Source: Magnetococcales bacterium (lineage in GTDB: Bacteria; Pseudomonadota; Alphaproteobacteria; UBA2136). Taken from it: a DNA stretch of 41,204 bases. The position numbers were made by a program, and so were the translations under genes. Positions 1 to 41,204 of the stretch are shown in pieces; positions within the stretch are counted from its first letter, which is position 1, and each line of letters begins with the position of its first letter. Below the pieces are notes generated by a model. That model worked only from the letters and a program-made list of their open reading frames with translations, was not told the origin of the DNA and did not search any database. The stretch is from assembly GCA_002689455.1 (NCBI GenBank), contig NZGE01000010.1, forward strand, positions 1 to 41,204, read 5' to 3'.

Positions 1-587
1 TAAAAGTCAAAAATATTTTTTTCAAGGATAATGGCATCAACTTCTTTTTTAAGCAGTGCTTTTACTTGCTCTTCTTGGTTTTTATATTCAGTATATGATT
101 TAAAATTTTTAACCATATGTTTTAAATCTTTTCCTAAGAAGTTGAAGGCATTTTCGAATAAACCTATGTTCAGGCCTTTTAAGTCAGATAGGGATTCAAT
201 GTTGTAATTGTTTTCAGATAGTGTAACGGCAATATTTTCATAATAAACAATGGGTTTTGTGTAATATAGTTTTGAACTATTTTTTTTGGGGAAATTGAAT
301 GCACCTACAACATGTTTTGTGAGTAAGTTTCGTTGAATTTCATTATTGCTTAGATATGTGAATGTTACATCGTAACCTTGAGTTTCAAAACTTTTTTTTA
401 TAATGTCAGCAACAATGCCTTTGTTTTGATCTTTAATGAAATAAGGAGGGATAGAAGAGCTTGTTGCAATTCTGATATTTGTATTATTTTCGTGTTGTGA
501 ACTTGCATGGCTTACAGGAAATAAGTATATACTTAATATACAAAAAAACACGATTTTGTGCGAAATAATATTAAATAGATTATTCAT
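1..587 (-). CDS. Periplasmic amino-acid-type solute-binding protein (SBP_bac_3-like), partial, runs off the left edge
   Basis: Own translation of the minus strand from ATG at 587: MNNLFNIISHKIVFFCILSIYLFPVSHASSQHENNTNIRIATSSSIPPYFIKDQNKGIVADIIKKSFETQGYDVTFTYLSNNEIQRNLLTKHVVGAFNF...; signal peptide followed by a typical SBP_bac_3 start. Not in the ORF track because it is open at the edge. Confidence 0.75.
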   Translation of the reverse strand, partial: MNNLFNIISHKIVFFCILSIYLFPVSHASSQHENNTNIRIATSSSIPPYFIKDQNKGIVADIIKKSFETQGYDVTFTYLSNNEIQRNLLTKHVVGAFNFPKKNSSKLYYTKPIVYYENIAVTLSENNYNIESLSDLKGLNIGLFENAFNFLGKDLKHMVKNFKSYTEYKNQEEQVKALLKKEVDAIILEKNIFDF

Positions 588-632
588 ATACCATTCTCAA
601 ATTTGAATTTTTACTTATATAATCAAAACAGA

Positions 633-1268
633 TTACCATTTAAGGTGTTTATTACCAAAGTAAATTCCGAGAGAGCTGTATAGAATAAAAGGTGTTATAT
701 GTAATATAGATTGGTGGTCAAGGGTTTCATTTTCACATGTAAAGCGCACAAGTAAATAGCCGAGAAGGGCGCTGTAACTGAAGATAGCAAAACCCAAAGT
801 TTTAGGGTGTGTCGTCATTTGTTTTTTTAAAAAATAAAAACCAGCCATAATATTGGGTAACGAAATAAGCGTCATGGTTCCTGCACAGTGTGCTTCTTGT
901 ATGATATTTGAAAAGTTTAAACTTGCTGGAAGGGCTGGGAGGAGGGCTGTTCCAACAAAGGCCATGAATAACATAATAATGCAAGCGATGTTTGTTTTTG
1001 TTTTTTGTGTGTAAGGGGACAAATTCTTAAAGGCTAAATAAGAAATTAATATATATAAAACGCCAATGGATGTAATTTCGATATTAAAGTAATTGTTTGA
1101 TGTTTTTAAGGTTATATCTTCTCTTAAGTTGTAAAATAGAAATCCCATAAATGTAACATAGGCTAGAGAAAGAGTTATAAACTTTGCAAAGGGTAAAGCA
1201 AATGACGTGTAATGAATTTCTGTGTTTTCATTTACCAAGCTTTGGATGATGTCGTTGTTTTGGTTCAT
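633..1268 (-). CDS. NrsF/DUF1109-like multi-TM anti-sigma factor
   Basis: About 6 hydrophobic segments, conserved-looking Cys residues (EAHCAGTM..., RFTCENETLDHQ), and 4-nt (ATGA) overlap with the ECF sigma gene just upstream. Confidence 0.7.
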   Translation of the reverse strand: MNQNNDIIQSLVNENTEIHYTSFALPFAKFITLSLAYVTFMGFLFYNLREDITLKTSNNYFNIEITSIGVLYILISYLAFKNLSPYTQKTKTNIACIIMLFMAFVGTALLPALPASLNFSNIIQEAHCAGTMTLISLPNIMAGFYFLKKQMTTHPKTLGFAIFSYSALLGYLLVRFTCENETLDHQSILHITPFILYSSLGIYFGNKHLKW

Positions 1269-1792
1269 GAAAGTACCTTTCTCATTTTTTCAAGGCTTCT
1301 ATGTATCGTTACTTTAACAGTGTTAATGTTTAAATTCATCTTATGTGCAATTTCTGCAGTTGTATATCCTTCTATTTTAGACATGATTACCACTTTACGT
1401 TGCTTTTCATTTAAATGTTTAAAGGCTTTATCTATAAGTTCGGTCGATTCGATTGTTTTGGTTACATTGTAATGTTCTTTTATTTTTTCAAACTCTTCTT
1501 CGGGTATTGAATCTTCTTTGTTTTTGTATGCTTTTCTTAAGTGATCGGATGTTCTGTAATGAAAAATTGCATAAATCCAAGGGTTTAAATTTTTAGATGG
1601 ATTGTATGTGTGGCGTGACTGATGAATTGATATTAATATTTCCTGGACAATATCATCATGTACATGGACGTTTGAAATGTGACTTTGCACATATTTGTAT
1701 GCCATTTTTTCGATGTTATTTAAGAACGTTTCGTAGGACTTTTTGTCACCGTTATTTGCTTTTAAAAACTGTTCTTTTAATTGGTTTTCCAA
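1265..1792 (-). CDS. ECF-family RNA polymerase sigma factor (sigma-70 region 2 and region 4)
   Basis: DDIVQEILISIHQSRHTYNPSKNLNPWIYAIFHYRTSDHLRK (region 2) and LNEKQRKVVIMSKIEGYTTAEIAHKMNLNINTVKVTIHRSLEKMRK (region 4). Start codon at 1792 is TTG. Confidence 0.9.
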   Translation of the reverse strand: MENQLKEQFLKANNGDKKSYETFLNNIEKMAYKYVQSHISNVHVHDDIVQEILISIHQSRHTYNPSKNLNPWIYAIFHYRTSDHLRKAYKNKEDSIPEEEFEKIKEHYNVTKTIESTELIDKAFKHLNEKQRKVVIMSKIEGYTTAEIAHKMNLNINTVKVTIHRSLEKMRKVLS

Positions 1793-1911
1793 GGGGGTTT
1801 TTTGCGCCTGTGTGTTTTATATTTTATGTTTAAAAATAAATATTTTTGTAAATGTTAAAGGGAACAGCTATAATTTCCAAGTTGAAAATAAAAAGAACTG
1901 AACGGAAAAGC

Positions 1912-3702
1912 ATGGAACCTACTGGAATTATTATAGTACTTTCTATTTTGGTAGGGTCGATTGTTTTGTTTGTTACCGATAAACTTCGTGTGGATTTGGT
2001 TGCAATGATTGTTCTTTTGACACTTCTCCTTACAAATTCTGTCCCAGAATCTGAAATTTTATCAGGCTTTGCAAGTCCTGCAACGATGACTGTGGCTGCT
2101 ATGTTTATTATTAGTGCAGGTCTTCAACGAACTGGTATTGTAAGATATATTGCCAGCCGCCTTCATTTACTTGTAGGCGAAGGAAAAGAACGTTTAACCC
2201 CTATTATTATGATGACCTGCGGTTTTTTTAGTGCTTTCACAAATAACACGGCCACCGTTGCTGTCTTAATGCCAGTTTCATTAAAATTATCAGCTGAAAG
2301 AGGGTTGAACCCATCTAGAATTTTAATGCCCTTGTCATTTGCGGCTCAGTTTGGTGGTGTTTGTACGCTGATTGGTACAACAACAAACCTGCTTGTGAAT
2401 GCAATTGCGATTGATCATGGTATTCAACCTTTTAATATGTTTGAATTTGCGCAGCTTGGTATCGTTTGTTTTGTGGTTGGGAGTGTTTACATGTTATTTG
2501 CGAGTAAATACCTTTTAAAGGACAATGCAAAGCTCTCGGATGCAACGGCAGAATACCGTTTGAAGGACTATATGACTGAAATGCGCGTTTTGGAGGGGTC
2601 TCCTTTGATTGGTCAGCGTGGGGTTGATAATGACCTTACTAAGCTTGGCAATGATAATTCAACTATTCGTGTTTTAGAAATTGTGCGCGAAGGTCGTATG
2701 ATTTGGGCGCCTCAAACCACTGAAATACGAGAAGGCGATCTTTTATTGATTCGGGGTGATATCGGCAAGGTGATGGAATCGGAGTCGATGCTTAAAATAG
2801 AAGACTGGGCTGAAGGTAACTTAAGTAATATCCACTTACAAAGTGACGATATAACATTGGTAGAAGTTGTTATTCCAAGTGGCTCAAGCATTATTGGCCG
2901 TTCTTTAACACAGCTTGACTTTTATTGGCGTTACCATGCGGCAGTTTTAGGTGTGCGTCGCCGTGGTGATGTTTTGCATGAACGTATCGCTAAAATTGAC
3001 TTTAAAGAGGGGGATACCCTTTTACTTCAAGGTCACAAAGAAGATTTATCCCACATTTCAAATGAAAAAGATTTTATGCTTTTGCAAGATTTGTCAACAT
3101 TACGCCTTAAAAAGCGTCGTTCAATTATCGCATTTATGATTTTAGTTTGGGTTCTTTTAGCAGCCTCAACAGGTTTTATGTCCATTCTTGCAGCTTCCTT
3201 AATTGGGGCGATTGGTATGATTGTTACACGTTGTATTACAGCTTCAGAAGCTTATGACGCTGTTGATTTTAAAGTTATAGTTCTACTTGCAGGGCTTATA
3301 CCGCTTGGCATGGCGATGGAGCATTCTGGTTTGGTGGATTTAATTGTAGATTTTATGATTTTGTATGTCGGACAGTATGGTCCATATGTTTCTTTATGTG
3401 TGTTGTACTTTATGACAGTGTTCTTAACATCTGTCATGTCAAATGCAGCTACAGCTGTGCTTTTAGCACCCATTGGGCTAGCGCTTGCAGAAGGTTTTGC
3501 GGTTGACCCTAAACCATTTTTGATGGCTGTTACATTTGCAGCCTCAACTTGTTTTGCCACACCTGTGGGTTACCAAACAAACGTTATGATTTATGGCCCT
3601 GGGGGTTATAAATACATAGATTTTCTTAAAGTGGGTCTTCCGCTTAATCTTATCTTTTTCGTTATTTCTGTCACACTGATACCTTTGTTTTGGCCTTTCT
3701 AA
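1912..3702 (+). CDS. SLC13 family permease with two central TrkA-C (RCK_C) domains
   Basis: ORF track 1852..3702; the in-frame ATG at 1912 (MEPTGIIIVLSILVG) fits better with the TM start. CitMHS/SLC13 TM blocks (FTNNTATVAVLMP, SNAATAVLLAPIGLALAEG) flank two TrkA-C-like segments. Confidence 0.85.
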   Translation: MEPTGIIIVLSILVGSIVLFVTDKLRVDLVAMIVLLTLLLTNSVPESEILSGFASPATMTVAAMFIISAGLQRTGIVRYIASRLHLLVGEGKERLTPIIMMTCGFFSAFTNNTATVAVLMPVSLKLSAERGLNPSRILMPLSFAAQFGGVCTLIGTTTNLLVNAIAIDHGIQPFNMFEFAQLGIVCFVVGSVYMLFASKYLLKDNAKLSDATAEYRLKDYMTEMRVLEGSPLIGQRGVDNDLTKLGNDNSTIRVLEIVREGRMIWAPQTTEIREGDLLLIRGDIGKVMESESMLKIEDWAEGNLSNIHLQSDDITLVEVVIPSGSSIIGRSLTQLDFYWRYHAAVLGVRRRGDVLHERIAKIDFKEGDTLLLQGHKEDLSHISNEKDFMLLQDLSTLRLKKRRSIIAFMILVWVLLAASTGFMSILAASLIGAIGMIVTRCITASEAYDAVDFKVIVLLAGLIPLGMAMEHSGLVDLIVDFMILYVGQYGPYVSLCVLYFMTVFLTSVMSNAATAVLLAPIGLALAEGFAVDPKPFLMAVTFAASTCFATPVGYQTNVMIYGPGGYKYIDFLKVGLPLNLIFFVISVTLIPLFWPF

Positions 3703-3797
3703 TTTTAAAAATATCCTCCGTGTTAGTGGATTTTAATGTCATAGGTGTAAACTGAATTCACAAGTGTTAGAAAAATTTTGGAAGTTAAGAAGTTTAC

Positions 3798-4412
3798 ATG
3801 AGTATTATTGATGATTTTATTGGCGCGTTAGAGCTAGGTCAGCGTTCAGGGGCAATGACTATTGAAAAAACAATGGACCTTATTTTAGCTAAAGCACGTC
3901 GTCATACGGCAGCAGAGGCTGGGAGTATTTTTATTGTGCGTCCAAACGCTGATGAGCCTGCAGAATTAAAAGCATGTTCCCTGCAAAATGACCGCATTCA
4001 AATGAATCAAGAAACTTTTTCTGTGCCTATTAATAAAACAAGTATTGCAGGTTATGTTGCTGTAACAGGTGAAGTTGTGGAAGTGGATGACTTATATGAA
4101 ATATCACCAAACATGCCATACTCTTTTAACAGAAGTTTTGATGACAGGGCAGGTTATCGATCTAAGTCAATGTTGGCATTTCCACTTAAAAATTATCAAG
4201 GTCAGGTGATTGGTGTTGTACAGCTTTTAAATCATATTAATGGTGTGGATGAGTTAGGAACGCCAACGTATGAACCCTTCCCATTCACGTTTGTGGATGA
4301 TATGAAAAGTTTGATTAGTGTGTTGGGTGCTATGGTTGAACGTACAGACCTATTGTTTGAAATTAAAAAACTTCGTAAAGAAGTTGAAGCTTTGAGAGGA
4401 ATTAAAGCTTAA
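3798..4412 (+). CDS. GAF domain-containing protein
   Basis: Single GAF-like fold pattern: AEAGSIFIVRPN...VPINKTSIAGYVAVTGEVVEVDDLYEI...YRSKSMLAFPLKNYQGQVIGVVQLLNH. Confidence 0.8.
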   Translation: MSIIDDFIGALELGQRSGAMTIEKTMDLILAKARRHTAAEAGSIFIVRPNADEPAELKACSLQNDRIQMNQETFSVPINKTSIAGYVAVTGEVVEVDDLYEISPNMPYSFNRSFDDRAGYRSKSMLAFPLKNYQGQVIGVVQLLNHINGVDELGTPTYEPFPFTFVDDMKSLISVLGAMVERTDLLFEIKKLRKEVEALRGIKA

Positions 4413-4437
4413 ATTTCATCAACGAACAGTATGAGGG

Positions 4438-5760
4438 GTGTTGTTGGTTAGAGATATCGCATTTAAATTTTTGTTATTGGCAGGGTTTGTTACCCTGCCT
4501 TTGGTTGCTTTTTCACAAAATTTAGATACGGATGATAATCAAAGTGAAACGAACGAACTAACGCAACTTTTTGAAGAGATTTCAAGAAACCCAGATAATT
4601 TAAATAACAATTACAGATACGCAAAGCTTGCTGAAAAAATGGGTAAGTATTACGAATCTATTGCGGCATATGAACGTATGTTGATTCAAAGCCCAAGCCT
4701 TGATCGTGTTAAATTAGATTTAGCCTTGCTTTACTTTAAAGTGGGTAGTATGGATGAGGCAAAGAAGTTGTTTTTAGAGGTGAAGTCTAAAAACCCTCCT
4801 GCGCAGGTTGCTCAAAATATTAATAAATTTCTAGCACAAATTGATGGGAAAAACCGCAAGCACAGCTTTGGTGCTAACGTTACATTAGGCTATGGGTCTG
4901 ATTCAAATCCAAGCGCTTCACCAAGTTCAGGGTCTGTAGATGTTTTTGGTGTTGGTATTCCTGTGGATGATGCAACTTCAGGTCAATCAGATGATCAAAA
5001 ATTCGCACATGTGCGCTTAACGCATAGTACTCAAGTTCCATATGTAAAAAATACTGTGTGGAGTAACGAAGCCTCTTTTTATAAGGCAGTTCAGGATAAT
5101 GCATCCTCTCTAAATACAACGGTATATGCTTTAAAGACAGGGGTTTCACAATCAAATCAAAATGGCCGATTACGTTACGGTGCACATTTAAATTGTTCGA
5201 ATGTGAATTTGGCAGAGCATGAATATTTAAACACATATGGCTATGACGTTTTTATGGATTATATCATGTCTCGTAAGGCTAAGTTACGTTTAAGTCATTC
5301 CCAAGATTATCGTAAATTCCAAAATAGCCCAACCGTTACAACATATGAAGATCGAAATGGTCGTGCCAGTGAAGATAAGCTATCGCTAACGGCTATGGTT
5401 ACGCCTAAAGATATTGTAAACGCAAGTTTGTCCTTAAGGCGTGAACATGCGGGTGTCGATTATTATACAAATCGATCTAGGAGTTTTGGTTTAAACTATA
5501 CGCGTTTATTGGAAAATGGTTTTTACATGACGGGTGGTGCAACGTTTAAACGCACTAAATATAAAGATGTGGATTCTTTTGTAAACCCGTTTGTGGTGCG
5601 AGAAGATAATGAAAGAACATGGACTGTTGGTTTAGGCAAAAATATAACTTCAAACTTAACATGTGGTTTTGTTTACCAAGATAAAAAGATCGAATCTAAT
5701 ATCCAAAACTATGAATATACCAATGAACGTATCACAGCTACGTTGAGCTGGAGATATTAA
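4438..5760 (+). CDS. TPR plus outer-membrane beta-barrel protein, Slam (DUF560)-like
   Basis: GTG start, signal peptide, TPR-like helices (NNNYRYAKLAEKMGKYYESIAAYERMLIQSPSLDRVKLDLALLYFKVGSMDEAKKLF), then amphipathic beta-strands beginning VTLGYGSDSNPS and ending in aromatic ...TATLSWRY. Confidence 0.65.
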   Translation: MLLVRDIAFKFLLLAGFVTLPLVAFSQNLDTDDNQSETNELTQLFEEISRNPDNLNNNYRYAKLAEKMGKYYESIAAYERMLIQSPSLDRVKLDLALLYFKVGSMDEAKKLFLEVKSKNPPAQVAQNINKFLAQIDGKNRKHSFGANVTLGYGSDSNPSASPSSGSVDVFGVGIPVDDATSGQSDDQKFAHVRLTHSTQVPYVKNTVWSNEASFYKAVQDNASSLNTTVYALKTGVSQSNQNGRLRYGAHLNCSNVNLAEHEYLNTYGYDVFMDYIMSRKAKLRLSHSQDYRKFQNSPTVTTYEDRNGRASEDKLSLTAMVTPKDIVNASLSLRREHAGVDYYTNRSRSFGLNYTRLLENGFYMTGGATFKRTKYKDVDSFVNPFVVREDNERTWTVGLGKNITSNLTCGFVYQDKKIESNIQNYEYTNERITATLSWRY

Positions 5761-5832
5761 TTTGTCAGTTTGTGGAAGTATATAACTTTAGAGTTAACCT
5801 ATAAATAAAAAGAATAATTAAGGGATATATTC

Positions 5833-8733
5833 TTGAAAAATACATTAAGAGCATTTTTGGTGTTAGTGGCATTGGCTGTTGCTGTGCCTGCTTGGTCCGT
5901 TGAAACGATTGGTAAAGTTTTAGCTGTTAAAGGTGATGTTAAGGCAGTTGCTGCTGACGGAACAGAAAGAAGTAAACTTTCACTATCTTCTCCTATATAT
6001 GCAAATGAAAAAATTTATACAGGGGAAAATGCCAAGGTACAAATTATGTTTAGTGATAAATCACTCTACACAATTGGTCAAAATGCAGAAGTAATTTTAG
6101 ATGAATATGTTTACAACCCTGAAACAGGTGATGGTAAATCAATCATTGAAGTCACAAAGGGTATTTTTAGGTTTTTAACGGGTGATATTGCTAAAAAAGA
6201 TCCTGAAAAAGTAAAAGTCAACACACCATTTGCAACAATTGGTGTGCGTGGTTCAGGTGGTATTGTCAATGTTGAACCAACAGGGCAAACAACACTTAAT
6301 ATGACAGAATGTTGTTTGAACATTTCACAACGTGGAAACAATGCGCCGCCAGTTCAGCTAACGCAGGTTAATACGTTTAGCCGTGTTACACCTGCGGGTG
6401 AGGTTTCACAACCAGAGCCTGCCCCGATTGATATGCTGATGAAATTGCAGGGAGCTGTTGATTTAAAAGACGCGTCTCGTTTAGATGAAGCGCCAGTTGA
6501 AAAGAAATCAGAAGCTCAAAAACCTAAGAAAAAAACTTTAAAAGCACTGGTTAAAACGAAGCAGTCAGACGGTCAGTTGTTATCAGAGGGTGAAGAGGGT
6601 GAAAATCAGTCATCAGAGGAACAGCAGGCTCAAAACGAAGGTGGGAATAATGACGTAGATGGTACGCAGCCGCCAGCTTTGCAAGCGGGTTCAGCTGATG
6701 AAGGTGAAGGGGTTTCACTTAATAATACACCCGATGGAAATGATAATGTAGGTACGGAGTCTGGCGATGACAACAGTTTATTGTCAACATTTGGTTCAGG
6801 GGGTGGTGACAACTTCGACGGTGAACTAGACAGTGGAGATGGTTTCGAAGGGGATGGACAACCTATGGCTGGCGATCCTGCAGCTGGTACAAATAATGTA
6901 ACGGATTCACAGCAGCAACAGGCTGTGGAAGATACATTTGGCGGTAACAACAAAGCCTCCTTGTCAGACTTTGGTGAAGTTTTAAGCGGTACATGGAAGC
7001 GCCAAGATAGGGAAGGTATTAATGAGCGTAGTGGAAGTTTAAATGTTGCACTTAAAGAGGATGTCAAAACTCTGATTGTGGAAAGATTTGATTCAACTGG
7101 TAATTATATAGATCGTATGAGTTTTGATGCGCCTGCTGAAAAAGGGCGTGCAAAAACATCTGAACATCCTCAATTGCTAGGCAGTTTTGTTTACAGGGGT
7201 TTAAATGATAACTTTTATTACGTTTCTTCCAATTTTGGTCGTAACTTAAACCTTGGGCAAATTGTGGCAGGTAGCAGTGGTGTTCTAAACTCAGGGAATC
7301 AAGGTCAACAGCTGGGCGGACAAAGGCTTTATTTTAACTTTTTACCAGATACCTTTACAGGGCTTGACCAATTTGTAGATTTTAATTTAGCAGATGGTGT
7401 TTCAAACCCATTAAGAGGTTCGGGCTTTGAAGGGGAAAGACGTCACGAAGGGGCGGGGCTCATTTTTGATTATACCAATAACAATGCACAGTTCTTAGGT
7501 GGGCATGTTAACCTGTCCTATGATCCTTTAAAGGGCACTTATAATGATAGCTTTAAGTTTATGGTTGGTGAGATTGAAGGGTCAGGAAGTAATGCCTTAA
7601 CAGGTTCTATATATAGCCTGACAAATGATAGTTTTGGAGGAGGGGTAGGTTATGAATCAGGTGCACTTACAGCCAATGAAAATGAAATATATGGTGACAT
7701 TAACACATCAACAGCACAGGCTGAAATTGATGCCTATAAGTTGAATTTAGGTACAGAAACGGCCTATGCTGTGAATACGGGCGCATCTGATAATTTAAGT
7801 GTGAATAGCACGAGCGGAGCTCAAACCTTAAAAGGTTTCTCCTCTGGTTTCGTTGTGTTGGACACTGAAAATGCGCCAACAGCGGTACGTTTAGGGAATA
7901 ACGATATGTTAGGGGTTCAAATGACCCGTCAAGACCATACAGGCTCAGGCACTTCTTTTGAAACGGTTATAAGTCTCAACAAAATTGATACGAACGGTGA
8001 TATGGGATCTGCCCCAGCGGATAACTTTAAAGTCAGCTTCGGTGGAGCAGGCGCGGATTCAGCCTATATTTCACATAATGTTTATGGCGCTGAAGAATCT
8101 CAGAGTGGTTCAGGCTATGATATTGGATCAAATTACGATACTTTTTCGGGAAACCCTGCTGATGTAAATGGTGCGATGCTTTCAAGTTATTTTATAGACA
8201 TGCCAGACCGCCCTGAGATTGAAGAAACTTGCCAAGACTGCCAGTACTTAACATGGGGTGTTTGGGCGGCTGATATTGATATAAACGGTGAAATAGCTAC
8301 AGCTCAAATTGTGCCGTATGTGACAGGTCGTGAGTATCAAACATGGGACAATATCACTGGTAATGGCGTTACAAACGCATCTTATAAAGGTGTGTTGGTT
8401 GGCTCAGTAACTAATAATGGATCGGATGTACGCCATGATGTTGGCGTTTACACGGCAGATGTGGACTTTTCCAATAGGAAAATTGGTTTTGATGGGCAGT
8501 TTGCGGGTTATCACTTTTATGACAGTAATGTTGTGACAGGAGCTGCGGGTTCAAATTATGGTTTTAAAGAGGTGAAACTTGATAACTTGAAAAATAACTT
8601 AGGTGTTGATGTTGGAGATGCGACCATTAGTGGTGCATTCTATGGTGCAAGTGCTGAGGAAATGGGCGGTACTTTCAACTTTAAGCATGGCACGGTTGAG
8701 GCTGCTGGTATCTATGCAGGTAAAAAACAATAA
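5833..8733 (+). CDS. Large FecR-domain protein with acidic low-complexity linker and C-terminal TbpB-like barrel domain
   Basis: TTG start, signal peptide (...VAVPAWS). FecR block (SLYTIGQNAEVILDEYVYNPETGDGKSIIEVTKGIFRFLTGDIAKKDPEKVKVNTPFATIGVRGSG), Asp/Glu/Gly/Gln-rich linker, C-terminus ...ATISGAFYGASAEEMGGTFNFKHG, which resembles the TbpB barrel 'GaFYGp.AeElGG.F' signature. Confidence 0.75.
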   Translation: MKNTLRAFLVLVALAVAVPAWSVETIGKVLAVKGDVKAVAADGTERSKLSLSSPIYANEKIYTGENAKVQIMFSDKSLYTIGQNAEVILDEYVYNPETGDGKSIIEVTKGIFRFLTGDIAKKDPEKVKVNTPFATIGVRGSGGIVNVEPTGQTTLNMTECCLNISQRGNNAPPVQLTQVNTFSRVTPAGEVSQPEPAPIDMLMKLQGAVDLKDASRLDEAPVEKKSEAQKPKKKTLKALVKTKQSDGQLLSEGEEGENQSSEEQQAQNEGGNNDVDGTQPPALQAGSADEGEGVSLNNTPDGNDNVGTESGDDNSLLSTFGSGGGDNFDGELDSGDGFEGDGQPMAGDPAAGTNNVTDSQQQQAVEDTFGGNNKASLSDFGEVLSGTWKRQDREGINERSGSLNVALKEDVKTLIVERFDSTGNYIDRMSFDAPAEKGRAKTSEHPQLLGSFVYRGLNDNFYYVSSNFGRNLNLGQIVAGSSGVLNSGNQGQQLGGQRLYFNFLPDTFTGLDQFVDFNLADGVSNPLRGSGFEGERRHEGAGLIFDYTNNNAQFLGGHVNLSYDPLKGTYNDSFKFMVGEIEGSGSNALTGSIYSLTNDSFGGGVGYESGALTANENEIYGDINTSTAQAEIDAYKLNLGTETAYAVNTGASDNLSVNSTSGAQTLKGFSSGFVVLDTENAPTAVRLGNNDMLGVQMTRQDHTGSGTSFETVISLNKIDTNGDMGSAPADNFKVSFGGAGADSAYISHNVYGAEESQSGSGYDIGSNYDTFSGNPADVNGAMLSSYFIDMPDRPEIEETCQDCQYLTWGVWAADIDINGEIATAQIVPYVTGREYQTWDNITGNGVTNASYKGVLVGSVTNNGSDVRHDVGVYTADVDFSNRKIGFDGQFAGYHFYDSNVVTGAAGSNYGFKEVKLDNLKNNLGVDVGDATISGAFYGASAEEMGGTFNFKHGTVEAAGIYAGKKQ

Positions 8734-8771
8734 CGAGCGCCATTCAATAATAATATAAAAACAGGTGTAAA

Positions 8772-10961
8772 GTGCTTTACAGAAAATTTCTTACCCTTTT
8801 GCCGTGGCTGCTTTTAGCGGCTTTGGTTTATACATATCATCATGAAAGCAATGCATTGAATCCAATGCTCAATCGCTTGCAAAACTACACTTTTGATACT
8901 TATCAGCGCTTGCACCCGCGTGAAAATAAATCTGTTGAAATTTATGTGGTGGATATTGATGAAAAAAGCTTAGAGGCAGTTGGGCAGTGGCCGTGGCCTA
9001 GAAATAAAATTGCAATGCTTATTGAAAAGCTGTTTGAAAAGGGCGTTTCTAGCGTTGGTTTAGATATTGTCTTTGCAGAAAAAGATGGTAAATCACCAGA
9101 TATGTTGGTTGATGAATGGGATGTAGACACACAGACTAAGCAAAAATTATTAGAAATTCCAAGCCATGATGATGTTCTGGCACAGGTTTTTGCTAAATAT
9201 CCGGTTGTTGCAGGGTTTGTTGGTTCTCCTGGATTTAAGGTTAACAGTCGATCTGTATCTGTTTTTGATCCTAAAGTTGAAATTAAAAATAAAGATAATG
9301 TGCTAAACCATGTTATGCCAGGGGTTATTGGAGCCCGTAATATTGAGAAACTGGAAACGGCGGCGCAATATCATGGTTATTTTGGTTATTATCAAGATAC
9401 AGACAGTGCTATGGTTCGTCATGTTCCATTGTTTTTTAGAGCTGGTGAATATATATATCCAACGCTTGCCTTGGCAACTTTGAATGCAGCAAATGAATCT
9501 AACCATGTTTATGATATTGAAACGGATGCTTATGGCTTAAAAAGTGTTTCTTTGGAAGGTCGTTTTTCTATTCCAATTGAAAGCAATGGTCAATATAGAA
9601 TTTATTATAGAAAGTACATAAATGATAAAGTGGCTGGGAGGTATATATCCGCTGTGGGTATATTAAATGAAAAAGAAATTCCTCAAAACTTAAATGCGGC
9701 TATGGTACTTATTGGAACAAGTGCTGCAGGGACCTTTGATTTACGTTCAACGCCTCTTGACCCAGTTGTTCCAGGCGTAGAAAGTCATATTCAAATGCTT
9801 GAAAGTATGTACTTAGGCGAACACTTAACAAGGCCGAGGGCAATGAAAGATTACGAATTATATGCACTTATCGGTTTGGGTGTGATTTTACTTCTTTCAG
9901 TGCATTACTTTGGAGCCCTTGTAGGTTTGGCTGTTTTTTCAATTCTGAATATATCGGTTTTGGCAACAGCGGCTTATTTCTTTATTAATGAACTGATATT
10001 GGTTGATGTGTCGTTTATTCTTTTATCGTTGTTTATTTTATATTTAGGGCAAAGCATTATTAAATATGCGATGGAAAGGGCTTCCAAGCGTGCAATAAGA
10101 AATGCCTTTAGTCATTACCTTTCACCGGAAATGGTAAAAATTGTATCGGAAGACCCTTCAAAGTTATCACTTGGGGGTGAGGAAAAGGAAATTACAGTTC
10201 TGTTTAGTGATATTAGGGGTTTCACAACAATGAGTGAGGGGTTAACGCCAAAGCAGTTAACAACTGTTTTAAATCGCTATTTAACCCCAATGACAGAAAT
10301 TGTACAAAATCATAATGGTACTATTGATAAATACATGGGCGATGCAGTGATGGCGTTTTGGAATGCGCCACTTAATATTAAAAACCATGCATTTAAAGCA
10401 TGTGCTGCTGCTTTAGAGATGTTGGCAAGGTTAAATAAATTAAATGAAGAACTTAAAAAAGATGGTTTGCCAGTTATTGATATTGGCATAGGCCTTAATA
10501 CCGATACAGTCACAGTGGGTAACATGGGTTCAGACCAACGCTTTGATTATACAATTATGGGTGACGGTGTAAATTTAGGGTCACGGCTGGAAGGTCAGTG
10601 TAAAACATATGGTGTAAAGCTCATTATTAGTGAATCAACTTTCAATCAACTTTTGAAGGTGCAGGATGTATCTGCAATGTATTTAGATACAGTAGCTGTA
10701 AAAGGTAAAACGGACGCTGTTAAGATTTACAACCTTCTTTCATTGGATAAGCCAAGCGGTGAGATGCTGGAAAAAATCGAGCTCATGAAAAGGTTCTCAG
10801 TTGAATTTAAGTGTCAACAATGGGAAAACGCCTTAGAAACAATTAAAAGCGATTTAATTCCACTTACAGTGCGAGATATGTACATTGAAAGAATATCGGA
10901 ACTGTCAAAGCAAGAATTACCTGAAAATTGGGATGGAGTTTATTTTGCAAGCACAAAATAA
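8772..10961 (+). CDS. CHASE2 domain plus class III adenylate/guanylate cyclase
   Basis: GTG start; N-terminal TM; CHASE2 pattern (VYVVDIDEKSLEAVGQWPWPRNKIAMLIEKL...GLDIVFAEKD); three C-terminal TM; catalytic domain VLFSDIRGFTTMSE...IDKYMGDAVMAFWNAP...FDYTIMGDGVNLGSRLE, with metal-binding Asp pair and K/T adenine-type selectors. Confidence 0.92.
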   Translation: MLYRKFLTLLPWLLLAALVYTYHHESNALNPMLNRLQNYTFDTYQRLHPRENKSVEIYVVDIDEKSLEAVGQWPWPRNKIAMLIEKLFEKGVSSVGLDIVFAEKDGKSPDMLVDEWDVDTQTKQKLLEIPSHDDVLAQVFAKYPVVAGFVGSPGFKVNSRSVSVFDPKVEIKNKDNVLNHVMPGVIGARNIEKLETAAQYHGYFGYYQDTDSAMVRHVPLFFRAGEYIYPTLALATLNAANESNHVYDIETDAYGLKSVSLEGRFSIPIESNGQYRIYYRKYINDKVAGRYISAVGILNEKEIPQNLNAAMVLIGTSAAGTFDLRSTPLDPVVPGVESHIQMLESMYLGEHLTRPRAMKDYELYALIGLGVILLLSVHYFGALVGLAVFSILNISVLATAAYFFINELILVDVSFILLSLFILYLGQSIIKYAMERASKRAIRNAFSHYLSPEMVKIVSEDPSKLSLGGEEKEITVLFSDIRGFTTMSEGLTPKQLTTVLNRYLTPMTEIVQNHNGTIDKYMGDAVMAFWNAPLNIKNHAFKACAAALEMLARLNKLNEELKKDGLPVIDIGIGLNTDTVTVGNMGSDQRFDYTIMGDGVNLGSRLEGQCKTYGVKLIISESTFNQLLKVQDVSAMYLDTVAVKGKTDAVKIYNLLSLDKPSGEMLEKIELMKRFSVEFKCQQWENALETIKSDLIPLTVRDMYIERISELSKQELPENWDGVYFASTK

Positions 10962-11006
10962 AACCTTAATTCATTAAAATTAATAAACGTGTAACTTTAA
11001 AGTCAC

Positions 11007-11030
11007 GGTCAGCGTTTGCTGACCTTTTTA
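11007..11030 (+). terminator. Rho-independent terminator after the cyclase gene
   Basis: GGTCAGC-GTTT-GCTGACC followed by TTTTTATTTTT. Confidence 0.85.
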
Positions 11031-12182
11031 TTTTTGTGATGATGATTTATTAATTGTTTTAAATATGTGTGCCAGTACTTATTAAAGCTGGGGTCTTTAT
11101 GGAACTGTTCTTGGGTTGCTAGATAGCATATTTTTTATGCTAAAACCAGAGTTGTAATAATAAAGGGGGAATCAGGCAGGGATTTGAATTTGCGATGTTA
11201 TTAAAGGTTGTTAATTTATGTGTTGAACAATGCCATGGCAATATAATTTTTACCTTTGAGGTGTATGTGTAAGGACTTTGTAATAAGAGGGGCTGTTGCG
11301 GCGCATTTTGTAAATAAACTAAGGCTGTATAAGTGCTTTCCTTGCATTTATACAGGATACATTTTCAAGTTTTTTAAATTTACCTAAATATGTGACTTTT
11401 GAATATGTTAGTGATTTGTTCAATGATTTGCTATTGAGTGGTTAATTTTATATAAGTTATTGATAAACAATATTTATTAAAAGTAAGTGAGCGCTAACAC
11501 AACATTTTTGGGTTATTTGGTTAAATGTGATGATGTTTAAGGGTGTTTACATGTGTTTTTTGTTCTGGTTATCGTTGTGTATCGGTTGAACTTTTTATTT
11601 GTATTCTGAAGTTCAGGTGTGGCCTTAAATTGGCAATGCTCTAGTATTTTTTAGTCGTCCATTTCTATGAAATTTGTGATGGAATGAGAGGGAGTTATAG
11701 CCTCACTCTTGTAGCTGTAAATCTGTCCTTATTTGGATGGGGTTTTGATGTAATTGTATGTGTGATTTTTCAATAAACTTTCTTGTTTGTTAAGTTGTCA
11801 TAAACAGGGTGTCCTTCATGATATTAAGACCTATTTTTTTATGAATTTTTTTGATGTTGTTGAAGGGGGAGTTCGTCGTTTTTATTCTGTTGCTCTTTGT
11901 CATCAACAACTTTTGTTTGGGATTATAAATAAATATAAACCAATATTAGTAATTAATTATTATTAAATGTAAATTTTTACTCTATCTTAATTTAAGATGT
12001 ATTTTTTGAAATGTGTTGATTTGATTGCTTTGTGTACTGTTATAAGGGCTTTTAAAAAAGCTGACATATTATCAGTTGCAGTGCTCCTGAAAGTTGTTTA
12101 AATGACCTTTTGAGGGTTTTGGGTGGTTATTTTGTTTGCAGCCTAGAATGGTTTAGACTGTTCAGGATTGCATGTTACAAAT

Positions 12183-12213
12183 AAAAAAAGCCCTCAATTT
12201 GAGGGCTTTTTTT
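12183..12213. terminator. Bidirectional Rho-independent terminator (3' of the LysM gene)
   Basis: AAAAAAAGCCCTCAATTTGAGGGCTTTTTTT, with A/T runs on both sides. Confidence 0.85.
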
Positions 12214-12226
12214 GGACGGCCAAACT

Positions 12227-13231
12227 CTATTGACCATCATAGAAGTTATAAGGAGCCTTCTTTTCCATTGCTCGACGTCTCGCATCATTTATTTGCTGCT
12301 GAGAAGGGTCTCTCGGTATACCTAGGTTTTGACCTGGATGAATGAGGTCTGGATCATTTATTTGGCTTCTGTTTTCATCATAAATAAGAGGCCATTTCTT
12401 CCAGTCGCCATATATTTGATCTTGTCCAGAAATGCCAGACAATGAATCCTGTGGCTTAACTATGTAGTTGTTAGGGCGCTGTGGGTTGTAATATGCTTCA
12501 TTTTGGCTTGGAAGTGGAGCTTCGTTTCTGTTTTCAATATAACCAGAAGAGCGTGTTACTTCACGTCCTTGCCCTTGCTGTTGATCAGCAAGTGTTGTTT
12601 CATAGCTACCAAATGCGTTATTTGAGTTTGTACTTTTGTGTGCTTGCACATAGTCATAATCGCCAATACGTGGCTGAACTTTATCGCTCGGTGCAGAAGC
12701 CCAGTTGCGCTTAGGCGCGCCAATCTGTGTTTTCTGTCCTGCTTTCCCTGTATTATCTAGGTTAAACGGGTTTACTCCTGCTTCACCAATATAAACATTC
12801 CCATCATATTTATCTAAAGCATTTAAATGTGCACGTCTTTCAATGGCAGCATAGCCTGTTGATGGGTCAATATTGCCGTTATAGCCATTACTGTTTCCGC
12901 TTTGATTGCTACCATAAGCGTTGTTATTTCTATGGCTTGGTGGTCTCCAGTTTGGGTCCTTACGCATAACGCGAGAAGAACTATCCATATGTTCAACTGC
13001 TTTTAAATCAGGTCTGGTGTAATAATTTGCCCAGCTTTCACCGGCTCTTTCATCATAATTTGGCGTTACAATGTGCTTAGGTGGAAGTGTGCGTTCAGGT
13101 GCCACAAGCGGCTTTTGGTCATGCCTGAATGTGAAGTAATTGTTGATCATATCTGAAATACCAGCTTGAGCGTTGCCTGCCAACATCGATGCTGACAACA
13201 AAGTTAATAAACTCAAAGACGTTCGTTTCAT
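12227..13231 (-). CDS. Secreted LysM domain-containing protein
   Basis: Signal peptide (LLTLLSASMLAGNAQA); C-terminal LysM pattern YIVKPQDSLSGISGQDQIYGDWKKWPLIYDENRSQINDPDLIHPGQNLGIP. Confidence 0.8.
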   Translation of the reverse strand: MKRTSLSLLTLLSASMLAGNAQAGISDMINNYFTFRHDQKPLVAPERTLPPKHIVTPNYDERAGESWANYYTRPDLKAVEHMDSSSRVMRKDPNWRPPSHRNNNAYGSNQSGNSNGYNGNIDPSTGYAAIERRAHLNALDKYDGNVYIGEAGVNPFNLDNTGKAGQKTQIGAPKRNWASAPSDKVQPRIGDYDYVQAHKSTNSNNAFGSYETTLADQQQGQGREVTRSSGYIENRNEAPLPSQNEAYYNPQRPNNYIVKPQDSLSGISGQDQIYGDWKKWPLIYDENRSQINDPDLIHPGQNLGIPRDPSQQQINDARRRAMEKKAPYNFYDGQ

Positions 13232-13314
13232 TATTTTCCATCACCTGTTATTATGGGTCCCACAGTTATTATGAAATCGACATAGTCTAAATAGCAACAA
13301 AGAAAGGGCAGTGC

Positions 13315-14781
13315 GTGGCAGTTATTGGTAAGTCTATAAGAGGTGTTGTGGCATTTATATTGCTTTTTATACCTGCAATAACGTATGGGGTGGATATAGA
13401 GGTGGCCGTAGGGCGTGGTCCTACAACTTTAAACCCCTTAAAGGCAACCGATGCAGCGTCGGTTCGTATGCTAAAATTAGTTGCGCCTGGTATTATTGAG
13501 TTAGATTCTAATTTTGAACCTACATCAAAGTTTTTAACTGTTTTTGGGCAAAGACATTATAAAGAATTTTATATGGAATTGAAGCCAAATGTAACATTTG
13601 GCGATAACTCAATTTTAACTTTAGATTTTATAAAAAAATACTATGAATCCATTTTAGATGAAACAAATGCATCACCTTTAAGAGGGGCATTTAAGGATGT
13701 AGAACGCATAGAAATCCAAGGTAAAAGGTTGACGATTCACCTTTCAAAACCAAATCCATTTTTCTGGAGTGCTTTAGAGGTTTCTTTGGCTAAATTTAAT
13801 GCTAATAGACCAGAAATCCCTGTTGGGCTTGGTATATATAATGTTGAATCATTTGATGATTATGGGAATCTTGTTTTGAATCGTCTGGACGGAAGTCAAC
13901 GTCTTGTTTTCAATGTTATTAAAGACCCTGTTGTGCGTTATTTGAAGTTAGATCGAGGTGAGATTGATATTATTCATAACGATGTGAGTGAAGAGATTTT
14001 AGGTTACGGGCTTGAAAATGGTTATAAAATTATAGAATCCCCTGCGACTTCTTATACCTATATGGGCTTTTTAATGGAAAGTGGTAAAACTGCAGATTTT
14101 AAGGTTAGAACAGCTATTTCATATGCTATCAATCGCGGTGAAATAGTGAAGCATTTGCTAGGTGGTCGTGCCATGCCAGCTTATAGCCTGCTTTCAGAAG
14201 ATCATCCAGCACATTATAGGGCTGATATCCATACATATAACCCAGAAAAAGCTAATGAAATTTTAGATAAAGCTGGTTACAAAAAAGACGTTGATGGGAT
14301 GCGGTTTAAATTGCGTTTAGCCATTACAAGTAACCCTTTTATTCAAAGGATAGCACAAATTATTCAACAGGATTTAAAAGCTGTTGGTATTAATGTTGAT
14401 ATTTCTTCATCTGAATGGGGAACTTTTTATGGAAATATTAAAAAGGGTAATTTTGAAAGTTATATTTTAACATGGGTTGGCCGCTTCCAAAGTGATATTT
14501 ATTATAACCTTTTCCATTCTTCTATGATGCCACCAAATGGCGCAAACCGTGGGCGTTATAGTGATGAAACGATGGATAAATTGCTTGAAGCTATGATGAA
14601 AGAAACAGACGATGAAGAGCGCCATAAAGTTGTTGGAATGGTTCAGAAATGGCAAGAAAAAGATATGATTTATGTTCCGCTGTGGAAACGTAGTCATGTG
14701 GCTTTAGTAAGGCCAGAAGTGAAGGACTATTTTATGTTGCCAGATGGTGGATATGAAGGATTGGTAAATACGTCTAAGTAA
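13315..14781 (+). CDS. ABC transporter substrate-binding protein, peptide/nickel type (SBP_bac_5)
   Basis: GTG start; signal peptide; GRGPTTLNPLKATDAAS..., SYTYMGFLMESGKTADFKVRTAISYAINRGEIVKHLLGGRAMPAYSLL typical of family 5 SBPs. Confidence 0.88.
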   Translation: MAVIGKSIRGVVAFILLFIPAITYGVDIEVAVGRGPTTLNPLKATDAASVRMLKLVAPGIIELDSNFEPTSKFLTVFGQRHYKEFYMELKPNVTFGDNSILTLDFIKKYYESILDETNASPLRGAFKDVERIEIQGKRLTIHLSKPNPFFWSALEVSLAKFNANRPEIPVGLGIYNVESFDDYGNLVLNRLDGSQRLVFNVIKDPVVRYLKLDRGEIDIIHNDVSEEILGYGLENGYKIIESPATSYTYMGFLMESGKTADFKVRTAISYAINRGEIVKHLLGGRAMPAYSLLSEDHPAHYRADIHTYNPEKANEILDKAGYKKDVDGMRFKLRLAITSNPFIQRIAQIIQQDLKAVGINVDISSSEWGTFYGNIKKGNFESYILTWVGRFQSDIYYNLFHSSMMPPNGANRGRYSDETMDKLLEAMMKETDDEERHKVVGMVQKWQEKDMIYVPLWKRSHVALVRPEVKDYFMLPDGGYEGLVNTSK

Positions 14782-14832
14782 CTTCAATTTTGTTGTTTAG
14801 CGTATGAAATATATACGCACCAAATGCGAAAG

Positions 14833-14852
14833 AATACGCAAAAATACGCAAA
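14833..14852. repeat. Two tandem copies of a 10-bp unit AATACGCAAA
   Basis: AATACGCAAAAATACGCAAA directly visible between the SBP gene and its downstream terminator. Confidence 0.6.
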
Positions 14853-14869
14853 AAAGCTGAAGAATAGGA

Positions 14870-14898
14870 AAAAGCCCTTTAAAAAAGGGCTTTTTTTG
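14870..14898. terminator. Convergent (bidirectional) Rho-independent terminator
   Basis: AAAAAGCCCTTTAAAAAAGGGCTTTTTTT between converging genes. Confidence 0.85.
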
Positions 14899-14924
14899 TG
14901 GTTTTAATGCTGTTAGATAACAGG

Positions 14925-16160
14925 TTAAATTTGTGGTGCCGCGTGGCGACCTAATGTTGAAATAGAAAGTGTACTTTTATCGGTCATTGTGTCTGCAGCG
15001 GCTTTAATGTCGTCTACAGTGATTTTTTCAATATCCGCTACAATTTCCTCAACAGGCATTTGACGACCATATAAAAATTGATTTTTTGCCATACGACCCA
15101 TACGAGAGTCGGTGGATTCGAGTGACATTTTAAGCCCTGCAATTAAACCGATTTTAGCACGGTTAATTTCGTGCTCGGTCATGTCGTTTTTAAGGCGTTC
15201 TATTTCTTCTTGCACGACTTGGATGGTTTCTTCCACTTGTGAGGCATCTGTGCCTGCGTAAATGCCGAAATTACCGCAGTCGCTATAGCTGGCAAGGTAA
15301 CTGTAAATGCTATAAGCCAAACCACGCTTTTCACGGATCTCTTGGAACAGTCGTGACGCCATGCCGCCCCCTAAAATGGAGGTGAAGATGTTTGCTGCAT
15401 AGAAATGAGGGTCAACACTGGACATAGCGTTGTAACACATCACAATGTGGGACTGTTCAAGGTCTTTGTGTGTGTGAATAACCCCTGTGTGATACTCAGG
15501 CGTTATAATGGCTTTTTTGTTATTTACTTTAAGTTTGTTAAAGTATTTTTCGCACAGGGCGACAAAATCTTTGTGGTTAACATTACCCGATGCACTAATA
15601 ACCATATTTTGTGGATGGTAATAGCTTTCCATGAATGTTTTAAGCTTTGCAACACTCATGTTTGTAATGGATTGTTTGTTTCCTAAAATGGACCAACCCA
15701 TTGCTGAATTTGGGTAGATTGTTTTTTGTAAATTGTCGAAAACAATTTCTTCGGGTTCGTCTAAACTTGCTGCAAGTTCTTGTAAAATAACACCTTGTTC
15801 ACGTTTAAATTCTTCCTTTAAAAAGGTAGGGTTTTGCAATATATCGCTTAACATGTCCACGCCTAATTCGGTGTCTTCTTTAAGCAGTTTTAAGTGGTAT
15901 GCTGTTGTTTCGCGCGAAGTATAGGCATTAATAGCGCCGCCTACATCTTCAATTTCAGCTGCAATGTCTTCAGCTGTACGTTTGTCGGTTCCTTTAAAGG
16001 CCATATGTTCTAAAAAGTGTGCAACACCCGAGTTTTCTTCATTTTCTGTGCGCGAGCCAGTGCGCACGTAAACACCCATGCTTATGCTTTCAACATGTGG
16101 CATGTGTTCGGTTGTAATAGTTAAACCATTACTAAGCTTTGTTTCGTTGTATATTTCCAT
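14925..16160 (-). CDS. M16 family zinc metallopeptidase (mitochondrial processing peptidase-like)
   Basis: HFLEHMAFKGTDKR (inverted HXXEH zinc motif). Likely start MEIYNETKLSNGL at 16160; the ORF-track start at 16223 overlaps thrC. Confidence 0.92.
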   Translation of the reverse strand: MEIYNETKLSNGLTITTEHMPHVESISMGVYVRTGSRTENEENSGVAHFLEHMAFKGTDKRTAEDIAAEIEDVGGAINAYTSRETTAYHLKLLKEDTELGVDMLSDILQNPTFLKEEFKREQGVILQELAASLDEPEEIVFDNLQKTIYPNSAMGWSILGNKQSITNMSVAKLKTFMESYYHPQNMVISASGNVNHKDFVALCEKYFNKLKVNNKKAIITPEYHTGVIHTHKDLEQSHIVMCYNAMSSVDPHFYAANIFTSILGGGMASRLFQEIREKRGLAYSIYSYLASYSDCGNFGIYAGTDASQVEETIQVVQEEIERLKNDMTEHEINRAKIGLIAGLKMSLESTDSRMGRMAKNQFLYGRQMPVEEIVADIEKITVDDIKAAADTMTDKSTLSISTLGRHAAPQI

Positions 16161-16182
16161 AAGGGGACTCTTAGACCTTATT

Positions 16183-17571
16183 TTAAAGATTGTCCAGTAT
16201 ATATTGGCGCACAAGTTCAGCATCTGGCGGTAAAATATCGAAAACTTCTTCTGTTTTCATCATTTTATCAAGCTCATCATCGAATAGAAGTTCTTTAGCT
16301 GTGGCTTCTTTTAAGGCGCTTGGGAACTTTAAAGGGTGTGCGGTTGCAAGGCTTACAATAGGCTTTAACTCAGGGTGTTTTTTCGCCGCAGCTAAGCCAA
16401 CAGCTGTGTGCGGGTCAATGAGAATATTATGTGTAAAATCACTTTCGGACATCATTTTTAAAGTATCCACTTCACTAATACTTTCAGCTGAAAAGATGCT
16501 TCGGGTTTCATCAATTTGTAAATCGTTAATTTTTGGCAAAGCTTTATGCTGTTTAAATTCACGCATTGCATGTTTTAAAACATCGCTATCACGCCCATAA
16601 ATATCAAAGAGTAAGCGTTCAAAGTTTGAGGCAATTTGAATGTCCATGCTTGGGGAACGTGTGGGTTTAACCGCATGGCTTGAATAGTCATTGTTGTTGA
16701 TAAAGCGGGTTAAAATGTCGTTGCTGTTGGTTGCCACAAGAATGGACTTAATCGGTAAGCCACATTGCATTGCTAAATAACCTGCAAAGGCATCGCCAAA
16801 GTTCCCTGTTGGTACAGAAAAGCTAATTTCTTTACCTGGCACAACATCACGTAAGCGTGACCAAGCAAAGAAGTAATAAACCATTTGTGGTAAAAGCCTT
16901 GCCCATGAAATGCTATTAATGGACGTGGCGTTAATTTTTTCTTTAAACGCAAGGTCTGAAAACAGTTCTTTCACAATGTTTTGGCAATCATCAAAGGTGC
17001 CTTCAATGGCAATGGGGAAAATGTTTTGACTGCCAGACGTTGTCATTTGCATGCGTTGAATGGCGCTGGTGCGATTGTGTGGGTACAACATAAATACATT
17101 GATATTATCGCTATTTTTTAAACCTTCAATGGCCGCAGGGCCTGTGTCGCCCGATGTGGCGCCAATAACCGTTGCATTCGTGCCTTCTTCTCCTAATGTA
17201 TATTCAAGGATAGGGCCAAGAAACTGCATGGCAATATCTTTAAAGGCGAAGGTTGGGCCATGAAAAAGTTCCATAATCCATGTATCTTCTTCATATTGAA
17301 TAAGTGGGGTAACTTCAATGTCATTAAACTTGCCATACGCTGTTTTGATAATTTGAGATAAAATATCACTTGGTACACTGTCACCAATGAAGGGTGACAT
17401 GATTTTATCGGCAATATCTTCATATGATAAAAAGGAAAGTTCTTCCAATTCCTCGCGTGAGAACTTTGGGTAAGATGCTGGCACGTAAAGCCCACCATCA
17501 GGTGCTAAACCATCTAAAACAGTTGTTCTAAAGTTGACTGGGCCAAAGCCTCTGGTTGAAATGTAATGCAC
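16183..17571 (-). CDS. thrC: Threonine synthase
   Basis: MHYISTRGFGPVNFRTTVLDGLAPDGGLYVP..., FHGPTFAFKDIAMQFLG (PLP lysine), GATSGDTGPAAIEGL. Confidence 0.95.
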   Translation of the reverse strand: MHYISTRGFGPVNFRTTVLDGLAPDGGLYVPASYPKFSREELEELSFLSYEDIADKIMSPFIGDSVPSDILSQIIKTAYGKFNDIEVTPLIQYEEDTWIMELFHGPTFAFKDIAMQFLGPILEYTLGEEGTNATVIGATSGDTGPAAIEGLKNSDNINVFMLYPHNRTSAIQRMQMTTSGSQNIFPIAIEGTFDDCQNIVKELFSDLAFKEKINATSINSISWARLLPQMVYYFFAWSRLRDVVPGKEISFSVPTGNFGDAFAGYLAMQCGLPIKSILVATNSNDILTRFINNNDYSSHAVKPTRSPSMDIQIASNFERLLFDIYGRDSDVLKHAMREFKQHKALPKINDLQIDETRSIFSAESISEVDTLKMMSESDFTHNILIDPHTAVGLAAAKKHPELKPIVSLATAHPLKFPSALKEATAKELLFDDELDKMMKTEEVFDILPPDAELVRQYILDNL

Positions 17572-17656
17572 TGTTTCCCCTTGAAAAAATTTTTATTCAT
17601 TATAACGAAAAGCGTAATTAACGTACAACAGAGAAATGAAAACTCTATAAAGAAGT

Positions 17657-18199
17657 TTATAATTGTTCAATGAGTTTAAGCTTTTCAGCAACAATTTTTG
17701 CGCGCTTTAAAGCTTCTTTGTAGAACATCATTTTATCGTCTTTAATACAATCAAGTTTTATAGCTTCTTCTGGGCTGAAAAATTTTGGCATACCCACTTC
17801 CATAGATTCTGAAGGGCTTCCAATATCGCTTACAATTCCCCAGTAAAACATAAGGTTTGATGTGGGGAAGGGGTATGGGTAATTGGCTGGTGGGTTTTCA
17901 CCTTCAAGGGTAATTTCAACATAGCCAAGTTGGCCCATCATGTCTGTGTGTGTGCCACATTCTTCAAAAAGTTCACGCCCAATGGTTTCTTCCGGTGTTT
18001 CTGCACGTTCACGGTGCCCACCAGGGATATCCCAACCACGGCTATAAACTTGCGCCAGCAAAAGGTCTTCGCCTTTAAAGGCAAATATAAAAGAAGATGA
18101 AACGTCCGCAGGGTTTAGCTTACATTCAGCATCTATAACCATTTTGGCACTGTGTGCGTGAGGTAGCCATTTTAATTGAATGTTTTCTTGCGTTGTCAT
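17657..18199 (-). CDS. NUDIX hydrolase
   Basis: GGHRERAETPEETIGRELFEECG matches the Nudix box GX5EX7REUXEEXG approximately. Confidence 0.85.
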   Translation of the reverse strand: MTTQENIQLKWLPHAHSAKMVIDAECKLNPADVSSSFIFAFKGEDLLLAQVYSRGWDIPGGHRERAETPEETIGRELFEECGTHTDMMGQLGYVEITLEGENPPANYPYPFPTSNLMFYWGIVSDIGSPSESMEVGMPKFFSPEEAIKLDCIKDDKMMFYKEALKRAKIVAEKLKLIEQL

Positions 18200-18220
18200 C
18201 TTATAAAGCCCTTTTCATTA

Positions 18221-18246
18221 AAAAACCCTCCGTGTGGAGGGTTTTC
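18221..18246 (-). terminator. Rho-independent terminator downstream of coxC
   Basis: AAAACCCTCC-GTGT-GGAGGGTTTT hairpin directly after the coxC stop. Confidence 0.8.
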
Positions 18247-18249
18247 ATA

Positions 18250-19047
18250 TTACATAAGGTAAACGGCGAGGTAAAGACCTAACCATACCACATCAACAAA
18301 GTGCCAATACCATGCAGTGGCTTCAAAGTAGAAGTGCTGTTTATCGCTAAAGTCACCTTTGTTCATACGGCGCCAAACAGCAACCAACATTAATGAACCA
18401 ACAAGAACGTGGAAACCGTGGAAACCAGTTAACATGTAGAATGTAGAACCGTAAACACCACTGTCCATATCAAATAAAGCGTGGCTATATTCAACCATTT
18501 GTAAGGCTAAGAAAATGAAGCCTAAAACAAATGTAAGTAATGTGAATGTGCGTGCTTTTAACATGTCCTTGTCCATAATAGCGTGATGGGCAATTGTAAT
18601 CGTTGCGCCAGATGTTAAAAGAAGCAATGTGTTGATGGTTGGCAGTGCAACATCAAGCGTGAAGATGTTTTCTGGTGGCCATACAAAGGCGTGCCCACGT
18701 AAGAAGAAATATGCCGCAAAGAATGCTGCGAAAAACATAGCTTCAGAAACAATGAAAAACAGCATGCCGTAACGGTTTGCAATGTCTAACACTTGTACTT
18801 TTTCTTTAAAGCCACGTTCACGGCTTTCATTAACAAGGTCCATAAACCACTTACCAGTTCCATAAACTGTAAGTGCAAGACCGTTTAGCATCATAATTTC
18901 GCCCACAAGTTCAGATACACCAAAGCTTGCAGCATGTAAAAATGCAATTAAACCAAAAGCCAATAAGCCAACACCGATGCAAGAAAGGGGTGACCATAAG
19001 CTGTTACCTGGAATGTGAAAGTCATGATCGTGTTCGTGATGTGCCAT
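18250..19047 (-). CDS. coxC: Cytochrome c oxidase subunit III
   Basis: H(D/H)FHIPGNSLWSPLSCIGVG..., SEAMFFAAFFAAYFFLRG, GFHGFHVLVGSLML, EATAWYWHFVDVVWLGLYLAVYL. Confidence 0.95.
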   Translation of the reverse strand: MAHHEHDHDFHIPGNSLWSPLSCIGVGLLAFGLIAFLHAASFGVSELVGEIMMLNGLALTVYGTGKWFMDLVNESRERGFKEKVQVLDIANRYGMLFFIVSEAMFFAAFFAAYFFLRGHAFVWPPENIFTLDVALPTINTLLLLTSGATITIAHHAIMDKDMLKARTFTLLTFVLGFIFLALQMVEYSHALFDMDSGVYGSTFYMLTGFHGFHVLVGSLMLVAVWRRMNKGDFSDKQHFYFEATAWYWHFVDVVWLGLYLAVYLM

Positions 19048-19073
19048 GAGTTTGTCCTTTATTCTTATATTTA

Positions 19074-19382
19074 TTAGTGTTTAACTTCGCCTTTAACGTG
19101 CGGCTTTTTAGCATAATATTCTTCATTTGCAGAAGGGTTTACAAGTTCTGAGTTTTTCAGTTTTAAACCTTCGTAAGAACCTTCAATACGGCCATCTTTT
19201 TCGAATGTGTCAAAGTATGGGTCGTATTTTGTGTGACCTGTTGATCCAAGGTAGGTTGCCATTACAAAGAAATAAATAATTGCAAATACAACAACTGCAC
19301 CTGTGCCAATAGCCATTAGCTTGAGTGTTTTTTGATATTCCTTGATGAGAGCATCTTTATCATAATGTAATTTTTTAGCCAT
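19074..19382 (-). CDS. Small membrane protein in the cox cluster (possible accessory oxidase subunit)
   Basis: 102 aa, one TM (LMAIGTGAVVVFAIIYFFVMATYL), good SD (GAGGTG upstream of ATG), between coxA and coxC. Confidence 0.7.
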   Translation of the reverse strand: MAKKLHYDKDALIKEYQKTLKLMAIGTGAVVVFAIIYFFVMATYLGSTGHTKYDPYFDTFEKDGRIEGSYEGLKLKNSELVNPSANEEYYAKKPHVKGEVKH

Positions 19383-19392
19383 TTTTCACCTC

Positions 19393-19539
19393 TTATAAAA
19401 TAGCAGCAACACAAGCCAGCATAATCACTAAAACACCTAGAATGAAGCCATAAACTTTGTTGCTTTTTTTCTTGTTGCTCATGTACTCAACAGGGCTCAT
19501 ATCGCCCTGTGAGTATTGAGTTGATTTTACGTTAGACAT
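19393..19539 (-). CDS. 48-aa single-TM protein missed by the 60-aa ORF cutoff (possible oxidase subunit IV-like)
   Basis: Translation: MSNVKSTQYSQGDMSPVEYMSNKKKSNKVYGFILGVLVIMLACVAAIL*. Strong SD AAGGAGG upstream of the ATG; fits exactly between coxA (ends 19553) and the 102-aa ORF (starts 19382). Confidence 0.75.
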   Translation of the reverse strand: MSNVKSTQYSQGDMSPVEYMSNKKKSNKVYGFILGVLVIMLACVAAIL

Positions 19540-19552
19540 TGAATTGTCCTCC

Positions 19553-21157
19553 TTATTTCACAACTGGAATTTTAGTGAAGTTGTGGTCTGTTGGAGGGCT
19601 TGGAATTGTCCATTCCAATGTTTCACCTTCCCAAGGGTTGTCGCCCGCTTTTTTACCTTTTTTCAGTGAGTAGAACACGTTGTAAACAAGCAGAATTTGA
19701 GCTAAACCAAAACCAATTGCGCCAATAGTACTTGCAATGTTTAGGTCTGTGTAAATTGGGTTGTAGTCGGCAATACGACGTGGCATACCCATTAACCCCA
19801 TGAAGTGCATTGGGAAGAATGTTAGGTTTAGGAAAATGAACGTTAACCAGAAGTGCCAGTTACCAATACGTTCTGACATCATACGGCCAATCATTTTAGG
19901 GAACCAGTAGTAAACACCGCTCATGATAGACATAAAGCTACCCGCTACGAATACATAGTGAATGTGTGCCACAACATAGTATGTATCGTGAATCATATAG
20001 TCCACAGGTACAGCGGCACAGAATACACCTGAAAGGCCACCTAATGTGAACAATGCAATGAAACCAACGGCAAATTTCATAGCGACTGTGAAGTTGATAG
20101 AACCACCCCACATTGTTGCAAGCCATGAGAAGATTTTAACACCCGTTGGAACTGCAATTAACATGGTCATGGTCATGAATGCTGTTTGCGCTACAATGTC
20201 CATACCAACCGTGTACATGTGGTGTGCCCAAACAATTAAACCAAGAACGGCAATAGCAGCTGTTGCCCACACCATCGGTGCGTAACCGAAAATTTTCTTT
20301 TTAGAGAAGGTTGATACAACTTCAGAAATAATACCAAACCCTGGTAAAATCATAATATAAACCGCTGGGTGAGAGTAGAACCAGAAAATGTGCTGGAACA
20401 GTACAGGGTCACCACCACCTGCTGGGTTGAAGAAAGATGTGCCAAAGTTACGGTCTGTGAGCAACATGGTAATTGCACCCGCTAAAACAGGTGTACCTAA
20501 AAGCATAAGCCACGCTGTTACCAACCAAGACCATACAAATAAAGGCATTTTCATCAACGTCATGCCAGGGGCACGCATGTTTAAAATGGTCACGATGAAG
20601 TTAATCGCACCTAAAATAGAGCTCGCACCTGCTAAGTGAACAGCTAAAATCCACATATCAATACCAGCACCTGAAGAATAGGTTGCGTTGGTAAGCGGTG
20701 GGTAAATTGTCCAGCCAGCAGCGTTTGCACCACCAGGAACAAAGAATGAAAGAACCATTAAAAGCGCCGCAAAAGGAACAATCCAGAAAGTCCAGTTGTT
20801 AAGGCGTGGGAAAGCCATATCTGGTGAGCCAATTAAAATTGGCACCACATAGTTACCCAAGCCAACAAAGGCAGGAATAATCGCAAAGAAAATCATGAAA
20901 GTGGCGTGCATAGCCGTCATTTTGTTGAATGTGTCCGCGCTTAATCCAACGTTAAATTCTTTACCCATAATCTCCCATGAGTTTGTGAAAAGCTGCATGC
21001 CAGGTTGGATTAATTCTAAACGAATTGCCTCTGCCAATGCTCCACCAAGAAGGAAGAAAATAAGCGCACTCATTAGGTACATTTTACCGATATCTTTATG
21101 GTTTACCGTTGTAAAATAATACATGAAACCTTTTTTCTCTGCTGCCGCTGTGGCCAT
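19553..21157 (-). CDS. coxA: Cytochrome c oxidase subunit I, A2-like (YSHPAV in place of GHPEV)
   Basis: Heme-copper oxidase motifs (GSPDMAFPRLNN, AHHMYTVGMD, PTGVKIFSW, HDTYYVVAHIHYVF). Likely start MATAAAEKKGFMYY at 21157 with SD AAGGGA; the ORF-track start was 21190. Confidence 0.96.
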   Translation of the reverse strand: MATAAAEKKGFMYYFTTVNHKDIGKMYLMSALIFFLLGGALAEAIRLELIQPGMQLFTNSWEIMGKEFNVGLSADTFNKMTAMHATFMIFFAIIPAFVGLGNYVVPILIGSPDMAFPRLNNWTFWIVPFAALLMVLSFFVPGGANAAGWTIYPPLTNATYSSGAGIDMWILAVHLAGASSILGAINFIVTILNMRAPGMTLMKMPLFVWSWLVTAWLMLLGTPVLAGAITMLLTDRNFGTSFFNPAGGGDPVLFQHIFWFYSHPAVYIMILPGFGIISEVVSTFSKKKIFGYAPMVWATAAIAVLGLIVWAHHMYTVGMDIVAQTAFMTMTMLIAVPTGVKIFSWLATMWGGSINFTVAMKFAVGFIALFTLGGLSGVFCAAVPVDYMIHDTYYVVAHIHYVFVAGSFMSIMSGVYYWFPKMIGRMMSERIGNWHFWLTFIFLNLTFFPMHFMGLMGMPRRIADYNPIYTDLNIASTIGAIGFGLAQILLVYNVFYSLKKGKKAGDNPWEGETLEWTIPSPPTDHNFTKIPVVK

Positions 21158-21255
21158 GAATATTCCCTTTTTATTTTTTATGTTCATCATTTTTGTATAA
21201 AAATCGCCTTAATATATCACTTTTTCTTTTTAAACCAAAGCACAGAATGAAGAAA

Positions 21256-21280
21256 AAGCTAACTGTTTAAGTTAGCTTTT
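21256..21280. terminator. Hairpin terminator between the 63-aa ORF and coxA
   Basis: AAGCTAACTGTTTAAGTTAGCTTTT with A/T runs on either side. Confidence 0.6.
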
Positions 21281-21288
21281 GTCATTCG

Positions 21289-21480
21289 TTATTGAAGGTC
21301 ATCATCTTGAAATTCACTTTGTCCATGTTTGTGAAATTTTTCACGTCTTTTAAACTTTTTACAAGTGATGGCAGGTTTTTTGAGTTTACCTTTTAAATGT
21401 AACACGTAAAGCGTTGTTGGAATGGCAATAATGCACATTAAGGTAAAGGCAAGGCCAATGTGAGTGAATAGGTGAGACAT
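21289..21480 (-). CDS. Small single-TM protein, 63 aa
   Basis: MSHLFTHIGLAFTLMCIIAIPTTLYVLHLKGKLKKPAITCKKFKRREKFHKHGQSEFQDDDLQ; strong SD (GGAGGTGA) upstream; downstream terminator. Confidence 0.65.
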   Translation of the reverse strand: MSHLFTHIGLAFTLMCIIAIPTTLYVLHLKGKLKKPAITCKKFKRREKFHKHGQSEFQDDDLQ

Positions 21481-21561
21481 AGGTCACCTCCGAGGTTCTG
21501 AAATAAAAATAAAGGTATGTGAATAAAGGTATTCTATTCTCTTTGTGTTATTTAATAAAGC

Positions 21562-22620
21562 TTATTCAATATATTTTTGAATAAGGCGCTGTTCAAGCGA
21601 TGTTAAAATTTCATAGGAAATGGTGCCGCTGTTATTTGCATGGTCTTCTAAGGTTTGGTGGCTTCCTATAATTTCTGCCATATCATTTGTGGAGACTTTT
21701 TCTGTAATATCCGTGATATCCACACAGGTTAAATCCATTGAAATGTTGCCCACTAAAGGTGCTTTTTGCCCTTTTATGTAAACATACCTTGTTTGGCCTT
21801 TTTGGCGTAAAAGCCCATCAGCATAACCGTAAGAAAGTGTGGCAATAAGGCTGTCTTTTTTAGCTGTCCACGTGCTGTTGTAACCAACGCTTTCGCCTTT
21901 TTTGACTTCTTGTATTTGTATGATATTTGCTGTGAGAGAAACCACTTGTTGCATTGGGTTTTGGGTATTTGGTGTGGGGTTTCCACCGTAAAGGGCAATG
22001 CCTGGGCGGGTGAGGTTGAAATGATTTTCAGCGCCTAAAAAAATACCAGAAGAATTGGATAAGCTGTGTAAGCTGTGCGGAAAATAGGGGGTTATTTCTT
22101 TAAATAAATTCAACTGTTCCGTATTTTTTGGGTTGGAAGGTTCTTCAGAACTACAAAAATGGGATAAAATAAGGGTTGGCGTTTTACCTGCTTTTTTGCA
22201 AATCTTTGAAGCTATATCTGCTTTTTTCCAGCTTATGCCAAGGCGGTTCATACCTGTGTCAAATTGAAGGGCAAAGGTTGTTTGAGGTTTTGAAACAAAG
22301 TTTTTTAAATCTTCAATACTTGAAAGGATAGGGGTGATGCCGTGTTTGATATAATTTTCATGGTCACCTGCGTGGTAGCCATTCAAAAGGTATATTTCAG
22401 CCTTTGGGGCAACCGTTCTTACTTTTAAAGCTTCGCTTAAATAGGCTACAAAAAAATGGCGGCAACCTGTTTTATAAAGTGATTCACTCACCTTTTGAAT
22501 GCCAAGGCCATAAGCGTTTGCTTTAACAGCGGCACCGCATAGGTTTGAGGATAGCTTATTTAAAATCTGCCAGTTTCGGCAGAGGCTTTTCAGGTTAATG
22601 GTTAGGGTAGGCTCTTTCAT
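21562..22620 (-). CDS. alr: Alanine racemase
   Basis: GAAVKANAYGLG (PLP lysine), LQFDTGMNRLGI, RPGIALYGGNP, SVGYNSTW, GNISMDLTCVDIT. Confidence 0.95.
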   Translation of the reverse strand: MKEPTLTINLKSLCRNWQILNKLSSNLCGAAVKANAYGLGIQKVSESLYKTGCRHFFVAYLSEALKVRTVAPKAEIYLLNGYHAGDHENYIKHGITPILSSIEDLKNFVSKPQTTFALQFDTGMNRLGISWKKADIASKICKKAGKTPTLILSHFCSSEEPSNPKNTEQLNLFKEITPYFPHSLHSLSNSSGIFLGAENHFNLTRPGIALYGGNPTPNTQNPMQQVVSLTANIIQIQEVKKGESVGYNSTWTAKKDSLIATLSYGYADGLLRQKGQTRYVYIKGQKAPLVGNISMDLTCVDITDITEKVSTNDMAEIIGSHQTLEDHANNSGTISYEILTSLEQRLIQKYIE

Positions 22621-22660
22621 AAACTTAGCTTACACTAAAAAAGAAATGAAAGTAAAACAG

Positions 22661-23209
22661 TTACTCTTCCGATTCAAAAAGTGTGTATGAAAAATTAATG
22701 GTGTGAATACCTTCAGGCAGATTTTCTGTTACAAAAAAGCTGAGCGGTAGATTCACTTCTTCATGGGGTGGGTAATATTGTTCTTCAAAGCAAAAACACT
22801 GCTGAAGATCAACATATTCGGTTACATCGCCAAACTCACCTTCGGTTGAAAGGGCGATCATTGTGTGAATAGCCATACCGTTCATACCTTCGCTCGATTC
22901 GTTCTTGGCTGTATAAGCCGTTAAAAGCGGTTCGTTTAAGCGCACTTTAACTTTACGGCTTACAGGGGCAAGTGTTACAGGCACGCCTGCGGCTTCATGG
23001 GCAATGAACCGAATGGTAATTTCACGGTCTTGAATTTCACCCATCGGCAAACTGTCACCGTCATTGGTGGCCACTTTGGCCAGTGGAATGCCTACAAGTT
23101 GGCAAAATGCTTCATATAAAGGCACAAAAGCATAAGAAACACCAAACATGCCAATGCCCACAAAAAGGAGAATTGTTAAAAGTTTTTTGTTCGATTTTTT
23201 GTTTTTCAT
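22661..23209 (-). CDS. ctaG: Cytochrome c oxidase assembly protein Cox11/CtaG
   Basis: VGMFGVSYAFVPLYEAFCQLVG..., LQQCFCFEEQYYPPHEEVNLPLSFFV (CFCF copper motif). Confidence 0.95.
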   Translation of the reverse strand: MKNKKSNKKLLTILLFVGIGMFGVSYAFVPLYEAFCQLVGIPLAKVATNDGDSLPMGEIQDREITIRFIAHEAAGVPVTLAPVSRKVKVRLNEPLLTAYTAKNESSEGMNGMAIHTMIALSTEGEFGDVTEYVDLQQCFCFEEQYYPPHEEVNLPLSFFVTENLPEGIHTINFSYTLFESEE

Positions 23210-23238
23210 ATTGTTTCTTAATGTTTGTTGTTTTTATT

Positions 23239-24120
23239 TTAAATAAAGGTATCTACCACCATAGCTGCAAATAAAAATGCAAGGTAGTAAAGCGAAAACA
23301 TAAAAACGTCCATCGCGCGGTCAATGCCTTTATCATGCATCAGCTTGTAAGCTTTGTATAACCAAACAGCGCCTAAATAAGTGGCTGCAATAAAGTAAAT
23401 AAACCCTAAATGCCCCCATAAGCCAATGGAAAGTGTTACAGGAATAAGGATAAGCATGTAATAAACAATTTGCACTTTTGTTTCATCTTCGCCTTTAACG
23501 CACGGTAGCATTGGAATTTTTGCGTTTTGATAATCTTCACGCTTTTTAAGGGCTAATGCCCAAAAGTGTGGCGGTGTCCAAAGGAAAATAATAAGAAACA
23601 TTGCCCAAGGCATCCAGCTGGATACGTCATTTTGAATGGCTGCCCAACCTACAACAGGTGGAAATGCGCCAGCTGCACCGCCAATGACAATGTTTTGAAC
23701 AGTACGACGCTTTAAAAACATGGTGTAAATGAAAACATAAAACAAATAACCTGCGGTGGCCATACAAGCGGTTAAGGGGTTTACCATAACACTTAATAAA
23801 ACATGTGCGAAGACACCCCAGAAAATACCGAGAAATAGCACTGTTTTAGGTTGCATGCGACCAGCTGGAAGAGGACGGTTTTGCGTGCGCTTCATAACTT
23901 GGTCGATGTCGCGGTCGTACCACATATTTACAGTGTTGGCACCACCTGCACTTAAACATAAACCAATGGTTCCCCAAAAAAGAGCATTAAAACTTAAAAG
24001 GTCGGTGTTGCCTTTGCTTGCAACCAACATTGCGCCCACACATGTAATGGCTAACAAAACAATAATGCGTGGCTTCATCAGCCTGAAAATATCAAAAAAG
24101 CTTTGTGATGTTAAAGTCAT
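23239..24120 (-). CDS. ctaB: Protoheme IX farnesyltransferase (heme O synthase)
   Basis: MKPRIIVLLAITCVGAMLVA, NMWYDRDIDQVMKRTQNRPLPAGRM, LWTPPHFWALAL. Confidence 0.95.
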   Translation of the reverse strand: MTLTSQSFFDIFRLMKPRIIVLLAITCVGAMLVASKGNTDLLSFNALFWGTIGLCLSAGGANTVNMWYDRDIDQVMKRTQNRPLPAGRMQPKTVLFLGIFWGVFAHVLLSVMVNPLTACMATAGYLFYVFIYTMFLKRRTVQNIVIGGAAGAFPPVVGWAAIQNDVSSWMPWAMFLIIFLWTPPHFWALALKKREDYQNAKIPMLPCVKGEDETKVQIVYYMLILIPVTLSIGLWGHLGFIYFIAATYLGAVWLYKAYKLMHDKGIDRAMDVFMFSLYYLAFLFAAMVVDTFI

Positions 24121-25046
24121 TTATGGAAAGAACCTCCCACACCGTAGCGCAATTTGCAAAGTGCACCAACGGATGCAAGAATAATAAGTGTGCCCCATGC
24201 AAGGTGGAAAACGCTCATGCCTTTGTAGGCCCATGCATAGTGACTGAAACTATAAAGTAGAATAATGCCAATAATCACTTGTCCAAACACAATGATGTTT
24301 AAGCCTTTTGCTGTTTTTTTGTAAACAGCATCTGCGTTTTTAGATGTAAAGAATAGGCTTAAGCTTACAATCAAGGTTATAAGTGCGAAGATACGGTGCT
24401 TCATGTGAAGCATGGCTTGAAAGTCACCTTTTGGCATAAATTCGCCGTTACAAAGTGGTAAACCACCGCAAATACCACCTGAATGCGATGTGGAAACCAT
24501 AGCCCCTAAAAGCATGGTTATGAATGTGCTGATAAATAAAGCCCACACATTTATTTTAAACTTTTTAGGTGCAGGAATAATTTCATTATTGCTTGCTAAG
24601 GCAATTGCAATTTTTTTACGAGAAACAATTAAAGCTGCAAATAAAAGCATGGCATTACCAAGATGGATGGCCACAGTCCAGTGAATATTACTAAGAAGAA
24701 CAGTAATCATGCCCAGCTTTACTTGAAGGAATAAAATAATAATGGTGATTAAAGGCCACATAAAAATGCCTTTGTGCGTTTTGCGGTTTTTAAAGCTTAA
24801 AACGGCAACAGCTAAAATAAGAAAACCTAAAACAGCTGCAAGCAAGCGGTGGAACCATTCTAAAAATACCTGCCAGTTAGTGTAACCCCAGCTTTCTTCC
24901 ACTGGGAAAGGGAATGCTTTACCATAACACATTGGCCAGTCAGGGCATGAAAGCCCAGCATCATAAACGCGTACAGCGGCACCAATAACAATAACAGCAT
25001 AAGTTAAAACCATTGCAAGGCTGGTGATTTTTAATAATTTATTCAT
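24117..25046 (-). CDS. ctaA: Heme A synthase (Cys-pair type)
   Basis: GAAVRVYDAGLSCPDWPMCYGKAFP, EWFHRLLAAVLGF, TSHSGGICGGLPLCNG; 4-nt overlap with ctaB. Confidence 0.93.
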   Translation of the reverse strand: MNKLLKITSLAMVLTYAVIVIGAAVRVYDAGLSCPDWPMCYGKAFPFPVEESWGYTNWQVFLEWFHRLLAAVLGFLILAVAVLSFKNRKTHKGIFMWPLITIIILFLQVKLGMITVLLSNIHWTVAIHLGNAMLLFAALIVSRKKIAIALASNNEIIPAPKKFKINVWALFISTFITMLLGAMVSTSHSGGICGGLPLCNGEFMPKGDFQAMLHMKHRIFALITLIVSLSLFFTSKNADAVYKKTAKGLNIIVFGQVIIGIILLYSFSHYAWAYKGMSVFHLAWGTLIILASVGALCKLRYGVGGSFHK

Positions 25047-25394
25047 ATAAAATTCCTTTTGTTAGCGTCCACATCATAGGAAAAAAGGCACTTAAAGAAA
25101 AGTTTTTTTCAAAAAAATTAAATAAAGGGCTTGAAAAGCATTTAAGGCAGCATTAAAACCTTTTTTGCAAATACTAAAACTTAATCGTTTCTTCAGGCAT
25201 CGAACATTTTTCACCTGATTTTCTTACCACCGGTATCGGACAATAGTAGCTGTTGAAGATTATAGCAAACTTGTCGGCGCATTCTTTTTTGATTTAAGCA
25301 CAGCTTAATATCACGCGCTTTTTATCTCTGGTTAATACACGTCGTCTATTTTTTACGTGTTATTTGGTTTTATGTTTTTTGCATTCATGGGTTT

Positions 25395-25660
25395 GCTATT
25401 GTGGGTTTTATTAACTTGCGAAAATAACAAACTGCGTTCTTTAAACCCAGCCCCAATTCCATTCTGGGGAGTTGAGGTTATTTAACTTAGGAGCGTTTCC
25501 TATGGCACGAGCATCGCCAATGAACACCAACAAAAAATTTCGATAAAACCTGGTCTGCGCCGGTCTGCACTACATCTTTGGTGTAGACAGTGAGAAAAAT
25601 GGATTTTTCTCTGGCTGTTTCAATGGACAAGCAAAACCCTCCTTTTGGAGGGTTTTGTGC
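25395..25660 (+). ncRNA. Candidate structured RNA or leader-like element (unassigned family) between ctaA and coxB
   Basis: Several hairpins visible: CCCC-aattccattct-GGGG, TAGGA-gcgtt-TCCTA, CTGcaCTACA-tctttgg-TGTAGaCAG, GAGAAAAA-tgga-TTTTTCTC, ending in AAAACCCTCC-TTTT-GGAGGGTTTT. No ORF of 60 aa or more. Strand is uncertain. Confidence 0.35.
25633..25656. terminator. Terminator-like hairpin, same 10-bp stem as the coxC terminator
   Basis: AAAACCCTCC-TTTT-GGAGGGTTTT. Confidence 0.6.
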
Positions 25661-25841
25661 TTTCTAGTACGGCTTTATATGTATATAGCTTATTGATAGA
25701 GTTTAGGTTTAGAAGTGTTCTAACTTTGATGCTCATATTTATAATGTTTAAGCGCATGATAGAAAGTCTTGCTGCAAGTGTGGCTAAAAACCTTGTAAAT
25801 GCCTTACTTGGAGATTGACGGCGCTTATACCGTAACGAAAC

Positions 25842-25873
25842 AAAAAAAAACCTCTCAATTGAGAGGTTTTTTA
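25842..25873 (-). terminator. Rho-independent terminator of coxB
   Basis: AAAAAAAAACCTCTCAATTGAGAGGTTTTTT just past the coxB stop. Confidence 0.85.
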
Positions 25874-25886
25874 TTATGTGTAATAA

Positions 25887-26717
25887 TTACATTGTAAGCT
25901 CTTTAAGCTGGGCCATTGTCATTGGCTCTAAGCCTTCTTCACTACGTTGTTTGTTTACCCATTTCACGTAATCTTCTTGGCTTACAGCGTGAATTGCAAA
26001 GTACATGAATCCATGTGCTGCGCCACAAAGTTCTGCGCATTGGCCAATGTATGTACCTTCTTTTGGGATGTTAAACCATTGGTAGTTAATACGGCCAGGC
26101 ATTGCGTCAATCTTCACAATTAGTTCAGGCACGTAAAAAGCGTGGATAACATCACGAGATGTTACGTGAACACGTACGTTTGTGTTTACTGGTACAACAA
26201 GTTCTTTTACAGAAAATGAGTCGTTAAACTGTGTAAGGTCTTTTAACCAAGGCTTTGTTTTCTTTGCAACTTCAAGGTCAAGTTCAGGTGCTGAAATTTC
26301 CAGATCTGGGTAGTCAAAGTCCCAACCGAATTGGTAAGCAATTACCTCAACATCTAAACCTGCTTCTGGCATAGAGCGGATAAAACGCATGCCATCGAAT
26401 GATTTCCAAGCAATAATTGCACAAATAATAGCAGGAACAGTTAGCCAAAAAATTTCAAGCGGTGTGTTGTGTGTAAACTTTGCCGCTTTTGGGTTCTTCT
26501 TGCGACGGAATTTGAAAATAGCGTAAACAATAACAGCTTGAACACCAATAAAGATAATCGCCGTAATCCAGAACATAAAGTTGTAAATGTCATTTACTTT
26601 ATCAGCAATAGGGCCTGTTGGGTTGTTAAAGCCACCAGGGTGAACTGTACCTGCAAAGGCTGCTGCTGTTGTTAATGTTAGGACGACGAGAGCTAGCGCT
26701 GTTAATTTCTTAAGCAT
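25887..26717 (-). CDS. coxB: Cytochrome c oxidase subunit II
   Basis: Signal peptide, two TM, CuA site ...SRDVIHAFYVPELIVKIDAMPGRINYQWFNIPKEGTYIGQCAELCGAAHGFM. Confidence 0.95.
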   Translation of the reverse strand: MLKKLTALALVVLTLTTAAAFAGTVHPGGFNNPTGPIADKVNDIYNFMFWITAIIFIGVQAVIVYAIFKFRRKKNPKAAKFTHNTPLEIFWLTVPAIICAIIAWKSFDGMRFIRSMPEAGLDVEVIAYQFGWDFDYPDLEISAPELDLEVAKKTKPWLKDLTQFNDSFSVKELVVPVNTNVRVHVTSRDVIHAFYVPELIVKIDAMPGRINYQWFNIPKEGTYIGQCAELCGAAHGFMYFAIHAVSQEDYVKWVNKQRSEEGLEPMTMAQLKELTM

Positions 26718-26804
26718 TCTTGCGATTCCTTAAAGGTTTATTTGTTTTTCGTTTTTAAAAGCGAAATCATTCTATATTGAAAGCGCTTTATTGTCACTTC
26801 TTTA

Positions 26805-27509
26805 TTAGCTTTGTTCATAATATTCAAAAAAACGTGATAGTCCAGCACAAACCGCTGTATCTGCACGCAATATAAAGTTACCAAGTCCAACAGGCGTGAC
26901 ATTGATGCATGATTTTAGCCAATTGCGTTCGCTGGAGCTAAAGCCACCTTCAGGGCCAACCAGTAAGGCGTCGCCACTTTTCGAATGGTTTTCAGCGTTC
27001 CATTTTCCGCCCACATGTTCAGCGCACCAAAATACTTTTCCGCCAAATTCGGGGATAATGTTTTGTAGGTGAGACGCTTTGTGGAGCTTTGGTATTGTAA
27101 GGCGTTCGCATTGTTCCGCTGCTTCAACAAGCAAGGACGTGACACGTTCTTCATTTACTTTGTCTGAAACAGTGTAATCGCTCATAATAGGGATAATATC
27201 TGTAACACCAAATTCAGTTGCTTGGCGGTAAATTCTATCCATGGCGTCTTTTTTCACTAGGCAAGCAAGAAGATAAACTTCTTGAGGTTTAGGTTGAGGC
27301 TTTAAAATGGAGTTGATGTGAATTTCTTTACAGCTGTCGTCCATAATTTCAGCTTCAAACAAGCCATCTTTCCCGTTGAAAAGGGCAAGTTTGTCACCTT
27401 TTTTTTGGCGTAGGACACGGCTAAGGCGACGGCTAACCTCTTTCGGCGGGTTTAAAGCACCACCTAAGGAAAGGGGCGTATCAATGTAAAGTTGTTTTAA
27501 TTTTGCCAT
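26805..27509 (-). CDS. rsmE: 16S rRNA (uracil1498-N3)-methyltransferase
   Basis: RLSRVLRQKKGDKLALFNGKDGLFEAEI..., LLVGPEGGFSSSERNWLK, LGNFILRADTAVCAGLS. Confidence 0.92.
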   Translation of the reverse strand: MAKLKQLYIDTPLSLGGALNPPKEVSRRLSRVLRQKKGDKLALFNGKDGLFEAEIMDDSCKEIHINSILKPQPKPQEVYLLACLVKKDAMDRIYRQATEFGVTDIIPIMSDYTVSDKVNEERVTSLLVEAAEQCERLTIPKLHKASHLQNIIPEFGGKVFWCAEHVGGKWNAENHSKSGDALLVGPEGGFSSSERNWLKSCINVTPVGLGNFILRADTAVCAGLSRFFEYYEQS

Positions 27510-27521
27510 TTTTTGTAAGTT

Positions 27522-28493
27522 TTATGCTGTTTTTTGTTTTACGTTAACGCTTGGCCAGTTTTTTAAGCGTGCGCCAAGTTGGCTGATGACTTCACCTGCA
27601 ATTGTGTGGCCTAGTTCTAGGCCGCCTTGAGCATCACCTTCAAGGTATTTGCAGAAGAAGCCAGCGGCAAAGGCGTCGCCTGCACCTGTGGCATCTAGCA
27701 TTTTTTTAGGTGTGGTTTCAACAAATGTTTCAACGCCTTTTGAATATAAGCTTGCGCCTTTTTCGCTTTTTGTAACCAGTAGGTCAATGCTGTTTAGCTT
27801 TGCCTCAAGAGCTGTTCTTTTTTCCTCTGGAAGTTTTGCGATATATTCTTGTAACAGTTCAAACTCTTCTTCGTTTGCGATGAAAAGGTCAATTTTTGGA
27901 AGGATGGTTTCCATAATAAAGCTGTGTTGAGCGTGAATGATAAAGTCAGCGCTGATGGTGAAAGCTACTTTGCAATGGCACCGAGGTGCTAACTCAAGTG
28001 CTGTTGTAACCGCTGAAGTTTGGTCTAGCAGTGTGTAACCTTCTAATAAAAGCCAGTTACTTTTGTTTAGTGTTTCTTCTTGAACCATTTCAGGTGTAAT
28101 AAAGGCTGTAACACCACGCGAAACAAATGTGCGTTCACCATCTGGTGTGATGAGGACGAAAATTTCCATTGTACGTGAACCTGTTTGAGGTTCTGGCATT
28201 TCAACTTTTGCGGCTTCCATTTCTGCGTGGAAATGCTTCCCTGCGGGGTCTTGTCCAACATGGCCAATGAAGTAAACATGCTTGTGCATTTTACCAAGTG
28301 CCCAAGCTGTGTTAGCGCATGAACCACCTGCTTCCATGCCTACAAATGTGCATTCATCAGCAATTTTCATGAAGGTTTCAGCGTCCACAGGGTTAAAATC
28401 TGCCTTGTTGAGGTTGTACTTTGTCAGTATGTCTTCTTCAACGTGCGTTAAAATATCCACTGGTGAGTTACCCATAATTGTGATGTCGTACAT
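27522..28493 (-). CDS. PfkB-family carbohydrate/adenosine kinase
   Basis: GGSCANTAWALGKMHKHVYFIGHVGQDPAGKHFHAEM..., DATGAGDAFAAGFFCKYL (PfkB signature 2). Confidence 0.9.
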   Translation of the reverse strand: MYDITIMGNSPVDILTHVEEDILTKYNLNKADFNPVDAETFMKIADECTFVGMEAGGSCANTAWALGKMHKHVYFIGHVGQDPAGKHFHAEMEAAKVEMPEPQTGSRTMEIFVLITPDGERTFVSRGVTAFITPEMVQEETLNKSNWLLLEGYTLLDQTSAVTTALELAPRCHCKVAFTISADFIIHAQHSFIMETILPKIDLFIANEEEFELLQEYIAKLPEEKRTALEAKLNSIDLLVTKSEKGASLYSKGVETFVETTPKKMLDATGAGDAFAAGFFCKYLEGDAQGGLELGHTIAGEVISQLGARLKNWPSVNVKQKTA

Positions 28494-28983
28494 TTTCTAA
28501 GCCTTTTTGAATTTTTATTTCTATAATGTTTTAGCATGGAATAGAAAACATTTCTAATTTTTTACATAAAAACCATAGCGCACAACAAAGAACCCCAAAT
28601 AAGAGGTCAAAAAATAAGAAGATGTTCGCCGTGGTTAGGCGATTTTTTAATGCATAAAAGGTATGACCTTTTAAGGTCACAGGTGTTTCTTTTAAATGTT
28701 GAGGTGTTTCGTTTTTTTTTGCGTTAGATTGGTTTGTTATATTAAGAGTGGGAATTGTGCATATATAAAGATGTTTCGAATAGATGTTTCGGCACAATAA
28801 AAGAATGAAAATGCGCAAAAGCGCTTAAAAAAGCAGTGCTTTAAAGTTAAAGATTTATAAATGTGTATGTGTTTCTTTTAAATATAGGCTTATTTAAGCA
28901 CAGGGATATCTGAGTTGTATAGAGAGAGGCTTTTGAAAGGTCTGTGGGGGTGTGGCACAAAAATAACGAATGAGGGGCAGCTT

Positions 28984-29886
28984 TTAACTGTTAAAGATAA
29001 TATCTTTTGGCTGAGGCTTTACGGTTTCATGTTCGAAGTAAGGCACTTCAGGTTCAGCGTTTTGGAGTGCATTTTCTTGTTCACGCATGGCACGAATCAT
29101 ACGTGTTAAACCAATACTCCCTGTTGATCTTGGGAAAAATTCTAGGGAAAGAAATTCGCCAAGTTCTTTTTCTACACGTTTTTGTCCAAATGTTTCAAAA
29201 AGTGTTTTAGCAAAGTTGCCATCTTGCATTTGGTAAAAGCGTTCGCGCATGTTTTCTGGGTTTGTAGCACGTTCAGAAGCACCAATTGTTTCCATACCAA
29301 ATAAAATAACGTCGGATGATTTAACGTGACCTTCGTCACGTTTGGCATACCAAGAGCGGTTGATGCTGTTTGGCATGTCCGTCACCACTGTTACAGGGCT
29401 TACATTTTGGCCAATCAGTGTTTCAGTTGCTGCGTCAATTTGTTTAACACCTAGGTCAAGGGTTAAATTGTCATATGTGAATTCTTTGTATTTTGACATA
29501 TCAAAGTCAAGGTGTTCTAGCAGTTCACGTTGAAGATTTACCATGCTTTGAATGCCACCAGCCATTTCAAAGTCAAAAATTGGGAAAATGTTTTCGTGAC
29601 GACCAGGAACTGGGTTTTTGTGTTGTCTATAACTGGTTGAGCAACAGAAAACGCCTGGTAAATGTGGGTTTTTAAGCAGTTCAAACTCTAACCACATGTG
29701 TGTGGTTTGTGGCAGAAGATAGTTTTCGCCTTCATAGTTATAGGTGGTGATGGTTGAAACATCGTCGGCGATGGTTAGGAAGCTTTGGCGTGGGTTTGGG
29801 TGGAGTTCAATGAACCCACGGGATGTGAAGAATTCTCGTAGTCTAGATACAGTTTTGTGATACCAGTAAGAATTAACGTTTGCCAA
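28984..29886 (-). CDS. Stand-alone class II aminoacyl-tRNA synthetase catalytic core-like protein (AsnRS/AspRS-related paralog)
   Basis: Class II motif 2-like CSTSYRQHKNPVPGRHENIFPIFDFEMAG, motif 3-like STGSIGLTRMIRAM; about 300 aa with no room for an N-terminal OB anticodon-binding domain. Confidence 0.75.
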   Translation of the reverse strand: MANVNSYWYHKTVSRLREFFTSRGFIELHPNPRQSFLTIADDVSTITTYNYEGENYLLPQTTHMWLEFELLKNPHLPGVFCCSTSYRQHKNPVPGRHENIFPIFDFEMAGGIQSMVNLQRELLEHLDFDMSKYKEFTYDNLTLDLGVKQIDAATETLIGQNVSPVTVVTDMPNSINRSWYAKRDEGHVKSSDVILFGMETIGASERATNPENMRERFYQMQDGNFAKTLFETFGQKRVEKELGEFLSLEFFPRSTGSIGLTRMIRAMREQENALQNAEPEVPYFEHETVKPQPKDIIFNS

Positions 29887-30034
29887 AATGTCCTCAATCT
29901 TTGTTCATTTCGTACTGCAAAATAGGACAAATTGTTCTAAAAGAAAAGCTTTTTGTGTTGAATTTACAAGGTTTGTTATTTTTTTATCACAAATTTATTG
30001 GATATTCTTTTGTAAAAAGGTTAGTTTTTGCCAT

Positions 30035-31180
30035 ATGAAAACAGATTTTGAAAATTTAAATATACTACAGGTTACGGCTGCATTGCATGAAGGCGGTGTA
30101 GAACGTGGTACGGTTGAAATGTCCCGCTTTTTGGTGAACCAAGGTTGTGGCAGTTTTGTAGCAAGTTCTGGCGGTCAAATGGTGGAAGAACTAACCCGTG
30201 AAGGTGGCGTTCATTTTAATCTCCCATTGGTTTATCGAAACCCCTTTTCTATACTTTATAGTGCATTTAAACTTAAAGGTTATATTCAGCGTAATCATAT
30301 TAAGTTGGTTCATGCACGCTCGCGCGCACCTGCTTGGGCAGCGTACTTGGCTGCAAAGTGGACAGGGACACCTTTTATAACAACCTTCCACGGTGCACAT
30401 AAAATTCAAAATAAATTTAAGCATTTTTATAACAGTTCTATGGTGCGTGGGCTTCGTGTGGTGGCTATTAGCCAGTTTATAAAAGACCATGTTATTGAAA
30501 ATTACGGCATTGAAGCGGAAAAAATTGACATTGCTTGCCGTGGTGTGGATTTAAAAAAGTTTGATGTGAATCAATTCTCCCGTGAGGATGTGGAGGCTTT
30601 AAAAGAAAAATGGGGCTGTGAAGGTAAATTTGTGATAACCCTTCCAGGTCGTTTAACGCGTTGGAAAGGTCAATTGTCCTTTTTAAAAGCGCTTAAAGAA
30701 ATTGAAAGCGATGATTCATGGCATGCATTGCTTGTGGGTGGCGCCAGTAAAAAGAAAAATTACCTTGAAGAGGTAAAAGCTGAAATTGAACGGTTGGGTT
30801 TAATTTCTCGTGTCACATTAACAGGTGGACAAAAAGATATTGCACCTTTTTATGCTATGAGCGATGTGATTGTTTGCCCTTCATTGCAACCCGAAGCTTT
30901 TGGTAGGGTGCCAATTGAAGCAGGTGCTATGAAGAAACCCATTGTGGCTGCGGGGCATGGTGGCGCATTGGAGACAGTAAAAGACAATGAAACCGGTGTG
31001 TTGTTCCCTGTGGGCGACCATGTAACTATGGCGAAAATACTACTAAGGTTTATAAAAGGTGATATTAAAACAACCGAAATGGGTAAAAAAGGCTATGAAT
31101 GGGTTTTAAACTCATTTACCTTGGAACGTATGTGTGAGGCGGAGTGGTCGGCTTACCTTAAAGTTTTGGGGGAAAAATGA
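30035..31180 (+). CDS. Glycosyltransferase family 4
   Basis: ORF track 29888..31180; likely start ATG 30035 (MKTDFENLNILQVTAALHEGGVERGTVEM). C-terminal GT4 pattern VVCPSLQPEAFGRVPIEAGAMKKPIVAAGHGGALETV. Confidence 0.9.
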   Translation: MKTDFENLNILQVTAALHEGGVERGTVEMSRFLVNQGCGSFVASSGGQMVEELTREGGVHFNLPLVYRNPFSILYSAFKLKGYIQRNHIKLVHARSRAPAWAAYLAAKWTGTPFITTFHGAHKIQNKFKHFYNSSMVRGLRVVAISQFIKDHVIENYGIEAEKIDIACRGVDLKKFDVNQFSREDVEALKEKWGCEGKFVITLPGRLTRWKGQLSFLKALKEIESDDSWHALLVGGASKKKNYLEEVKAEIERLGLISRVTLTGGQKDIAPFYAMSDVIVCPSLQPEAFGRVPIEAGAMKKPIVAAGHGGALETVKDNETGVLFPVGDHVTMAKILLRFIKGDIKTTEMGKKGYEWVLNSFTLERMCEAEWSAYLKVLGEK

Positions 31181-31653
31181 AAAAAGTTGTTTTAGCATTA
31201 GATGTTCAGCCTGGTTTAAACACACCAGAGGTGATTGTTTCCAATGTGAATAAATTGGCATCTAAAATTCCAACCATTGCAACAGTGCTTGTTGCAGATC
31301 CTCAAGATGGTCGTGACCTTGAATGGTTAGACTGGAAGGCACCAGCTGAAGATTCTTCAAAGGTTCACACAAAGTATTCTTTTAAACACCATGGCTATGG
31401 TGTGCCACAAGTTGTGATTAAAACACTACAAAAAAACGGTGTTGAAGAAGTGCTTGTAACAGGTGCGCATACCGAAGCATTTTTACTGGCAGCTGGTTTC
31501 GACCTTTTTGATGCTGGGTTTAAAGCTTCCATGGTGGCGCCACTTTGTTTAAGTGGTCAATACCACCAACACACGGTAACAATGCGCATTTGGGAAAGTT
31601 CTATTGGCCCTGTTTACGAAACAGTAGCTGAAGCTGGTATTTCTGAAGGTTAA
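31177..31653 (+). CDS. Isochorismatase-like (cysteine hydrolase) superfamily protein lacking the canonical Cys
   Basis: LALDVQPGL (Asp), VHTKYSF (Lys), VTGAHTEAFLLAAGFDLFDAGFKASMV aligns with GxxTDxCVxATAxDAxxxGY; the Cys position is Phe. Confidence 0.65.
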   Translation: MKKVVLALDVQPGLNTPEVIVSNVNKLASKIPTIATVLVADPQDGRDLEWLDWKAPAEDSSKVHTKYSFKHHGYGVPQVVIKTLQKNGVEEVLVTGAHTEAFLLAAGFDLFDAGFKASMVAPLCLSGQYHQHTVTMRIWESSIGPVYETVAEAGISEG

Positions 31654-31671
31654 TGTGTTATATATCCTTCC

Positions 31672-32583
31672 ATGGAAAAAATTCTCGTTATTAAATTAGG
31701 TGCACTGGGAGACTTTGTTCAAGCAACAGGGGCTTTTGCATCCATTCGTAAGCAACATCCAAATGCTGAAATTTCATTGTTAACCACTAAGGGGATGATG
31801 CCTTTTGCGCATAACCACCCTGCGTTTAATAATATTTTGGTGGATGAAAGGCTGAAGCCTTATAATTTATCGTATCTGATGAAATTACGCAGTCAGCTTA
31901 AGGGTTATGATATGGTTTATGACCTGCAAACCAATGACCGTACGAATCATTTGTACTATTTCTTGGCAGGTTGCCCAACTTGGAGCGGGATAGCACCATT
32001 TTGTTCACATAAACAAACGCATCCAAACCGTAAACATATGCATACGCTAGACCGTTTGGCCGATCAAATTCAGGTGGCTGGGATTGAGGAAATGGATTCT
32101 CCAAGTTTACTTTATGCCGCAACTGAGTCAGAGTCTCTTATTGAAAAGCATGGCTTTGACGTTGAAAAACTTGTTCTTTTGGTGCCGGGTGGTTCAGCGC
32201 ATCGCCCTGAAAAACGTTGGTCGCATTATGCTGAGCTGTCAAATGCTTTAACTGAAAAAGGTTTTGAAGTTGCTTTAATTGGTGCAGGTGCTGAAGAACA
32301 ACTTTTAAGAGATGTTGAAAAAAATTGTTCCGCTGTGAATTTATGTAATCAAACAACTATTGGTCAGTTGATCGACCTTTCCTCTAAATGCGCATTTGCC
32401 ATTGGAAACGACACAGGTCCAATGCATATTGCCGCAGCAAGTGGTGCAAAAGGGGCTGTTTTATTTGGTTCAGCTAGTAACCCGAAACGTTGTGCACCAA
32501 GGGCTGAAGGTGTGTATGTTCTGCAAAAAGACAATATTGATGCAATAACAACACAAGAAATTATAGATACTTTAGGTCTTTAA
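31672..32583 (+). CDS. Glycosyltransferase family 9 (heptosyltransferase-like)
   Basis: ILVIKLGALGDFVQATGAFASIRKQHP, LVPGGSAHRPEKRWSHYAELS, AIGNDTGPMHIAAASGAKGAVLFG. Confidence 0.92.
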   Translation: MEKILVIKLGALGDFVQATGAFASIRKQHPNAEISLLTTKGMMPFAHNHPAFNNILVDERLKPYNLSYLMKLRSQLKGYDMVYDLQTNDRTNHLYYFLAGCPTWSGIAPFCSHKQTHPNRKHMHTLDRLADQIQVAGIEEMDSPSLLYAATESESLIEKHGFDVEKLVLLVPGGSAHRPEKRWSHYAELSNALTEKGFEVALIGAGAEEQLLRDVEKNCSAVNLCNQTTIGQLIDLSSKCAFAIGNDTGPMHIAAASGAKGAVLFGSASNPKRCAPRAEGVYVLQKDNIDAITTQEIIDTLGL

Positions 32584-32640
32584 GCTTTGTTTTTGCTTCC
32601 TGCTAGGTGTTTTTATAAGGTTTTGGGTATAATAAGCGTT

Positions 32641-32964
32641 ATGAAAAAAGTTTTAACAGGTTTTTTGTGTCTTATGTTCCTTGCAGGTTGTACGCCTGCT
32701 ATAAAGGAACAGTGGCGTAAAGAGTGGAAGGCTGTTACCACTTATGATTATGCTGAAACAATTAGTGTCGCAACGGGTTTTCGTGAAGCTTTTCCGAATA
32801 ATAAAGAAAAAATGATTCGTCAAGACCGTAACTTATGCTTACACGAAGATGCACATCAACGTCAAATAACAGCAAATGGTTTAGAAGATCAACGTGGTTA
32901 CAATCACTGCACACTTACCCCTGCGGGAATGCCAGAAACAGCGCGCCGTTGGGATGGTCGATAA
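32641..32964 (+). CDS. Small putative lipoprotein
   Basis: MKKVLTGFLCLMFLAGCTPAIKEQW (lipobox LAGC). The ORF-track start at 32587 is probably too early. Confidence 0.7.
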   Translation: MKKVLTGFLCLMFLAGCTPAIKEQWRKEWKAVTTYDYAETISVATGFREAFPNNKEKMIRQDRNLCLHEDAHQRQITANGLEDQRGYNHCTLTPAGMPETARRWDGR

Positions 32965-33053
32965 TTTATAGTTGTAAATCCACTTAGCTTTCTGTATACA
33001 CTTTATTTGAAGTTTAGGTTTCATCTACATATTTCTTTTATAAAGGTGATTTT

Positions 33054-33419
33054 ATGCAAAATTTGCAAAAAGCGTCGTTTTGTCTGTCTGTTTTTGTTGC
33101 TTGTGTCTTCGCTTTGAATATTTCTTTTCTAGGCTTATACGAGGTGGCTGTTTTAATAGGCGCTGTAAATGCAGTTTTATTAGGCATTAACTATGGGTTT
33201 ATGTCGGCTGGGGTTAATGAAGGTTTGGCTGTTTGGCAAATGTTGCTTGGCTTTTTCTTAGGTATGGCAACTTTTATATTAAGTGTAGTGCATATAGGTT
33301 CGTTTACAGTTCTAGCCGTTGAGCTTATGTATATGGCTGGGGTTGCTGTTTTGTTTTGTATTTCATTTTTAACCCTTTTTCTTCAATTCCCACGCAGAGT
33401 TACACGTTACCCTACTTAA
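33054..33419 (+). CDS. Small multi-TM membrane protein, unknown function
   Basis: 121 aa, about 4 hydrophobic segments; terminator immediately downstream. Confidence 0.6.
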   Translation: MQNLQKASFCLSVFVACVFALNISFLGLYEVAVLIGAVNAVLLGINYGFMSAGVNEGLAVWQMLLGFFLGMATFILSVVHIGSFTVLAVELMYMAGVAVLFCISFLTLFLQFPRRVTRYPT

Positions 33420-33427
33420 CGATATAA

Positions 33428-33452
33428 ATGAGGCTTCGGCCTCATTTTTTTG
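33428..33452 (+). terminator. Rho-independent terminator with UUCG loop
   Basis: ATGAGGC-TTCG-GCCTCATTTTTTT. Confidence 0.9.
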
Positions 33453-33543
33453 TGTTTGATAAGATAAAAACTTTGCAAAAATCCCTATAAAAGCTTAGAT
33501 TGTCAGGGTTATTAAAATAAATTTTAAAAAGGAAAGCAAAATT

Positions 33544-35502
33544 ATGCCAGTGATTACTCTGCCAGATGGTTCTAAAAAAGAATTTGATGGCGCTGTTACA
33601 GGGTTTGAAGTTGCAAAGTCTATTGGTGAGGGGCTTGCCAATGCAGCTTTAATGATGGAAGTTGACGGGAAAGAATTGGACCTCACGACGACGATCACGG
33701 CAGATGCAAACATTGTTTTCCACACATCAAAAACCGAAAAAGGTTTAGATACGCTGCGCCATTCCACAGCGCACATTTTAGCACAAGCTATTAAAGAACT
33801 TTACCCAACGGCACAAATTACCATTGGCCCTGTTATTGACAATGGTTTTTACTACGATGTGTCATTTAAAGAAAAAATTGCCGATAAAGACCTTGAGAAA
33901 ATTGAAGGACGTATGAAGGAAATTGTAAAACGTGACCTTCCAATTACCCGTGAAGTGTGGAATAGAGACGAGGCGGTTACTTTCTTTAAAAGCATTGGGG
34001 AAGACTATAAAGCGGAAATTATTGCAGACTTACCAGCAGATGAAACCATTTCGCTTTACCGTCAAGGGGAAGGCGATTCTGCCTTTTTAGACCTTTGCCG
34101 TGGTCCGCATATTCCAAGTACAGCTAAAGCTGGCCGTCACTTTAAACTGCAACATATGGCGGGTGCTTACTGGCGTGGTGACAGCAATAACGAAATGCTT
34201 ACCCGTATTTACGGTACAGCTTGGGGTTCTAAGGACGAGCTTAAAGGCTACCTGCGCATGTTGGAAGAAAGTGCAAAGCGTGACCACCGTAAAATTGGTC
34301 CTGCTATGGGCTTGTTCCACTTGCAAGATATTGCGATGGGTCAGGTTTTCTGGCACAAAAAAGGCTGGCAAATGTTTTTAACTTTGCAAGAATATATCCG
34401 TGAAAAATTGAAAAAGCATAACTATCAAGAAGTAAACACACCTAAAATTGTGGATCATTCTTTATATGTGAAAAGTGGTCACTGGGAAAAATTCTCGACG
34501 GGTGAAATTTTTGAAATTCACGATGGTGATAAGGTTATGGCTTTAAAACCAATGAACTGCCCTTGCCACATTCAAGTGTTTAACCAAGGTATTAAGTCAT
34601 ACCGTGACTTACCACTGCGTATGAGTGAGTTTGGAACTTGCATGCGTAATGAAGCACACGGTGCATTGCACGGCTTGATGCGTGTACGCTCCATGACACA
34701 AGATGATGCGCATGTTTTTTGCACGCACGCACAAATTACCGATGAAGTTTTATTGCTTTGCGAATTAATTAAAGAAGTTTACGCCGACTTTGGTTTTGAT
34801 AATGTCCGTGTGAAGTTCTCCGACCGCCCTGAAATGCGTGTGGGAAGCGATGAGGTTTGGGATAAAGCTGAAGAAGCTTTGAAGAAAGCATGTGAAGTTG
34901 CAGGCTTAGAATGGACACTTAACCCTGGTGAAGGTGCTTTTTATGGCCCTAAATTAGAGTTTGTGCTGAAAGATTGCATTGGCCGTGACTGGCAGTGCGG
35001 TACCATTCAGCTTGACTTTAACTTGCCAGACCGTTTAGATGCGACCTTTATTAATGAACAAGGTGAAAAAGAAGTTCCTGTGATGATTCACCGTGCTTTG
35101 TTGGGTTCGCTTGAGCGTTTCAGCGGTATTTTAATTGAAAACTTTGTAGGGCATTTCCCACTTTGGTTGGCACCACAACAAATGGTGGCTATGGGTATTA
35201 CTGAAAAGCAAAACCCTGCTGTTGAAAAACTTGTGGCACGCCTTGAAGCGGAAGGTTTCCGCATTGAAGGGGACTACCGAAATGAAAAAGTTTCTTACAA
35301 AATTCGTGAACACAGTGTATTACGTACCCCTGTACAGTTGGTGCTAGGTGATCGTGAAATTGAAAACGATACGGTCACAGTGCGCCGTTTGGGTTCACAA
35401 AAGCAGACAACCATGTCTGTAACAGACTTTATTGCGGCAATGCATGATGAAATCAACACAAAGGCTTTGCCTATTGTTGAAAATAATGAAGAAGCAGCAT
35501 AA
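33544..35502 (+). CDS. thrS: Threonyl-tRNA synthetase
   Basis: TGS domain start, RHSTAHILAQAIKELYPTAQITIGPVIDNGFYYD, ALKPMNCPCHIQVF, MHRALLGSLERFSG-type motif 3. Confidence 0.97.
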   Translation: MPVITLPDGSKKEFDGAVTGFEVAKSIGEGLANAALMMEVDGKELDLTTTITADANIVFHTSKTEKGLDTLRHSTAHILAQAIKELYPTAQITIGPVIDNGFYYDVSFKEKIADKDLEKIEGRMKEIVKRDLPITREVWNRDEAVTFFKSIGEDYKAEIIADLPADETISLYRQGEGDSAFLDLCRGPHIPSTAKAGRHFKLQHMAGAYWRGDSNNEMLTRIYGTAWGSKDELKGYLRMLEESAKRDHRKIGPAMGLFHLQDIAMGQVFWHKKGWQMFLTLQEYIREKLKKHNYQEVNTPKIVDHSLYVKSGHWEKFSTGEIFEIHDGDKVMALKPMNCPCHIQVFNQGIKSYRDLPLRMSEFGTCMRNEAHGALHGLMRVRSMTQDDAHVFCTHAQITDEVLLLCELIKEVYADFGFDNVRVKFSDRPEMRVGSDEVWDKAEEALKKACEVAGLEWTLNPGEGAFYGPKLEFVLKDCIGRDWQCGTIQLDFNLPDRLDATFINEQGEKEVPVMIHRALLGSLERFSGILIENFVGHFPLWLAPQQMVAMGITEKQNPAVEKLVARLEAEGFRIEGDYRNEKVSYKIREHSVLRTPVQLVLGDREIENDTVTVRRLGSQKQTTMSVTDFIAAMHDEINTKALPIVENNEEAA

Positions 35503-35577
35503 AAAGCACTTGATATATCTATTTAGAAGCATAAAAATAGATAAACGATTAGAAGACGAATAAAGAAAGGTAAAACA

Positions 35578-36126
35578 ATCGCTATAAACAGACAACGCCC
35601 AGAAAAAAATCGTAAAGATGAAGTAAGGGTGAATGATGCTATCACAGCACGTCAAGTTCGAGTAATTGATGAGACAGGTGCTCAGTTAGGTGTAATTTCA
35701 ACAGACGAAGCTATGAATAAAGCTTACGATGCAGGGTTAGACCTTGTGGAAGTTTCACCAAACGCCGAGCCACCAGTATGTAAAATTATTGACTATGGTA
35801 AATACAAGTTTCAGCTACAGAAAAAAGCAGCTGAAGCACGTAAAAACCAAGTTAAAACAACGGTTAAAGAGGTTACAATTCGTCCTCAAACTGAAGAACA
35901 TGACTACCAAATTAAACTCAAAAACATTGTTAAGTTTATTACCAAAGGTGATAAAGTGAAGGTGAGTTTGCGTTTCCGTGGTCGTGAAATTACGCACAAA
36001 GAACTTGGTTACGAAATGTTAAAGCGCATTGAAGCCGACACGAAAGATCTGGCAAAAGTGGATCAAGCACCTAAAATGGAAGGTCGTTTCATGTTGTTAA
36101 TGCTTTCACCTCTTTCTAAAAAGTAA
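35578..36126 (+). CDS. infC: Translation initiation factor IF-3, apparent AUC start
   Basis: ORF-track start 35629 truncates the N-terminus. In-frame extension from ATC 35578 gives (M)AINRQRPEKNRKDEVRVNDAITARQVRVIDETGAQLG, with AAAGG 7 nt upstream. IF-3 core ...IDYGKYKFQLQKKAAEARKNQ. Confidence 0.85.
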   Translation: MAINRQRPEKNRKDEVRVNDAITARQVRVIDETGAQLGVISTDEAMNKAYDAGLDLVEVSPNAEPPVCKIIDYGKYKFQLQKKAAEARKNQVKTTVKEVTIRPQTEEHDYQIKLKNIVKFITKGDKVKVSLRFRGREITHKELGYEMLKRIEADTKDLAKVDQAPKMEGRFMLLMLSPLSKK

Positions 36127-36143
36127 TTTTAACTTTTTTGACT

Positions 36144-36172
36144 AAGCCCTGCTTTAAGCGGGGCTTTTTTTG
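36144..36172 (+). terminator. Rho-independent terminator after infC
   Basis: AAGCCCTGCTTTAAGCGGGGCTTTTTTT. Confidence 0.85.
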
Positions 36173-36242
36173 ACAGTAGAGGCTTATATTGTTATTTTAA
36201 ATGAGATTTATTTTTACTTTTTCTTTTATTTAAGGGGGCTTT

Positions 36243-36677
36243 ATGCCTAACCCTAATTACGCCGTAATTGATCGGCATATGCTGTCTTTTAAAGGTTCGC
36301 CTTTTGTAAATGTTCAGCGTGATATTAAATTTGTGGCTGGCGGGCAAACTGTTAATGAGCTTAGCTATTATTTAAATTACGAAGGCCAAATTAAGGAGGT
36401 CTTTTTTTATTTAGATGATTTAAATATTCAGTTGGATGTTATACGTGAAAAGATTGCCAATGGTAAGGGCAGTGCGCGTAACTATGAAATTTCATTGATC
36501 ACGAAGGATGACGGTGCGACCGTTTTAATTGATTTTGAATTTGAAATTTTAATTGAATTTAAGGTCGAAAATGGTGTTTTAGACGCTGCTGACGAACGTT
36601 TTTCAGATCAAGATGCGCAATTTCAACTGAACTTAAAGATGTTAAGGGCGGACAATGCGTTACGCGTGTCAAATTAA
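36243..36677 (+). CDS. Hypothetical protein, 144 aa
   Basis: SD-like AAGGGGGC upstream of ATG, followed by a terminator; no family recognised. Confidence 0.55.
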   Translation: MPNPNYAVIDRHMLSFKGSPFVNVQRDIKFVAGGQTVNELSYYLNYEGQIKEVFFYLDDLNIQLDVIREKIANGKGSARNYEISLITKDDGATVLIDFEFEILIEFKVENGVLDAADERFSDQDAQFQLNLKMLRADNALRVSN

Positions 36678-36696
36678 TCACCAAAGCGAATAATAA

Positions 36697-36724
36697 GGGG
36701 CAAGTTTACTTGTCTCTTTTTTTT
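36697..36724 (+). terminator. Rho-independent terminator
   Basis: GGGGCAAG-TTTA-CTTGTCTCTTTTTTTT (with G-U pairs). Confidence 0.65.
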
Positions 36725-36744
36725 ATTTTGATTATTTTAAGGTT

Positions 36745-37554
36745 ATGGATATATGGCAAATTATTACGTTAAGCGTCACGCAAGGTATTACCGAGTTTTT
36801 ACCTATTTCTTCAAGTGCTCATTTGGTGCTTGTGCCCAAGCTTACAAGCTGGCCAGATCAAGGTGTTTTGTTTGACCTTGGCGTGCATGTAGGAACCTTA
36901 TTTGCTGTTATGATTTATTTTAGAAAAGAAGTTTTTACCCTTTTAAAAGGTTTTAAAAACTTTCTTCTAGGGCGTTTTGCGGAAAGTGATACAAAATTAT
37001 TTTTATTGCTTGTAACTTCCACGGTGCCTTTGCTAATTTTTGCACCATTTTTAAAAGGTTGGGTGGAACATGCAGGGCGTTCTTTAGTAGTCGTTGCAAC
37101 AACTTCAATTGTTTACGGGTTGCTTCTTTATTGGGCTGATAAGCGTGTGTTGTATTGTGAAAACAAACAAAAAATTCTTTATCAAAAAGGGGCTTTTGTT
37201 TATGGGATTTTTCAGGTTTTAGCTTTAATTCCAGGTACTTCCAGAAGTGGTATTTGCATGACAGCAGGTCGCTTAATGGGCTTTAGCCGTGAAGAATCTT
37301 CACGTTATGCGATGCTTATGTCCATTCCCGTTATTCTTATTTTAGGTGTGTACGGTTTTTATGAATATTTAACAGTGGAAGGTCAGCCTGTTGGGAGTTT
37401 AAGCAACCTTGCATTGGGTGCTGTACTTTCAGGTATTACAGCCTTTGTGGCAATTCATGCTCTGATGCGCTTTGTTGAAAAAGTTGGTTTTTTACCATTT
37501 GTAATTTACCGCGTGCTTTTGGGTTTTGGTCTTTTGGCTTTTGTTTACCTGTAA
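36745..37554 (+). CDS. uppP: Undecaprenyl-diphosphatase
   Basis: QGITEFLPISSSAHLVL, ALIPGTSRSGICMTAGRLMGFSREESSRYAMLMSIPVI. Confidence 0.96.
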   Translation: MDIWQIITLSVTQGITEFLPISSSAHLVLVPKLTSWPDQGVLFDLGVHVGTLFAVMIYFRKEVFTLLKGFKNFLLGRFAESDTKLFLLLVTSTVPLLIFAPFLKGWVEHAGRSLVVVATTSIVYGLLLYWADKRVLYCENKQKILYQKGAFVYGIFQVLALIPGTSRSGICMTAGRLMGFSREESSRYAMLMSIPVILILGVYGFYEYLTVEGQPVGSLSNLALGAVLSGITAFVAIHALMRFVEKVGFLPFVIYRVLLGFGLLAFVYL

Positions 37555-37623
37555 AAAGTTTTTGTTTTAAGCGTTTTTGTGTTAAAAACTTTCATGTTAT
37601 GGGTTACGCCAAAGGAGGATAAA

Positions 37624-38247
37624 ATGGCTGAAAATATTAAACTGTGTATGAATGATTTACCAGCAGATGCAACATTTCCCAATGGTATGGCTGCGGTTGA
37701 TTGTGAAATGATGGGTCTAAACGTTTACCGTGACCGCTTGTGCATGACACAAGTTGCAAACGGAGAAGGTGATGTTTGGCTTGTTAAGTTTGATGGTTCC
37801 GACTGGTCTGCGCCTAACCTTAAAAAACTCCTAACAGATAAAAGAATTCTTAAAATTTTCCATTATGGTCGTAAAGATGTGGTGACTATGAAGCACTACC
37901 TAGATGTGATGACAGCGCCTTTATATGACACAAAAATCGCATCACGCTTTACACGTACCTACACTGAAAAGCATGGTTTAAATGCACTTTGTGTAGAGCT
38001 TTTAGGTGTTCAACTTGATAAAAGCGTTACTTCTACAAACTGGGGTGCCGATGAACTTTCTGAAGCTCAGTTACAATATGCAGCGGACGATGTCGTTCAC
38101 TTGCATGCCTTAAAAGTAAAATTAGATGCAATGCTGAAACAGGTTGATCGTGTTCACCTTGCACAACAGTGCTTCGATTTTCTGGAAACCCGTGTGGAAA
38201 TTGACCTTGCAGGTTGGGAAGATCAAGATATTTTTGCACACCACTAA
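37624..38247 (+). CDS. rnd: Ribonuclease D-like 3'-5' exonuclease (short form)
   Basis: AAAGGAGG SD before ATG 37624; AVDCEMMGLNVYRDRLCMTQVA, FHYGRKDVVTMKHYL, YAADDVVHLHALK (DEDDy). Confidence 0.88.
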   Translation: MAENIKLCMNDLPADATFPNGMAAVDCEMMGLNVYRDRLCMTQVANGEGDVWLVKFDGSDWSAPNLKKLLTDKRILKIFHYGRKDVVTMKHYLDVMTAPLYDTKIASRFTRTYTEKHGLNALCVELLGVQLDKSVTSTNWGADELSEAQLQYAADDVVHLHALKVKLDAMLKQVDRVHLAQQCFDFLETRVEIDLAGWEDQDIFAHH

Positions 38248-38262
38248 ACAAGGGATTTTAAT

Positions 38263-39246
38263 ATGAGCACAGTAGTTCAAGCAAGCCAATCAGGTTTTGA
38301 TATTCAAAATGGTAAGGATGTTCTTCTCAAAGAAGCTGCTTGCATTACCTCTTTGGCAGAAAATTTAAATGGTGAATTTTCTGAAGCGGTAGCGCTTCTT
38401 TACAAAGTTTCATCTAACAAAGGACGTGTTATTGTAACGGGTATGGGTAAAAGTGGGCATATTGGCGCTAAAATTGCGGCAACATTGGCAAGTACTGGTA
38501 CCCCTTCTTTTGCGGTTCCCCCTGGTGAAGCGAGCCACGGTGACCTTGGTATGATTACCCCTGACGATGCTGTTTTAGCTTTTTCACATAGCGGTGAAAC
38601 AAAAGAATTGGGCGATATATTGGCGCACTGTGCACGCTTTAATGTGCCTTTAATTGCCATTACAGGTAAAAGTGGTTCAACTTTGGGGAAAGCGGCTGAC
38701 ATTTGCTTGGTGAATGGGGTTACAAAAGAAGCTTGTCCAATTAACCTTGCGCCTACATCGTCAACAACAGCAACCCTTGCCTTAGGTGATGCTTTAGCGG
38801 TTGCTTTAATGCATCGTTATGGTTTTAAACCAGAAGACTTTGCTAATTTCCACCCAGGTGGTAAATTGGGCAGTAAATTGTTGATTGTTTCTGAGCTCAT
38901 GGAAAAAGATATTCCTGTGGTAAATGAGACAGCGCCTATGAGTGACGCAATTTTACAAATTAGTGAAAAACGCCTTGGTGTTACAGGTGTGACGAATGAA
39001 AAAGGTGACCTGACGGGTGTTATTACAGATGGTGATTTGCGCCGTCACATGACAACAGATGTGATGACCAAACAAGCAGCTGATATTATGACAGTTTCAC
39101 CAAAGACAATTACGGGTGATGTTTTGGCAAGCAAAGCCGTGCACTTGATGCAAGAAAAGAAAATTACATCATTGTTTGTGATTGATGATGGTAAACCTGT
39201 GGGTGTACTTCATATTCACAACTGTTTACAAGCAGGGGTTATCTAG
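38263..39246 (+). CDS. kdsD: Arabinose-5-phosphate isomerase (KpsF/GutQ family), SIS plus CBS pair
   Basis: VIVTGMGKSGHIGAKIAATLASTGTPSFAVPPGEASHGDLGMI, LAPTSSTTATLALGDALAVALM, two C-terminal CBS domains. Confidence 0.95.
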   Translation: MSTVVQASQSGFDIQNGKDVLLKEAACITSLAENLNGEFSEAVALLYKVSSNKGRVIVTGMGKSGHIGAKIAATLASTGTPSFAVPPGEASHGDLGMITPDDAVLAFSHSGETKELGDILAHCARFNVPLIAITGKSGSTLGKAADICLVNGVTKEACPINLAPTSSTTATLALGDALAVALMHRYGFKPEDFANFHPGGKLGSKLLIVSELMEKDIPVVNETAPMSDAILQISEKRLGVTGVTNEKGDLTGVITDGDLRRHMTTDVMTKQAADIMTVSPKTITGDVLASKAVHLMQEKKITSLFVIDDGKPVGVLHIHNCLQAGVI

Positions 39247-39250
39247 TTTC

Positions 39251-39865
39251 GTGAAACCAAGAACAGTTAAATTTTTCTTCATTGGTTCTGCTGTGAGTTT
39301 AACGCTTCTCATGTTTATGTGGCCTGCAAAGCAGGAAAGTCGCTTAAGTTTGTCGCCTACCATGGAGGCGGGGGAAAGCTCTTCTAATGTAGATTCTCTT
39401 ACAGAAACAAATGTGAAAGGTATGACTTCCACTATTATGGAAGCGCCACACTTTTCAGGTGAAGATGAAAAGGGGCGCCGTTGGAATATTCAAGCAACGG
39501 AAGCTGTTCAAAGGCGGTTTGATACTTCAGAAACAATGGTTTTAAATGGTATTGATGGTTTTTCAATTCTTGAAAATGGCGATAAATTTACATTTGAAGC
39601 GAATTCAGGTTCTTACGAAAACGAAACAGGGAACGTTTATTTAAACGGCGCTGTACGGTTGATGGGGCGTGGTTATACACTGAAAACTGGGGAAATTTAT
39701 AGTAATTTAACTTCTATGGCGGTTTATTCTAATCAAAATGTTTTTATAACGTCTGATCAAGGTGTTTTGGAGGCTGGGCGTTTTAATGTGCATCCCGGTG
39801 CTGAAAAAATAGAATTTGCAGGTGGTGTGAAGGTGCGTTTTGTGCCTCGAAAGGGTGAGGAGTAA
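39251..39865 (+). CDS. lptC: LPS export ABC transporter periplasmic protein LptC
   Basis: GTG start 39251, N-terminal TM, LptC-like beta pattern; between kdsD and lptA. Confidence 0.85.
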   Translation: MKPRTVKFFFIGSAVSLTLLMFMWPAKQESRLSLSPTMEAGESSSNVDSLTETNVKGMTSTIMEAPHFSGEDEKGRRWNIQATEAVQRRFDTSETMVLNGIDGFSILENGDKFTFEANSGSYENETGNVYLNGAVRLMGRGYTLKTGEIYSNLTSMAVYSNQNVFITSDQGVLEAGRFNVHPGAEKIEFAGGVKVRFVPRKGEE

Positions 39866-39869
39866 TCTC

Positions 39870-40343
39870 ATGAAAATAATTTTAGGCTTATTTATAATAT
39901 TATTATCGGCTCAAGCATCAAAAGCCGTTGATCGGGAATTGCCTGTCAATATTACATCAGAACGTATGGAAGTTGTTCAAACTGAAAACAAAGCATTTTT
40001 TGAAGGCGATGTTAAAGTGACATATGGCGCTGCAACCATGGGCTCGAATACACTTGAAGTTCTTTATAGTGGTGAAAATGAACAAGGTGATGTAAAACAA
40101 GTAACGGCTTTAGGCGGTGTTATTATTGTGCATGGTGAAAGTACAGCTACGGGCGATAAAGCGGTTTTTACCCCTCAAACCAGTAAGGTTTTGGTTACAG
40201 GCAACGTGGTAATGAGCAAAGAAGATAATGTATTAAAAGGCGAAAGTTTAACTTACGACCTTGAAACAGGGGATATGAATCTCAATAATAACGAAGGTGA
40301 TGGCCGAATTAAGGCAATATTTACAATTAAAGGAAAGAAATAG
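39870..40343 (+). CDS. lptA: LPS transport periplasmic protein LptA (OstA-like)
   Basis: Signal peptide, LPVNITSERMEVVQTENKAFFEGDVKVTYGAATMGSNTLEVLY; GGTGAGGAG SD before ATG 39870. Confidence 0.88.
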   Translation: MKIILGLFIILLSAQASKAVDRELPVNITSERMEVVQTENKAFFEGDVKVTYGAATMGSNTLEVLYSGENEQGDVKQVTALGGVIIVHGESTATGDKAVFTPQTSKVLVTGNVVMSKEDNVLKGESLTYDLETGDMNLNNNEGDGRIKAIFTIKGKK

Positions 40344-40345
40344 TT

Positions 40346-41101
40346 TTGACGACAGTAACGCCATTAAACACAGCAAAAACAGGATTACGTGTTGATAATT
40401 TACGTAAAGTTGTTGGTAAACGTGTGATTTTGAATGATGTTTCTTTTCATTTACAGCGTGGTGAGGTAGTTGCTTTGTTAGGGCCAAACGGTGCTGGTAA
40501 AACAACAAGTTTCCATTCGGTTGTTGGGTTGGTTGAAACAGACCAAGGCACCATTTCAATTGATGGTATGAATGTGGAAGATTGGCCTGTTTATCGTCGA
40601 GCGCGTTATGGTTTGGGGGATCTACCTCAAGAATCTTCAATTTTCCGTGGTATGAGCGTAGAAGATAATATTAAGTCAGTGCTAGAAATTGTTGAGAAAA
40701 ACCCGCCAGCTGTACAAGCGCGTTTAAAAGAACTTTTAAAAGACTTCGGTTTAGAGCATATACGTAAAAGTATGGCGCCTGGCCTTTCTGGTGGTGAACG
40801 CCGCCGTGTGGAAATTGCCCGTGCACTTGCAGCGCGCCCTGTTTATATCTTGCTGGATGAGCCTTTTGCAGGGGTTGACCCATTGGCGATTAGTGACGTG
40901 CGTAAGCTTGTTTTTGACCTTAAAAAGCGTGGTATTGGCGTTTTGATTACCGACCACAACGTGCGCGAAACCCTTTCTATTGTTGATCGTGCATGCATTT
41001 TGCATGATGGTCGTATTATTATGGAAGGTACACCGGCTGAAATTGTTGCTAACGATGAAGTGAAAAAAGTTTACCTCGGTACGGACTTTAAGCTTGGCTA
41101 A
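40346..41101 (+). CDS. lptB: LPS export ABC transporter ATP-binding protein
   Basis: TTG start; LGPNGAGKTTSFHSVVGL (Walker A), LSGGERRRVEIARALA, YILLDEPFAGVDPLA. Confidence 0.96.
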   Translation: MTTVTPLNTAKTGLRVDNLRKVVGKRVILNDVSFHLQRGEVVALLGPNGAGKTTSFHSVVGLVETDQGTISIDGMNVEDWPVYRRARYGLGDLPQESSIFRGMSVEDNIKSVLEIVEKNPPAVQARLKELLKDFGLEHIRKSMAPGLSGGERRRVEIARALAARPVYILLDEPFAGVDPLAISDVRKLVFDLKKRGIGVLITDHNVRETLSIVDRACILHDGRIIMEGTPAEIVANDEVKKVYLGTDFKLG

Positions 41102-41128
41102 ATTGAATAAATTTATATGTGAAATACA

Positions 41129-41157
41129 CCGCTATTTTAAAAGTAGCGGTTTTTTTA
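41129..41157 (+). terminator. Rho-independent terminator after lptB
   Basis: CCGCTATTTTAAAAGTAGCGGTTTTTTT. Confidence 0.9.
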
Positions 41158-41204
41158 TGTATATAATTACATTTTTTATAGTCTTATGAAATTTATATCA
41201 AAAA

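Follow-up and report, generated by a model that had tools for sequence, protein, structure and literature searches.

The pairing of FecR with CHASE2 has itself already been reported, in Campylobacterota cyclase clusters and in a Burkholderia histidine-kinase operon. The Campylobacterota CHASE2 adenylate cyclase clusters have the arrangement cyclase-FecR-TPR-PDE (PMC9239204), and the recognition target of CHASE2 has been stated as unknown (PMC5192318). A 14-stranded barrel is a stated feature of Slam proteins (PMC5449769), the outer-membrane components of the T11SS, whose known cargo includes haemophores and whose soluble cargo is secreted whole (PMC8406197). No literature report was found of T11SS cargo with a FecR head or of an operon that combines a T11SS with a cyclase, nor of anything joining the LapA retention module with FecR, or FecR with type I secretion and a cyclase. 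The words 'FecR' and 'cyclase' are absent from the main text of the 2021 T11SS survey (PMC8406197), as are 'FecR', 'cyclase' and 'CHASE2' from that of the 2025 T11SS cargo survey (PMC12282271).

The window, i.e. the whole stretch of 41,204 nucleotides analysed here, carries a gene cluster that we read, tentatively and with slightly less than even confidence, as an envelope-to-cytoplasm signalling operon built around an exported surface protein, the relay itself being proposed from sequence comparisons and structural models.

The gene cluster and its predicted products

An earlier note on this DNA had described four tightly spaced + strand genes ending at a terminator, and this layout was borne out by ORF coordinates, gaps and a stem-loop scan. 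The intergenic gaps are 25, 72 and 38 nt, and a terminator-like stem-loop lies about 45 nt past the stop codon of the last gene, which encodes the cyclase. As the whole scan gave 9 such sites against 5.5 expected, the argument for a terminator is this position and not the score. A permease gene (Pfam CitMHS 281.9 bits, TrkA_C 69.6 bits), overlooked in the four-gene set of the earlier note, is located 95 nt upstream of the GAF gene on the same strand and is a member of the conserved cluster. No cAMP phosphodiesterase gene was found among the window genes scanned with Pfam. The features are:

1852..3702, +, CitMHS/SLC13-like anion permease carrying two TrkA_C domains; the cluster probably begins with this gene
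3798..4412, +, 204-aa GAF protein of the cyclic-nucleotide-binding type (Pfam GAF, PDB matches)
4438..5760, +, predicted Slam/T11SS outer-membrane protein, 440 aa (SlipAM profile, AlphaFold2 model, tree)
4528..4851, +, its periplasmic TPR domain, residues 31-138, six helices (model; TPR_19, TPR_Slam)
4861..5754, +, its 14-stranded beta-barrel, residues 142-439 (model secondary structure)
5833..8733, +, 966-aa FecR-headed predicted T11SS cargo with a Sec-type signal peptide and no lipobox
6010..6288, +, its FecR domain, residues 60-152 (Pfam FecR 38.8 bits, cut-off 24)
8248..8727, +, its C-terminal TbpB-like barrel region, residues 806-965 (AlphaFold2, Foldseek)
8772..10961, +, 729-aa CHASE2 class III adenylyl cyclase
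8850..9887, +, its periplasmic CHASE2 sensor between TM segments, residues 27-372 (Pfam, hydropathy)
10185..10736, +, its cyclase catalytic domain, residues 472-655 (Pfam Guanylate_cyc, motif positions)
11007..11030, +, terminator-like stem-loop and T run (stem-loop itself 11007-11024)

The 440-aa protein is a predicted T11SS (Slam-type) outer-membrane translocon, as the earlier note had supposed in calling it Slam-like and in naming the lack of a DUF560/Slam match as grounds for rejection. It matches SlipAM with 30.7 bits (cut-off 22), aligned to positions 109-287 of the 288 in the profile, and 13 of 20 relatives match the same profile at E <= 0.01; TPR_19 is above its cut-off and TPR_Slam (33.6 bits) just below (35.2). 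The AlphaFold2 model (mean pLDDT 84.9) consists of TPR helices and 14 long strands, the latter mostly above pLDDT 80. In a tree of Slam proteins, those adjacent to FecR genes occupy a part of their own (2 changes; none of 500 shuffles gave so few), and the window protein falls within this FecR-linked subfamily. The solved structures nearest to it in fold are BcsC and FadL-type barrels, as would be expected of a common TPR-type porin or a channel for polysaccharide, with the FecR protein periplasmic or exported otherwise. The 'TPR protein' of the Campylobacterota clusters (PMC9239204) and some alphaproteobacterial loci, in which a TPR-barrel protein adjoins a short FecR protein without the cargo end, speak for the same reading. 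We consider it quite improbable, given the SlipAM match, the number of strands and the adjoining Slam-type cargo; moreover, no solved Slam structure was among the best hits from the fold library, so that the fold search was unable to name Slam.

The C-terminus of the FecR protein, noted earlier as TbpB-like, is by its predicted fold a barrel of the Slam-cargo class. The last eight strands were modelled at residues 848-965, within a C-terminal region of pLDDT about 57-85; the parts of the model outside the C-terminus are unreliable, and the model can be used only from residue 389 of the modelled piece onwards. The best 50 PDB hits of a Foldseek search with this region were TbpB, LbpB, NHBA, fHbp, HphA or a named surface lipoprotein. 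The TbpB_B_D match of the window protein (21.5 bits) is below the cut-off of 26, whereas its relative in L029 is above it, with 46.1 bits. Lipidation, as in the TbpB and fHbp class, is not predicted: the signal peptide has no lipobox Cys, as is likewise the case for the soluble class of T11SS cargo (PMC8406197). A profile of the C-terminus derived from the order found it in L029, L045, L187, L189 and L191, all Slam-linked; the 20 FecR proteins that adjoin CHASE2 at loci lacking a complete Slam barrel gave no match. Two results count against the signalling reading: the profile found no such C-terminus in the Slam-linked FecR proteins of L021 and L183, and the gammaproteobacterial cargo C-termini are barely linked by sequence to those of the order.

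A FecR protein could also act in classical FecI/FecR surface signalling, here by controlling a gene resembling those of ECF sigma factors (1265-1792, -), which is divergently upstream of the permease in the window and in a sister genome. This is very unlikely, since the FecR protein has a signal peptide at its N-terminus and lacks a cytoplasmic anti-sigma segment, and since the ECF-like gene is partnered by a membrane protein of its own (633-1268) and does not accompany the cluster in L090, L091 and L187.

The cyclase matches CHASE2 with 163.4 bits (cut-off 26.3) and Guanylate_cyc with 80.6 bits (cut-off 21.9), and the closest solved relatives of its catalytic domain are adenylate cyclases. 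Its catalytic residues, described earlier as intact, are complete by motif position: D480 and D524, which we take to bind the metals, K520 and T594, presumably contacting adenine, and N601 and R605, presumably acting in the transition state as in class III cyclases. The GAF protein (Pfam GAF 42.8 bits, cut-off 22.4) has its best PDB matches in CyaB2, PDE2A GafB, PDE5 and PDE10; 16 of its 17 matches are GAF domains of PDEs or cyclases and the other is a metal-dependent phosphohydrolase. Its NKFDE-like motif is partial, with an invariant N, an H in place of K in 6/6 orthologues and a variable acidic end. These closest solved relatives place it in the cyclic-nucleotide-binding type, in agreement with its proposed role as a possible cyclic-nucleotide partner, and cAMP binding itself is putative.

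Conservation of the cluster and of the FecR-CHASE2 pairing

The earlier note had called for gene-neighbourhood analysis of the four-gene set and had named a lack of co-conservation as grounds for rejection; the set proved to be kept in two orders. All four genes occur together in six genomes, contiguous and collinear in G000, G006, G001, G004 and G005 and in G167 (L187), which belongs to another order of the class and in which neighbouring genes of the set overlap or abut. Of the 18 genomes of the order, the same 7 contain the genes for the GAF protein, this Slam and the CHASE2 cyclase; this perfect co-occurrence sets one family against the rest and may represent one event. In two genomes of family f3 the operon holds no cargo gene and FecR/TbpB-like proteins are encoded elsewhere. 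The CitMHS/TrkA_C permease is upstream in four of the six four-gene genomes and in one more genome; its homologue is adjacent to the GAF gene on the same strand in L008, L090, L091 and L187, at a distance of 7 nt in L187.

Two candidates were rejected. A FecR domain in the Slam neighbours of family f6 (G015/G016) had an hhalign probability of 0.2 and no Pfam hit, and a Slam-cyclase fusion in L027/L186 was an artefact of ORF calling, SlipAM (from 1681) and the 1242-aa ORF (from 1161) being in different frames.

The association of FecR genes with CHASE2 genes extends well beyond the cluster. In the class (192 genomes), the proximity of the two is enriched about 25-fold over chance among the matches listed, 24 of 150 listed FecR matches being within 8 kb of a listed CHASE2 match where about 1 was expected, and published operons with different outputs contain the same pair (PMC9239204, PMC5192318). 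A FecR gene was found within 6 kb in 32 of 85 related CHASE2 cyclase loci; the majority are without one, which counts against the signalling reading. In distant lineages (Hyphomicrobiales) the cyclase is beside FecR proteins that are cargo of type I secretion, with the gene row FecR-cadherin-serralysin-C protein, ABC, HlyD and CHASE2 cyclase in L012/L017. Other distant loci combine the cyclase with Slam, FecR cargo and a protein bearing two cAMP-binding domains; three gammaproteobacterial loci end in an oxidoreductase with two cNMP_binding domains, a candidate effector, and a PDEase_II gene is linked in L070. As single-seed ABC and oxidoreductase profiles picked up generic families, the analysis was confined to immediate neighbours that had been verified with Pfam. 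That the exporter differs among relatives and the sensor is kept suggests that the FecR domain of the cargo may report surface state to the cell interior.

An export or adhesion checkpoint was also considered, in which the FecR head would be a LapA-like retention module plugging the exporter, CHASE2 would read whether cargo is stalled, retained or released, and cAMP would control attachment. In its favour, the window cargo and those of L012, L018, L187 and L029 have heads that match the LapA retention-module profile of NCBIfam, the type I cargo of L012/L017/L018 bears the same FecR domain, and the FecR-CHASE2 operon of Burkholderia has a connection with biofilm (PMC5192318). However, the matches (22.5-32.4 bits) are below the cut-off of 50 and span residues 26-92 only, and Slam is a different exporter; we regard the checkpoint as improbable.

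Co-regulation without signalling is unlikely, yet to be taken seriously: the T11SS-cargo pair would act outside the cell, for instance in nutrient capture feeding the CitMHS permease, the cyclase would sense something else, and the shared operon would reflect the same condition. The permease is adjacent in five loci, haemophores are among known T11SS cargo, and G015/G016 have a related Slam with an adjacent secreted protein and no cyclase. On the other side, FecR is paired with CHASE2 in operons without Slam and with other outputs (PMC5192318), so that FecR tracks CHASE2 and not the exporter, and the Slam neighbour in G015 has no detectable FecR domain.

A proposed relay from exported cargo to cAMP

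In the preferred reading as a signalling operon, the Slam-like barrel would carry the C-terminal barrel of the cargo across the outer membrane, and the FecR head would sit in the periplasm, before or after export, touching the CHASE2 ectodomain. Production of cAMP would then be set by whether the cargo is exported or occupied, and the GAF protein might read or buffer cAMP. A nutrient is a plausible ligand of the surface part because the anion permease adjoins the cluster. An argument against the relay is that soluble T11SS cargo, where known, is released from the cell in its entirety, and FecR would thereby be separated from CHASE2.

It is possible, if somewhat doubtful, that such cargo-status sensing forms a general class, in which a FecR head on a surface protein with its own exporter (T11SS, or type I secretion in Hyphomicrobiales) is read by periplasmic CHASE2 and export or surface state is turned into a cAMP signal, or into phosphorylation where the output is a kinase. 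If so, FecR would be the missing partner of CHASE2, and the question could be tested with two soluble domains. The T11SS, so far known from haemophores, adhesins and metal-binding cargo, would gain a signalling role, and a Slam subfamily beyond the characterised cluster would acquire predicted cargo.

Comparison with known systems

The window shares with T11SS (Slam/DUF560) systems exporting TbpB_B_D cargo (PMC5449769, PMC8406197, PMC12282271) a TPR plus 14-stranded barrel protein adjoining its cargo and, in the cargo, a C-terminal eight-stranded TbpB-like barrel, its signal peptide being of the soluble (SPI) type. It differs in the FecR head of the cargo and in having, in place of TonB receptors, a CHASE2 cyclase and a GAF protein of the cyclic-nucleotide type as neighbours. 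In the Campylobacterota clusters (PMC9239204) the fourth gene is a phosphodiesterase, whereas none is linked among the window genes scanned; a T11SS or cargo barrel is not described there, and function was proposed from clustering only. In the Burkholderia BiofilmReg operon (PMC5192318) a FecR gene directly precedes the CHASE2 sensor gene, as in the window, but FecR carries a fused LysM domain, the partner fused to CHASE2 is a histidine kinase, and a response regulator is also present. FecI/FecR/FecA signalling has the FecR domain in common with the window cluster, which is without an anti-sigma segment or TonB receptor. LapA-type retained adhesins have a weakly similar N-terminal module, below the curated cut-off, and the window exporter is of the T11SS type; in related loci, FecR-headed T1SS adhesins adjoin CHASE2 cyclases.

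Conservation of the operon

In the window, the four reading frames, their strands, the gaps between them and the terminator matched the earlier description. The domains named there stood in part: GAF, SlipAM, FecR, CHASE2 and cyclase profiles passed curated cut-offs in the window sequence, while TPR_Slam and TbpB_B_D fell just below. The window represents contig 11 in a 1.61 Mb genome (completeness 85.7%), where the 729-aa cyclase is the sole CHASE2 protein detected and contains the sole class III cyclase domain detected. The same-genus sister genome is that of Proteobacteria bacterium UBA2136 (locus L008). A contig filed as Kordia sp. TARA_039_SRF (L009) is identical to the UBA2136 contig across 22,187 bases and is a mis-binned or mislabelled record.

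Among 18 genomes of the order, the GAF protein, the SlipAM protein of the window type and the CHASE2 cyclase are common to the same seven genomes, from families f1–f5, whereas neither cyclase nor GAF protein was found in any of the 11 genomes of family f6, a contrast that may reflect a single event of gain or loss. The order GAF-Slam-FecR cargo-cyclase is contiguous in five of the seven carriers. In G002 and G003, both of family f3, the operon runs GAF-Slam-cyclase; large FecR proteins that share the cargo C-terminus, and that were left out when the TBPB profile for the neighbourhood scan was built, are encoded elsewhere in the genome. The full set recurs in another order of the class (L187), with gaps of 7, -4, 63 and -1 nt counted from the CitMHS/TrkA_C permease gene, which adjoins the cluster in the window, L008, L090, L091 and L187 and does not in L088 or L089. 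Divergent from this permease in the window (633-1792, reverse strand) are an ECF sigma-like gene and its multi-pass membrane partner; both are present in the sister genome and do not adjoin the cluster elsewhere. In two f6 genomes (L146, 4702-7622, and L148), where the cyclase is absent, a related Slam gene overlaps one for a secreted, proline-rich protein in which neither a FecR nor a TbpB domain can be recognised, possibly an overlooked T11SS cargo.

In a sample of 80 related-cyclase loci, the cyclase adjoins Slam and a FecR cargo in L029 (labelled Deltaproteobacteria, Myxococcota by the tree output), L045, L047, L049, L067 and L080. In three of these rows, all gammaproteobacterial, the next and fourth gene is that for an FAD oxidoreductase combining two cNMP_binding domains with 4Fe-4S domains:
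L049, 5738-8119, FAD oxidoreductase
L067, 16232-18631, FAD oxidoreductase
L080, 15319-17721, FAD oxidoreductase
This protein is a candidate cyclic-nucleotide effector within the gene row, putatively a cAMP-controlled redox enzyme. In Aliidiomarina (L070, L073), genes for a PDEase_II-like phosphodiesterase and a larger GAF protein lie upstream of the CHASE2 cyclase.

Cargo end and exporter

A SlipAM gene is present in 23 of 192 genomes of the class. On the Slam tree, neighbourhoods fetched beyond the order fell inside the FecR-linked part when they held FecR and outside it when they did not; two changes suffice for the FecR label, and no shuffle equalled that. Some of the sample came in via the cyclase; the fair test is therefore the portion made up of class-survey rows.

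A profile of the last 190 cargo residues, built from the order, matched L187, L189, L191, L029 and L045 (each with E no higher than 7e-9), whereas no match came from the 20 FecR proteins adjoining CHASE2 genes without a full Slam barrel, the E-values being those for a small set. By these matches, cargo end and exporter go together; the exceptions, L021 and L183, have Slam with a short FecR protein, and the gammaproteobacterial cargo ends show only a weak link to those of the order. The C-terminal part of the window's FecR protein gave a poor model overall, in which residues 806-965 (pLDDT about 57-85) finish with eight strands. Among the PDB matches listed for this piece, 50 of 50 were TbpB, LbpB, NHBA, fHbp, HphA or an entry named surface lipoprotein; low whole-query TM-scores reflect the disorder that the model shows over most of the piece. 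The L029 relative exceeds the TbpB_B_D cut-off (46.1 bits) and matches the NCBI slam_lipo model below cut-off. In the unlinked cargo of G003 (L140, 8397-12110), FG-GAP repeats separate FecR head and C-terminal barrel, and the middle of the cargo thus looks exchangeable.

FecR-CHASE2 pairing and the proposed relay

Catalytic residues of the cyclase include both metal aspartates, the Asn/Arg pair and the Lys/Thr pair, the last being the pattern expected of adenylyl cyclase, and its nearest solved relatives are adenylate cyclases. Those of the GAF protein are GAF domains of CyaB2, PDE2A, PDE5 and PDE10; its NKFDE motif is incomplete. On host contig 37 (L143, 456-1004, reverse strand), a stand-alone 182-aa cNMP-binding protein, whose phosphate-binding cassette looks intact, is a possible second cAMP effector; its gene adjoins a 2TM potassium-channel-like reading frame and has homologues in G006 and G003.

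Of the best 150 FecR matches in the 192 genomes, 24 were no more than 8 kb from a CHASE2 match among the best 150, 15 of these no more than 1 kb away, against a chance expectation of about one; the genomes thus contain at least 24 such pairs. This excess, together with published pairs with differing outputs (PMC9239204, PMC5192318), is the strongest ground for FecR and CHASE2 acting jointly in the periplasm.

These comparisons establish the parts and their conservation. In the proposed relay, the cargo would be exported by Slam via its C-terminal barrel, its FecR head would contact CHASE2, the output would be cAMP and the GAF protein would be its reader. Were the cargo exported whole, contact would be possible only while it waits in the periplasm, and CHASE2 would therefore be a sensor of export backlog; were the head to stay behind, CHASE2 could instead sense whether the surface part is occupied. 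The head matches the LapA retention module below threshold, a likeness that weakly favours retention and occupancy reading.

Relation to known secretion systems

Among the open-access papers covered, three came up for CHASE2 together with FecR. FecR and cyclase are absent from the main text of the T11SS cargo surveys PMC8406197 and PMC12282271; failure to find a report among open-access papers does not prove that none exists. In Tardiphaga (L012, 2505-12115, and L017), the row opens with a FecR protein that bears cadherin-like and serralysin-type C-terminal domains and continues with an ABC exporter, an HlyD protein and a CHASE2 cyclase; it is a type I secretion counterpart of the window operon, with a different exporter and the same FecR head and sensor. 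The window's FecR cargo, as read from its sequence, has a signal peptide and lacks a lipobox, as does the soluble T11SS cargo class (PMC8406197). The model of the 440-aa protein (ten input sequences, mean pLDDT 84.9) displays six TPR helices at 31-138 and 14 long strands at 142-439, which is the TPR and 14-strand architecture given for Slam (PMC5449769).
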